The notes under the pieces were generated by a model that did no database searches, had not been told where the DNA came from, and was given only the letters and a program-made list of their open reading frames with translations. Below are positions 1 to 48,099 of a DNA stretch of 48,099 bases, one piece after another (the first letter of the stretch is position 1; every line of letters begins with the position of its first letter). A program made the translations under genes and the position numbers. Location: NCBI GenBank assembly GCA_022703485.1, contig JAKLDO010000012.1, positions 1-48,099 on the forward strand, in the 5' to 3' direction. The DNA is from a bacterium (lineage in GTDB: Bacteria; UBP6; UBA1177).

Positions 1-80
1 CAATAAAACACAAACCTCAGACTAGAGTCAGTAAAAATTTAGAATCGAACGATTTAGGAAAGAATTAAATAATTAAAACC

Positions 81-974
81 TTACTCGAACGGTTCGAGGT
101 GAACCACTACATCAATGACTTCGGGACCTTTTTTTATGAGCTCTTCTTTGACCTTCGCGCTTATATCGTGACCTTCTCTTACGCTCATTTCAGGATCGAC
201 AAGCACATGGAGGTCTACCTGAAGTCCGCTTCCCAGGTATCTTGTGCGGCATTTATGCACATCTTTGACACCGTTCACGCTTTTTGCGATAGCCTCGATA
301 TTAAGGCAGACCTTCTCCCCTGCACCGGCATCGGTGAGTTCACACAGCGCAGTCCATGAGATCTTGTATGCGGCATGAAGGATGAAAAGACAGACAAGTA
401 TGGCTCCTGCATGATCTATAAAACCGTATCCGGGAAGGAGAATTGCGGCAATAATTGCAACGGCGGCAGGAATAGAGCTGAAAGCATCGGACCTGTGATG
501 CCATGCATTGGCGACCATCGCCGAAGATTTAACCTTTTTACCGACGAATGCAGTCCACTGGTACAGCCCTTCTTTCACCACGATCGAAAGCACCGCCGCA
601 AGGAAAGCGATCATTCCGGGAGGCTCATTATCCTTGTCCATCATCGTTGAAACAGCGTTCCAGCCTATCATCAGGGCCACACCGACAAGGGCAAGCCCGA
701 TAAAGACAGTTATCACCGTCTCTATTCTTCTGTGACCGTGAGGATGGGTCTCATCAGGAGGAGCGCTCCAGTATGATGAACCTATCAGCACAGCTACATC
801 TGTAACACAATCCGAAAGACTGTGAAAAGCATCCGCGATTATAGCCTGGCTGTTACCGAAAATACCGGCAGCGAATTTCAGCCCAGAAAGCGCAATATTA
901 ATCATCATTCCGATAAAAGTGACCCTTTTTATTTCCTTTTCAGTTGAAGCTGACAAACAATTATCTCCTGACAT
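81..974 (-). CDS. Cation diffusion facilitator (CDF) family metal/proton antiporter
   Basis: Predicted inner-membrane exporter of divalent cations (Zn, Fe, Mn or Co) driven by proton exchange. The 297-residue length is normal for the family. Two CDF metal-site signatures are visible: DAFHSLSD (H51, D55; D48 lies upstream) and NAWHHRSD (H159, D163). A short His-containing loop (THPHGH) follows the second membrane segment, as in many members. Residues 205-297 look like the cytoplasmic dimerisation (ZT_dimer) domain, with a DVHKCRTR segment. The start is supported by GGAGGTCTG directly before ATG. The gene begins 12 bases after the CocE-like hydrolase stop, so the two are probably co-transcribed. 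The transported metal cannot be told from sequence. Confidence 0.93.
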   Translation of the reverse strand: MSGDNCLSASTEKEIKRVTFIGMMINIALSGLKFAAGIFGNSQAIIADAFHSLSDCVTDVAVLIGSSYWSAPPDETHPHGHRRIETVITVFIGLALVGVALMIGWNAVSTMMDKDNEPPGMIAFLAAVLSIVVKEGLYQWTAFVGKKVKSSAMVANAWHHRSDAFSSIPAAVAIIAAILLPGYGFIDHAGAILVCLFILHAAYKISWTALCELTDAGAGEKVCLNIEAIAKSVNGVKDVHKCRTRYLGSGLQVDLHVLVDPEMSVREGHDISAKVKEELIKKGPEVIDVVVHLEPFE

Positions 975-986
975 CAGACCTCCATC

Positions 987-2771
987 TCAAATAAAAACCA
1001 TACTGCAACCGCTGTCTTTCTTTCCGGTTATCATTTCATTATCTTCAATTTCAACATCCTCAGTTTCACTATCATGATCATTCTCAAAGTCAACAGAATC
1101 GGTATCTGTAACATCTTCTCCGTCAGGCTCTTCTTCAGAAACTGCACATTTTTCACCGCCCCACTGTCCGATAAGACCCGCATCTATAAAAGTTCCAGAC
1201 AGATCGAATACCACTTCACCTTTGACCGGTGTATCATCCCAGTAATCGGCAACGGTGCTCGGAAGCCTGTATTTAGGCCAGTATGCCGTGGAAAGATGAA
1301 ACCCCATCCTGTGACCTTTATTGAAAATTATAGAAATGTAGCCCGCATTGAATGTCATAACGGTCTTTTCACCGGAAGTCAGCAGTTTTTCATTGTCAAA
1401 ACCATCCCTGAACCTGACCTTTTTACCCCCTTCTATGATGAGATATTCAGTTCCGTCGGGATAAATGTCAGTAAGGACTGCAACAAGATCGAAATCCTTA
1501 AGCCCTGTCGTGAAAGAAACTGTGACATCGACAGCACCCGTGATTTCAGTAGGAGTTTCAAAAGGTTCTGTCTGAAAAGAGATGGCATCACTTCTTTTGC
1601 GGTACTGCGAAACATCGCAAGGTCCCGGATTTATTGTAAGATTATTACCGCAAAGGGTCGGGAAAGGGTCGGCATAGTCAAATTTGAGATTAAGATCGCC
1701 GCTTCCGCACTCCCCGGCTTTTAAAATGAGGTCTGTTCCGGCTGAAAGTCTCTGAGGCACAGTTTCAACCGGAGGAAAAGTGTCAGAAGTCTTCCATACA
1801 TTTCCCGGAGCATTGTCATCTTTTATATCACCGATCGTGTAATAGGTCACAGGCGCCCAGTCGGGTTTTGCAATGTTGAGCGGATAATAGAAATGGACAA
1901 GCAGGGCGAATGCCGGATCGGTATCACCTTCGTAGTATTTTTCAGCATTTTCAGGAAATGTCATCTCATTTGACACATTGCTCATCATAGTTCCATGTGA
2001 CCACGGACCCATTACAAGATGCTGGTCGGGAGCACCCGATGCCTGATAAAGATTGAAAGTGTCCACCTGATGACGGTTGAACATATCGAACCATCCGCCG
2101 ACATGGGCGGCCGGAACCGCGATGTTCTCAGGAACTGTATAAAGATTCGTCACATCCCAGTAATCATTTGTCATGCTGTACATGTCATCAGTTTTCAAAG
2201 TATCAAGGAAGAATGATGCATCCTGCCCTTCAAGCCACGCTGTCATTGCATGCTCTCTGAACATCCCGCCCGGAAAGAAAGTTCCGTCATAGAGATCGCC
2301 TGAAGCAACCGTGATTATCTGATAGACAAGTCCCGGTTTTTCATCAAGCCCGGCCATCAGATATTGAGCCAGTCCCTCGGCAGATCCTCCTATTGTAGCT
2401 ATCTTCCCGTTACACCATGACTGGTCCGTGATCCACTTTAAGGTGTCGTATCCGTCATGCATCTCGCCCCAGCCCTCAGAATGGAAGACCCCGTGAGTTC
2501 CGCCGGATCCGAAAGTACCCCTGAAAGACTGCGCGACAAAAACCACATTGTTCGCAGTGAGATCTGTCCCTATCTGAGCTTTCTGATCCCTGTCATAAGG
2601 AGATCTGTTGAGAAGCACGGGATAGCTCTTCCCTTCCCAGTCGTCAGGAAGATATATGTCCGTTTCCAGCTCAGTTCCATCCTCCATCGGCACCATTACA
2701 GTCTGTTTCACGACCGCTCCGAGCTGAAGGAACATCCCTATGATAAGGACTTGAACCGTTATTTTTGACAT
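987..2771 (-). CDS. CocE/NonD family (X-Pro dipeptidyl-peptidase-like) serine hydrolase, secreted
   Basis: Alpha/beta hydrolase of the CocE/X-Pro dipeptidyl-peptidase family; it should cleave an acyl or peptide bond, substrate unknown. The nucleophile elbow is GGSAEG (S130); the likely Asp is in GGWFDMF (D229) and the His in PWSHGT (H259). A PepX_C-like jelly-roll domain occupies roughly residues 350-535. The N-terminus is hydrophobic enough to be a signal peptide. The last 50 residues are an Asp/Glu-rich linker ending in GKKDSGCSMVFI, very like the end of the neighbouring metalloprotease. I chose ATG at 2771, with GGGAGGGTGTG before it, over the GTG one codon upstream. The export route and the role of the tail are inferred. 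Confidence 0.88.
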   Translation of the reverse strand: MSKITVQVLIIGMFLQLGAVVKQTVMVPMEDGTELETDIYLPDDWEGKSYPVLLNRSPYDRDQKAQIGTDLTANNVVFVAQSFRGTFGSGGTHGVFHSEGWGEMHDGYDTLKWITDQSWCNGKIATIGGSAEGLAQYLMAGLDEKPGLVYQIITVASGDLYDGTFFPGGMFREHAMTAWLEGQDASFFLDTLKTDDMYSMTNDYWDVTNLYTVPENIAVPAAHVGGWFDMFNRHQVDTFNLYQASGAPDQHLVMGPWSHGTMMSNVSNEMTFPENAEKYYEGDTDPAFALLVHFYYPLNIAKPDWAPVTYYTIGDIKDDNAPGNVWKTSDTFPPVETVPQRLSAGTDLILKAGECGSGDLNLKFDYADPFPTLCGNNLTINPGPCDVSQYRKRSDAISFQTEPFETPTEITGAVDVTVSFTTGLKDFDLVAVLTDIYPDGTEYLIIEGGKKVRFRDGFDNEKLLTSGEKTVMTFNAGYISIIFNKGHRMGFHLSTAYWPKYRLPSTVADYWDDTPVKGEVVFDLSGTFIDAGLIGQWGGEKCAVSEEEPDGEDVTDTDSVDFENDHDSETEDVEIEDNEMITGKKDSGCSMVFI

Positions 2772-2858
2772 CACACCCTCCCTTGAAACATGGAAAAAAC
2801 TATTTTCATTTAGGTGAATGTATCATAATTTGCGAAAAAGAGAATATTTCAGGAAAAA

Positions 2859-5147
2859 TCAAAGGGTGGTCAGCGAACAGCCTGAATCTTCTTTTTTATC
2901 AACAGGCTCTGCGTCATCATCTTCGAAAATGTCACTGTCCCCTTCTTCATCTGTTCCGTCAGTAATTTCATCAGAAGTTTCGCTGTCGTCATCCCCGGTT
3001 TCAGCAGTACAATCTTTCTCTGATCCCCATGAAACAGAAACTTTAGGTCCATAAAGCATTCCTGCCGGGCCTGTATTTATAAACTGGAAATAATATCTGC
3101 TTCCCGGAACAAGACCCTTCACTGTCCAGCTGCCCGTACCTATGACATATGAATCATAATCGACTTTGAAAGGGATATCGTCAACTGTCCATATCACCGG
3201 CTTGTCCTTTCTCACAAGCAGACTGTATTTGGGGGCTGATGATGAGCTCATTGACTGGCCGTCAGTAGCCATTCCGGTTATTGTAAGAGTATCAATGCAT
3301 TCAGGAACATCATAATAAAGCTGGACATACATAGGAGCCACATCCATTTTAGCGCCTTCTATCTCGACTTCAATGGTCTCCGAAGGCATTCCCTGATACT
3401 GTGCCACTCCGCCGCTGAAAAGATACTGCGCCTTGTTCATGATATTTCTTGCACGGACTTCATTGTAAAAGCCTTTTTCATCAAGTATTGTCTGGAACTC
3501 ATCCTTCAATGAGGCAAGGTCTGTATCTTCAACTGTGTCAAGAAGAACATCCGCCCAGCCTTTGAAATCAAGGTCTGAAAATGTGACAGACATCAGTGAT
3601 TCCATGAAAAATTTAGCAAAATCATCCTTCGTGCGGCCTTTCTCAAGGACTTTCTGATACATTGCCCAATGAGCTGAAACCGCAGGAAGTCCGTCATGAT
3701 GGCTTTCACCGATAAAATCCTCGTTTACAAGATTTTCATTATCGGCAGTTCTCAGACAGTAGAACTCACCTTCTTTTTCATTCCCGTATCCTGCACCGTA
3801 AGCTTCAGAAACATACTCGCCCAGACACGAATCACCTGCTATGATGAAAGAGAAAGTATCCGCCATACCTTCATTAAGGCCTATGGTTTCATTACTGTAG
3901 CCGTATTTGTCGGCAAAAGCGGCAAATCCGAGTTTGGCAACGCTTTCAACTGTGGCATGTCCGAATTCATGGTAAATGACATCTCCGTCATAGGCGAAAT
4001 CGGCCTTTGAACCCTGACCAAGTACGATTATATCACCCTGATATTCAAAATTCTTGAAGAACATCTCGGCGAAATAAGGATCGTGCGGGCTGTAGAACGC
4101 ATTGTCCATCGGAGCGAGAACAGTGGTACTCTGAGGCATCTGGAAATTGCCCACACCGATGATCGGATTATTTGATGTACCCACATTGTGAGCATCAAGA
4201 TGTGTGAAACCTTTGATCCCGAGACCCAGAATATAGCTGTATACCTTTGCCATATGGTAATATACCGCGACTTCAGAATAGACATCGTCGGCATCATTTT
4301 TGAAAGCCACGCCGTCCGTCCAGTCTTCATATATGAAATTACCGTTCTCTTCCTTGTTTGCGGTCTGTGTCGGAGTGCATATCGGATACTGTGAACCGTA
4401 ATAGTCCATTTTTTCACCGAGATCGAGACAGTTCGTTGCAACTATCTTTCTTACTCCGGCTTCATCAAGCTCAGCTGTAAGTTTTCCCCCTTTGTCATCA
4501 GAGACCCACGGAAGTTCCACTTCAACAGGCTCTTCGTTCCTCAAAGGATTTGTCTCAAACACCTTTGCAGTATTTTCTGTCGCTTTCATGACAAAATTTC
4601 CGCCGCCGAGACTTTTTCCATTGTGTGCATCGACATAATAGAACCTTCCGTCAAGCGGTGAGGAAGGTCTGAACCTTATTTTGTATGCGAGACGGAACTC
4701 ACCTGCATGTCCGATTATGACAAGCTTTGATATGAAGTCAGGATCTGACAGTATTTTACCGTGATTGTTCACTGAAACGATCTTCGCCGCGGCATTTGCC
4801 GTAATTGAAGGCGTCGTGTCAATGTTCACATTGCGCATACTGTTGATCATTTTGAATATTTTCCCGTTCTTTTCTTTAAGCACTGTGTATTTCCCTTCGA
4901 CAGGAATACCTTTGTAGCTCCAAGCCACCCTGTGAAGTTTAATGTCACCTATCCTGTTCGTTGTGATGAGACGGCCTGAAAGGTCACTGTCATTTACAGA
5001 AATAAGACCGTTGAGATCACGGGCGACAAAGGACTTAAGCTGTTCAGCTGTTCCTGCGCTTCTGTTAAGTTTAATGAATTCAAGGTCGTGTCCGCAGATG
5101 CCTGAAACGAAAAATACTACCGCCAGAACTGTTAACAACTTCTTCAT
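2859..5147 (-). CDS. Secreted zinc metalloprotease, M36/M4 (fungalysin/thermolysin) type
   Basis: Extracellular zinc endopeptidase of the gluzincin group, 762 residues. It has a signal peptide (MKKLLTVLAVVFFVSG), an FTP/PepSY-like propeptide up to about residue 200 that would hold the enzyme inactive, and a catalytic domain with YHEFGHATVE (H393, E394, H397) and the third zinc ligand in NEGMAD (E426). The spacing and NEGMADTF context fit M36/M4. A beta-sandwich-like region follows, then an Asp/Glu-rich stretch ending KKEDSGCSLTTL. That tail matches the tail of the CocE-like hydrolase just downstream, so both may be sorted the same way. GGGGG lies a few bases before the ATG. Confidence 0.9.
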   Translation of the reverse strand: MKKLLTVLAVVFFVSGICGHDLEFIKLNRSAGTAEQLKSFVARDLNGLISVNDSDLSGRLITTNRIGDIKLHRVAWSYKGIPVEGKYTVLKEKNGKIFKMINSMRNVNIDTTPSITANAAAKIVSVNNHGKILSDPDFISKLVIIGHAGEFRLAYKIRFRPSSPLDGRFYYVDAHNGKSLGGGNFVMKATENTAKVFETNPLRNEEPVEVELPWVSDDKGGKLTAELDEAGVRKIVATNCLDLGEKMDYYGSQYPICTPTQTANKEENGNFIYEDWTDGVAFKNDADDVYSEVAVYYHMAKVYSYILGLGIKGFTHLDAHNVGTSNNPIIGVGNFQMPQSTTVLAPMDNAFYSPHDPYFAEMFFKNFEYQGDIIVLGQGSKADFAYDGDVIYHEFGHATVESVAKLGFAAFADKYGYSNETIGLNEGMADTFSFIIAGDSCLGEYVSEAYGAGYGNEKEGEFYCLRTADNENLVNEDFIGESHHDGLPAVSAHWAMYQKVLEKGRTKDDFAKFFMESLMSVTFSDLDFKGWADVLLDTVEDTDLASLKDEFQTILDEKGFYNEVRARNIMNKAQYLFSGGVAQYQGMPSETIEVEIEGAKMDVAPMYVQLYYDVPECIDTLTITGMATDGQSMSSSSAPKYSLLVRKDKPVIWTVDDIPFKVDYDSYVIGTGSWTVKGLVPGSRYYFQFINTGPAGMLYGPKVSVSWGSEKDCTAETGDDDSETSDEITDGTDEEGDSDIFEDDDAEPVDKKEDSGCSLTTL

Positions 5148-5265
5148 GGAAACCCCCGTTTATTATTGATCAGCTCAAAAGATCAAAATTGGACAAACAT
5201 ATCCCATTTCTCAAAAAGCAACTATCATACCTTATTTTTTTATAGCGTTATTTCAAGCAGATACA

Positions 5266-5271
5266 TATAAT
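5266..5271 (+). promoter_or_regulatory. Possible -10 element (TATAAT) upstream of pth
   Basis: A perfect TATAAT lies 34 bases before the pth start in the divergent gap between the metalloprotease and pth. No good -35 hexamer lies 16-18 bases upstream, so this rests on the -10 match alone. Confidence 0.35.
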
Positions 5272-5304
5272 CAGTCCTATTTTATTCATTATTCAGAGAG
5301 TCTC

Positions 5305-5859
5305 ATGCTTGTCGTTTTTCTTGGAAATCCGGGAAATGAATATAAAAAGACCCGTCATAATGCCGGATTCATGCTTGCTGATGCGATGGAGAGCATTTCA
5401 AACCTTAACTGGAGTGAAAAATTCAACGGTCTGTGGGCAAAAACGGAGATCGGCGGTTCGACACATCACTTTCTGAAACCAGCCACTTTCATGAACCTCA
5501 GCGGAAAAAGCGTTACTGCCGCCAAAGCTTTTTTCAAACTCAGCAACAGCGATATCCTTGTCGTTCACGATGACATTGAATCAGATTTCGGCACCATCTC
5601 TTTGAAAAACGGCGGCGGACTTGCAGGTCATAACGGGCTCCGTTCAATATCAAACGCTCTGGGGACGAATGATTTTGCAAGACTTAAAATAGGTGTCGGC
5701 AGACCTTCACGCGGCGATGTCTCCTCTTTCGTGCTCGGAAAATTCACAGAAGATGAACAGATAGTACTCCCGCTGATCCTCGAAAAAGCCTCAAAGATGC
5801 TCATCGCTTTCCTGAATGAAAAAGACAAACGGTTCGTGAAGGAAAAAGTGGAACTGTAA
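5305..5859 (+). CDS. pth: Peptidyl-tRNA hydrolase
   Basis: Cytoplasmic enzyme that hydrolyses the ester bond of peptidyl-tRNA released from stalled ribosomes, recycling tRNA. The family signature is clear: FLGNPG (N8), TRHNAGF with catalytic H18, the FMNLSG segment, and VHDDIE carrying the catalytic Asp. The GGGLAGHNGLRSI segment and the later GVGRP are also typical. At 184 residues it is about the usual length (E. coli Pth has 194). Its stop abuts the stop of the convergent helicase gene with no bases between (TAATTA junction), leaving no room for a dedicated terminator. Confidence 0.97.
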   Translation: MLVVFLGNPGNEYKKTRHNAGFMLADAMESISNLNWSEKFNGLWAKTEIGGSTHHFLKPATFMNLSGKSVTAAKAFFKLSNSDILVVHDDIESDFGTISLKNGGGLAGHNGLRSISNALGTNDFARLKIGVGRPSRGDVSSFVLGKFTEDEQIVLPLILEKASKMLIAFLNEKDKRFVKEKVEL

Positions 5860-8361
5860 TTATCCTTCCCCGAAGAATTCCCTGATCTTCCGGGCTATTT
5901 CGGATGATGGCAGCGTATAGAACTTCACTCCGTCGGGAGCGGCTTTGACAAAATCCCTGCCGTAATTCTTTTCTATCATCCTTTTATCGAGAACTGTAAC
6001 TGTGCCGACATCGTTTTTTGTCCTGATAAGCCTGCCGAACCCCTGCTTGAACTTGAGCAGTGCATTCGGAAGTGTGTAAACGACAAAACCGCTCTGACCT
6101 GTATCAGCTTCAAGCTTTGCCACATATCTTTTGACAAAGGGGTGGCTCGGGAACCTGAAAGGAAGCTTCATTATGACAAGATTGCGCAAAGTATCACCTT
6201 TCATGTCAATACCTTCCCAGAAAGTATCTGTCGCAAGAAGGGTCGCATTCCTGTCATCCCTGAAGTCCTTCACCACCTTTGATACAGGATACTTTCCCTG
6301 ACAGATCACATTGAAATCGAGGTCTGTCATCTGTTTTGCGGCAAGCTCACGGTGTCCTATCGAAGTGAAAAGGACAAGAGCGCCGCCGTTGGACGCCCTG
6401 ACTATCTCCTTTGAGGCGATGACACTTTCCGAATCGAACGATTCCCTGCTGTCGACAGGACTTGGCATATCGGTGCAGATGAACGCTCTGACCTGTGAAC
6501 TGTAATCAAAACAGCTTTCAAGGTTCACATATTTCTTTTCACGGTCAGTAAGGTTAAGCCCGCTCTCTCTATTGAAAAAAGAGAATCCTTCATCCGTCTT
6601 TCCGGTGCTGAGAGTCGCAGAAGTGAATATTACACATGCAGTCACATTGTAAAGTCTTTCCGCAAGTATCTTCTGTATCTCGATAGGTGTCGTGGTGAAT
6701 GTTATTATCTGGTTACGGTCCTTTTCACCCCAGAAGACCTTTGATGCAGTATCTTTTGAAATACAGAAATCGCTTAAAAATTCATTACACTTTTTAAGCT
6801 TTTTTACGGTCCCTTCCGTATCAGCGATCAGATACATCATAATATCATCATTGGGACTCCTGAGCGCCGCATTTGAAATGTTCACGGCCTTTATCTTCTT
6901 AAGTGCAGGCTCGATAAGTTCAGGTATCTCAGAGATACCTGCAATAGCTTTTTCCATCACTTTAAGGATACCGCCTCTCACAGTGATACTGTCAAGCTCA
7001 TAAAGACCTTCCGAATCTTTACCGAGAGCTTCAAGTATGTCAGGAACTATGGAGTGAGTGAACAGCGGAATGAACCCGGAAAGGCGGTTGACAGCCTTTT
7101 CAAAAGAAGCTGAAACTTCCTTATCTGCATAATTATCAAGCAGTTTTGTCAAAAGACCGGTCCCTCTTTTCGGGAAATAAAGCCTGTTGAGCTGTTTTAT
7201 GACATTCTGAGTTGAAACGCTTTCACCGAGAAAGCTTATCGCGCTTTTAAAAAGGTTGTGCGCCTCGTCAATAACAAGTATATCGAACTTCGGCAGAAGT
7301 CCCGCCTCATCCTCTGAGTCCATTTTCATCGCCACATCCGCCATAAGAAGATGATGGTTGATGAGTATTATTGAAGCAAAATTAGCCTTGCGTCTGGCAC
7401 GGAAAAAGAAACAGCTGCTAAAATGCCTGCATCTGCTTTTTTCACAGGTGAACTCCTCGGCGCACACTTCCGACCATATATCGACCGCAAGGGCGCTGTT
7501 CATTGATGACCTTGTACCGTCATTAACTGAATTCATCCAGCTGTCGATATCATTGACCGCATCCATCCTTGCATCGTCCTTTTCAACGATCTTAGTCTGC
7601 ATACTCTCCATCTTGAACATGGAGTATCTTCTTTTGCAAAGATAATTGCTCCGCCCTTTTAAAATTGCGACATTGACATCATCGAAACCGAGATTGTCCC
7701 TGATGAACGGGATGTCCTTTGCAAAAAGCTGTTCTTCAAGCGCGATCGTCGAAGTGCTTATGACACATTTTTTACCTTTATTCTTTGACACGAAAAGCAT
7801 TGCAGGAATGATATATGCAAAACTTTTACCTGTTCCTGTCCCCGCTTCAGCAACAAGAATACCGTTACTGTTAACCGATTCTGTCACTTCAAGCGCCATT
7901 TTCATCTGCGGCATCCTGAACTCGTATTCAGGGAAAATGCTTTTGAGCTTTCCGTTCTCCTCCAGTATCGCAGAAACATTATCAGGATCGACTTTTTCTA
8001 TCTCATCACAGTCCGGCAGGATCCTTTCAACGACAGGGAATACGCTGATGACATTGTTGTCCACAATGTACGATCCGACACCTTTTTCAGCCGCTCTTGC
8101 CGCGACATCAAGGTCTGCGGTGCTCGGTCTGACATCGCCTCCGGGGTGATTATGGATAAGTATCTCTCCCGGTGAAGCCGCCGCTATCACAGCAGGCACA
8201 GAGAACGAATTCCCCATGGCGGCTCTCCTGAGATCAAAAATCAGCCCGTCATCATTAACAGTTCCCACCATGACGATCTCATTCCCGTCATTTTGCGAAA
8301 TGAAATGTCTGGCAAGCTGTACGGCTTCAAAGGTGAAATAGGAATCTGTCTTGAACGGCAT
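5860..8361 (-). CDS. dinG: DinG/XPD-like helicase with N-terminal RadC-like JAB (MPN+) domain
   Basis: Predicted 5'-3' superfamily 2 DNA helicase of the iron-sulfur XPD/DinG group, 833 residues. Helicase motifs: Walker A GTGTGKS near residue 173, four cysteines around 294-310 (C-x5-C-x4-C-x5-C) suited to a 4Fe-4S cluster, DEAH near 364, a SATLSTG motif, and motif VI QGFGRLIR near the end. Unusually, the first ~110 residues form a JAB/JAMM metalloprotease-like domain: a Glu in the early NEIVMVG strand and HNHPGGDVRPSTAD, the RadC-type zinc signature. All JAMM ligands are present, so that domain could bind zinc. A repair or replication role is expected; what the JAB domain does is unknown. No strong ribosome binding site precedes the start. 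Confidence 0.92.
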   Translation of the reverse strand: MPFKTDSYFTFEAVQLARHFISQNDGNEIVMVGTVNDDGLIFDLRRAAMGNSFSVPAVIAAASPGEILIHNHPGGDVRPSTADLDVAARAAEKGVGSYIVDNNVISVFPVVERILPDCDEIEKVDPDNVSAILEENGKLKSIFPEYEFRMPQMKMALEVTESVNSNGILVAEAGTGTGKSFAYIIPAMLFVSKNKGKKCVISTSTIALEEQLFAKDIPFIRDNLGFDDVNVAILKGRSNYLCKRRYSMFKMESMQTKIVEKDDARMDAVNDIDSWMNSVNDGTRSSMNSALAVDIWSEVCAEEFTCEKSRCRHFSSCFFFRARRKANFASIILINHHLLMADVAMKMDSEDEAGLLPKFDILVIDEAHNLFKSAISFLGESVSTQNVIKQLNRLYFPKRGTGLLTKLLDNYADKEVSASFEKAVNRLSGFIPLFTHSIVPDILEALGKDSEGLYELDSITVRGGILKVMEKAIAGISEIPELIEPALKKIKAVNISNAALRSPNDDIMMYLIADTEGTVKKLKKCNEFLSDFCISKDTASKVFWGEKDRNQIITFTTTPIEIQKILAERLYNVTACVIFTSATLSTGKTDEGFSFFNRESGLNLTDREKKYVNLESCFDYSSQVRAFICTDMPSPVDSRESFDSESVIASKEIVRASNGGALVLFTSIGHRELAAKQMTDLDFNVICQGKYPVSKVVKDFRDDRNATLLATDTFWEGIDMKGDTLRNLVIMKLPFRFPSHPFVKRYVAKLEADTGQSGFVVYTLPNALLKFKQGFGRLIRTKNDVGTVTVLDKRMIEKNYGRDFVKAAPDGVKFYTLPSSEIARKIREFFGEG

Positions 8362-8383
8362 TTATGTGCAAAAGGAAAAAGCT

Positions 8384-8415
8384 AAAAAAAACCACGCAAG
8401 TCAATGACTGCGTGG
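8384..8415 (-). terminator. Rho-independent terminator of the HU/IHF gene
   Basis: Inverted repeat CCACGC (8392-8397) / GCGTGG (8410-8415) with inner AGTC/GACT pairs and a short loop. On the minus strand it is followed by eight T residues. It lies 26 bases after the HU/IHF stop and separates that gene from the helicase gene. Confidence 0.85.
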
Positions 8416-8441
8416 CGTATAAAAAACACTAAAATCAAATA

Positions 8442-8714
8442 CTAGCCGAGACGGGAAAGAAGATCTTTTCCTGCCTTGAAGAACGGGAGTCTTTTGTCCA
8501 CTATCTTTATTGTCTGACCTGTCTTGGGATTTCTGCCTTCGTATGAACCGTAGTGACGGATAACGAAACTTCCGAAACCTCTTATTTCTATCCTGTCTTC
8601 CTGGATCATTGCACCTATCATTGCATCAACCATAAGGTTTACAAACTGCTCTGCATTTCTCTTTGAGAGATCACCTTTCTCTGCAAGAACATTGATTAAA
8701 GTCGACTTGTTCAT
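8442..8714 (-). CDS. HU/IHF family DNA-binding protein
   Basis: Small basic nucleoid protein of 90 residues that bends DNA as a dimer. The diagnostic beta-arm segment GRNPKTG with its tip proline is present, preceded by IEIRGFGSF and followed by PFFKAGKDLL, all standard DNABII features. RNPKTG plus the C-terminal FKAGKDLL is closer to IHF subunits than to classic HU, but the two cannot be separated safely by eye. AGGAGGA precedes the ATG and a clear terminator follows, so it is probably a single-gene transcript. Confidence 0.95.
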   Translation of the reverse strand: MNKSTLINVLAEKGDLSKRNAEQFVNLMVDAMIGAMIQEDRIEIRGFGSFVIRHYGSYEGRNPKTGQTIKIVDKRLPFFKAGKDLLSRLG

Positions 8715-8761
8715 CTATTCCTCCTGCTAATAAAAAGATCTAGTTTCGACCGACCTGTGAA

Positions 8762-8789
8762 TATTTATCCATTTTTTCCGATAATGCAA
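8762..8789 (-). promoter_or_regulatory. Candidate promoter of the HU/IHF gene
   Basis: On the minus strand, TTGCAT (8784-8789) and TAAATA (8762-8767) are separated by 16 bases, about 50 bases upstream of the start. Each hexamer matches about 4/6 of the sigma-70 consensus. Confidence 0.35.
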
Positions 8790-8803
8790 GTAAAAAAATG
8801 CTA

Positions 8804-9934
8804 TCATTTTACGATATTAAACTTGTATACGACACCCATGTCCGACAATACGAACAACGAATTGCCGGAACCTGCCATGACTGATGAAATCCCGTTGGGA
8901 ACCATCACCGAATGAAGGTGCTTTTTCATGTCTGCCGAAAAAAGGTGTATGAACCCTTCTTCATAGCCTATTATGGAACCTTCGCCCATTGTCGTTATAA
9001 CCGTATTTGATACTGTTTTCAAATAATTAGACACATAATTAACCGAACTGAAAGGCTTTGATACGAACCTTCCCTCTTCATCGAACTTGAAAACTCCGCC
9101 TTCACCGAAACCCGTTACAGTTCCGTCAGCATCTTTGACAAGTTTGAGGTTTTTCATGTTCTCAAGCTTCTGCATCTTTCCTTCTATAATTATTCCGCCG
9201 TACTCTCCGCCCGAAAAAAGCACTGTGTCCCTGACCGGCAGCATGCTGAGTATATCGAAGAACTCCTTCTTTTCGAACATACTTGTCCTGCCTGATGTTT
9301 TGAACTTATAATACGGGATTAGCTCCGGCGCGGCCTGTTCCTTCAGCAGAAAAAATACTATCATGCCGCTGGAAAAACCGAACACATGTTTATCTCCCGA
9401 AATAAAAGGAGTTGAAAGCCTCAGGAATGAAACCTCCTCCTCTGAATAATATGTGTAGGAAGTCCTGATCTTTCCATCAGCCCTGCCGAGAACATATATC
9501 GCATTGTCCTGGAACTGGACGAATATATTGTCCCTGTCAACAAAAGGGCTTGAAGCTACGGGTGTCTTTCCTGAACTGCTCCAGAGAAGTTCGAGAGAAC
9601 TGCTGAACATGAAAACTGAATTCGAGACAGCGACAAGAATATTACCGTCATCAAGAACGGCTGGCGGAAAATAGAACTCTCCGTCAAAAACAACTGTCTT
9701 TTCAAGTTCACCTTTTTCAGAGAACTGGTGAAGCTCGCCGTTCCTTGTGGCCACAAGTATATCACTGCCGGAAACGGTTATTCCGCCCTGCTCTCTTTTG
9801 TTGAGCTGTACAAGATTCTTTTTTACAGGCCTTGCCCATTCAAGGACAAGCTCTTCACCCGATATGGACGATGCAGTGAAAATTATCAGAAAACATAGAC
9901 AGATTGCGCAGATATTAAGCCTGAAAATGTTCAT
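8804..9934 (-). CDS. PQQ-like beta-propeller protein, BamB-like, exported
   Basis: Exported protein of 376 residues with an N-terminal signal sequence (hydrophobic to about residue 24, then SSISGEE). Short repeated beta-propeller strands follow (GNILVAVSN, DNIFVQFQDNAIYVLGRADGKI, NSLFVLSD), typical of PQQ-type repeats. In E. coli the lipoprotein BamB is such a propeller and its gene directly follows yfgM; here the preceding gene is a YfgM-like TPR protein, its stop overlapping this start by one base (TGATG). A role in outer-membrane barrel assembly is therefore a reasonable inference. No clear lipobox is visible, unlike BamB, so it may be soluble in the periplasm. Confidence 0.7.
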   Translation of the reverse strand: MNIFRLNICAICLCFLIIFTASSISGEELVLEWARPVKKNLVQLNKREQGGITVSGSDILVATRNGELHQFSEKGELEKTVVFDGEFYFPPAVLDDGNILVAVSNSVFMFSSSLELLWSSSGKTPVASSPFVDRDNIFVQFQDNAIYVLGRADGKIRTSYTYYSEEEVSFLRLSTPFISGDKHVFGFSSGMIVFFLLKEQAAPELIPYYKFKTSGRTSMFEKKEFFDILSMLPVRDTVLFSGGEYGGIIIEGKMQKLENMKNLKLVKDADGTVTGFGEGGVFKFDEEGRFVSKPFSSVNYVSNYLKTVSNTVITTMGEGSIIGYEEGFIHLFSADMKKHLHSVMVPNGISSVMAGSGNSLFVLSDMGVVYKFNIVK

Positions 9935-10707
9935 CAGCCTTGAACATCCGGTTTTTTAGGAAGTTCTATCTTTTCAGCCGGAATTTTATCGATTATTTTG
10001 TCTATTACCGACCTGCTTGCCGGATACTCGTCCCTTATCCTCTTATAATAAGTAAGAGCCTCTTCGCTCTTTCCCATTTTTTCAAGGCTCAGACCTATGT
10101 AATAAAGTGCATAGTCCTTGTATATCGGAGTTGTTCTGTCGAGCCATTCCTTCCATACGGACACAGCCTTCTCATAATCACCTTTATCGTAATGGCAGTA
10201 AGCCTCTCCTTCATAGGCTCCGAAAAGAAGATTTTCCTCAAGTCTGCCGGAACTTCTCACTTTCTTGAAAGACTCGACAGCCTTGTCGCAATCTTTTTTC
10301 GCATAATATGCCTTACCGATGTAGAGAAGCGCTGAAACTTCATTGATAGAACCGCTCTGTTCCTTTATAACATCATTGAAAAGAGCGATAGCTTTGTCAT
10401 ATTTCTCAGCTTCGGTCTTGAACTTGGAATTTTCACCTGTTTCACTGTCAAACACTTCAATGGCTTCCGCATATGAAGCGGCTTTTTTATCTGATGAAGC
10501 CTTAACCTGTGATGAAATGAACATTCCGAGAAACACCACCGCAAGTATCACCGCAACACTGCCGAGAATGAAATAAGGATGAGACATGACCTCATCGACC
10601 AGTCTCTTGCCCTGCTGCTGGAATGCATCCTGTTCAGCGGGATTCTTCGTCTCTTCCTCTTTTCTCTTTTTAGCTTTTCTCGCACCTCTGAGCTTTAAAT
10701 ATGCCAT
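9934..10707 (-). CDS. Membrane-anchored TPR protein, YfgM/Tol-pal-like
   Basis: 257-residue protein with a highly charged cytoplasmic N-terminus (Arg/Lys/Glu-rich, residues 5-40), one membrane span (about 47-70, YFILGSVAVILAVVFLGMFI) and a periplasmic tail of TPR helices (AEKYDKAIALFNDVI, KDCDKAVESFKKV, GDYEKAVSVWKEWL, GKSEEALTYYKRI). This is the YfgM layout; YfgM is a periplasmic ancillary factor of the Sec/Bam pathway. The start is ATG at 10707 with GGAGG five bases upstream; a TTG four codons earlier overlaps that ribosome binding site and is rejected. It is translationally coupled to the BamB-like gene. Confidence 0.78.
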   Translation of the reverse strand: MAYLKLRGARKAKKRKEEETKNPAEQDAFQQQGKRLVDEVMSHPYFILGSVAVILAVVFLGMFISSQVKASSDKKAASYAEAIEVFDSETGENSKFKTEAEKYDKAIALFNDVIKEQSGSINEVSALLYIGKAYYAKKDCDKAVESFKKVRSSGRLEENLLFGAYEGEAYCHYDKGDYEKAVSVWKEWLDRTTPIYKDYALYYIGLSLEKMGKSEEALTYYKRIRDEYPASRSVIDKIIDKIPAEKIELPKKPDVQG

Positions 10708-10749
10708 GACCGCCTCCAAAAAAGATCTCTTAAAAATAAATCACCCGAC

Positions 10750-10778
10750 TTTATAATTAAACAGCCTGTAAAAGTCAA
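10750..10778 (-). promoter_or_regulatory. Sigma-70-like promoter of the YfgM-like/BamB-like operon
   Basis: On the minus strand TTGACT (10773-10778), a 17-base spacer, then TATAAA (10750-10755); both hexamers match consensus at 5/6. The predicted start near 10743 gives a leader of about 36 bases to the ATG at 10707. Confidence 0.7.
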
Positions 10779-10805
10779 TTTTAAGATACTGCAGAAAAGA
10801 TATCA

Positions 10806-12173
10806 TCAGAACCAGTCTTTCTTTTTGAAAAAAAGTGCAACGATACCGGCGATCACCATCGCGATAAGAAGAAGAATGGTGAAGGCATTTTCCGAATCCT
10901 GCATGGGAAGTTTTATATTCATTCCGTAGACCGAGGAAACGAGGAGCGGAATGGTCAGCACGATAGTTATAAGCATAAGCAGTTTCATTATATTGCTAAG
11001 CTTGTTGGAAATGATCGAGCTGAAGGCGTTCATCATCTCGCTGACGATGTTGTTGTAAATGGATGCCATCTCGATCCCCTGACGGCTTTCTATCATTATG
11101 TCGTCAAGAAGGTCATCGTTCTTCTCATTCACAGGGACTATGCCGGTCTTTTTAAGCCTTACGGTCATGAATTCGTTCGATTTCATGGAAGTCGCAAAGT
11201 AGACCAAGCTTTTCTCAAGATTGAAAAGTTTGATAAGGTCTTCGTTCCTGCTTGTATCCTGGATCTTCTTCTGAACTATGTTGATGACATTGCTTATCTG
11301 TTTGAGGTAGTGGAGGAAAAGCTGTGTGGTATCATAAAGTACGCTGAGGATGAAAGCATCCTTTTCAAGGCCCGATATGCCGTTCTTCGACATTTTCTCG
11401 ACGATCTTCTTTATTACAAGCGATTCCCTGTTGCAGACGGTTATTATTGTGCTGCCTGAGAATATTATTCCCAGAGGTATTGTGCCGTATACATTGTCAT
11501 TGCTGGTCTCATCAAAATACGGGACCCTGACAATTACGAGCTTGCCTGAATCATCATCTTCGATCCTTGCCCTTTCATCCCAGTCAAGAGCATAATCGAA
11601 AAAATCGGGGGAGATGCTTAGCTTATTGCAGACGAGGTCTATTTCCTCCTGATCGGGGTCGACGACATTTATCAGTCCGCCGGGTTCAAGCGCGTTTATC
11701 TGTTTGAGCTTCTTATTGACCGGCACATAGACCCTTATGCCTTCATGGATGGTGCCGTCGCTGTCCCTGATTATGCCTGGGATGTGGGCGAACTGCTCCT
11801 CCTGCTTCATCTGCTCTTCGCTGTCAACTTCACGGATCAGCTTTCTGATCTTCTCTTTTTCCTCTTCTGAAAATTTAGAAAGGATCTGGCTGTGCATTGA
11901 ATCAGGAAGTTCATAGAGAAGTTCAGCAAGTTCCCTGCTTGAGAGCTCTTTTGTAAGAAGGTTTTTGACATCATCTTCGAATGCGGCATAAACCTCGGCC
12001 GCGATCTCCTCGTCAATAAAGGAGAATATCTTAACGATCTCGTTAATTTTCAGAGCTTCGAGGAAGTTGGCTACGACATGCGGAGGATTGGACTCGACGA
12101 ACAGCTTTATCTCATCATACTGCCCGTCATGAAGCATCTCTCTGATTTCATTCAGCAAAAGTGTATTCTTCAT
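10806..12173 (-). CDS. corA: CorA-type magnesium channel with N-terminal MgtE-N-like domain
   Basis: Predicted inner-membrane Mg2+ (or Co2+/Ni2+) channel, 455 residues. The C-terminus is plainly CorA: a long stalk helix, first membrane span about 388-412, the selectivity signature YGMN near 414-417, second span about 428-447, and a basic end (KKKDWF). The first ~125 residues are not a CorA domain. They form repeated helical hairpins (PPHVVANFLEAL, IVKIFSFIDEEIAAEVYAAF, LAELLYELPDSMHSQILSKF) as in the cytoplasmic MgtE_N superhelix, which gates the unrelated channel MgtE in response to Mg2+. The protein therefore looks like a chimera of two Mg-channel families. It is longer than usual CorA (about 320 residues) because of this domain. 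Confidence 0.88.
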   Translation of the reverse strand: MKNTLLLNEIREMLHDGQYDEIKLFVESNPPHVVANFLEALKINEIVKIFSFIDEEIAAEVYAAFEDDVKNLLTKELSSRELAELLYELPDSMHSQILSKFSEEEKEKIRKLIREVDSEEQMKQEEQFAHIPGIIRDSDGTIHEGIRVYVPVNKKLKQINALEPGGLINVVDPDQEEIDLVCNKLSISPDFFDYALDWDERARIEDDDSGKLVIVRVPYFDETSNDNVYGTIPLGIIFSGSTIITVCNRESLVIKKIVEKMSKNGISGLEKDAFILSVLYDTTQLFLHYLKQISNVINIVQKKIQDTSRNEDLIKLFNLEKSLVYFATSMKSNEFMTVRLKKTGIVPVNEKNDDLLDDIMIESRQGIEMASIYNNIVSEMMNAFSSIISNKLSNIMKLLMLITIVLTIPLLVSSVYGMNIKLPMQDSENAFTILLLIAMVIAGIVALFFKKKDWF

Positions 12174-12297
12174 AAGAGCCTTCCTTTGAACTTTTTAAAC
12201 TGCGCAATAATACTGCAATGGTTGCGTTTTGCAAGGAAAAGAAGCTCCTGTTATAAGAAAATTTGACTCTGTTCCTATTGTCCATAGAATTCTCTTT

Positions 12298-13218
12298 ATG
12301 ACTGATAAGAAAAAGACAAAGACACTTGATCAGCTTTCAATGCTTGTTGATACAGGCAATTTCAGCGAAGTGGAAAAATGCGTTTTTGAACTGATGCACT
12401 ATCTTCAGCTGAAAAAAGAGCTGACAGAAAAGTTCAAATCCCTTTTCTATGACATCAAGGACCTTTACGAAGGAAAATACCCGGGATACAGATCATGTGA
12501 TACTGAATACCACGATTTCCGGCACATAATGGATGTGCTTATCGCCTCTTTGCGTCTCACTGATGCGGTCAAGCTCAGCGATGAGTTCATTTCTGACAGC
12601 GGTGTTTTTGTGATCGGTGCGGCGGCACTTTTCCACGACACAGGATACATCCCTGAGATAGATGACCCTGTGCAGTGCGGTGCGGAATACACTTCGTGCC
12701 ATGTCGAAAGAAGCATCTCGTTCGTAAAAAGATACATGGAGATGAAAGGCTATCCGAGGCTTATGATAACGCAGGTCAGTCAGGTGATACTTTCCACAGA
12801 GCTTAAAGTGGACCTCAACAGGGTCGATTTTGTGACCGAGGAGACACGCAGACTTGCACTGATACTGGGTGCGGGAGATCTTCTGGGCCAGATGGCTGAC
12901 AGGATATATCTTGAAAAACTGCTTTTCCTCTACCGGGAGTTCAAAGCCGGCAAAATACCGGGATTCGATTCAGAGGAGCAGATGCTCAGAAAAACGGTCG
13001 ATTTCTATAAAAGCATGGAACAGCGGCTTGAAAAGGACCTCGAAAATGTGGATAAGCTCATGATAATCCACTTCAGGGAAAGGCACGGAATAAACAGCAA
13101 TCTGTACCACACGGGAATGCTTCACAACATAAATTATCTGAATTACATCCTTGAAAATCACTCCGGCTCCCACCGCGACTATCTGAGACGCGACGGACTG
13201 GTGTCGAAACTGATCTGA
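12298..13218 (+). CDS. HD-domain phosphohydrolase-like protein
   Basis: 306-residue protein with an HD metal-dependent phosphohydrolase core: EYHDFRHIMDVL (first His), AALFHDTGYI (the HD pair), then GAGDLLGQMAD with a later Asp. Such proteins act on nucleotides, cyclic nucleotides or cyclic di-nucleotides; nothing here fixes the substrate. No signal peptide or membrane span is seen, so it is probably cytoplasmic. The start is uncertain: ATG at 12298 has no strong ribosome binding site, and an in-frame TTG at 12229 would add 23 residues that look non-coding. Its stop abuts the stop of convergent ttcA (TGATCA junction). Confidence 0.75.
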   Translation: MTDKKKTKTLDQLSMLVDTGNFSEVEKCVFELMHYLQLKKELTEKFKSLFYDIKDLYEGKYPGYRSCDTEYHDFRHIMDVLIASLRLTDAVKLSDEFISDSGVFVIGAAALFHDTGYIPEIDDPVQCGAEYTSCHVERSISFVKRYMEMKGYPRLMITQVSQVILSTELKVDLNRVDFVTEETRRLALILGAGDLLGQMADRIYLEKLLFLYREFKAGKIPGFDSEEQMLRKTVDFYKSMEQRLEKDLENVDKLMIIHFRERHGINSNLYHTGMLHNINYLNYILENHSGSHRDYLRRDGLVSKLI

Positions 13219-13986
13219 TCAGCCCATATTTTTATTTGAAGGCGGTTTAAGAAGATATTCCAGATTCGGAGAATACATCGCTTTGAATATGTTCGATCTC
13301 GAAACAGGATAGTGTTTACGGACATTTTCAAGCAGCTCTCTCACGAAAGACCTTTCTGAAATGCACTGGAAAGGACAGCCTGAACGGAAAGTCTTCAGCT
13401 CCATCCTCTCAGACTCGGTTATTATCATCTGCTCATCGATGTACAGCATGGGTCTGATTATCCTGTACTTTCCTCCGAAGAAAGGGTTGCACGGTTTCAT
13501 CGCCCCTATCGTGCCGCCGTATATCAGATTGAGCATGAAGGTCTGCATGAAATCGTCCTTGTGATGACCGAAAGCCACCACATTTCCTCCGATCTCATCG
13601 GCAAGTCTGAATATAGCAAGTCTCCTGTTCCTAGAACACAGGTAGCATGGACCTTTTTTCTCTTTTTTGAATGTCTCAAGTATCGGCTCTTCTATGACAT
13701 GGAACTTCACGCCGAGATCTTCCGAATAATTTTTCAGGTACTCTATCTTCTCGTCATCACCCTTGTATCCCATTTTTACGAACACCGAAGAAAGGGTGAA
13801 ATCATTTGTGGCTGTGATCTTTTTCCTTTTGAGAAGCCTCAGCAGAACAGATGAGTCCTTGCCGCCTGAAAGTCCGACGATCACATGGTCGCCCGGATTT
13901 ATCATCTCATAATCGATTATCGCATTCTCAAGCCTTTTGTGCATATTTAGAAAATGCTTCGTCTCTTTGATCTTTCCGCTTTCCAT
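13219..13986 (-). CDS. ttcA: TtcA-like tRNA 2-thiocytidine synthetase (PP-loop ATPase)
   Basis: Cytoplasmic PP-loop enzyme related to TtcA, which thiolates cytidine 32 of certain tRNAs using ATP and an iron-sulfur cluster. Visible signatures: VGLSGGKDSSVLL (PP-loop), GPCYLCSRNRR (CxxC), GHHKDDFMQTF and the final Cys in CPFQC, matching the three-cysteine set of the family. I start at ATG 13986, preceded by GGAGGAGTCG, giving 255 residues; an in-frame ATG at 14097 would add 37 residues but lacks a ribosome binding site. The exact modified base is inferred from family membership. Confidence 0.85.
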   Translation of the reverse strand: MESGKIKETKHFLNMHKRLENAIIDYEMINPGDHVIVGLSGGKDSSVLLRLLKRKKITATNDFTLSSVFVKMGYKGDDEKIEYLKNYSEDLGVKFHVIEEPILETFKKEKKGPCYLCSRNRRLAIFRLADEIGGNVVAFGHHKDDFMQTFMLNLIYGGTIGAMKPCNPFFGGKYRIIRPMLYIDEQMIITESERMELKTFRSGCPFQCISERSFVRELLENVRKHYPVSRSNIFKAMYSPNLEYLLKPPSNKNMG

Positions 13987-14069
13987 CGACTCCTCCGGAA
14001 TATCCGTGCCAAGTCTATGGAGCAGTTCAAATAAATCAATAAATCTTAAATGCCTTTCCTTCTGTAACA

Positions 14070-14098
14070 TTGATTTAATACGGGTTTTTTGATACATT
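14070..14098 (+). promoter_or_regulatory. Candidate promoter of the MORN/transglutaminase/barrel operon
   Basis: TTGATT (14070-14075), a 17-base spacer and TACATT (14093-14098), 44 bases before the MORN gene start. Each element matches 4/6 of the consensus. Confidence 0.4.
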
Positions 14099-14141
14099 TT
14101 GCAGGTTTCAGGGTTTTTCTTTCAAATTGGCGGAGGTATAT

Positions 14142-15197
14142 ATGAAACTCGGTTTTATCGTTTTTTTTCTTTCTCTTGTCCTTGTCTGCTCATGTTCGAC
14201 CAAAGAAGCCTATGTAAAAAGTGAGCAGTCCAAACAGAAAGAGGCCGGTGTCGAGCCTGAAAAAAAGAAATCCTCAAAAGATGAGATCAAGGATGTCGGT
14301 ATCCACGGACTTGCGAACGGTGATAAATACATCGGCGGGTTCAGGAATGGCAAAAAAGCCGGCGAAGGTGAATATAAATATGCCAACGGCGACTATTACA
14401 AAGGTAATTTCGAGAACGGGACTTTTAACGGTTTCGGTGAGTTCACCGCAAAAGACGGCACAAAATACATCGGAGAGTTCAAAGACAATCTGAGAGACGG
14501 CAAAGGAACACTGAGCATGCCTTCAGGCGACAGTTATGAGGGTGAGTTCAAAGAAGACCTGATCCACGGTCAGGGAGTCTACCGGTTCAAGGATGAAAAG
14601 GAATACCGCGGACAGTTCGCCAACGGACTCAGGCACGGAAAAGGGACCATGTTCTTTCCCAGCGGTGCGGAATATGAGGGTGATTTCCTGAAAGACAAAA
14701 GGACCGGAAAAGGGAAAATGAAATATGAGAACGGAGACCTTTATGAAGGCGATTTTGTTGACGGCAAAAGACAGGGCCGCGGCATATTAAAGAAAAAGAA
14801 CGGTGAAGTATATGAAGGATCTTTCCTTGCAAATACAACGCACGGAGACGGAAAGATCGTATATCCCAACGGAGACGAATATTCAGGCGGATTCAGAATG
14901 GGCAAAGTGACCGGCGAAGGAATAATGAAGAAAAAATCCGGTGAAACATTTCAGGGCGGATTCCTTGACGGCAAATACCACGGTATAGGGAAGCTCACGA
15001 CTAAAGACGGAACTGTGAAATACGGCGTCTGGGCGGAGGACCGGTTCATACGGAAGCTTGCTGAATCTGAAATAAACGAGAAATTCAACGAAGCTCTTCA
15101 GGAAGAAAGCTCCGGAGCTGAAAAAACAGATGAAGAAATTGAAAAGACTCCCGAGGACAAACCTGAATCTGAAACTGAACCGGAAGATGTCCCTTAA
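14142..15197 (+). CDS. MORN-repeat lipoprotein
   Basis: 351-residue probable lipoprotein (hydrophobic signal then VLVCSCST). After a Lys/Glu-rich spacer it carries ten consecutive 23-residue MORN repeats of the form YxGxFxxGxxxGxGxxxxxxGxx (first YIGGFRNGKKAGEG, then YKGNFENG, YIGEFKDN, YEGEFKED, YRGQFANG, YEGDFLKD, YEGDFVDG, YEGSFLAN, YSGGFRMG, FQGGFLDG) and a partial eleventh (YGVWAEDRF). The C-terminus is acidic (EEIEKTPEDKPESE). MORN repeats make extended beta sheets that bind lipids or proteins; the partner here is unknown. ATG at 14142 has GGAGGTATAT before it; an upstream TTG overlaps that site. The gene is followed closely by two other envelope genes on the same strand. Confidence 0.88.
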   Translation: MKLGFIVFFLSLVLVCSCSTKEAYVKSEQSKQKEAGVEPEKKKSSKDEIKDVGIHGLANGDKYIGGFRNGKKAGEGEYKYANGDYYKGNFENGTFNGFGEFTAKDGTKYIGEFKDNLRDGKGTLSMPSGDSYEGEFKEDLIHGQGVYRFKDEKEYRGQFANGLRHGKGTMFFPSGAEYEGDFLKDKRTGKGKMKYENGDLYEGDFVDGKRQGRGILKKKNGEVYEGSFLANTTHGDGKIVYPNGDEYSGGFRMGKVTGEGIMKKKSGETFQGGFLDGKYHGIGKLTTKDGTVKYGVWAEDRFIRKLAESEINEKFNEALQEESSGAEKTDEEIEKTPEDKPESETEPEDVP

Positions 15198-15216
15198 ACA
15201 CCCCAAATGAGGTATC

Positions 15217-18200
15217 ATGAAAAAGTTTATTGCATTCATAGCGCTGTGTTCATTACTGGCATTTTCATCCTGTGCATCTTCCCAGCCGACATCAGCCGGC
15301 ACTACGAAGAAATCTGAAAGAAAATATGATCTTGTGCTTAAAACAGCATCGACAGGTGAAGAGGTCAGACAGATAAGCAGTGAGGCATTCGGCCCTGACC
15401 CTGACATCAAAACACTGAAGACAAAGGTCGAAACCGCTCTTTCAAAATATTCCGGAAATGCGGAACTTCATGAAATAGCGGCGCTCATCGCAGTTCTTGA
15501 ATCGGACAATGATTCTGTGTTCTATCACCTTCTCAAAGCGTCTTTCGATCTCGCAGGCAAAGATTCAGCACTTTATATCAGCCTTCTCAGTTCGATGCAG
15601 CTCACTCCTGACGAGCGGACTATTCTCATCCGAGCTCTGAATATCATAACAACTTCCCATAAAGACCAGTCAGTCGTTCAAACCGCCAGAGACATGCTCT
15701 CAGGTCTGTATCTTGTTGAAGATGACCCTGAAAAAGCGAGATTTGAAGCCGACAGCAACCGGTACATCCGCAAATGGATGGTCATCGGTCCTTTTGATAA
15801 TGATAGCGGCAAAGGATTCTATGAAGAGTATCCTCCGGAAAAAGAAAGCGATTTCTCAAAAAAATACAAGGGCAAAGTCGTAAATGTGGGATGGAGGAAG
15901 ATCTATTCAAGGGAAAAAACGGGAAACATACCGCTTAGCAGTCTTCTTTCACCGGGAAGTGATTCGCTGGCATATCTTGCAACCACCGTATTTTCGCCGG
16001 CAGACAAGGAAGTGTATCTTCATTTTTCATCAGATGACAGCCTCAAAGTGTGGGTTAACGGCACGAATATCTTCTCGGATGAGAACATAGAATACCATGG
16101 AAATGACAATGTAGTGATAAAGACAAGACTGTTCAAAGGTGATAACTCAATTCTGCTCAAATCATGCCAGAAAAGCGGTCCATGGTCAGTATCGGCAAGG
16201 ATAACAGACGTATCGGGCAATGTCTCGACAGACCTTGTTTTCAAATACGATAAAGCAAAAGATGTAAACAGCGCAGCCCCGGAATATTCAATTATAATGC
16301 CTTTTGAAAAAGAACCTGCCGAAAACTCAGACCTGAGAGAGAACATCATAAAGTTCCTTACACTGAAGGACAAAGGTTATGAAAAATATTCGAAGAACTA
16401 CATTCAGAAAGCATTCAACACCAGCCCGTCAAACATGTTCGCAATGTTCTTCATGGCCGATTCCCTTGAGGCGGCCGGTGAAGAGGGAAAATATATCGAC
16501 CTTCTGAACAAAGCTGTCGAAAAATATCCTGAACTCGCGGCTTTCCATATTTTACGAGGGAAGTTCTTTTCCAGAAAAGATCAGAAAGATAATGCCGAAG
16601 AGGACCTTAAAAAAGCTTTGTCTCTGAATCCCGCATCCACCGAGGCGCACAGAAGCCTTGCATCACTTTACCAGAGCAAGGGCTGGAACGAGGACGCCAG
16701 AAGAGTCATTCAGAACGGTCTCAAAAACAATCCGGGCAATATTCAGCTCATACTTAACATGGCATCCATTCTGAACAGGCTGGGATACAGGGAGGAAAGT
16801 GAACAGTACTATAGAAAAGCGCTAAAACTTTCACCGGGCTGGACATATGTCCATGAAGAGCTCTTTAACACAGCAAAACTGAAATCAGACTACCGTTCAG
16901 CACTTTATTTCTCAGAAAAAAGTCTCCGGCTCCACCCCTATATGCTAAAAGGATATTTCCAGCTTTTTGACATTTACAGGTCACAGAAAGATTTTGCCGG
17001 AGCAAGGATACAGCTCAACAAACTCAAAAAAATATCCCCTGATAATGCATCGGTATATATAAAATCGGGAGACCTGTTCTATGAATCAGGAGACAATGCC
17101 ATGGCTCTGAAAGAATGGGAAAAAGCGCACGAACTTGATCCCCGAAACAGCTATGTCTCCGAAAGGATATCATTTGTAAAAGTCGAAGAAAAAGATTTTG
17201 CCGAAAGTCTCGTTCCGGATGAAAAAGCGATCCTCGAAATGATAAAAAGCTCTCAGGCGATAGTTCCTCACGACGGAGCTGAAACACTTCTGGTCTATGA
17301 TCACGCAATCTGCAGGATAAACAGCGACGGAAGCAGCAAATGGTTTGTGACCGAGGTTAACAAAGCCTTGAACGATTCAGGAAGAGATTCCATGATCAAC
17401 TCATTTCTGCCTTACGATGGAAGGAAAAAAATACTTAAAGCTTATTCGATCTCTTCTGACATGAAAAAATCGGAAGCGAGCTCTGTGTCAACATACGAAA
17501 TAAGGTTCAGACAGCTGAACAAAGGGGATTACACCGTCGTACAGTACATACACTACAAACCGGCACCTGTTTTTCTTGAGAACTACTTTGTTGAAAGCTG
17601 GTTCGTGCAGAGTCCGATGCGCCATGTTTTCTATTCCGAATGGAACCTTCTCTATCCCAAAGATAAAAAAATAAACATTGATGTCGTAGGATCAAGGATA
17701 GAGCAGAAAATAGAGCAGACAGGTGATTTCATAAGCCATAAATTCATTGCAAATAACATCGAACCTCTGAACTATGAACCTAACTCACCTCCCCTGCAGG
17801 ATTTTCTTGAGACCGTCACGGTAAGCACATCAGACAACTGGGACCAGTATGTGAACTGGGAGAAAGCCCTTCTGAAAGATGCCTTTGCAACAGGAAAGGA
17901 GGTAAAGGAAAGATCAGCACAGCTGGTAAAGGATGCAAAAGATCCGCTTGAGAAAATAAACAGGATATTCTCTTTTGTCGCTCAGGAAATACGGTATCAG
18001 CAGGAATATGAGAACACCATTGCGGGAGTTAAACCTCATACCGCGGCACAGACACTTGAACGTGGTTACGGAGACTGCAAGGATAAAGCGGTCCTTTTCA
18101 TACAGCTTGCAAAAGAGGCCTCACTGAAGGTCGATTATGTCATATTAAGAACAAAAGATGCGGGAAGATTCCAGAAAAAGATCCCGAATCAGCAGTTTAA

Positions 18201-19008
18201 CCATGCAATAGTATATGTGCCGGCACAGAACGGCATAGAAAAAGGATTTTTCATGGACCCGACAGTCGACCTTCTTGAAATAGGCAGTCTGAGACAGGAT
18301 GATCAGGGGTCCACAGCACTCAAATTAGATCCTGAAACCGGAAAATATGAATTCATGGACATCCCTTACCAGACACCTGAATACAATTACCAGAAACATG
18401 ACCGGACATATCAGATCTCTGATAATGGAAAACTTACTGTAACTGACTCACTGGTAATGAAAGGCGGCATATCATCCTCTTTCAGACAGGTATTAAGAAC
18501 AAAAGACTCCGGGAACAAGATGTTCCAGCGCATAGCAAACACCCTTTTCAACGGTGGAGTGCTTGAGAAATATGATCATTCCGACATTGAGGACATTTCT
18601 AAACCGTTCACCATAAATTATTCAGCTGATGTGACCAATCTGGTTTCACAGACAGAGAACAAGACGGTCATATCGCCGCCCGAACAGATAGTGGGACCTT
18701 CTGTAATATCAATGGAAAAAAGGCTTCTGCCTCTATGGACTGGGATCCCCAGTTATTACGAGATAAAGGCAAAATACAAAATACCTTCAGGAACTAAAGT
18801 GGATTCGGCCCCCACATCATTTGAAATAGCCGGTGACTGCATGACAATATCCCGGAAAGTAACTGTTTCATCTGAGGAAGTTGAAATTATTTCCTCATTT
18901 ACAAACAGTTGTGTAGAAATACCGGTAGACAAATACCCTGAATTCCGTAAAAACATAATGGAAGTCATAAAAAAACAGAACGAATACCTTGTTTTCATAA
19001 AAAAATAG
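15217..19008 (+). CDS. TPR / DUF3857 / transglutaminase-like lipoprotein
   Basis: 1263-residue envelope protein with a lipoprotein signal (LLAFSSCASS). Residues about 185-330 look like a PA14-type beta domain (WMVIGPFDND, LHFSSDDSLKVWVNG). Residues about 390-660 are TPR helices (ALSLNPASTEAHRSLASLYQ, ALKLSPGWTYVHEELF). A DUF3857 region (about 690-880) is followed by a transglutaminase-like papain-fold core with GYGDCKDKAVL (C954), FNHAIVYV (H996) and FMDPT (D1014), so the catalytic triad is complete. Such proteins are thought to cross-link or cleave amide bonds in the envelope; the substrate is unknown. It sits 19 bases after the MORN gene and 7 before the barrel gene, suggesting one operon. 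Confidence 0.85.
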   Translation: MKKFIAFIALCSLLAFSSCASSQPTSAGTTKKSERKYDLVLKTASTGEEVRQISSEAFGPDPDIKTLKTKVETALSKYSGNAELHEIAALIAVLESDNDSVFYHLLKASFDLAGKDSALYISLLSSMQLTPDERTILIRALNIITTSHKDQSVVQTARDMLSGLYLVEDDPEKARFEADSNRYIRKWMVIGPFDNDSGKGFYEEYPPEKESDFSKKYKGKVVNVGWRKIYSREKTGNIPLSSLLSPGSDSLAYLATTVFSPADKEVYLHFSSDDSLKVWVNGTNIFSDENIEYHGNDNVVIKTRLFKGDNSILLKSCQKSGPWSVSARITDVSGNVSTDLVFKYDKAKDVNSAAPEYSIIMPFEKEPAENSDLRENIIKFLTLKDKGYEKYSKNYIQKAFNTSPSNMFAMFFMADSLEAAGEEGKYIDLLNKAVEKYPELAAFHILRGKFFSRKDQKDNAEEDLKKALSLNPASTEAHRSLASLYQSKGWNEDARRVIQNGLKNNPGNIQLILNMASILNRLGYREESEQYYRKALKLSPGWTYVHEELFNTAKLKSDYRSALYFSEKSLRLHPYMLKGYFQLFDIYRSQKDFAGARIQLNKLKKISPDNASVYIKSGDLFYESGDNAMALKEWEKAHELDPRNSYVSERISFVKVEEKDFAESLVPDEKAILEMIKSSQAIVPHDGAETLLVYDHAICRINSDGSSKWFVTEVNKALNDSGRDSMINSFLPYDGRKKILKAYSISSDMKKSEASSVSTYEIRFRQLNKGDYTVVQYIHYKPAPVFLENYFVESWFVQSPMRHVFYSEWNLLYPKDKKINIDVVGSRIEQKIEQTGDFISHKFIANNIEPLNYEPNSPPLQDFLETVTVSTSDNWDQYVNWEKALLKDAFATGKEVKERSAQLVKDAKDPLEKINRIFSFVAQEIRYQQEYENTIAGVKPHTAAQTLERGYGDCKDKAVLFIQLAKEASLKVDYVILRTKDAGRFQKKIPNQQFNHAIVYVPAQNGIEKGFFMDPTVDLLEIGSLRQDDQGSTALKLDPETGKYEFMDIPYQTPEYNYQKHDRTYQISDNGKLTVTDSLVMKGGISSSFRQVLRTKDSGNKMFQRIANTLFNGGVLEKYDHSDIEDISKPFTINYSADVTNLVSQTENKTVISPPEQIVGPSVISMEKRLLPLWTGIPSYYEIKAKYKIPSGTKVDSAPTSFEIAGDCMTISRKVTVSSEEVEIISSFTNSCVEIPVDKYPEFRKNIMEVIKKQNEYLVFIKK

Positions 19009-19015
19009 GTGCCTT

Positions 19016-20092
19016 ATGAAAAAGATCTTTTCCTTTGCGGTCCTGTGTCTTCTTGTATTCACTCTCAATGGTGAGGAAAAGAAGAAAAAAAATGACATCG
19101 GATGGGTGCTTTTTCCGGTAGTTTTCTATTCATCGGATACCAGTGTGGGTTTCGGCGGAAGTGCGGTCCTGTTCAAAGATATTTACAAAGATGAATACAT
19201 CAATAAATCTCAATCCTTTGCAATCGTTGCTTTTTATACCCTCAGGAACCAGCTTCTAAATGCAAATGTCGGCAACATATACTGGGATAATGCGAACTGG
19301 CACTGGGGAAGCAAGCTTGTTTTCTCAAAATACCCCACAGATTTCTATGGGATCGGCAACCACACAAGTTTTAGAAAAGGTGAAGTTTTTGAACCCTTTA
19401 CATTTGAATTTGAGAACTATATCGACTACCGTCTCTGGAGGTCGCTTTACGGAGGTGTCCTTCTCACACAGGGATATTACAAACTCCTGGATCTCAGAGA
19501 GAACGGGCTTGCCGAGGATTATTTCAGCAATAAAAAGGAAGAAGGTTTCATTTCAGGGTTCGGACTCAAACTTAACTATGACAGCAAGAACGATTCTTTC
19601 TTTCCTACAAAAGGTATCGAAGGAGAAATATCCTATCAGTATTTTCCATGGTGGTTCGGAAGCAGTTATGATTTCACGAAGCTCCAGTTCGACATAAGAG
19701 GTTATATTCCTTCATTTTTCAATACCGTCGTTGCACTTCAGGCAGTATTTGACGCAGTTAGGGGCAACGCTCCGCTCTCTTTTCTTCCTTCTCTGGGCAG
19801 CAAGGACCTTTTACGGGGTTATGCCGGCGGCAGGTTCAGAGATAACATATATATCGCCAGCCAGATAGAACTGAGGATACCTATCTGGTGGAGACTCGGA
19901 GCCGTACTATTCTTCGGTATAGGAAAAGTTCAGCACGAAATGATGGAGTTTTTCTTTAAAGACATGAAATACGCAGGCGGATTCGGTGTCCGTTTTCAAC
20001 TGGCGAAAGATAAAAAGATAAATTTCAGGTTTGATATGGGTTTTACACCCGAAGGATATAATTTCTATTTTAATGTTCTAGAAGCTTTCTAA
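19016..20092 (+). CDS. BamA/Omp85-type outer-membrane beta-barrel (surface antigen family)
   Basis: 358-residue exported protein (MKKIFSFAVLCLLVFTLNG, then EEKKKK). The rest is a series of amphipathic strands ending in the aromatic-rich FYFNVLEAF. Features shared with the bacterial surface-antigen (D15/Omp85 barrel) family include DSKNDSFFPTKGIEGEISYQ, the FLPSLGSKDLLRGYAGGRFRD segment with the RGY-type L6 loop motif, and IYIASQIELRIPI. No POTRA domains are present, so it is a stand-alone barrel rather than BamA itself. It is probably the outer-membrane partner of the two lipoproteins upstream. Its role as pore, anchor or secretion channel is not determined. Confidence 0.8.
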   Translation: MKKIFSFAVLCLLVFTLNGEEKKKKNDIGWVLFPVVFYSSDTSVGFGGSAVLFKDIYKDEYINKSQSFAIVAFYTLRNQLLNANVGNIYWDNANWHWGSKLVFSKYPTDFYGIGNHTSFRKGEVFEPFTFEFENYIDYRLWRSLYGGVLLTQGYYKLLDLRENGLAEDYFSNKKEEGFISGFGLKLNYDSKNDSFFPTKGIEGEISYQYFPWWFGSSYDFTKLQFDIRGYIPSFFNTVVALQAVFDAVRGNAPLSFLPSLGSKDLLRGYAGGRFRDNIYIASQIELRIPIWWRLGAVLFFGIGKVQHEMMEFFFKDMKYAGGFGVRFQLAKDKKINFRFDMGFTPEGYNFYFNVLEAF

Positions 20093-20097
20093 TCAGA

Positions 20098-20274
20098 TTA
20101 TTTGTCAAAAGGATCTGGCGGTGGCGGTGGCGGTGGATCAGGATCAATAGGAGGAGAAGGTGGTGGTTCCTGAAAGTTCAAACCGCTTTCACTGTCATAA
20201 ACAGACCCCGCTGTCACTTGGACAGGCAAAACAAATAAAGCAAAGAAAGCAGAAATAAAAACAGCTTTTTTCAT
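20098..20274 (-). CDS. Small secreted proline-rich protein
   Basis: 58-residue product with a good signal peptide (MKKAVFISAFFALFVLPVQVTAG). The mature part has only about 36 residues; its second half is almost all Pro and Asp (EPPPSPPIDPDPPPPPPPDPF). ATG at 20274 is preceded by GGAG at seven bases. Not recognised as any family. It lies tail to tail with the barrel gene, 5 bases apart. The proline run resembles a rigid spacer, but there is no domain to display. Low complexity means a spurious call is possible, though the signal peptide and ribosome binding site argue against that. Confidence 0.55.
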   Translation of the reverse strand: MKKAVFISAFFALFVLPVQVTAGSVYDSESGLNFQEPPPSPPIDPDPPPPPPPDPFDK

Positions 20275-20359
20275 ATGAGAACTCCAAACAGTCCACCTAT
20301 AATGGTACAACTTTTTATAATTAAGTCAACAAACATGTGCAAAAAAAATAATGAGGCCC

Positions 20360-20387
20360 TTGACTCTGAAAAAATGATGCATATAAA
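20360..20387 (+). promoter_or_regulatory. Promoter of the hsp20 gene
   Basis: TTGACT (20360-20365), a 16-base spacer, TATAAA (20382-20387). Both hexamers are 5/6 consensus. It looks sigma-70-like; no CIRCE element or heat-shock sigma motif is visible. The leader to the ATG is about 70 bases. Confidence 0.65.
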
Positions 20388-20403
20388 AAAATCCGTTAGA
20401 CAG

Positions 20404-20421
20404 AACGCCGCATAAGGCGTT
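20404..20421 (+). promoter_or_regulatory. Leader hairpin of hsp20 mRNA
   Basis: Perfect 6-bp inverted repeat AACGCC (20404-20409) / GGCGTT (20416-20421) with a six-base loop, near the predicted 5' end of the hsp20 transcript and about 40 bases before the ribosome binding site. No U-run follows, so it is not a terminator. It may stabilise the message or sense temperature; function is unknown. Confidence 0.4.
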
Positions 20422-20463
20422 GTAACTATTGATTAATTTGTTGTATTTGTGTGGAGGTGTATT

Positions 20464-20904
20464 ATGAAGATCGTTCGTTACAGAGATCCCAAAAACTATG
20501 TTCCGGGATCGTTTAACAACTGGATAGATGACCTTTTCAGCGAATTCTTCAACAACACTTTTGAAAGGACTCCTTCAAACGGGATCTACCCGAAGGTTGA
20601 CATCGAGGAAAACGACAGTTCCTATGTGTTCAAAGCCGAGCTTCCTGGTGTCAAAAAAGAGGATGTGTCAATCGAGATCGATAACAGGGTCCTTACAATA
20701 AGCGGAGAAAAGAAAGAGGTCATCGAAGAAAAAGGTAAAAATGTGTTCAGAAAAGAATCCTACACAGGATCTTTCTCAAGGTCGTTCACTCTTCCGGACA
20801 ATGTGTCACAGGATGATGCCGATGCCAAATATGAGAACGGTATTCTGGTGCTTTCCATACCCAAGAGCAGTGACAAGTCCAGAAAGAAGATCGACATCAA
20901 GTGA
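20464..20904 (+). CDS. Hsp20/alpha-crystallin small heat-shock protein
   Basis: 146-residue ATP-independent holdase chaperone. The alpha-crystallin domain runs from about residue 40 to 135: YPKVDIEENDSSYVFKAELPGVKKEDVSIEI, then FSRSFTLPDNV and the conserved YENGILVLSIPK (A-x-x-x-n-G-v-L type motif). The C-terminal tail (KSRKKIDIK) ends in a short IxI-like segment. GGAGGTGTATT precedes ATG at 20464; the in-frame GTG upstream overlaps that site. It has its own promoter and terminator, so it is monocistronic. It does not belong functionally with the surface-protein genes on either side. Confidence 0.95.
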   Translation: MKIVRYRDPKNYVPGSFNNWIDDLFSEFFNNTFERTPSNGIYPKVDIEENDSSYVFKAELPGVKKEDVSIEIDNRVLTISGEKKEVIEEKGKNVFRKESYTGSFSRSFTLPDNVSQDDADAKYENGILVLSIPKSSDKSRKKIDIK

Positions 20905-20929
20905 TCTCATCCTGCATTTCATTATGCAA

Positions 20930-20958
20930 AGAGCTCCCTTCCGGGGGCTCTTTTTTTT
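20930..20958 (+). terminator. Rho-independent terminator after hsp20
   Basis: AGAGCTCCC (20930-20938), TTCC loop, GGGGGCTCT (20943-20951): a 9-bp stem with one U-G pair, followed by a run of eight T residues. It lies 25 bases after the hsp20 stop. Confidence 0.93.
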
Positions 20959-20966
20959 CTATGTAA

Positions 20967-21497
20967 ATACAGACCATTAGCAATGTATTTTTCATTTTAA
21001 GGAACATTCCGGCTGAAGTCACAGTACTTGAAGACGGCATTACTGCACAGATGGTCCCGTTGTCAGAACTTATTGAAGGAAAGGAATATGCTGTGGAGAT
21101 AGAAAGAAGTATCACCGACACCAACGGTCTTCCATTGAAAACGGACGGTACTGACGCTCCCTATGTCTTTTCATTCACAGTTGTTTCAACAATACCTTCG
21201 ATCACTGGAACGAACCCAGCGGATTCAGAAGTTGTATCTGCTGAAACACTTGAAAAAATAACAGTCACTTTCTCTGAGGATATGGACCCTGCAACAATAA
21301 ATGAATCCACATTCTTTGTTGAAGATGTTTTCGGCACTGTTGAATATGATGCCGGCACTAAGACAGCATCCCTTTCTCCGGAGACTAAACTGATGAGTTC
21401 GACATCATACACTCTCATGCTTACAAACGGTATAAAGGACCTTGCAGGAATATCGATTCAGAACACATCGGTCAACTTCTCAACTGCGGAGGAATAG
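20967..21497 (+). CDS. SbsA/Big_5 Ig-like domain protein, 5'-truncated remnant
   Basis: The open frame runs from just after a TAA at 20964 to 21499 (stop included in the last codons near 21495). It encodes Ig-like beta-sandwich sequence (VFSFTVVSTIPSIT, then PADSEVVSAETLEKITVTFSEDMDPATI, STSYTLMLTNGIKDLAG). These are Big_5-type repeats like those of the giant protein downstream. The coding signal begins before the first ATG (21051): NIPAEVTVLEDGITAQ is already in-domain, with no start codon, ribosome binding site or signal peptide upstream. It therefore looks like the last ~1.7 domains of a once longer surface protein, cut off at the hsp20 unit. Translation from 21051 would give 148 residues with no export signal. 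Two bases separate it from the barrel gene. Confidence 0.72.
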   Translation: MQTISNVFFILRNIPAEVTVLEDGITAQMVPLSELIEGKEYAVEIERSITDTNGLPLKTDGTDAPYVFSFTVVSTIPSITGTNPADSEVVSAETLEKITVTFSEDMDPATINESTFFVEDVFGTVEYDAGTKTASLSPETKLMSSTSYTLMLTNGIKDLAGISIQNTSVNFSTAEE

Positions 21498-21499
21498 CA

Positions 21500-22285
21500 A
21501 TGAAACACTATACCCCGGTAATTCTGGCAATACTGCTTGCACACTTTTTCATATACGCTGAGGAAGAACAGAAAACGGAAGAACCAAAACCGTTAAGCGA
21601 GCAGTATGAAAAATTCATGCTGAAACCTCTTCCCAAAGATGACTCAGCTGAAAAACAAAAAACTGAGCAGCCTGAGGCCCAAGTGGAAAAACCTGCTGAA
21701 ACAGCAGCACCTGAGCCGGAAAAGACCGCAGTGCCTGAAAAAAAGAAAAAGAACTATGTTGCCATTGCTGTAATGGGAAATGTCACAGTTCCTACAGGAG
21801 AAGCTGACGCCACATGGGCCGTGCATGGAAAACTTCATTATATTTTCCCTTTCTGGAACCCCCATCTTTCTTTTGGAGCCGAAGCAGGTTACTACACGCT
21901 CAAAGGAAAAGGTTCCAATATCGATCCGCAGGCAGGACTTTATGATTATTCATGGAAGATAGACACCGTGCCGCTTTTCATAGGTCTGGCGCTTGATTAT
22001 CCGATGCTTTCACCAATACTGTTTTTTACAGCTGAAGCCGGCTTTGCAATGGTCTTTGCATGGTCAGAAGGCTCCTCTTTCGGAGGCAATTCCAGCGCTG
22101 AAGATATCGCATATGGCTGGTATGCAGGTGTCGGCGCCGATGCAAGGTTCGGTGTGTTCGGCGGAATAACTTTTGAAGCCAGATACACCGGAATGCTGCT
22201 TGATTTTGAATATCCGGCTTTCAATGAAAAACCTGGAGATCTGGGCGGGATAAGTTTTCTTCTCGGTTATAAAATTATCTTTTAA
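21500..22285 (+). CDS. Outer-membrane beta-barrel protein with Pro/Glu/Lys-rich linker
   Basis: 261 residues: signal peptide (YTPVILAILLAHFFIYA), a charged low-complexity linker of about 65 residues (EEQKTEEPKP..., PEAQVEKPAETAAPEPEK), then amphipathic beta strands typical of a small 8-strand barrel (LSFGAEAGYYTLKG, GVGADARFGVFGGITFEARYTGM, ISFLLGYKIIF). The final residue is Phe, as favoured by the Bam complex. The linker could cross or bind peptidoglycan; a protein of similar plan is encoded at 39996-41285. It lies between two Big_5 genes with almost no gaps, so it probably works with the giant lipoprotein. Confidence 0.72.
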   Translation: MKHYTPVILAILLAHFFIYAEEEQKTEEPKPLSEQYEKFMLKPLPKDDSAEKQKTEQPEAQVEKPAETAAPEPEKTAVPEKKKKNYVAIAVMGNVTVPTGEADATWAVHGKLHYIFPFWNPHLSFGAEAGYYTLKGKGSNIDPQAGLYDYSWKIDTVPLFIGLALDYPMLSPILFFTAEAGFAMVFAWSEGSSFGGNSSAEDIAYGWYAGVGADARFGVFGGITFEARYTGMLLDFEYPAFNEKPGDLGGISFLLGYKIIF

Positions 22286-22299
22286 TAATGGGGGCGGAT

Positions 22300-25200
22300 A
22301 TGTTTAACATTCAGAAACCTTTTTCTTTTTTAATGCTGACCCTGCTTGCTTCCCTTTTCTTCACATTCACGGGATGCGACAAACGGGAATTCGTTGTCAG
22401 TGTCGACAAGCCATTAAGAGTACTGAGCATTTCACCTTCGGATGGAAGCGCAGGCGTCATACTCGAGACAGATATCAAAGTGGTTTTTTCAGAAGACATT
22501 CTCGAAAGCACTCTGAATGCGGCATCTTTCGCTGTCTCAAATGTTTCAGATAAGGAAAACCCGGTATCAGTGAAAGGCGCTATAACTTATGACAGTAAAA
22601 CCTACACCGCTGCTTTCAAACCTGATGAACCTCTAAAATTCTCTTCAGCATATGAAGTTCTGCTCAAAACTACAATTGAAAAAAAGGATACTTCCAACTC
22701 CATAGGCGGAAATCTGGCCATTGAAACGAAGTCTGTTTTCAAAACGGTCGATCCTGACAACCTTGCTGTGCTTTATACAGAGCCCGGAGCCGGTGCATGG
22801 GATGTTCCGGTAAGAAAAGAGATAAAGATAGTATTCTCTCATCCCGTAAAAGAGGATACCGTTGTTGCAGGTACTTCACTTCTGGTAGAGGACATCACCG
22901 ACCCTGAAAATATTATAGACATAGCCCCTGCCTCAGAGAACGGACTTGTCTTCAGCGAAGATAAAAAAACAATTACTTTCAATCCTGCAAATATTTACGG
23001 ATATTCAAGACTTATAAGAATTACTCTGACAACGGCCATTGCAACGTCAGACGCAACAGCAGTATCAGGCTTCCTGAAAGAAAATGTCATAGTTCCTTTC
23101 GGAACGGTCAATCCGCCCGATCTTGGAATCGAAAGTGTTATCAGCGGCAGCGGTACAGCTCCTATGAAACACGATGTGTCCGGGGAACCTGATACCATTG
23201 TAATAACATTTACTGAAGGAATTAAGCGCGACAGCGCAGCTTTGAACAGCAATATCGTTGTTGAAGATGTGACAGGCCTTGAAGATCCGGAAACTGCAAC
23301 AGCCAACGGAACTATCGCCGGAGAGCTTTCATGGAACGCAACTGACGCTCCTGATCCTGAAACAGTCATCGGTGCAGATAACATTGTCACTTTCACTCCG
23401 GCATCAAAACTTCTCTACGGAACAAAAGTACGCGTAACTGTAAAAGGCGAACCGGCACCCTCAATGAACGGAACGCTCAGCGACCGTGCAACCGGAAAAG
23501 GTGGACAGCTTACTGAAACAAAGATATTCCTTCTTGATGTAGAGACGATCCCCGACCTTTTTGTCACCGGAATGACCCCCGGGAACATAAGCGATCAGGT
23601 TCCAGTTAATACTGCCGTTACAATAAATTTCTCAGAAGGTATAGACTGCGAAACTCTTTCTCTGACAGGGGGATCTGCATCAGTCAATTTTGCGTTCGAT
23701 TCCACTGATCCTGAAGAACCTGATACCGTTATTGCGGCCTCGATAACACCGGTCTGCAAAGACGGCGATACATCAATTACTATAATTCCTGCCTCGGATA
23801 TAAAGTACAGCAGGGATGTAAAAGTGGTGATCAGCAGTGACGCAGCTTCCTTGAGGGCAAGGAACATCAATGAAAAACTCGACCCTCTTCAGGGACATCT
23901 GCGCAACGGTTATTCCGCACTGTATTCAACAATAGACCCGCCGGCTCTCGGTGTGATCAATGTCGGAACAGAAAGCGGGAACTTCCTGATGCCGGTAGAT
24001 GACAAAATAATTGTCGGATTCTCGGAAGGTGTCGATCAGACAACCGTAGTTACCGGAACAAGCATAATTGTGGAAGATGTTACAGGTCTTCCGGACCCGC
24101 TTAACGACACCGCAAACGGGACCATTTCAGGATCCGTTACTTTCAATGCGGCGGATGAACCTGAAACGGTATATCTCATCGGAAGCGACAACACACTGAC
24201 ATTCACTCCTGAGAAGAACTTCCCGTACGGAACAAAGATAAGGGTTACAATACCCGGATCTGAATCACCTGTAAGCGGAATCATAATGAGCGACCGTGCA
24301 ACAGCAAGAGGCGGTCAGATGACACAGGACGTGGTGTTCCTTCTTCAGGTTGTAAGACTTGAAGAACTCAGAGTGATAAATACCATTCCCGCACACGACA
24401 ACAGGAATGTAAGCCATGCCGCTAACCAGATCAAGGTCACTTTCTCGGCTGCACCGGACTGCGGAACGATAAATGATACCAACATCATCGTAAAATATGA
24501 TAACGGCCTATTTACAGTAGACCCTGTTGACGGTGCTGCAGGAACAATTATCAACGGATCATGGGAATGCAATGTCTCAGATCCTGTCGTAACTTTCACT
24601 GCATCAAATGAATTCGGTTACGGAAGAGATTTTGCCGTAATGCTTTCATCTGATATCAGGGATGCAAGAGCTGCAGATGTAAGCATATACGATCCTACAC
24701 AGGGATATCTTGTGCCGGAATTCAATTTCGGATTCGGAACTGAACATCTTCCGAAGGTCCAGATCATATCGAATAATGCGGCTGGATCAATTTCATTCCA
24801 GAGAGACCTTCCCATCGAGCTGATATTCGATCCTGAGATAGACTGTACCACAATTACAGGGGAAACTGTATACGTGTACAGAGCTGACAGTGTCGATCCT
24901 GTTAATGAAAAACTGGCGGCGACGCTTACATGCTCAGATCCCGTACACAACACTGTCACAATAACAGCGTTAGACGATACCGAAGACACTTCATGTGACG
25001 GCACGGCACTGTGCTATGACACGCCATATGTTCTTGTTGTTAAAGGAGGATATACCGGAGTATGCGTTGAAGAGAAGCTTCCCGGAGATGTCAGCGATGA
25101 CGGATGTATAGAATCCCCTGAAAAGACCTTTAATTTCAGAACAGAGATCAGCCCTGCGCTTTCTGTCACCATAATTCCTCCTCATGATACAACCGCAGTA

Positions 25201-28200
25201 TCCCCGTCGGTAAAACCGGAATGCATATTCTCCAAACCTATAAATACTGCAAGCGTTGAATCCGAGCCTCTTCCCAACCCTGACTTCCCTGCCCCTGACG
25301 GAACAGTTCCGAACATCTGTCTTGTAAAAGGCTACAACAAAAATTCATGCGATGATCCTGACATCGTAGAACTTGATCCTGTTTCACCTTACACATACAC
25401 CGAAGGAGATACAAAGGTTACTATCAACCCGGCGGCGACACTTGCTACGGAGGAGTGGTATACCGTTATTGTTTCAAGAGACATCGAGGATACAACAGGT
25501 GTAAGACTTACAGCTGTAAACACTGCTTCGTTCAGGACATCTCCCGGAGGTCTTCTTAACCGTGTGTATGTCGAAGGCGATACTCTGGAGGCCATGATCG
25601 TAGTCGCCGAATTCAATGAAGATGTTGATGTTGACACTGTACACGAAGGAACTTTCTACCTTACATTCAAGAACGAGTTCGGCGGAACGACCCTTGTTCC
25701 GGCAGAAGTCACACTCTCCAACTGGTCAGGCGGCGGAGCATGTGATCCGGCATCAGGCAACGAAAACTGCGACATGGCAGTTCTAACTCCGGATTTCATG
25801 AAGCTCTACTCATGCGGCGAAACGAACGCCGATATCCAGTTCGAGCTTCCCATGAATACAAATTTCAAGGCTCATCTTTCGACATTTATAAAGAATGCCA
25901 ACTATTCTACTGACCCTGAACATGTTCCTTCAACAGGCACTGACAACGAATTCATCTATGCTTTCATAACACCTGAACCGTCAGCCATCAACAGCGTGAC
26001 ATACTCGAATATCGTTGTCGGCTCAACAACACTTGACGGGGCAGATGAAGTTCCTGTTAATGCTTCTATAAAGATAATGTTCAATAAAGAGATCGATCCT
26101 GCCTCGATCAATTCCGGTGTTATCGAGATCGAAGATGGAAGAGGAGAAGACGGCATCACGACTTCAGGCAGCATTATTTTCTCAACATCATCCCTCGGTA
26201 ATTTCAAAGCTTCAGATACCGGTAAAAAGATCCGTATACTCAGTGGTGATGATACAGGCTCATACACCATAGTTTCAATTATTAACGACCATTCCGTGAA
26301 CCTTGACTCTGCCCTTTCAGCAAGTTCAACTGCTATATCGTGGTCAAAACTTGTAGATACATCGCTTTACACCTTCACATCCGCAACAGACAACATGAGT
26401 GTCACGGTAAAACCCGATAAAAACTTCCTGTTCAGCAGTAATTACAGCGGATACAGTGCCAATGTGACAGGTTCCACGGTAACAATCGACCTGAATCTTA
26501 ACAATTACAAGGTCAATACCGAAAGAGACCTCGGAAGAAAGATCATGGTCTTCGGATCAGCGAATGCCGGCAACAACATCATATCCACAATAACAGGAGT
26601 TAACGAAACCGCTAACAGCTTTACGGTAAACAGCGCATTCACTTCAGCTGAGAACGGACTCAAGTGGAAAGTGTTCAGTGATAGCGATCACCATATTTTA
26701 AAAATCAAGGGACGCACAAGAAACAACACAACCGATTATATAAAGGACATAAAGGGAAATCCTGTTCCGGGAGTACTTGTGCAGAGATTCAGAACATCAC
26801 CTGAAACACATGTGACATTCAATCCTGACGGAGTGATCGATCCTAAAATGACCCACCGTGCACTGGCTATTTTCTCGAGAGCCGTGATATCTCAGTCCGT
26901 AAGTGAAAATACTCTCTACTATCTTGTCGGAGGAGTAAAATACTATACAGTTCCCACATTCTATTCACATGACCTCAGAATGGTACTTATGACCACAATA
27001 CCTTCATTCCTCGGAGGATTCCGTCTGGATCTCGTTGCAACATCAAGTATCCTTGATTTCAGAGGCAATCCGGTAATTGCAAAGACCCTTTATGTGGGTG
27101 ATTCCAGCGGAGCACCCTCAAGCAATGCGATAACACCTTCTCTAGGGACACTGACCCCTGTAACCGCTTCTGTAATTAAAGGTGATCAGAGATTCCGCAT
27201 AACCTGGCCTACGAACAACGACAACAATCTGCACTCCATGAACGGAGGCTCTATCAATGATGCTACGGCAGACCTTGTTCATATAATAAATACCGGAACA
27301 GGCGGTGTAATAACCAACGGATCCAAAACATTTACAGCAAGCGGAACGCCTTTCTCATCAGCTGAACCGGGATTCTATCTTGAAACATCAGGAGCAGGCG
27401 TTGCAACTGATAACGGCAGATGGAAGATAACAGGCATCAACAGCACAAGCAGTATCCAGACAGACCACACCTTCACTTCTAACAGCTCAGGTATATCCTG
27501 GACAGTCGTTAAGAAGTTCTCCATCATATCAAATTACTATCCGAATGCTCCTGATACAGGTGATATAGCTGAATTCCAGCCGGTTGAGGGAGGAAGAGAT
27601 GCCAAGTTCATGCCAGCCGGAGCGAACATCCGTCTTAAAGTATATTTCAGCAAGATAGCCAACCTGTATAATATCGGCGCTACATCTGATGTGACCTATA
27701 ACTATACAGTTGAATCAACACCGCCTGAGCTTGACGAACAGGACATAAAGGCTGAATCTGAAACATTCGGCACTGTTTCGGCAGACGGAGCAGCTGATAT
27801 CAAGTCAGATTCCAGGATACACCTGCTTTTCAACGAGAATATTGATCCTGACACCATATTCCCTGATTCTGTCAAGCTGAAAGACAAGGACGGCATTGAA
27901 ATGAATTGCAACTACAGAGTGGACGGAAACGTTGTAACAGTAATTCCTTACGACAGACTTCTCAGCACTCTTAGCCCTTATGAAGTCACAGTTACCAGTG
28001 ACATTAAGGATGTTGCAGGAAATGCCCTGACCGGTATTCCTGATCCTGTATATTTCAGCGTTGAAACAACTCAGCCCTCCATCATATCAACAGATCCGGC
28101 CAACTCAGAATCGATCGACAGCATATATGATCCTCTGAAGATCGTATTCAGCGAAAGGATGAACCCTGTTTCAGTTGCGGAAGGAATTGAAGTTACATTC

Positions 28201-28734
28201 TTCATTCCTTTTGAATGCAACAGTCCTGAAGCGACAGGCGTGGTTGAAGGATGTATTTCGGTCGACCGGAAAGGCACAACTGCAACATTTGCTCCTTACA
28301 ATGGACAGTTCATTGACGAATATGACTTTGTTCTCAATGTCTATGACTCAGCTACCGATACAGCAGGGAACTCCCTTGCGGGCGGAGACCAGATAATAGA
28401 TTTCGCTACGATCGGAGGAGATACCGGACCTGCTGTTCCGCTATGCAGTGACCTGCCGGTAGGAGCAGGAGAGCAGTATGTTGATGTATATTACAGTGAA
28501 GATCTTGATCCTCTCTCCTTCATTCTCGGATCTATCACAGTCTACGATACCGTCACAAGCGAAGAGGTATCCGGAGTCATCACACTTGAAGCAGACGGCA
28601 GCGCCATAAGGTTCACGGCAGATGCTCCGTTCGTCTCAGGAAGGACATACGGCGTCATCATAACAGACGATATACAGGGAATAGACGGACTTAATGCCGG
28701 AAGCAGCTACCACGCATTCTTCACAGCACTCTAA
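22300..28734 (+). CDS. Giant multi-domain Ig-like (Big_5/SbsA-like) surface lipoprotein
   Basis: About 2144 residues. The N-terminus is a lipoprotein signal (FLMLTLLASLFFTFTGCDKRE). The body is about 14 Ig-like Big_5 units, each opening with a V-P...I.v.FSe-type strand (IKVVFSEDI, IKIVFSHPV, VTINFSEGIDCETL, IKIMFNKEIDPASI, LKIVFSERMNPVSV and others). Between residues about 1290 and 1740 three copies of a different ~65-residue module are inserted (see findings). There is no sortase motif or membrane anchor at the C-terminus, so attachment is by the lipid. Probable role: adhesion or surface structure. I chose ATG at 22300 (GGGGGCGGAT upstream) over ATG at 22288. Its stop overlaps the end of convergent feoB. 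Confidence 0.85.
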   Translation: MFNIQKPFSFLMLTLLASLFFTFTGCDKREFVVSVDKPLRVLSISPSDGSAGVILETDIKVVFSEDILESTLNAASFAVSNVSDKENPVSVKGAITYDSKTYTAAFKPDEPLKFSSAYEVLLKTTIEKKDTSNSIGGNLAIETKSVFKTVDPDNLAVLYTEPGAGAWDVPVRKEIKIVFSHPVKEDTVVAGTSLLVEDITDPENIIDIAPASENGLVFSEDKKTITFNPANIYGYSRLIRITLTTAIATSDATAVSGFLKENVIVPFGTVNPPDLGIESVISGSGTAPMKHDVSGEPDTIVITFTEGIKRDSAALNSNIVVEDVTGLEDPETATANGTIAGELSWNATDAPDPETVIGADNIVTFTPASKLLYGTKVRVTVKGEPAPSMNGTLSDRATGKGGQLTETKIFLLDVETIPDLFVTGMTPGNISDQVPVNTAVTINFSEGIDCETLSLTGGSASVNFAFDSTDPEEPDTVIAASITPVCKDGDTSITIIPASDIKYSRDVKVVISSDAASLRARNINEKLDPLQGHLRNGYSALYSTIDPPALGVINVGTESGNFLMPVDDKIIVGFSEGVDQTTVVTGTSIIVEDVTGLPDPLNDTANGTISGSVTFNAADEPETVYLIGSDNTLTFTPEKNFPYGTKIRVTIPGSESPVSGIIMSDRATARGGQMTQDVVFLLQVVRLEELRVINTIPAHDNRNVSHAANQIKVTFSAAPDCGTINDTNIIVKYDNGLFTVDPVDGAAGTIINGSWECNVSDPVVTFTASNEFGYGRDFAVMLSSDIRDARAADVSIYDPTQGYLVPEFNFGFGTEHLPKVQIISNNAAGSISFQRDLPIELIFDPEIDCTTITGETVYVYRADSVDPVNEKLAATLTCSDPVHNTVTITALDDTEDTSCDGTALCYDTPYVLVVKGGYTGVCVEEKLPGDVSDDGCIESPEKTFNFRTEISPALSVTIIPPHDTTAVSPSVKPECIFSKPINTASVESEPLPNPDFPAPDGTVPNICLVKGYNKNSCDDPDIVELDPVSPYTYTEGDTKVTINPAATLATEEWYTVIVSRDIEDTTGVRLTAVNTASFRTSPGGLLNRVYVEGDTLEAMIVVAEFNEDVDVDTVHEGTFYLTFKNEFGGTTLVPAEVTLSNWSGGGACDPASGNENCDMAVLTPDFMKLYSCGETNADIQFELPMNTNFKAHLSTFIKNANYSTDPEHVPSTGTDNEFIYAFITPEPSAINSVTYSNIVVGSTTLDGADEVPVNASIKIMFNKEIDPASINSGVIEIEDGRGEDGITTSGSIIFSTSSLGNFKASDTGKKIRILSGDDTGSYTIVSIINDHSVNLDSALSASSTAISWSKLVDTSLYTFTSATDNMSVTVKPDKNFLFSSNYSGYSANVTGSTVTIDLNLNNYKVNTERDLGRKIMVFGSANAGNNIISTITGVNETANSFTVNSAFTSAENGLKWKVFSDSDHHILKIKGRTRNNTTDYIKDIKGNPVPGVLVQRFRTSPETHVTFNPDGVIDPKMTHRALAIFSRAVISQSVSENTLYYLVGGVKYYTVPTFYSHDLRMVLMTTIPSFLGGFRLDLVATSSILDFRGNPVIAKTLYVGDSSGAPSSNAITPSLGTLTPVTASVIKGDQRFRITWPTNNDNNLHSMNGGSINDATADLVHIINTGTGGVITNGSKTFTASGTPFSSAEPGFYLETSGAGVATDNGRWKITGINSTSSIQTDHTFTSNSSGISWTVVKKFSIISNYYPNAPDTGDIAEFQPVEGGRDAKFMPAGANIRLKVYFSKIANLYNIGATSDVTYNYTVESTPPELDEQDIKAESETFGTVSADGAADIKSDSRIHLLFNENIDPDTIFPDSVKLKDKDGIEMNCNYRVDGNVVTVIPYDRLLSTLSPYEVTVTSDIKDVAGNALTGIPDPVYFSVETTQPSIISTDPANSESIDSIYDPLKIVFSERMNPVSVAEGIEVTFFIPFECNSPEATGVVEGCISVDRKGTTATFAPYNGQFIDEYDFVLNVYDSATDTAGNSLAGGDQIIDFATIGGDTGPAVPLCSDLPVGAGEQYVDVYYSEDLDPLSFILGSITVYDTVTSEEVSGVITLEADGSAIRFTADAPFVSGRTYGVIITDDIQGIDGLNAGSSYHAFFTAL

Positions 28735-30770
28735 AAGAACATTCTGGAAATAAAATATCCCGCGACAGCTGTCATATAAGCGATCAATATCATTCCAGCA
28801 TACTGCAAAGAAGGCCATATCCATGAATTTGTCTCAGACCTCACAGCGGCAAAAGTTGCAATGCACGGGGCTGACAGAAGTATAAAAAGAATGACCGCAA
28901 GCGCTGTCGGAAATGAATAGTTCTCCTTGAATTTCCTTTGAAGTGCGTCAGTATTTTCGCCAGTTTCATCAATTGCGTTCAATATGGACATCTGTGAAAC
29001 AAAAAGCTCTTTCGCAGCAATACTTGCGATGAACGAGCTTGCTATCTTCCAGTCCGCATCAAAAACTTTAAAAACAGGCTCCACAAAATGACCTATCCTG
29101 CCTGCAAATGAATTTTCCGCCTGCATCTGTGCAACTACATTTGCAGACAAGTCAGGATGTTTTGACCTGTCAATGCCAGGATATGTGTTAAGAACCCACA
29201 GAATAATACTGGCAAAAAGGATTATCGTTCCCGCCTTTTCAAGAAAATGCCTGCCTCTTTCCCATGTAAGTCTCAGTATGTTGCGGAAAGACGGCATTGA
29301 ATAAGAAGGAAGTTCTATTATAAGAGGGTTCTCCTCGCCTTTAAAAAGGGTCAGTCTCAATATTTTGGCAAGAACGACTGCAAAAAGAACGCCGGTAAAA
29401 TATACAAGAAGCAGTGTCAAAGCCTGAAATTTAAAAGGAATGAAGGCGGAAATTATAAGCAGATATACCGGAAGTCTCGCCCCGCAGCTCATGAAAGGAA
29501 TTACCATTATTGTCGCCATTCTCTCATGCCGGTTCTCGACTATTCTCGCACCCATTATAGCTGGAACTGTGCATCCGAAACCGAGAACCATGGGCATGAA
29601 GCTTTTTCCGCTGAGCCCTATCCTTCCCATCCATTTATCCATTATTACGGCAACTCTTGACATATAACCGGAATCTTCGAGTACCGATATGGCCATGAAT
29701 ATAAAGAAAATATAAGGTGCAAATACAAGAATGCCTCCGACCCCTCCTATTATTCCGTTCACAATGAGGTCTTTAAAAAAAGAGGGTCCGTCAGGAAAAA
29801 AAGACCCTGCAAAAACACCAATATTGTCAAACACATATGCTAAAACATTCTCAAAAGGCTCTCCTATTGTAAAAACAAACTGGAAGATAAGAAAAAGTGT
29901 CGCAAAAAATATCGGCAGAGAAAACCTTTCATGAAGAAGAACTTTGTCAATTCTTGAAGAAAGATCATCCGCCGACACCCCGTTCCTGCAACATATCTTA
30001 CGGACGATATTCCTTATGAGTGCATATCTTTCCTGCACCATGATCATCGAATGTATCCTGTGTCCTGACATGGAAGATATTTCAGAAATGACAGCATCTA
30101 CCCTTTTCAATGTTTCATCATCAACCGACTCTCTCTCTGAAGAACTCCCCTCTATGAGCCTTATCGCTATCCAGTCATGTGCAAATTCCGGATATTTTTC
30201 TGAAAGTATCTCCTTTATCACTCCGATGTATTTTCTTAAATTCTCCGAATAAGGCACTGTTGTGGGTTTCGGCCTGTTCTCAAATACATCCACACATTTA
30301 TCAAGAAGCCGGGCTTTTGATTGATGGTCCTTTGCCGAGCCGTGAATTACAGGAGTTTCCACTTCCCGTTCAAGTACGGCAGGCGAAACATCGACTCCGG
30401 CTTTTTTCGCACAGTCGATCATATTGAGAAAGATTATCACAGGAACTCTCATTTCGAGTATCTGCAAAGTAAGATATAGATTTTTCTCAAGGTTTGATGC
30501 ATCAACAATGTTTATTATAAGGTCAGGTGATTCCTGTGCTATGAACTGTCTGGACACTATCTCTTCAGGAGAAAATGCATTCATGGAATATATTCCCGGA
30601 AGATCGACAACAGTTATCGCATAACCATCATAATTGACATGACCGATCTTTCTCTCGACAGTAACACCAGGGTAATTGCCTACATGCTGATCGCTTCCGG
30701 TAAGCGTATTGAAAAGAGTACTTTTCCCTACATTAGGATTGCCTGCTATTGCTATTTTCATGTTTTTCAT
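28731..30770 (-). CDS. feoB: Ferrous iron transporter FeoB
   Basis: Inner-membrane Fe2+ uptake protein, about 679 residues. The N-terminal G domain has GNPNVGKSTLFN (G1), DLPGIY (G3) and NMID (G4), followed by a helical GDI-like domain. The C-terminal half contains about eight membrane spans with the two FeoB Gate motifs (for example FMPMVLGFGCTVPAIMGAR and FMSCGARLPVYLL); the Cys residues in these are the usual iron-path residues. The start overlaps the feoA stop (TGATG), so the two are translationally coupled. The last codons overlap the stop of the convergent giant lipoprotein gene. No FeoC gene is seen. Confidence 0.97.
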   Translation of the reverse strand: MKNMKIAIAGNPNVGKSTLFNTLTGSDQHVGNYPGVTVERKIGHVNYDGYAITVVDLPGIYSMNAFSPEEIVSRQFIAQESPDLIINIVDASNLEKNLYLTLQILEMRVPVIIFLNMIDCAKKAGVDVSPAVLEREVETPVIHGSAKDHQSKARLLDKCVDVFENRPKPTTVPYSENLRKYIGVIKEILSEKYPEFAHDWIAIRLIEGSSSERESVDDETLKRVDAVISEISSMSGHRIHSMIMVQERYALIRNIVRKICCRNGVSADDLSSRIDKVLLHERFSLPIFFATLFLIFQFVFTIGEPFENVLAYVFDNIGVFAGSFFPDGPSFFKDLIVNGIIGGVGGILVFAPYIFFIFMAISVLEDSGYMSRVAVIMDKWMGRIGLSGKSFMPMVLGFGCTVPAIMGARIVENRHERMATIMVIPFMSCGARLPVYLLIISAFIPFKFQALTLLLVYFTGVLFAVVLAKILRLTLFKGEENPLIIELPSYSMPSFRNILRLTWERGRHFLEKAGTIILFASIILWVLNTYPGIDRSKHPDLSANVVAQMQAENSFAGRIGHFVEPVFKVFDADWKIASSFIASIAAKELFVSQMSILNAIDETGENTDALQRKFKENYSFPTALAVILFILLSAPCIATFAAVRSETNSWIWPSLQYAGMILIAYMTAVAGYFISRMFF

Positions 30771-30994
30771 CAAACAGCCTTTTCGACAACAATTTTAATT
30801 GCCATACCTCTCCCGATCGCAAACCTGCTTCCGCCGGCCTCTATTATTACCGGACCTCCCGGACTGTTTCTGATGACTTTTATCACAGTACCCTCGCAGA
30901 TACCCATCGAAGCGAGTCTGTTAAAAAGGCGCATTCCTGCTTCAATGGATTTGATAACCCACAGGCAGTCACATCTGGCTTCAGACAGAAGCAT
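30770..30994 (-). CDS. feoA: FeoA family ferrous iron transport accessory protein
   Basis: 74-residue SH3-like cytoplasmic protein that assists FeoB. Family features: GMRLFNRLASMGICEGTVIKVIRNSPGGPVII, then RFAIGRGMAIKIVVE, which is the standard FeoA core (start-of-strand L..MG...G..I.V). ATG at 30994 has GAGG seven bases upstream; a TTG two codons earlier is unlikely. It lies between a LexA/CI-like regulator and feoB on the same strand. Confidence 0.93.
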   Translation of the reverse strand: MLLSEARCDCLWVIKSIEAGMRLFNRLASMGICEGTVIKVIRNSPGGPVIIEAGGSRFAIGRGMAIKIVVEKAV

Positions 30995-31060
30995 TCTCAA
31001 TTCCTCAAAAATTACCCTATGGGAATATAGTTAGCTTCTGCTAATTTGTCAAGATGCAAC

Positions 31061-31654
31061 CTACAGTTTTCTGCAGAACCAGACGACCCTGCCGATACAG
31101 TCGATTGAACTATCCAGAAAGATAGATCCGTATATGAACTTTGAATTATCGTTGGCAAGATGTTTTTCAGGTTTAAGAAGGAGCCTTCTGATAAACTTTC
31201 TGTCGTCGCTCCTGAAAAGATAAATTCCTTCATTTTCCACATTTCTGTCAGATCTGTCTATCATTACGATATCACCTTTTTCAAGCGTAGGGCTCATATT
31301 ATCAGAAACTACCTGATACATCATGAGATTGTCACTGGGCATGTTCAGCTGAACCTCTATAATCTCTTTCGGCATCGGATACCCGCTGCCCTGCGGACTT
31401 TCAGCAACTTCTACAGACTTAATGAAAACACAGCTGCTGTTTCCGGAAAACACTTCCCCTTTTCCTTCATCAAGCCAAACAGGGTTCACATTGAATCTGT
31501 TAAGAAGCGTGAATATGACACTGGCATTGGCCTGTTTCTCTTCCGATTCTATTCCGCAAAGATAACCCTGTGAAATCCTCATACTTTCAGCCATATCCTT
31601 CTGTTTTAGATTAAGGATCCTTCTAACCTCTTTTATCCGCCTGCCGATGCTCAT
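31061..31654 (-). CDS. XRE/S24 (LexA/CI-like) repressor lacking the catalytic Ser-Lys dyad
   Basis: 197-residue regulator. Residues 1-60 are an XRE-type helix-turn-helix (GRRIKEVRRILNLKQKDMAE, then SQGYLCGIESEEKQ). Residues about 75-195 are an S24 peptidase-like domain: YQVVSDNMSPTLEKGDIVMIDR and later KFIRRLLLKP. In LexA and CI the first motif carries the catalytic Ser (xSM) and the second the Lys (VKRL); here these are Asn 119 and Arg 156. The N-to-R distance of 37 equals the S119-K156 distance of E. coli LexA, so the alignment is not in doubt. No Ala-Gly cleavage site is visible. It is probably a non-cleavable repressor. GGAGAGTCGC precedes ATG 31654. It lies 66 bases upstream of feoA on the same strand and may control it. 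Confidence 0.85.
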   Translation of the reverse strand: MSIGRRIKEVRRILNLKQKDMAESMRISQGYLCGIESEEKQANASVIFTLLNRFNVNPVWLDEGKGEVFSGNSSCVFIKSVEVAESPQGSGYPMPKEIIEVQLNMPSDNLMMYQVVSDNMSPTLEKGDIVMIDRSDRNVENEGIYLFRSDDRKFIRRLLLKPEKHLANDNSKFIYGSIFLDSSIDCIGRVVWFCRKL

Positions 31655-31673
31655 GCGACTCTCCACACATATG

Positions 31674-31687
31674 ATTGTCAAAACAAT
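31674..31687. promoter_or_regulatory. Candidate operator, ATTGT-CAAA-ACAAT
   Basis: Inverted repeat with 5-bp arms and a 4-base centre, extended imperfectly to 8-bp arms, about 20 bases before the regulator start. Position and symmetry suit binding of the XRE-type repressor to its own leader. Confidence 0.4.
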
Positions 31688-31734
31688 TATGCCTAACAAC
31701 AAATAAACATACATTTAACAGATGTTCTTTGCAG

Positions 31735-31763
31735 AGAATAGCATTTTTCCAGATACAAATCAA
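31735..31763 (-). promoter_or_regulatory. Candidate promoter of the regulator-feoAB unit
   Basis: On the minus strand TTGATT (31758-31763), 17-base spacer, TATTCT (31735-31740), each 4/6 consensus. The -35 lies inside the palindrome at 31758-31774. Confidence 0.4.
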
Positions 31764-31774
31764 TACTATTGATT
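31758..31774. promoter_or_regulatory. Perfect 17-bp palindrome, candidate operator
   Basis: AATCAATA-C-TATTGATT, two perfect 8-bp arms around one central base. It overlaps the putative -35 of the regulator promoter. There is no U-run beside it, so it is not a terminator of the upstream lipoprotein gene. Confidence 0.45.
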
Positions 31775-31801
31775 ATTTATTGCTTGAAAATTTACGGGAA
31801 A

Positions 31802-32935
31802 CTAGTCGTCTATATTCACTGGATCAGGGTTGAAGATGGTTCCAGCGTTCGTTACAACATAATTACAGTCACTACCGTCAGGGATCTTAAACTGTTCAAA
31901 GAAATTAGCGGAACCATCAAACTCATCAGAAGTTGCTTTCAATTGATTTTCAGCACCCATTTCCAGAGAACCGCTAGAAGCTTGCAAAACTTTCTGTTCG
32001 TCTGTCCAGATTATATCGCCACCAGCGGTCTGTCCATCCGCAGCAAACCATCCGTTCTCAAATTTCGAAGATGATTTCTCAACGATATGCACATATCCTG
32101 ACATTGTTCCGGCTGTTTTCACATACAATCCAGGAATTCCGTCTTTGTCCCAGTCCTGAACACATGGATCAGTTTCTTTGTTCGGAAGCACATAATCTCC
32201 GGGCTTATCGCCGTAACAAGCCGGATCTATTGACCGAATCTCCCAAGATGTATCCTGAGTAAACCCATATGTACCGTCGCCATTATCAACAAGTGTCGAT
32301 TCTTTCGGAAGTAGCGGTAATGCATCTGCAAAACTCTGAGGCATTTGCATTTCAAGGAGATAACTTTTCGTATTGTCAATTTTTATGTTGCATATTTTTG
32401 CCTTTATGTGGATCTTATCCTGCTCCTGTTCCTGAACAACATAGAAATATGTTCTTGTCCAGGCTTCAGCCATATTGATCGTTGCAACTTTGGATGCGGC
32501 AGTGAACCACATTTTCTGGGCATATTCGCCGCAGACTTCAGGATAGCTTCCCGGATCACATGTGCATTTTGCTGAATCCACCCATACACCGCCGGTACAG
32601 TTCTGATAAAGTTTCCCTTTGCCTGTCGAGCCGCATACCGTAACACCTATCCTTGTATCGCCTTCTGTGGAGCATGTTTCGGTTATAACTCCGTCATCAT
32701 CTGTGATCTGGACATCATCTTCGGCTTCATCAGGAGTTTCGTTGTCAGCTTCCTCTGCAATTTCATCCATATCCTCTGTTTCATCAGCAGCATTATCACT
32801 GACAGTTTCATCATCGTTATCCTGATTGTCGTCCACTTTGACATTATCGTCATTTTCAACAGTCTCCGAATTATCCCCGCAGGAAATAAAGAACACCATT
32901 GAAAAAGCCGCAACGAGTGCAAATAATTTTTTCAT
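31802..32935 (-). CDS. Lipoprotein with long acidic linker, unknown function
   Basis: 377 residues. A lipoprotein-type signal (MVFFISCGDN) is followed by about 65 residues made mostly of Asp, Glu, Asn and Thr (residues 20-85). A small Cys-rich segment comes next (TVCGSTGKGKLYQNC ... CTCDPGSYPEVCG). The C-terminal ~230 residues are a beta-rich region of no family I recognise; it contains QDWDKDGIPGLYV, which resembles a calcium-binding Asp-rich loop. The Cys-rich segment hints at disulfide-bonded surface display. It begins 27 bases after the FadL-like barrel gene and is probably co-transcribed with it. Function cannot be assigned. Confidence 0.75.
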   Translation of the reverse strand: MKKLFALVAAFSMVFFISCGDNSETVENDDNVKVDDNQDNDDETVSDNAADETEDMDEIAEEADNETPDEAEDDVQITDDDGVITETCSTEGDTRIGVTVCGSTGKGKLYQNCTGGVWVDSAKCTCDPGSYPEVCGEYAQKMWFTAASKVATINMAEAWTRTYFYVVQEQEQDKIHIKAKICNIKIDNTKSYLLEMQMPQSFADALPLLPKESTLVDNGDGTYGFTQDTSWEIRSIDPACYGDKPGDYVLPNKETDPCVQDWDKDGIPGLYVKTAGTMSGYVHIVEKSSSKFENGWFAADGQTAGGDIIWTDEQKVLQASSGSLEMGAENQLKATSDEFDGSANFFEQFKIPDGSDCNYVVTNAGTIFNPDPVNIDD

Positions 32936-32961
32936 GACCTGCTCCTTAAAAAAGATCTATA

Positions 32962-34560
32962 TCAGAAAAATAAACTGAACCATATTCCGCCCGAAAATAT
33001 CTGTCCTGAACTTGTATATCCGGGATAACCGGGGTTATTTGTCTGAAAACCTGCTGATTCAGGCATTGTTTCGCCGTTACAGTTTTCATCCGGATTGAAC
33101 TCGTCACAGACAGAATCCGGGAATTCATCAACAACCTTTCCATCTTTACCGAGCGAATTGGGCTCACCCTCCTCCTTAACAGTTTTGCGCTCGATCATTA
33201 TCTGTGCCTGAAAATTCACACCTGTCTCAAGTTTCACATCTTTTATGTTCCATGTGTAGCTGAAACCGGCTCCGATACTGACTTTATTATTATCAACATA
33301 ATTTGTTCTACCCGTCTGATCAGGAACAGGTGACATGAAATAACCGAGATCAACACCCGTTTTTATCGCCTTATATTCAAATGAAGTACCGAGAATGAAT
33401 TCCCAGGTGTCCTTCCATTTCATTGAATCGACAGTCTCATACTTCCAGCCTCCGCGACTGATAATGTTGCCGTCTTCATCTTCATTGATGATAGTTCTGT
33501 CCCAATACACGCTGTCTTCAGGGTTCTCGTTGTATCTGTTAATGTATTTCGACCATTGTCTCCATATTGCCGTGAAACCGAGATTGAATTTAAGGTCCTG
33601 CGCTATTTTCCAGTCAACGAGCGCTATCGACGGAGCAAGCTGAAGAGGTTTATAGCTGTACGCCACCTCAAGATTGTTTGTATTGATCTCAGCCTCTTTC
33701 TCTCTGTCAATGTACCAGAATGTTATTTTGTTCCTGACATCGATGTCAGTTTTTGTAGGAAGATGTGCTGTAAAACCTACCTGTATAGGCCCCCACGGCT
33801 TGATAATAAGTCCGAAATGAGGCATGAACTTCGCTTTTATTGATGTATCCGCATGGATCTTGTTCTCGTTCTTTCCGGCATCAGGAGTGAAAACTGTTGA
33901 ATTGACGACCGCTTCCGCTGAAGCAGTAACCCCGACACCTGCATAAACCCATTTGTATCCGCCTGAAAGAGCAAGCGACAGATTAAAAGAGCTCATTCTG
34001 TCATCATAAAGTTCATAATGAAGTGAATTGGAGAAATTTGACTCCCTTTCATCTGAAAAGAACGAGTTCTGTTTCATCAGATTTGTTATCGGGATCAATC
34101 CGTAAAAACCAAGTGCGATGTAATCTTTCCAGATCGGAAAAACCAGTCCCAGAGCACCATATAACTCGCCGCTTTTTGTTGAATCTCCGCCTCTTTCATC
34201 AAGATCGGCTGACGGTCTTGTCTTGTAAGGAAGATTTGTCTCAAGAGATTCAAGTCCTTCCTGAGTAGCACCGTATATACCTGTTCCGTCATCAACATTC
34301 CCGACCACATCAGTCCCAGCCGGTTTATCCATCAGGGAAATATCAAGATTCTGATAAGCATAGAAAAAATTAAGGGAGAATCTTCTTTCCATGAGAGTAA
34401 GCAGTGCAGGATTGAAATATGTAACCTCGGCACCCTGGGCAAAAACTCTTGCTGAATACGGGTTGGTCGTTCCCGGTGCGCCTATTGTTTCAGACAGAGG
34501 AGATGAATTTAATTCCAGACAAAGAACAGCCGTTATCAGCAGGAAAAGCAATTTTTTCAT
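32962..34560 (-). CDS. FadL/TodX (OmpP1)-like outer-membrane transport protein
   Basis: About 532 residues with a signal peptide (MKKLLFLLITAVLCLELNSS). The mature start (TIGAPGTTNPYSARVFAQGAEVTYFNPALLTLMERRF) has the N-terminal hatch pattern of FadL-type barrels, with the conserved G..A..NPA element. Amphipathic strands follow through the protein, ending in GGIWFSLFF with a terminal Phe. FadL proteins let hydrophobic molecules cross the outer membrane; the ligand here is unknown. Start is ATG 34560 (or 34566); an upstream TTG is rejected. It heads a two-gene unit with the acidic lipoprotein. Confidence 0.75.
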   Translation of the reverse strand: MKKLLFLLITAVLCLELNSSPLSETIGAPGTTNPYSARVFAQGAEVTYFNPALLTLMERRFSLNFFYAYQNLDISLMDKPAGTDVVGNVDDGTGIYGATQEGLESLETNLPYKTRPSADLDERGGDSTKSGELYGALGLVFPIWKDYIALGFYGLIPITNLMKQNSFFSDERESNFSNSLHYELYDDRMSSFNLSLALSGGYKWVYAGVGVTASAEAVVNSTVFTPDAGKNENKIHADTSIKAKFMPHFGLIIKPWGPIQVGFTAHLPTKTDIDVRNKITFWYIDREKEAEINTNNLEVAYSYKPLQLAPSIALVDWKIAQDLKFNLGFTAIWRQWSKYINRYNENPEDSVYWDRTIINEDEDGNIISRGGWKYETVDSMKWKDTWEFILGTSFEYKAIKTGVDLGYFMSPVPDQTGRTNYVDNNKVSIGAGFSYTWNIKDVKLETGVNFQAQIMIERKTVKEEGEPNSLGKDGKVVDEFPDSVCDEFNPDENCNGETMPESAGFQTNNPGYPGYTSSGQIFSGGIWFSLFF

Positions 34561-34703
34561 TATCATTACCCGTATGTACTTGTAAATAACCAAATAAACT
34601 ATTTGTTAATACCAGAAATCCGCTATTCTGTCAAGAAGTTATGTGCTTTTTTTGTACTCAGGTGTCATGTCGTTTTTCTTTCAGATAATCTATTGATTTC
34701 AGT

Positions 34704-34730
34704 AAAAAAAAAGGGGCCCGGAGGCCCCTT
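34704..34730 (-). terminator. Rho-independent terminator of the zinc protease operon
   Basis: AAGGGGCC (34711-34718), CGGA loop, GGCCCCTT (34723-34730): a perfect 8-bp GC-rich stem. On the minus strand nine T residues follow. It is 22 bases after the protease stop. Confidence 0.93.
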
Positions 34731-34752
34731 AAAAATTCTTTCTCAGATCCGA

Positions 34753-37700
34753 TCAGTCGCGCTGAACATAGAATACAGCTGTACCGAACTGATCAATTAC
34801 GAATGAATTGAGCTGATCAAGTGTAGTTTCCATTATTACCAGTCTGCTGAAAGCTTCAGCTGAACCTAATGATGCGTCAAACACTTCCTGTTCCTTGAGT
34901 ATCTTCGCATCTCTTACAACTCTGTATGAAGGTGCGTACCTTGCATATTTGTCGCCAAGGAATTTCTTGAAATCATCTATTGTCGCAAATCTTACATTTT
35001 CGCCGTCAGCATTGATCCTTGCAACCTCTGCTGTAACCTCAGCGGTTGTCCAGTCCGGATGTGCCTTTATGACAACTTCTGTGAGATACCAATCCGGCCA
35101 TTTTGCATCTACAAGGCACGGAGAAAGGTCTTCAAGACCGTCAGCAAGCCTCTCTTCTCTGCATTTTCTCCATCCTCTGTAGCTGAATGAATCCGCATTG
35201 TCCATTGCGCCGACAGGAATACTCGCTCTGTAGTAAACATTCTCATCCTGGCTGAGGAACTGCTCTTCATTAACATCAGGAATCGGGTAAAGGCTTATTT
35301 CATACGCCGGAATCACATTTGTTATCCATCTTCTGAGAACTGATGTATCTGCAGAAATATTAGCCATATTACCCATAGCCCAGTAATTCGGCCACATCTT
35401 ATCAAAATAGATCCAGCCTGCATGTACAGGAACATATCTTCCCGGTTTAGCTTCGCTTACCATAGAACACAGATTGATAACAGGTTCATAGGAACCCTGA
35501 AGTGTGGAAGCCTGCGGCCAGAATGAAGGAACTGCACCGAAATTGGTAAGAACATTTGCAGGAAGCTGTGCTTTTACAACAGAACCGCCGATGGTCGCAT
35601 CAACACAGTACGGAGAGAATGTCATTACGGATTCTTCTGTTGCAATATCAGAAAGAACATTGAACACAACATTTTCAAGTCCTGGCATCAGCTGATAAAG
35701 GCTGTTAGCTCTGCTTTCCCTTCTGTATTTGCCGTCAAACCATCCGGAATTGGAAAGTGTGAAGAGCGAAACCATCTTCTCTTCAGCAAATCCTCTTCTG
35801 ATGACCTTATCATAGTAGATACCGGGGTTGTCCTGAATGTCATAACGGTCTCTGTGGTAACGACCCATGCTTGCAGGAACTTTTATGAATGCACTCTTAG
35901 GAATTCCGAAAGGATCAGGATCGGAGCTTATACCGTCAATGTAGTTGTCTGTCGACTGATAGTAATATGTCTGACCATCAGGATCTGTCGGATTATAAAG
36001 TTTATTTGCAGCTGTAACATCATTATCAACCTTCATGTACTCACCTGCTGAAGGCTTATAGATGCTCTCAAAAAGAAGGTAATTAACACCTTCCATACCT
36101 GCGAGGGCATGGTCGCCAAGACCCATCGGTGTCATACCTCTGAGTTTATCATTTGCATCGATCCAGTACTCTTCGCCAAGAAGAGCTTTTGAATGCTCTT
36201 TGCAAAGATGGTCGTCAACAAGAACAAAGGAATCCTCTGTCTCGCCTACCGGGATGGTCATCGTAGAACAGCCGTCCTCTGAATTCCAGAGCGGAACATG
36301 CGGGAACCACTTGCCGTAAGCATAGAAGTTGTAGTCGAGAAGGAAGTGAACGAACTTATACTGTTTGAACAGTGAATCGTGTATCATCTTCATTGAAGTT
36401 CTGCCGCGGAACTCTCTGAACTTCGGGTTACCTCTTCTGAAGAATCTGAGGTAGTAGAACATATCTTCCATGTCGACCATCTGTCTTACTATATCTGTTG
36501 CAAGGTATCCGCCGTCGAAAGTATTCGCTTTCGGCTCGTCATAAGACTTTTCATCAGATACAAAAACATACTCATAGTGACTACCGTCATTTACAAGATA
36601 GGTTGTATTTCCTTCGCAGTAGTACTGATCAGGATCTGCACCGTCGCAGTCATGTTTGAATTTGTAAGAACCGTCTTCATTTGTCATTATGTTGCCAAGG
36701 AGTGTTCTCTGGAACCTCGGGATCATCCTGATGACTTTTTCACCATTTTCATAATATTCAACGGTTTCTCTCGGTTTTTGAACCTTTATGAGTTTACCGT
36801 CGTCACCGATGAAAGGAGAGTTGTACTTTACATAATCAGGATATCTCGGATCTCTAAGCCCGTTTACAAGCTCAGGGTTCGGGTCATTCGCATCACCTTC
36901 GAAAACTATAAGACCGTAGTCTTTTCCGCCTTCGACCATGTACTGCTCTATCGAACGGCCGTAAACAAGTTTAAGAGCCGCTTTGTCATATTTTCCAAGA
37001 CCGTTAGCATGAATATACGCCTCTCTCTGGTAATCCATGACAGAGTTGTATGTATAGTAACCGATGTCGGAACCGAAAGATTTCTTATATTTATAAACTT
37101 TTGTACCGATAGTGGTAGGATCGTAGTCAGCTTTTGCAGCTTCTTCCCTGACAAGCTTCTCAACACCTTCCATCATTGTCGGATAGTTCCTTGTAGCATA
37201 GTACTCGTCACCGTAATTATTGATATCCGTAGAACCGGCGAAATTGTGCCTGAGACCAACAGTGTGACCCATTTCGTGCTGAGCGACACCTTTGTACATA
37301 AGTTTTTCAAGCTCATCATAGATCGAATAGATAAGAGCTTTTTCATATTTTTCCGAACCGGTCTTGCCATCATTCCAGTTAGTGATCTCTTCACGGAGTG
37401 CAAGCTGTTTAGCTTTTATAAAGTTAATGATCGTTCCATCGAGGAAGCTTTCATCATAGTCAAAGTCAAGAGCTTTTGCATCCATCCATCTGAGCATCTG
37501 AGCTTCCATAAGAGCAGGACCGCCGTACCACGGTTCCATGATCTCTTTTTCTGCGTCTGAGTATGAAGGACTGTCTGCAGGATCCGACCATGGATAAAGC
37601 GCTCTCTTAATAGAATAGGGAACCATCTCTGTTTCCCACTTTGTTCCTTTTATAGCACCGAATTTAAAGGTATCATATTTCTGAGATTTTGCCTGGAACA

Positions 37701-39978
37701 TGTCAACATACTCCTCAAGAGCTCCTTTCTGCATTTCAAGAGGAAGGTTCGGATTGAGGGTAGCCATCGGCTTATTTATCATTCTCATGCTGTTATTTCT
37801 GAGATTCGTAGAAACCGATTTAGGCTGATATGTAGCAGGTTTATTGTTCCATGCGACTTCAGGGTATTTTTCATAATCGGGATTGAGAAGATCTTCAAAA
37901 TCCCATGCGGCAGGATCATCTTTGTCAATGATCATTCTTGCCATTTCAACTGCTCTGCTGGTCGCCCATGCAAGAACTGAACCGGCTATATTGGATCCGC
38001 CGCCGAGAGACATACCTGTCTCAGGGTTCACATTCCACTGAGAAACACCGAGAATACCGTATTCTGTCGGTTTATCAACCCAGTTTATAAGCGCACCGAA
38101 CTGGTTTCCATTATCATACTTGTGTCTGAGCACAGGCTGTCCATCCTCAACATCACAGGTTCTTTCTTCTGTGAGAACACAAGCTGCTTTGGCTTCTACA
38201 AGACCTTCAGGGCATTCTTCGTTTTCGCTGAATATCTTGCAATCCCAGCGGTCGCCTCTCCATTCTGCGTTACCTGCTTCATTAACATAAAGAGCTGTTG
38301 CTTCTGCATTGTTGGTGTAGCAGGTCTCAAATGTCATAGCCTTATCTTCTTTGTAAAGAGCCGCCTCTTCAGGTTCAACGCATATCTTTACAGCATTTTC
38401 ACGACTGTCAGAAGAGTAATTGAAATAGTTGTTATAACCGTAAAGCGATTTTCCGTCTCTTGCAGGAATAAACGCTTCAACAGGGTTCTGAACCATTACA
38501 ACCATATCATTTTTGTATTCTTCCATAACTTCTGCGATCTCAGAATTTGCAGAACCGTCCTCATTTTCATCAATGAAGGAACCATCCCACTTCTGAATCC
38601 ATGCATGTGTTTCAGGCACAAAACACTTTGATTTCCAGTCAACCTTGGAAAGATCGCCAAGATACCAGTACTGGTCACGGACAGTAACACCGTTGACTTC
38701 CTTGAAGAAATCGTTCTTGTAATTTTCAACATACCATTTTTCGAACTTACGGGTATCACTTCCTGGATTCATTGCTGCATACCTTGCGGCAAGCATTGCA
38801 TGGTTGAAATCCTTTGTAATTGAACAGTTAATAGGAATGATACGAAGCGGCGTCTTGGGTGAAGACATAAATACAAGTTTCTGCTGATATTTAACTTTTT
38901 TCAGACAGGTATTGAAATCTTCATCTTTACCGCACTTGAAATTCCAATTCTTTTCCGCATCTGCCCATGCCACATTGAAGTAGTTGGCAAGAATGTGGTA
39001 ATTATCATCTTTGTATCCGTGATAATTGTCATATCCTTTGAATTTATTCGTGAAATATCCATATTCCCTGAAAAGTTCGTCCTGGAACTCAAGAGGTCTG
39101 AAGCCGTTATCCTTTGAACCCTTCTTCCAGAGGAACGATCTTGTTGCAAGATCATAATCTCTTTTTCCAACAACATCTCTGTTAACTTTTGAGAAAACGA
39201 AACGATAAGTAACGCCGGCAGGCTCAGTACCCACAAATTCTTCTACATCTTCCATAGTGTAAACATTTTCCCAGTCATTGCGGGGAGCAAGATATTCCGT
39301 AGATGTAAACTGGAACCACTGCACTTCTTTTGCGGTCCTTTCTTTATCGTCCGCAATTGCAGTATACTCACGGTATTTCTTGGGAGTTATAAATGTGCCG
39401 TCATGAGCATAGAATTCCCAGTCTTTACCGACTGTAATTCCATATCTGTAGAATGGAGCACCCCATTCTATAGTCATAGTAAGATACTTGAGCTCAAAAT
39501 TGCTTGTGCCAGTGAAAGTATCTACAGCAAGTGCAAAGTAACGCCTTTCATTCCATGGTCTATCCTGATTAATACCAAGTACCGGAAGAGCTTCTCCGGT
39601 TGTCGGGTTTTCAGAAGGAACGATGTCATAATGCATTGCAATCGGGAAAGAAACAATCGGTGTTTCATTGACATCAATGTTCTCATTTGTGTCTACAGCT
39701 GTAAGATTATCCCAAACGCTGTAACCGATAAGCCAGTTCTCTGTAATTTTCCACTTAACTATCTTTCCATCGTTCGACTCGCCTATGAACGCATAATCTG
39801 CGGTATAGGGAAGATCCACAATGGTCTGACGGAGAAAGAACTCTCCTTCGAACAACCTTTTGTCCAGAGAGAGCTCGGGTGATTTGTCCACTGCGTCTCT
39901 TTCTGTCGTACATGATACTGCGATCATGACAACAATAAGAGCTGCAAGCAGTGAAAATGCTCTTTTAAACCAGTTCAT
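34753..39978 (-). CDS. Very large zinc-dependent metalloprotease lipoprotein (EcxA-like domain)
   Basis: 1741 residues with a lipoprotein signal (LIVVMIAVSCTTERD). The catalytic signature is HEMGHTVGLRH (H901, E902, H905, H911), followed by NFAGS and further on YNSVMDYQRE, where the Met can supply the metzincin Met-turn. This HExxHxxGxRHNF context belongs to the EcxA-type zinc-dependent metalloprotease family common in Bacteroidetes and related diderms. The protein is twice the family's usual length, with ~880 residues before the active site. It lies 18 bases after a barrel gene and is followed by a strong terminator, so the pair is one operon. AAGGAGG precedes the ATG. Substrate unknown; probably surface protein processing or nutrient acquisition. 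Confidence 0.85.
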   Translation of the reverse strand: MNWFKRAFSLLAALIVVMIAVSCTTERDAVDKSPELSLDKRLFEGEFFLRQTIVDLPYTADYAFIGESNDGKIVKWKITENWLIGYSVWDNLTAVDTNENIDVNETPIVSFPIAMHYDIVPSENPTTGEALPVLGINQDRPWNERRYFALAVDTFTGTSNFELKYLTMTIEWGAPFYRYGITVGKDWEFYAHDGTFITPKKYREYTAIADDKERTAKEVQWFQFTSTEYLAPRNDWENVYTMEDVEEFVGTEPAGVTYRFVFSKVNRDVVGKRDYDLATRSFLWKKGSKDNGFRPLEFQDELFREYGYFTNKFKGYDNYHGYKDDNYHILANYFNVAWADAEKNWNFKCGKDEDFNTCLKKVKYQQKLVFMSSPKTPLRIIPINCSITKDFNHAMLAARYAAMNPGSDTRKFEKWYVENYKNDFFKEVNGVTVRDQYWYLGDLSKVDWKSKCFVPETHAWIQKWDGSFIDENEDGSANSEIAEVMEEYKNDMVVMVQNPVEAFIPARDGKSLYGYNNYFNYSSDSRENAVKICVEPEEAALYKEDKAMTFETCYTNNAEATALYVNEAGNAEWRGDRWDCKIFSENEECPEGLVEAKAACVLTEERTCDVEDGQPVLRHKYDNGNQFGALINWVDKPTEYGILGVSQWNVNPETGMSLGGGSNIAGSVLAWATSRAVEMARMIIDKDDPAAWDFEDLLNPDYEKYPEVAWNNKPATYQPKSVSTNLRNNSMRMINKPMATLNPNLPLEMQKGALEEYVDMFQAKSQKYDTFKFGAIKGTKWETEMVPYSIKRALYPWSDPADSPSYSDAEKEIMEPWYGGPALMEAQMLRWMDAKALDFDYDESFLDGTIINFIKAKQLALREEITNWNDGKTGSEKYEKALIYSIYDELEKLMYKGVAQHEMGHTVGLRHNFAGSTDINNYGDEYYATRNYPTMMEGVEKLVREEAAKADYDPTTIGTKVYKYKKSFGSDIGYYTYNSVMDYQREAYIHANGLGKYDKAALKLVYGRSIEQYMVEGGKDYGLIVFEGDANDPNPELVNGLRDPRYPDYVKYNSPFIGDDGKLIKVQKPRETVEYYENGEKVIRMIPRFQRTLLGNIMTNEDGSYKFKHDCDGADPDQYYCEGNTTYLVNDGSHYEYVFVSDEKSYDEPKANTFDGGYLATDIVRQMVDMEDMFYYLRFFRRGNPKFREFRGRTSMKMIHDSLFKQYKFVHFLLDYNFYAYGKWFPHVPLWNSEDGCSTMTIPVGETEDSFVLVDDHLCKEHSKALLGEEYWIDANDKLRGMTPMGLGDHALAGMEGVNYLLFESIYKPSAGEYMKVDNDVTAANKLYNPTDPDGQTYYYQSTDNYIDGISSDPDPFGIPKSAFIKVPASMGRYHRDRYDIQDNPGIYYDKVIRRGFAEEKMVSLFTLSNSGWFDGKYRRESRANSLYQLMPGLENVVFNVLSDIATEESVMTFSPYCVDATIGGSVVKAQLPANVLTNFGAVPSFWPQASTLQGSYEPVINLCSMVSEAKPGRYVPVHAGWIYFDKMWPNYWAMGNMANISADTSVLRRWITNVIPAYEISLYPIPDVNEEQFLSQDENVYYRASIPVGAMDNADSFSYRGWRKCREERLADGLEDLSPCLVDAKWPDWYLTEVVIKAHPDWTTAEVTAEVARINADGENVRFATIDDFKKFLGDKYARYAPSYRVVRDAKILKEQEVFDASLGSAEAFSRLVIMETTLDQLNSFVIDQFGTAVFYVQRD

Positions 39979-39995
39979 AATAAAACCTCCTTAAA

Positions 39996-41285
39996 TTAGA
40001 AACTGTATGAATAGCCAATGTTAGCATAAACTACTGTAAATTTGGGTTTAAACGGATAGTTTGCATCTCCGTTCTTCACCTCAGGATCACCTTCAAAAGA
40101 ATTATACGAATAATTACCGTTGCTGTACTCAGGCGCATTTGTGGTCACGCCGAGATTGAAATTCCAATCCTTGTAAACATATGAAAGGGAAGCCCCGAAT
40201 GTAAACAGATAATACCATTCATCATTTGCCATACTACTTTCCCAGTCAGTATTCTCATCATAATCAAGCTGATAATTCCTTCCTATCAGAGAACCTCCTT
40301 TTACAGAAATCGTAAGACTCTTGTATCCGAGAGACAGTCCTGCTCCGAGACTGAACATATGTTCATTCACGACATCCAGCATTTCATTCGAATAATCATC
40401 CCATGCATATCCTTCTTCTGCAAAAGTTTTAGAATAGTTGAAATTCAATCCGACACTTAGAGATGTTTCTTTTGCAACTTTGAAAGATCTCTTTACACCT
40501 AAGTTCGCAGAAAGTATAGTGTATATTTTATACTGTTCCCATAATTCAGTAGATGTAAAAGGAAGTGCAACAGATATCCCTGCATTTCCGCCCATTTCCC
40601 AGAAAAGCTTGAAAGGCTGTGAAAGAGCCAGATTCAACGGTGTACCGTCAAACACTCCTGAGTTCACTTTCTTGTTTGTTACGGAACCGTCCTCTTCCAT
40701 TGGACCTGCCAGATCCATATCATACCTGTACCCTGCATTTAATCCCACATCAGCACCGAAGCTCATTTTCCACGGGAAGGTATAGGATGCTCCAAGGTTC
40801 AAATTATATCCGAAACTTTTTCTTTCCTTCGCAAGTCCGTGCGAAATACCTGTAGAAACGCTGACATTGAACTTTTTATCGCTCTTTTCTTTGTCATCTT
40901 TTTTATCAGCTTCTCCTTCGCCCTCACTTTCAACCTTGGCTGTTACTTTCGGCTCGTCAGCTTTAACTTCAGCCATAGGTGCCGGTTCAGCTGGTTTCTG
41001 TTCAGCAGCCTGAGCAGGTTCAGCTGGTTTCTGTTCCTCGACCTTGGCTTCCTCAGCAGGAGCTTTCACAGCTTCTTCAGGCTTTTGTTCAGCCTCTTTC
41101 TCAGCTTCCTCTTTGGCTTCTTCTTTCTTTTCAGCTTCCTCTTTCTTTACCTCTTCACCGCCCGGCGCCGCTTCCTCTGAAACAGCTTCTTCCGTCCCCT
41201 CAGTCTCTTCAGCTGCGTCTTCAGCTAACACAGGGACCATGAAAATGAGCAAAAGAGCAAGAAAGTAAACTTTAAATACTTTCAA
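39996..41285 (-). CDS. Outer-membrane beta-barrel with Glu/Ala/Pro/Lys-rich linker
   Basis: About 429 residues: a signal peptide ending near VPVLAEDA, then some 110 residues of low-complexity Glu, Ala, Lys and Pro repeats (EEAKEEAEKEAEQKPEEA, EQKPAEPAQAAEQKPAEPAP), then amphipathic strands ending YANIGYSYSF with the terminal Phe of outer-membrane barrels. The best ribosome binding site (GGAGG) points to a TTG start at 41285; ATG at 41297 lies inside or before that site. It is the first gene of an operon with the giant zinc protease and may be its surface partner. Confidence 0.78.
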   Translation of the reverse strand: MKVFKVYFLALLLIFMVPVLAEDAAEETEGTEEAVSEEAAPGGEEVKKEEAEKKEEAKEEAEKEAEQKPEEAVKAPAEEAKVEEQKPAEPAQAAEQKPAEPAPMAEVKADEPKVTAKVESEGEGEADKKDDKEKSDKKFNVSVSTGISHGLAKERKSFGYNLNLGASYTFPWKMSFGADVGLNAGYRYDMDLAGPMEEDGSVTNKKVNSGVFDGTPLNLALSQPFKLFWEMGGNAGISVALPFTSTELWEQYKIYTILSANLGVKRSFKVAKETSLSVGLNFNYSKTFAEEGYAWDDYSNEMLDVVNEHMFSLGAGLSLGYKSLTISVKGGSLIGRNYQLDYDENTDWESSMANDEWYYLFTFGASLSYVYKDWNFNLGVTTNAPEYSNGNYSYNSFEGDPEVKNGDANYPFKPKFTVVYANIGYSYSF

Positions 41286-41344
41286 AATCTCCTCCATTTA
41301 TAAAATCACACAGCAAATTCAACTATAAATTTCCAAACTCCGGT

Positions 41345-41373
41345 AACATAGTAAAAACGATCACTAAAGTCAA
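41345..41373 (-). promoter_or_regulatory. Promoter of the barrel / zinc protease operon
   Basis: On the minus strand TTGACT (41368-41373), 17-base spacer, TATGTT (41345-41350); matches are 5/6 and 4/6. The leader is about 50 bases to the first gene. Confidence 0.6.
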
Positions 41374-41470
41374 ATGTATAAAGAACATTTTTTTAACGCA
41401 CACGCTATAAAGCAAAAATCCGTCCGAACTTTTTTATCCAGTTATTTCAGGATAATATCACTTAAAAACA

Positions 41471-42298
41471 TCAGTTTAAAAGCTCAACATCTGTCACCAG
41501 AATACTGAAAAGGAAAGTCTGGTCGCCCCTTTTTTCAGGTCCGAAAAAAAGTCTCCCGATGACTCTCACAAGAACTACCTGTTTGAACAGCTTCTCCCGT
41601 TCGACTTTGAACGGGGTCTCACCCCTATCTTTATAGACATACACTACATCTGCAAGGGTTGGTGGATTGCAGAACACGCAGCCGGCAAGGACAATGCTCG
41701 GATTGGAAAGCCAGAATGCGGAAAAATTGCCATCCTCCGGTATTTTATCGACCGGCATTACAGCCCCCGTCATTACAACAGCGGCTCCATTCAGTTTTTC
41801 AACAACTTCTGCAGGAAGGGATTCCTTTATCCTGAAATATGTGTAGACCTTCTTGAGTCCTCCGAATGTGAGAGGATGAAGCCTTGAGAAATCGGGTTCC
41901 ACAATATCATAACTGCCGTGTTTCTTCTCTTTTTCGTTCAGTTTATCTGCCGCTTTAAGAACTACTTTCTCTCCGTGCTTCTGATAACTGTCAGATATCG
42001 ATTCATTTGCTTTCTTAAACTTTTCCGATGCTTTTACGGGTTCTTTTTTATCATCATCTGCCTGTTCCGCATCATCCTTGTTATCTATTGGAACTGTCTT
42101 TTGAGCTTCAGCGGTCTCTTTTACAGGCTCGCTTTTGGAAATGTCGCCCATTTCCGATATGGCATCACGACCCTGATATTTCTCAGGAAGGAGCTTTTCT
42201 GACATATCTTTTTCAGGTCTGAGCTCATATATTACGGTAACAAGAACCGCCAGAGCAAGGATTGAAAGTTTGATGATGAGTTTCTTTTTCTTTGACAT
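41471..42298 (-). CDS. DUF3299-like periplasmic/membrane-anchored protein of a metal-related ABC system
   Basis: 275 residues: a basic start and one membrane anchor (LIIKLSILALAVLVTVIYEL), a Lys/Glu/Ser-rich spacer of about 110 residues, then a globular C-terminus (LTFGGLKKVYTYF ... GAAVVMTGAVMPVD ... LAGCVFCNPPTLADVVYVY ... VVLVRVIGRLFFG). The CVFCNPP segment, with its CxxC, and the overall strand pattern resemble DUF3299 proteins. It starts one base after the permease stop, so the gene belongs to the ABC cluster. In gamma-proteobacteria DUF3299 genes occur with LolD-like ATPases and FtsX-like permeases in zinc-responsive clusters (recollection). A direct function is not known. Confidence 0.7.
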   Translation of the reverse strand: MSKKKKLIIKLSILALAVLVTVIYELRPEKDMSEKLLPEKYQGRDAISEMGDISKSEPVKETAEAQKTVPIDNKDDAEQADDDKKEPVKASEKFKKANESISDSYQKHGEKVVLKAADKLNEKEKKHGSYDIVEPDFSRLHPLTFGGLKKVYTYFRIKESLPAEVVEKLNGAAVVMTGAVMPVDKIPEDGNFSAFWLSNPSIVLAGCVFCNPPTLADVVYVYKDRGETPFKVEREKLFKQVVLVRVIGRLFFGPEKRGDQTFLFSILVTDVELLN

Positions 42299-42299
42299 G

Positions 42300-43640
42300 T
42301 CAGTCTCTGGCTACCTCTTCAATTATGTTCATGTTATATATCCTTATCATTGCAAAAAAAGCGAGGATCTGTCCGGTTATCAAAGTTATTGCTATGCCTT
42401 TGATCTCAACCGATGTGAAAATGAATGGTTCAATATCTATCCCGAGAGAAAAATCTATTAACGGTTTCAGATACCAGAGAACTCCGTGACCTATCAGTAT
42501 ACCTGACAATATCCCGGCAATCGTCACCAGAACTGTCTCTATCATCACTGTCATTGATATCGCCATCCTTCCTATGCCGAGAGTCCGCATAAGAGCCATC
42601 TCTTTTTTTCTTTCATTGACAGCCATGAGTATGGTCACAAAGACCATCGCAAGCACTATCATAAGCGTCGCATAGCTGAAAAGCCCTGCCGCAGATTCAG
42701 CCTTGTTCATATACTGTACTATCCGTCTCACTGTTTTTCCGGTATCTGTCGCCGTTGATCCTGTTCCTGCAGAATATTCCCTTTCAAGTTCAGCAGTTGC
42801 AATAGGGTTGACAGTTTTCACAAGTACTGCGGAAAGGGTTCCGTGTTCGCTTTCAGCTCCATGACCGGACTCTTCTTTCTGAGCACCGTGATGAAGTTCG
42901 TAATTGGCGCAACCTTTATGATCTTCATTTTCATGCCCGTTCTCTGCTTCGTGTCCGTGCTCTGCTTCGTGCTCTCCATGATGTTCATGGACTTTCCATA
43001 CAGCTTTGTAGTTTACATATATTGAAAAATCCTCGGGGCCGTTGACCGGAGCCATCACCGCCGCGACATAATACTCAAAATCCGCATGATCCTCAGAATC
43101 CTCATCACCGACATGCCCGTGACTTCCGGCAAACCTGTCACCGGTCCTCAGTTCATATTTTTCAGCTACTTTAAAACCGATCACGGCTCTATGGAGGTCT
43201 TTGTCGCTCAGAATGTCTTTCGCATCAACATCGCCGTGCTTAAGTATGAGCTCTTTACTTATCTCATTTATCAGGTCACTGCTGACACCTGTGATAGGGA
43301 TCCCCATGTAGCTGTCAGCCCTTGCGACCGGAAATGCCGCAACGACTCTTTGATCCGCCTTCAGTTTTTCGTATATTTCATAGTCCAGTGTACCTGCGGG
43401 CTTGTCAATATTGAATATCGTCGACATCACAATCTGCGTGTCGCTTGATCCGGCAGGTCCGACGACAAGCGGGAACTGAAGAGAACTGTTCACAGCTGCG
43501 GAGGCGAGACCGAAAGATATACTGCCTATCGCGCTGAGGAATATGAAAGCCGCTGCGATAGCACAGACTGAGATCGCAACCGTTCCTGACCTGTGTTTCA
43601 TATTGTGGAACACTGCTTTAAGGATGAACGCCGTCCTCAT
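42300..43640 (-). CDS. FtsX/LolE-like ABC permease with His-rich periplasmic loop
   Basis: 446-residue permease of the MacB/LolC/FtsX class: one N-terminal span (about 14-40), a large periplasmic domain, and three spans at the C-terminus (about 325-440). The last part includes the ERKKEMALMRTLGIGRMAI motif that couples such permeases to their ATPase. Within the periplasmic domain, residues about 217-267 hold 12 His in 50 residues (HEHHGEHEAEHGHEAE, ENEDHK, YELHHG, SGHGAESEH), and a second small cluster lies at SHGHVGDEDSEDH. This strongly suggests zinc or nickel binding. Its start overlaps the ATPase stop (ATGA). Whether it moves metal or a metal-linked substrate is unknown. Confidence 0.88.
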   Translation of the reverse strand: MRTAFILKAVFHNMKHRSGTVAISVCAIAAAFIFLSAIGSISFGLASAAVNSSLQFPLVVGPAGSSDTQIVMSTIFNIDKPAGTLDYEIYEKLKADQRVVAAFPVARADSYMGIPITGVSSDLINEISKELILKHGDVDAKDILSDKDLHRAVIGFKVAEKYELRTGDRFAGSHGHVGDEDSEDHADFEYYVAAVMAPVNGPEDFSIYVNYKAVWKVHEHHGEHEAEHGHEAENGHENEDHKGCANYELHHGAQKEESGHGAESEHGTLSAVLVKTVNPIATAELEREYSAGTGSTATDTGKTVRRIVQYMNKAESAAGLFSYATLMIVLAMVFVTILMAVNERKKEMALMRTLGIGRMAISMTVMIETVLVTIAGILSGILIGHGVLWYLKPLIDFSLGIDIEPFIFTSVEIKGIAITLITGQILAFFAMIRIYNMNIIEEVARD

Positions 43641-44305
43641 GACACCCTCCCTGTTTCAAGGTCCAGCACCGCATCGGCTGTCAGACCGTCAAATGTCGTG
43701 TCATGGGATGCCAGCACTATTGTAGAGCCGTTATCTCTGCATTTACTTATTGAATCATACACTGTTTTTGCCGATACGGCATCAAGACTTGCCGTAGGTT
43801 CGTCTGCAAGTATCACGGCCGGTTTCAGGAAAAGCACTCTTGCAACTGACACTCTCTGCCTCTGTCCTACCGAAAGATGGTACGGCCGTCTGTTCTCAAG
43901 ACCTGTCAGACCCACTTCATTCAGGATGTCAAGCGCTTTCTGTCTGTAATTCTCAGGGAGCTTACCTGCGAAAGCGAGCGGAGCATAGACATTTTCTATC
44001 ACCGAAAAAGGTGAAAGAAGGTTGAATGTCTGGAAAATGTACCCGATATTGCCTGCCCTGAACGAATCTCTGGCACTTTCATGAAGACCGCTTATTTCAA
44101 CACCGTTAACTGTGACACTTCCCGAATCGGGCAGTATCAATCCCGATATCATGTTCATAAGCGTCGTCTTTCCGCTTCCGCTAGGACCTTTTAAACGGAG
44201 GACCGAGCCTTTTTTCATTTCAATGGAAAGATCTTTTATAACTTCGACCTTTGAGCCGTCATATCCCTGATACGACCTTGACACATTTTTAAGAATTATG
44301 TCCAT
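43637..44305 (-). CDS. LolD/MacB-type ABC transporter ATP-binding protein
   Basis: 222-residue cytoplasmic ATPase that powers the FtsX-like permease. Motifs: Walker A GPSGSGKTT, Q-loop FQTFNLL, signature LSVGQRQRVSVAR (Gly to Val in the usual LSGGQ), Walker B VILADEPTAS, and the H-loop ASHD. ATG at 44305 has GGGAGTGTC upstream; the more distant start is unsupported. The stop overlaps the permease start by four bases. LolD-group ATPases work in mechanotransmission rather than classical import. Confidence 0.92.
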   Translation of the reverse strand: MDIILKNVSRSYQGYDGSKVEVIKDLSIEMKKGSVLRLKGPSGSGKTTLMNMISGLILPDSGSVTVNGVEISGLHESARDSFRAGNIGYIFQTFNLLSPFSVIENVYAPLAFAGKLPENYRQKALDILNEVGLTGLENRRPYHLSVGQRQRVSVARVLFLKPAVILADEPTASLDAVSAKTVYDSISKCRDNGSTIVLASHDTTFDGLTADAVLDLETGRVS

Positions 44306-44353
44306 GACACTCCCGAACAATAAAAAGCCACACACCTTAACCCTTAATAAATT

Positions 44354-44378
44354 TTAAGTCAACTAACTGAAAACTTAA
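44354..44378. promoter_or_regulatory. Inverted repeat in the divergent ABC/mrp intergenic region
   Basis: TTAAGT (44354-44359) and ACTTAA (44373-44378), 13 bases apart, about 50 bases upstream of the ABC ATPase start. The region is AT-rich. It might be an operator for the ABC cluster but matches no known zinc-regulator box that I recognise. Confidence 0.2.
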
Positions 44379-44457
44379 TTACTTAACAATTTTTTGCTTG
44401 AAATCCGGTCGAACGGGATGTAGTCTTCCTGTGTAATTGAGTAATTGCGGAGGGGTC

Positions 44458-45282
44458 ATGGCTTTTTCAATATTTTCAAACAAGGATGAGGAGAAACGGT
44501 TCAGCGAGGCTGTTTCAAAGATAAAGAGAATAATTGTCGTCATGAGCGGAAAGGGAGGCGTCGGAAAAAGCAGTGTCGCTGTCAACCTCGCCTATTATCT
44601 TGCATCACAGGGAAAGAATATCGGTGTAATGGATGTCGATTTTCACGGTCCGAGCATTCCTAAACTGCTCGGCATCGAGAACAGGCGGCTTGATTCTGAC
44701 AGATCCGGGAAAATAATGCCCGTTAAAATAACCGATTCGTTCCACGCCGTCAGTATCGGGCTTGTTCTTGATTCGGTTGACAATCCCGTCATCTGGCGAG
44801 GTCCGATGAAAACCTCAGCAATAAAGCAGTTCTTCTGCGATGTCCAGTGGGGTGAACTTGATTTTCTAATTATAGATTCTCCTCCCGGAACAGGCGATGA
44901 ACCTCTGACTGTGGCGCAGTTCCTTAACGGCAGGGCTGAATCTCTCATTGTCACGACTCCTCAGGAAGTTGCAATAAGCGATGTGCGCAAATCGCTTTCA
45001 TTTGCGGAAAATCTCGGGTTCAGGAACCTCGGAATAGTTGTGAACATGAGCCATTTCGTCTGTCCGCACTGCAACGAAAAAAGCTATATCTTCAATCCCG
45101 GCAACATAAAAAGGATGGCGGATGACCATAATACCGAGATCCTCGGAGAGATCCCGATAGAACCTCTTGTAAGCGAATGCGGCGACAAAGGGGGGTTCTT
45201 CGTTTCATTCTACGGAAAGACACCTGCCGGACTTGAATTCGAGAATATCGGTGAGAAGATAATTTCTAAAAAGAAAGAATAA
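44458..45282 (+). CDS. mrp: Mrp/NBP35-family iron-sulfur carrier ATPase
   Basis: 274-residue P-loop ATPase of the Mrp/ApbC (NBP35) family, which binds and transfers Fe-S clusters in the cytoplasm. It has SGKGGVGKSSVAVNLA (deviant Walker A with the extra Lys), MDVDFHGPSIPKLLG, DSPPGTGDE and FVCPHCNEKS, whose CxxC holds the bridging cluster at the dimer interface. The N-terminal MIP18-like domain of many bacterial Mrp proteins is absent. ATG at 44458 has GGAGGGGTC upstream. Probably transcribed alone; the gene after it is in the restriction cluster, about 100 bases away with its own promoter. Confidence 0.95.
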   Translation: MAFSIFSNKDEEKRFSEAVSKIKRIIVVMSGKGGVGKSSVAVNLAYYLASQGKNIGVMDVDFHGPSIPKLLGIENRRLDSDRSGKIMPVKITDSFHAVSIGLVLDSVDNPVIWRGPMKTSAIKQFFCDVQWGELDFLIIDSPPGTGDEPLTVAQFLNGRAESLIVTTPQEVAISDVRKSLSFAENLGFRNLGIVVNMSHFVCPHCNEKSYIFNPGNIKRMADDHNTEILGEIPIEPLVSECGDKGGFFVSFYGKTPAGLEFENIGEKIISKKKE

Positions 45283-45321
45283 ATAAATTCTTGCAGTAAC
45301 GACTTTTTTGCATAAAATTTC

Positions 45322-45349
45322 TTGACAAATCAAATTTTTCGAGTACAAA
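45322..45349 (+). promoter_or_regulatory. Promoter of the type I restriction-modification genes
   Basis: TTGACA (45322-45327, perfect), a 16-base spacer, TACAAA (45344-45349, 4/6). The predicted start near 45356 leaves a leader of about 33 bases to the hsdS start. Confidence 0.6.
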
Positions 45350-45388
45350 TGTCTCTGTAATGTCGTTTTTGCATTGCGGAGGTTTTTT

Positions 45389-45967
45389 TTGGAAACGATG
45401 CTGAAAAATCTGGCAGATATTCAGACAGGCTTCTCATTTAGAGGTCGTCTCGAATATTCTGATTCGGGAAATGTAAGGGTTATTCAGATGAAAGATCTGA
45501 CTTCTGATAACATTGTTGACTGTCACGAACTGATAAAAATAGATATGGAAATTCTCAAAGATCATCATCTTGCGAAAAAGGGAGATCTTGTTTTCAGATC
45601 AAGAGGAATTAACTGTACAGCATCAATTTTATTAGAAGAGATTGAAAACACTGTGGTTTCCGCTCCTCTTTTAAAAATCAGAGCTAAAGATCGGAACAAA
45701 ATTTTCCCAGAATATCTGAAATGGTTCATCAATCAGCCGGAATCTCAGAAGTTTTTACAATCACGATTGTCAGGCACTCACGGCGGAATGATAAGGGCTT
45801 CAGAACTTGCCGAACTTTCTGTTTCTGTTCCCGACTTGAAAACACAGAAGATGATTGTTGAAATATCGGAATTGGCAGAAAAAGAACATCGGATATTATC
45901 AGAAATTGCAGAGTTAAGAAATGATTACATATTGAAATTATTAATAAAAACATCAAAAGGAGAATAA
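45389..45967 (+). CDS. hsdS: Type I restriction specificity subunit, half-size (single TRD)
   Basis: 192 residues with one target-recognition domain plus one conserved helical spacer, about half of a normal HsdS (~400). The TRD follows the usual pattern (LADIQTGFSF, VRVIQMKDL, KKGDLVFRSRG, VVSAPLLKIR, PEYLKWFINQPESQKFLQ, LSGTHGGMIRASELAELSVSVPDLKTQKMIVEI), and the C-terminal helix EKEHRILSEIAELRNDYILKLL is the coiled-coil spacer. Half-size HsdS can work as a dimer. TTG at 45389, six bases after GGAGG, is the likely start; ATG at 45398 is an alternative. It precedes hsdM by two bases. Confidence 0.85.
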   Translation: METMLKNLADIQTGFSFRGRLEYSDSGNVRVIQMKDLTSDNIVDCHELIKIDMEILKDHHLAKKGDLVFRSRGINCTASILLEEIENTVVSAPLLKIRAKDRNKIFPEYLKWFINQPESQKFLQSRLSGTHGGMIRASELAELSVSVPDLKTQKMIVEISELAEKEHRILSEIAELRNDYILKLLIKTSKGE

Positions 45968-45969
45968 GC

Positions 45970-47538
45970 ATGAGTACAAAAATCGAACAGAAGGATATAA
46001 ACAATGCGGCGTGGGCGGCATGTGACACTTTCCGGGGAGTTGTAAACCCTTCACAGTATATGGATTACATTCTTGTGATGTTATTCCTTAAATATATATC
46101 CGATGTCTGGAACGATCACTATGATGAATACAAAAAGCAGTATGGTGGTGATGATGAAAGAATCAAAAGAAAACTCGAAAGGGAAAGGTTCATTCTTCCT
46201 GAAGTGAAAATTAAGGAAACAGATCCGAAAACGGGCATTGACACTATTCTTGATAGGTTCCCTGCCAATTTCTACAGTCTTTATGAAAGAAGAAGCAGTG
46301 ACAATATAGGCGAACTGATCAACATAGTTCTTGATAACATTGAAGAATCCAATAAATCAAAACTTGAAGGAGTTTTCAGGAATATTGACTTCAACAGTGA
46401 ATCCAATCTTGGAAAATCAAAGGACAGGAACCGTCGTCTTAAAACTTTTCTTGAAGATTTCAATAAACCGCAACTTGATATGAAACCGAGCAGAGTTTCA
46501 GAAGATGTGATCGGAAACACATACATATATCTTATAGAAAGGTTCGCGGCCGATTCAGGCAAAAAAGCAGGAGAATTCTTCACACCCCTTAAAGTAAGCG
46601 AACTTGTTGCCCGTCTTGCTTCACCAAAACCTGGTGACAGAATTTGTGATCCTGCCTGCGGTTCGGGAGGTCTGTTGATTCAGGCGGCAAGACAGGTCGG
46701 CGACCGTAATTTTGCTCTTTTCGGGCAGGAATCAAACGGCAGCACATGGGCTTTGTGCAGAATGAATATGTTTCTTCACAGCTTTGACAGTGCGAGAATT
46801 GAATGGTGCGATACTTTGAACAGTCCGGTGCTTGTTGAAAATGACCGTCTCATGAAATTCAACTGTGTTGTTGCCAATCCTCCGTTTTCTCTGGATAAAT
46901 GGGGTTCAGAAAATGCGGAAAGTGATAAGTATAACAGATTCTGGCGGGGAGTTCCGCCTAAAAGTAAAGGAGACTGGGCATTTATCACCCACATGATTGA
47001 AACAGCGCTTGAAAAGGAAGGAAGGGTTTCAGTTGTTGTTCCTCACGGAGTTCTTTTCCGCGGAGCTGCTGAAGGGAGAATAAGACAGAAACTTATTGAA
47101 GATAACATTCTTGATGCAGTGATAGGACTCCCGGGCAATCTTTTCCAGACGACCAACATCCCTGTGGCGATCCTCGTTTTTGATAACAGCCGGGAAAAAG
47201 GCGGAAAGAATTATTCAAGAAAGGATGTTCTTTTTATTGATGCAAGCAGAGACTTTATTCAGGGAAAGAACCAGAACACACTATCAGAAGAACACCTTGA
47301 GAAGATAGTAAAAACATATAAAAACAGAGAGGTCATTGAAAAATATTCATATCTCGCACAATTTGAAGAAATAAAGGAAAACGACTTCAACCTGAACATT
47401 CCCCGATATGTCGATACCTTTGAAGAAGAAGAGGAAATTGATATTGACTCAGTACAACTTGAAATAGACCAGCTCGAAAAGGAACTTGCTCAAGTGAGAG
47501 CAAAAATGGCTGAAAAGTTGAAGGAGATTGAGAGATGA
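45970..47538 (+). CDS. hsdM: Type I restriction-modification DNA methyltransferase subunit
   Basis: 522-residue N6-adenine methyltransferase of the HsdM family. Features: N-terminal helical domain (NNAAWAACDTFRGVV), EFFTPLKVSELVARLASP, the SAM-binding motif DPACGSGGLL (D227), the catalytic NPPF (N303), and a C-terminal coiled coil (QLEIDQLEKELAQVRAKMAEKL) that binds HsdS. It would methylate the sequence chosen by HsdS and form part of the restriction complex. The translation stop overlaps an ATG (ATGA) that begins a broken hsdS stub. No hsdR gene is in the window. Confidence 0.97.
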   Translation: MSTKIEQKDINNAAWAACDTFRGVVNPSQYMDYILVMLFLKYISDVWNDHYDEYKKQYGGDDERIKRKLERERFILPEVKIKETDPKTGIDTILDRFPANFYSLYERRSSDNIGELINIVLDNIEESNKSKLEGVFRNIDFNSESNLGKSKDRNRRLKTFLEDFNKPQLDMKPSRVSEDVIGNTYIYLIERFAADSGKKAGEFFTPLKVSELVARLASPKPGDRICDPACGSGGLLIQAARQVGDRNFALFGQESNGSTWALCRMNMFLHSFDSARIEWCDTLNSPVLVENDRLMKFNCVVANPPFSLDKWGSENAESDKYNRFWRGVPPKSKGDWAFITHMIETALEKEGRVSVVVPHGVLFRGAAEGRIRQKLIEDNILDAVIGLPGNLFQTTNIPVAILVFDNSREKGGKNYSRKDVLFIDASRDFIQGKNQNTLSEEHLEKIVKTYKNREVIEKYSYLAQFEEIKENDFNLNIPRYVDTFEEEEEIDIDSVQLEIDQLEKELAQVRAKMAEKLKEIER

Positions 47539-47582
47539 ATGTAAAAAAATGGAAGAAAATAGAAAAAAATAGAAAAAAATGC

Positions 47583-47611
47583 TTGACATATCAGGAAAAT
47601 AGAAATATAAA
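47583..47611 (+). promoter_or_regulatory. Near-consensus sigma-70 promoter for the small RNA / abiF
   Basis: TTGACA (47583-47588, perfect), exactly 17 bases, TATAAA (47606-47611, 5/6). It is the best promoter match in the window. The predicted transcript start is near 47618, right at the start of the structured RNA. Confidence 0.85.
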
Positions 47612-47617
47612 CGGCGT

Positions 47618-47677
47618 CAGCATACCCCCTATGCCTCTGCAGAAATGCATGCACACTTTAGGGGGTTTTTTCTTTTT
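47618..47677 (+). ncRNA. Small structured RNA upstream of abiF, pseudoknot-capable
   Basis: Roughly 60 nt from the promoter to a U-run. Elements: hairpin GCATA-CCCCC-TATGC (47620-47634), hairpin TGCA-GAAA-TGCA (47638-47649, a GNRA-type loop), then GGGGG (47661-47665) and UUUUUUCUUUUU. The GGGGG can pair with the CCCCC hairpin loop, giving an H-type pseudoknot, or it can form an 8-bp stem ACCCCCTA/TAGGGGGT with the U-run as a terminator. Structured RNAs directly upstream of abiF genes have been described (my recollection of an Rfam 'abiF' motif); I have not checked this one against it. It would be the RNA partner, probably the antitoxin, of AbiF. Confidence 0.65.
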
Positions 47678-47689
47678 AAAAGGTTTAGT

Positions 47690-48034
47690 ATGAAATATTC
47701 TAAACCTCATCTTTCATTTGAAAACCAAGCAGTCTATCTTCTTTCAAGAGGACTTTCTGCAGATAAAACAAAGCTCATTAAAAGATTGAAACAGGTCAAC
47801 TATTACCGGTTAAGTGGATACTGGTATCCGTTTTTAAACTCTGACGACACATTTATGCCACAAACTTCAATAGAAATGATATGGAGAAGATACACTTTTG
47901 ACCGAGAGTTGAGACTTCTTCTAATGGATGCAATAGAAAAAATTGAAGTAACTGTAAGAACAAGAATCGTTTATTATTTCAGTGAGAAGTATGGCCCATT
48001 CGGGTATGAAAACAGAAACAACGGTTCCTTCTAA
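47690..48034 (+). CDS. abiF: AbiF/AbiD family (Abi_2) abortive-infection protein, N-terminal part; frame appears broken
   Basis: Begins at ATG 47690 with AAAAGG about eight bases upstream, directly after the structured RNA. The 114-residue frame matches the family's N-terminal third: KYSKPHLSFENQAVYLLSRG, LKQVNYYRLSGYWYPFL, IEMIWRRYTFDRELRLLLMDAIEKIEV, then RTRIVYYFSEKYGPFGYEN. The family normally has about 300 residues, with C-terminal sequence not seen here. A TAA at 48032-48034 ends the frame; family-like residues (SKNEWVGRI) continue in the +1 frame from about 48027, so a frameshift is likely. AbiF proteins are HEPN-type toxins believed to stop phage infection. The window ends 65 bases later. 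Confidence 0.8.
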   Translation: MKYSKPHLSFENQAVYLLSRGLSADKTKLIKRLKQVNYYRLSGYWYPFLNSDDTFMPQTSIEMIWRRYTFDRELRLLLMDAIEKIEVTVRTRIVYYFSEKYGPFGYENRNNGSF

Positions 48035-48099
48035 AAATGAGTGGGTTGGCAGAATCTGTTAATTCTTGAGAAGTCGAATCTGCCTAAAATAAGATAAGC
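48035..48099 (+). other. Possible decayed 3' continuation of abiF
   Basis: The +1 frame relative to abiF reads SKNEWVGRIC from 48030 before a stop at 48060-48062, and the original frame later reads LILEKSNLPKIR. Together these resemble the next AbiF segment (a xNEWxxRI...EKSK-type stretch) split across frames. The window ends before the rest can be judged. Confidence 0.35.

Follow-up and report, generated by a model that had tools for sequence, protein, structure and literature searches.

Two neighboring genes in a 48,099-nucleotide stretch of DNA encode hydrolases from unrelated families that nevertheless end in the same nine-residue C-terminal signature, in which a cysteine is followed by five further residues and the stop codon. 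This cysteine-containing ending is almost certainly a genuine tag. It very probably derives from, or is equivalent to, the longer tripartite tags that combine a cysteine signature with a transmembrane helix and a basic tail. The stretch, referred to here as the window, corresponds to contig 24 in a 239-contig genome of 3.3 Mb, and Table 1 lists the two genes together with the parts of their C termini.

Table 1. Tagged genes of the window and the segments that make up their C-terminal ends.
Feature	Position	Strand	Basis
C-terminal tag DSGCSMVFI and stop codon, CocE/S15 protein	987..1016	-	sequence read
Asp/Glu-rich linker, CocE/S15 protein, VSEEEPDGEDVTDTDSVDFENDHDSETEDVEIEDNEMITGKK	1017..1142	-	sequence read
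CocE/NonD-type S15 hydrolase, 595 aa, tagged, signal-peptide-like N terminus	987..2774	-	Pfam, NCBIfam, N-terminal hydrophobic segment
C-terminal tag DSGCSLTTL and stop codon, metalloprotease	2859..2888	-	sequence read
Asp/Glu-rich linker, metalloprotease, TAETGDDDSETSDEITDGTDEEGDSDIFEDDDAEPVDKKE	2889..3008	-	sequence read
M4/M36-like zinc metallopeptidase (HEFGH ... NEGMAD), 762 aa, tagged, signal-peptide-like N terminus	2859..5147	-	sequence, profile and homology

Distribution of the tag in the genome and its relatives

The CocE/S15 hydrolase is matched above cut-off by PF02129 and PF08530 in Pfam and by TIGR00976 in NCBIfam, and its C-terminal end reads ...GKKDSGCSMVFI. The adjacent, co-directional gene encodes the HEFGH metalloprotease, which ends in ...DKKEDSGCSLTTL. 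An earlier sequence-only reading of the window had described a shared ending composed of an acidic linker, a Lys-Lys pair and DSGCS plus four residues, with the cysteine sixth from the end. Both proteins do close in DSGCS and four residues with the cysteine at that position, and in both the tag is preceded by approximately 40 Asp/Glu-rich residues. The Lys-Lys pair is likewise present in both; however, it is offset by one residue (KKD in one protein and KKED in the other) and is not general among other tagged proteins.

The same reading had proposed a genome-wide search for the motif on signal-peptide proteins, and the outcome of that search bears out the tag. A first pattern, which allowed 3-5 codons between [D][S/T..]GC[S..] and the stop, adds two subtilases (DSGCSAIIL and DSGCSVTIF) and a peptidyl-arginine-deiminase-family protein (DSGCSAVLL). 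With a looser pattern, a third subtilase (ETGCSAILF), a C25 gingipain-type peptidase (GSGCSATVF) and a beta-propeller-like protein (GTGCSAMVL) are also recovered. Eight tagged ORFs are known in this genome, two in the window and six elsewhere on other contigs, and all eight have a signal-peptide-like N terminus. Although three to five residues were allowed after Cys-Ser, the tail is exactly four residues long in every true tag of this genome. A relaxed pattern gave 15 matches against none for the reversed pattern, while a stricter one gave 8 matches against 0.16 expected.

The relatives, uncultured bacteria of one phylum-level lineage, fall into families f1 (which includes this genome), f2 and f3, with a fourth family, f4, lying outside the order. 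A strict pattern was run on 386 genomes, of which 25 belong to f1-f3, three to f4 and 358 to bacteria outside the phylum. The f1-f3 genomes yielded 52 matches against 4.1 expected from the rate in the outside genomes, an enrichment of approximately 13-fold; no match was found in the three f4 genomes, and the 358 others remained at background level. Part of the strict-pattern matches are chance occurrences in short frames, and 50 were confirmed by reading the ORF. Apparent tags in f2 (genome G019) and a few in f1 and f3 were rejected as out-of-frame chance matches in short ORFs. No short tag was confirmed in f2, for which one genome was available, though the protease discussed below is present there.

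The 50 proteins that were read come from 19 genomes of f1 and f3. All end in [GDE][SGTP]-G-C-[S/T]-x4 with the cysteine sixth from the end. They comprise subtilases, M36-like and M14 metallopeptidases, C25 peptidases, trypsin, CocE, PAD, collagen-like, DUF11 and phosphoesterase-like proteins, amounting to about a dozen unrelated families. As had been supposed from the two window genes, the tag does not depend on which enzyme family bears it, and it is restricted to exported proteins. Every tagged ORF with an intact 5' end carries a hydrophobic N-terminal segment, as judged without a dedicated signal-peptide predictor. Within the tag, Gly and Cys are found in 50 of 50 cases and Ser in 47, with Thr in the remaining three. 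At the second position after Cys, Leu, Ala and Val predominate; position -1 is mostly hydrophobic, and the last residue is Leu, Ile, Phe, Val or Met in all. Since the search pattern required G, D or E at position -3 and a hydrophobic last residue, the constancy of these two positions is partly imposed. Gly-Cys was also a requirement of the pattern; the association with long secreted ORFs, in contrast, was not.

Upstream of the tag, the content of Asp and Glu over 40 residues has a median of 0.34 as compared to 0.16 for the rest. No helix was detected in the last 100 amino acids of the 50 short-tag proteins, where the maximum 18-residue hydropathy is 1.41 and the median is 0.30, and the short tags lack a basic C-terminal cluster, their ends being hydrophobic. 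The tagged proteins that were scanned matched none of the C-terminal tag families of NCBIfam. Together with the restriction to exported proteins, this agrees with the initial suggestion of a perhaps new sorting signal. A literature search that did not extend to the main bioinformatics paper on myxosortases (PMC10810001) retrieved no helix-less tag of this kind.

Relation to tripartite tags and other sorting signals

In the sister family f4, the tag takes a longer form, exemplified by SSGCSFGLVNNSFLYYFLGFISIFWIVLRKKRDIIKKK: behind xGCS-[F/Y/I] come a short spacer, then a helix and finally a basic tail. These tripartite tags were found with a two-sequence profile; a stricter helix-tag pattern gave none. 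They occur on 11 long f4 ORFs that include a subtilase, amidases, a CAP protein and NHL proteins, with a net charge of the basic tail from +1 to +5 and an 18-residue hydropathy of 1.58-2.8. An M36-like metallopeptidase of f4 (L214) is homologous to the window metalloprotease, with an E-value of 6e-28 and 26% over the alignment. When the ends of the metalloproteases are aligned, GCSLTTL-stop, GCSLSVI-stop and GCSLVTL-stop stand against GCSFNTQNSSNGLIILAVFTFLMIIFRKKSFKIR of L214, such that the same metalloprotease reads GCSFNTQ-helix-RKK in f4 and GCSLTTL-stop in the window. An f4 subtilase (L206) provides a second, weaker homologous case (E 5e-6). Judged by the aligned ends of the homologues, the short tag thus corresponds to the opening segment of the long tag, with the stop codon placed four residues past Cys-Ser. 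Because the three-part layout is also found in Myxococcota, the short form is most simply inferred to be the derived one.

MYXO-CTERM had been set aside in the sequence-only reading on the grounds that no membrane helix or Arg cluster follows the cysteine. While that observation is correct, the conclusion drawn from it calls for revision: the homologous f4 metalloprotease combines the signature with a helix and a basic tail, and a myxosortase-like CPBP protease is present in every genome. In view of the tripartite tags of f4 and this protease, the short tag is, on present comparisons, best regarded as a relative of MYXO-CTERM-type tags that lacks the helix, and not as an unrelated signal. As in the MYXO-CTERM (TIGR03901)/MrtX system of Myxococcota, signal-peptide proteins from many families carry an invariant cysteine after small residues, a flexible linker precedes the signature, and the genomes encode a CPBP-family protease and a type II secretin; in f4, the likeness extends to the full three-part layout. 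Unlike MYXO-CTERM, the tags of f1-f3 have just five residues after the cysteine with neither helix nor Arg cluster, and the protease lies under the Mrt_core and MrtX cut-offs. TIGR03901 itself matched neither the short-tag proteins, at E<0.1 or at E<10, nor two f4 proteins.

Other known systems share fewer features. Synerg-CTERM/MrtS and JDVT-CTERM/MrtJ pair a GC-containing signature with an Mrt-family CPBP protease, and in both, as far as is known, the signature is joined to a helix and basic tail; neither tag gave a significant match among the tagged proteins. GlyGly-CTERM/rhombosortase, LPXTG/sortase and PEP-CTERM/exosortase are C-terminal sorting signals on exported proteins as well, but they are three-part signals with a helix, act with unrelated enzymes, and have signatures that are absent here. 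Since the short tag lacks a helix, the closest mechanical parallel is the processing of the eukaryotic CaaX box by Rce1, which also involves a helix-less C-terminal cysteine, a short and mostly hydrophobic tail and a protease of the same superfamily (PF02517). In the CaaX box, however, the cysteine is fourth from the end instead of sixth. The proteins tagged here are moreover exported, so that any modification would be extracytoplasmic, and no prenyltransferase is known.

Candidate enzymes and the secretion system

The genome contains a single match to PF02517 (CPBP, Rce1-like), which is located on contig 182 and scores above cut-off. One homologue is found in each of 28 out of 28 genomes of the phylum (partial in G024), and a close homologue is mostly missing from 33 outside genomes. 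In f1, f2, f3 and f4 the best NCBIfam matches of the protein are MrtP, MrtC and Mrt_core, and it also scores on the MrtS and MrtJ models. On Mrt_core (NF040914) the protein reaches 76.3 bits in its own genome and 84.5, 84.4, 96.6 and 92.3 bits in f2, f3 and f4. All CPBP homologues scored (76-97 bits) fall below the curated cut-off of 100 bits; a true MrtX, from genome G055, scores 189 on its own model. The EExxxR, His and HxxxN motifs are conserved, and among 24 aligned homologues the two Glu, Arg and two His columns are invariant and the Asn column nearly so. A confident structure model (pLDDT 94.8) had no significant Foldseek match in the PDB, and sequence searches of the PDB likewise returned no significant match. 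Judged by sequence, the CPBP protein is myxosortase-like and stands just outside the curated family. In M. xanthus, cleavage by the myxosortase MrtX depends on the tag cysteine (PMC11980579). For the proteins described here, the co-occurrence of protease and tag is confounded by shared descent, and the neighborhood of the CPBP gene has no conserved partner across the phylum.

The extra Lgt paralogs are candidates for the lipid transferase. Genomes of the phylum have three to seven matches to PF01790 (Lgt), a few of which are fragments of a single gene, whereas the three nearest outgroups that were searched have one apiece. One homologue, Lgt-A, resembles the E. coli enzyme at essential positions; in the others, positions 146 and 151 (E. 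coli numbering) are occupied by Cys. Lgt-B adjoins a gene that reads as lspA, one homologue lies beside or is fused to a propeller-AraC regulator, and one in a Mla-type operon is without His103 and Arg239. A single GCC-type Lgt is encoded by 158 of the 358 outside genomes, as compared to a mean of 2.6 copies inside the phylum. Its value as a specific marker is weakened by the single copies common in other bacteria, and Lgt copy number is for this reason only suggestive. In the case of MYXO-CTERM, lipidation of the cysteine prior to cleavage has been proposed with Lgt as the leading candidate for an unidentified transferase (PMC11980579). That an Lgt paralog acts as the lipid transferase of the present tag is conceivable, with the doubts outweighing the support. 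Turning to export, GspD (TIGR02517) was the sole type II component searched; of the 28 phylum genomes, 27 encode it, most with a score above cut-off, which here is 457 bits over the whole model match.

Proposed mechanism and competing explanations

The ending is probably a helix-less, CaaX-like sorting tag whose cysteine is lipidated and whose tail is clipped by the CPBP protease to anchor the protein at the surface, although this is far from settled and there is no direct evidence of lipid, cleavage or location. The tag [GDE]-[SGTP]-G-C-S-x4, with Leu, Ile or Phe at its end, would have arisen from a MYXO-CTERM-type tripartite tag that shed its transmembrane helix and its basic tail. Tagged proteins are predicted to cross the inner membrane via the N-terminal signal peptide, a step apparent from their sequences. 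The tag cysteine may then be lipidated by a membrane enzyme, perhaps a protein of the Lgt family. In CaaX processing, lipidation precedes the action of the protease; by inference, the single CPBP protease would cut behind the lipidated cysteine and remove S-x-x-x-x, much as Rce1 removes -aaX. The folded enzyme could exit by the type II system and stay held at the surface by the lipid and the acidic linker. For such retention after type II export, MYXO-CTERM and GlyGly-CTERM proteins serve as the analogy from which it is inferred. The weakest step is the route by which a helix-less tag would reach the membrane enzymes, which is unexplained. While the genomes themselves show the tag, its confinement to ORFs with a signal peptide, its occurrence in two forms on homologues, and the protease, the complete scheme remains tentative: exported proteins lipidated at a cysteine six residues from a helix-less end, trimming by an Rce1-superfamily protease, origin in a stripped MYXO-CTERM-type tag and transfer by an Lgt paralog would all have to hold.

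A different and unlikely possibility is that the tag serves for recognition only, in export or quality control, where its hydrophobic C terminus would bind a PDZ-type domain such as that of GspC or a periplasmic protease and the cysteine would form a disulfide or a contact without any lipid. The invariably hydrophobic last residue (an end demanded by the pattern), the mostly hydrophobic position -1 and the presence of a type II system all suit this explanation, yet it accounts for neither the invariant Gly-Cys, nor the signature common to the tripartite tag on f4 homologues, nor the universal myxosortase-like protease.

It is improbable, though not without some support, that the cysteine receives a group other than an acyl or diacylglyceryl one, such as a sugar-lipid, an inositol phospholipid or a direct crosslink, with the protein being transferred to a molecule of the envelope much as by a sortase or the T9SS. 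C25 and PAD_porph proteins, both among the tagged families, are T9SS cargo in Porphyromonas. In this genome and in G003, the CPBP gene has as its neighbor a putative inositol-phosphate synthase gene, named by resemblance only, but this neighbor is not conserved in other genomes, and without a dedicated search no transpeptidase candidate emerged. Slightly less credible again is a decaying remnant, whereby the helix was lost in f1-f3, secretion of the proteins is nowadays free, and the CPBP protease acts on some other substrate. The exact match of the short tag to the first part of the tripartite tag would fit; however, a remnant would not retain a four-residue tail, an invariant Gly-Cys and a hydrophobic end across 50 proteins, about a dozen families and two taxonomic families. 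Chance or local duplication, as the adjacency and shared direction of the window genes might suggest, is already refuted, since other contigs and 18 further genomes encode unrelated proteins with the same tag and 52 matches stand against 4.1 expected.

The sorting-tag reading bears on how C-terminal signals work. To our knowledge, every C-terminal signal recognized by a sortase, exosortase, rhombosortase or myxosortase depends on a transmembrane helix. That dozens of exported enzymes bear a helix-less tag of nine residues, kept alongside a myxosortase-like protease, suggests a dispensable helix and a cysteine signature that by itself carries the sorting information. One metalloprotease with a long tag in one family and a short tag in another offers a natural pair for comparison, and the several Lgt homologues of these genomes bear on the transferase of the MYXO-CTERM cysteine, which has yet to be identified.

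Acidic linkers and tagged families

Some N-terminal lipoproteins carry a strongly acidic linker immediately after the lipobox Cys, in mirror image of the acidic linker that precedes the C-terminal Cys tag. Only a minority of the lipoprotein candidates have it. Among the Cys-tagged proteins themselves are members of the C25 (gingipain-type) and PAD_porph families (loci L077, L081 and relatives). In Porphyromonas, proteins of both families are cargo of the T9SS; here it is the Cys tag that they bear instead. The sole genome of family f2, G019, encodes the myxosortase-like protease (L138), and a search of the same genome for the short tag with the patterns used confirmed none.

Other genes of the window

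For the DinG-type helicase, the Pfam RadC score barely exceeds the cut-off. The FtsX-type permease beside an ABC ATPase carries a long His/Glu-rich insert, and the pair looks metal-related. A metzincin-type zinc motif, HEMGHTVGLRHN, is present in the large lipoprotein-like protein.

Features by location
Feature	Location	Strand	Remarks
Lipoprotein, acidic linker past lipobox Cys	window 31802-32935	minus	
Lipoprotein ORF, acidic linker past lipobox Cys	L005:2122-3030		
DinG-type helicase, RadC-like JAB domain at N terminus	window 5860-8361	minus	Pfam RadC
FtsX-type permease and ABC ATPase, adjacent genes	window 42300-43640 and 43637-44335	minus	
Lipoprotein-like protein	window 34753-39978	minus	1741 aa
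Divergent Lgt homologue and MlaD neighbourhood	L234:8009-11894		G000 contig 57
Lgt/Reg_prop/AraC fusion	L241:470-4225		G021 contig 12; family f3
Further fusions	L254, L270		
Unfused Lgt-family gene adjoining regulator gene	L233		G000 contig 210

Lgt homologues in two further contexts

One Lgt homologue, diverged to Thr at position 103 and Asn at position 239 (E. coli numbering), immediately adjoins an MlaD gene and genes resembling MlaF and MlaE. This arrangement is kept across families f1, f2 and f3, with counterparts in genomes G001, G003, G019, G021 and G022. Elsewhere in f3, a single protein of 1252 amino acids combines an Lgt-family membrane domain, a Reg_prop propeller and an AraC-type DNA-binding domain; in f1, the Lgt-family part and the propeller-AraC regulator are separate adjacent genes. 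The combined protein is possibly a regulator that senses lipid or lipoprotein.
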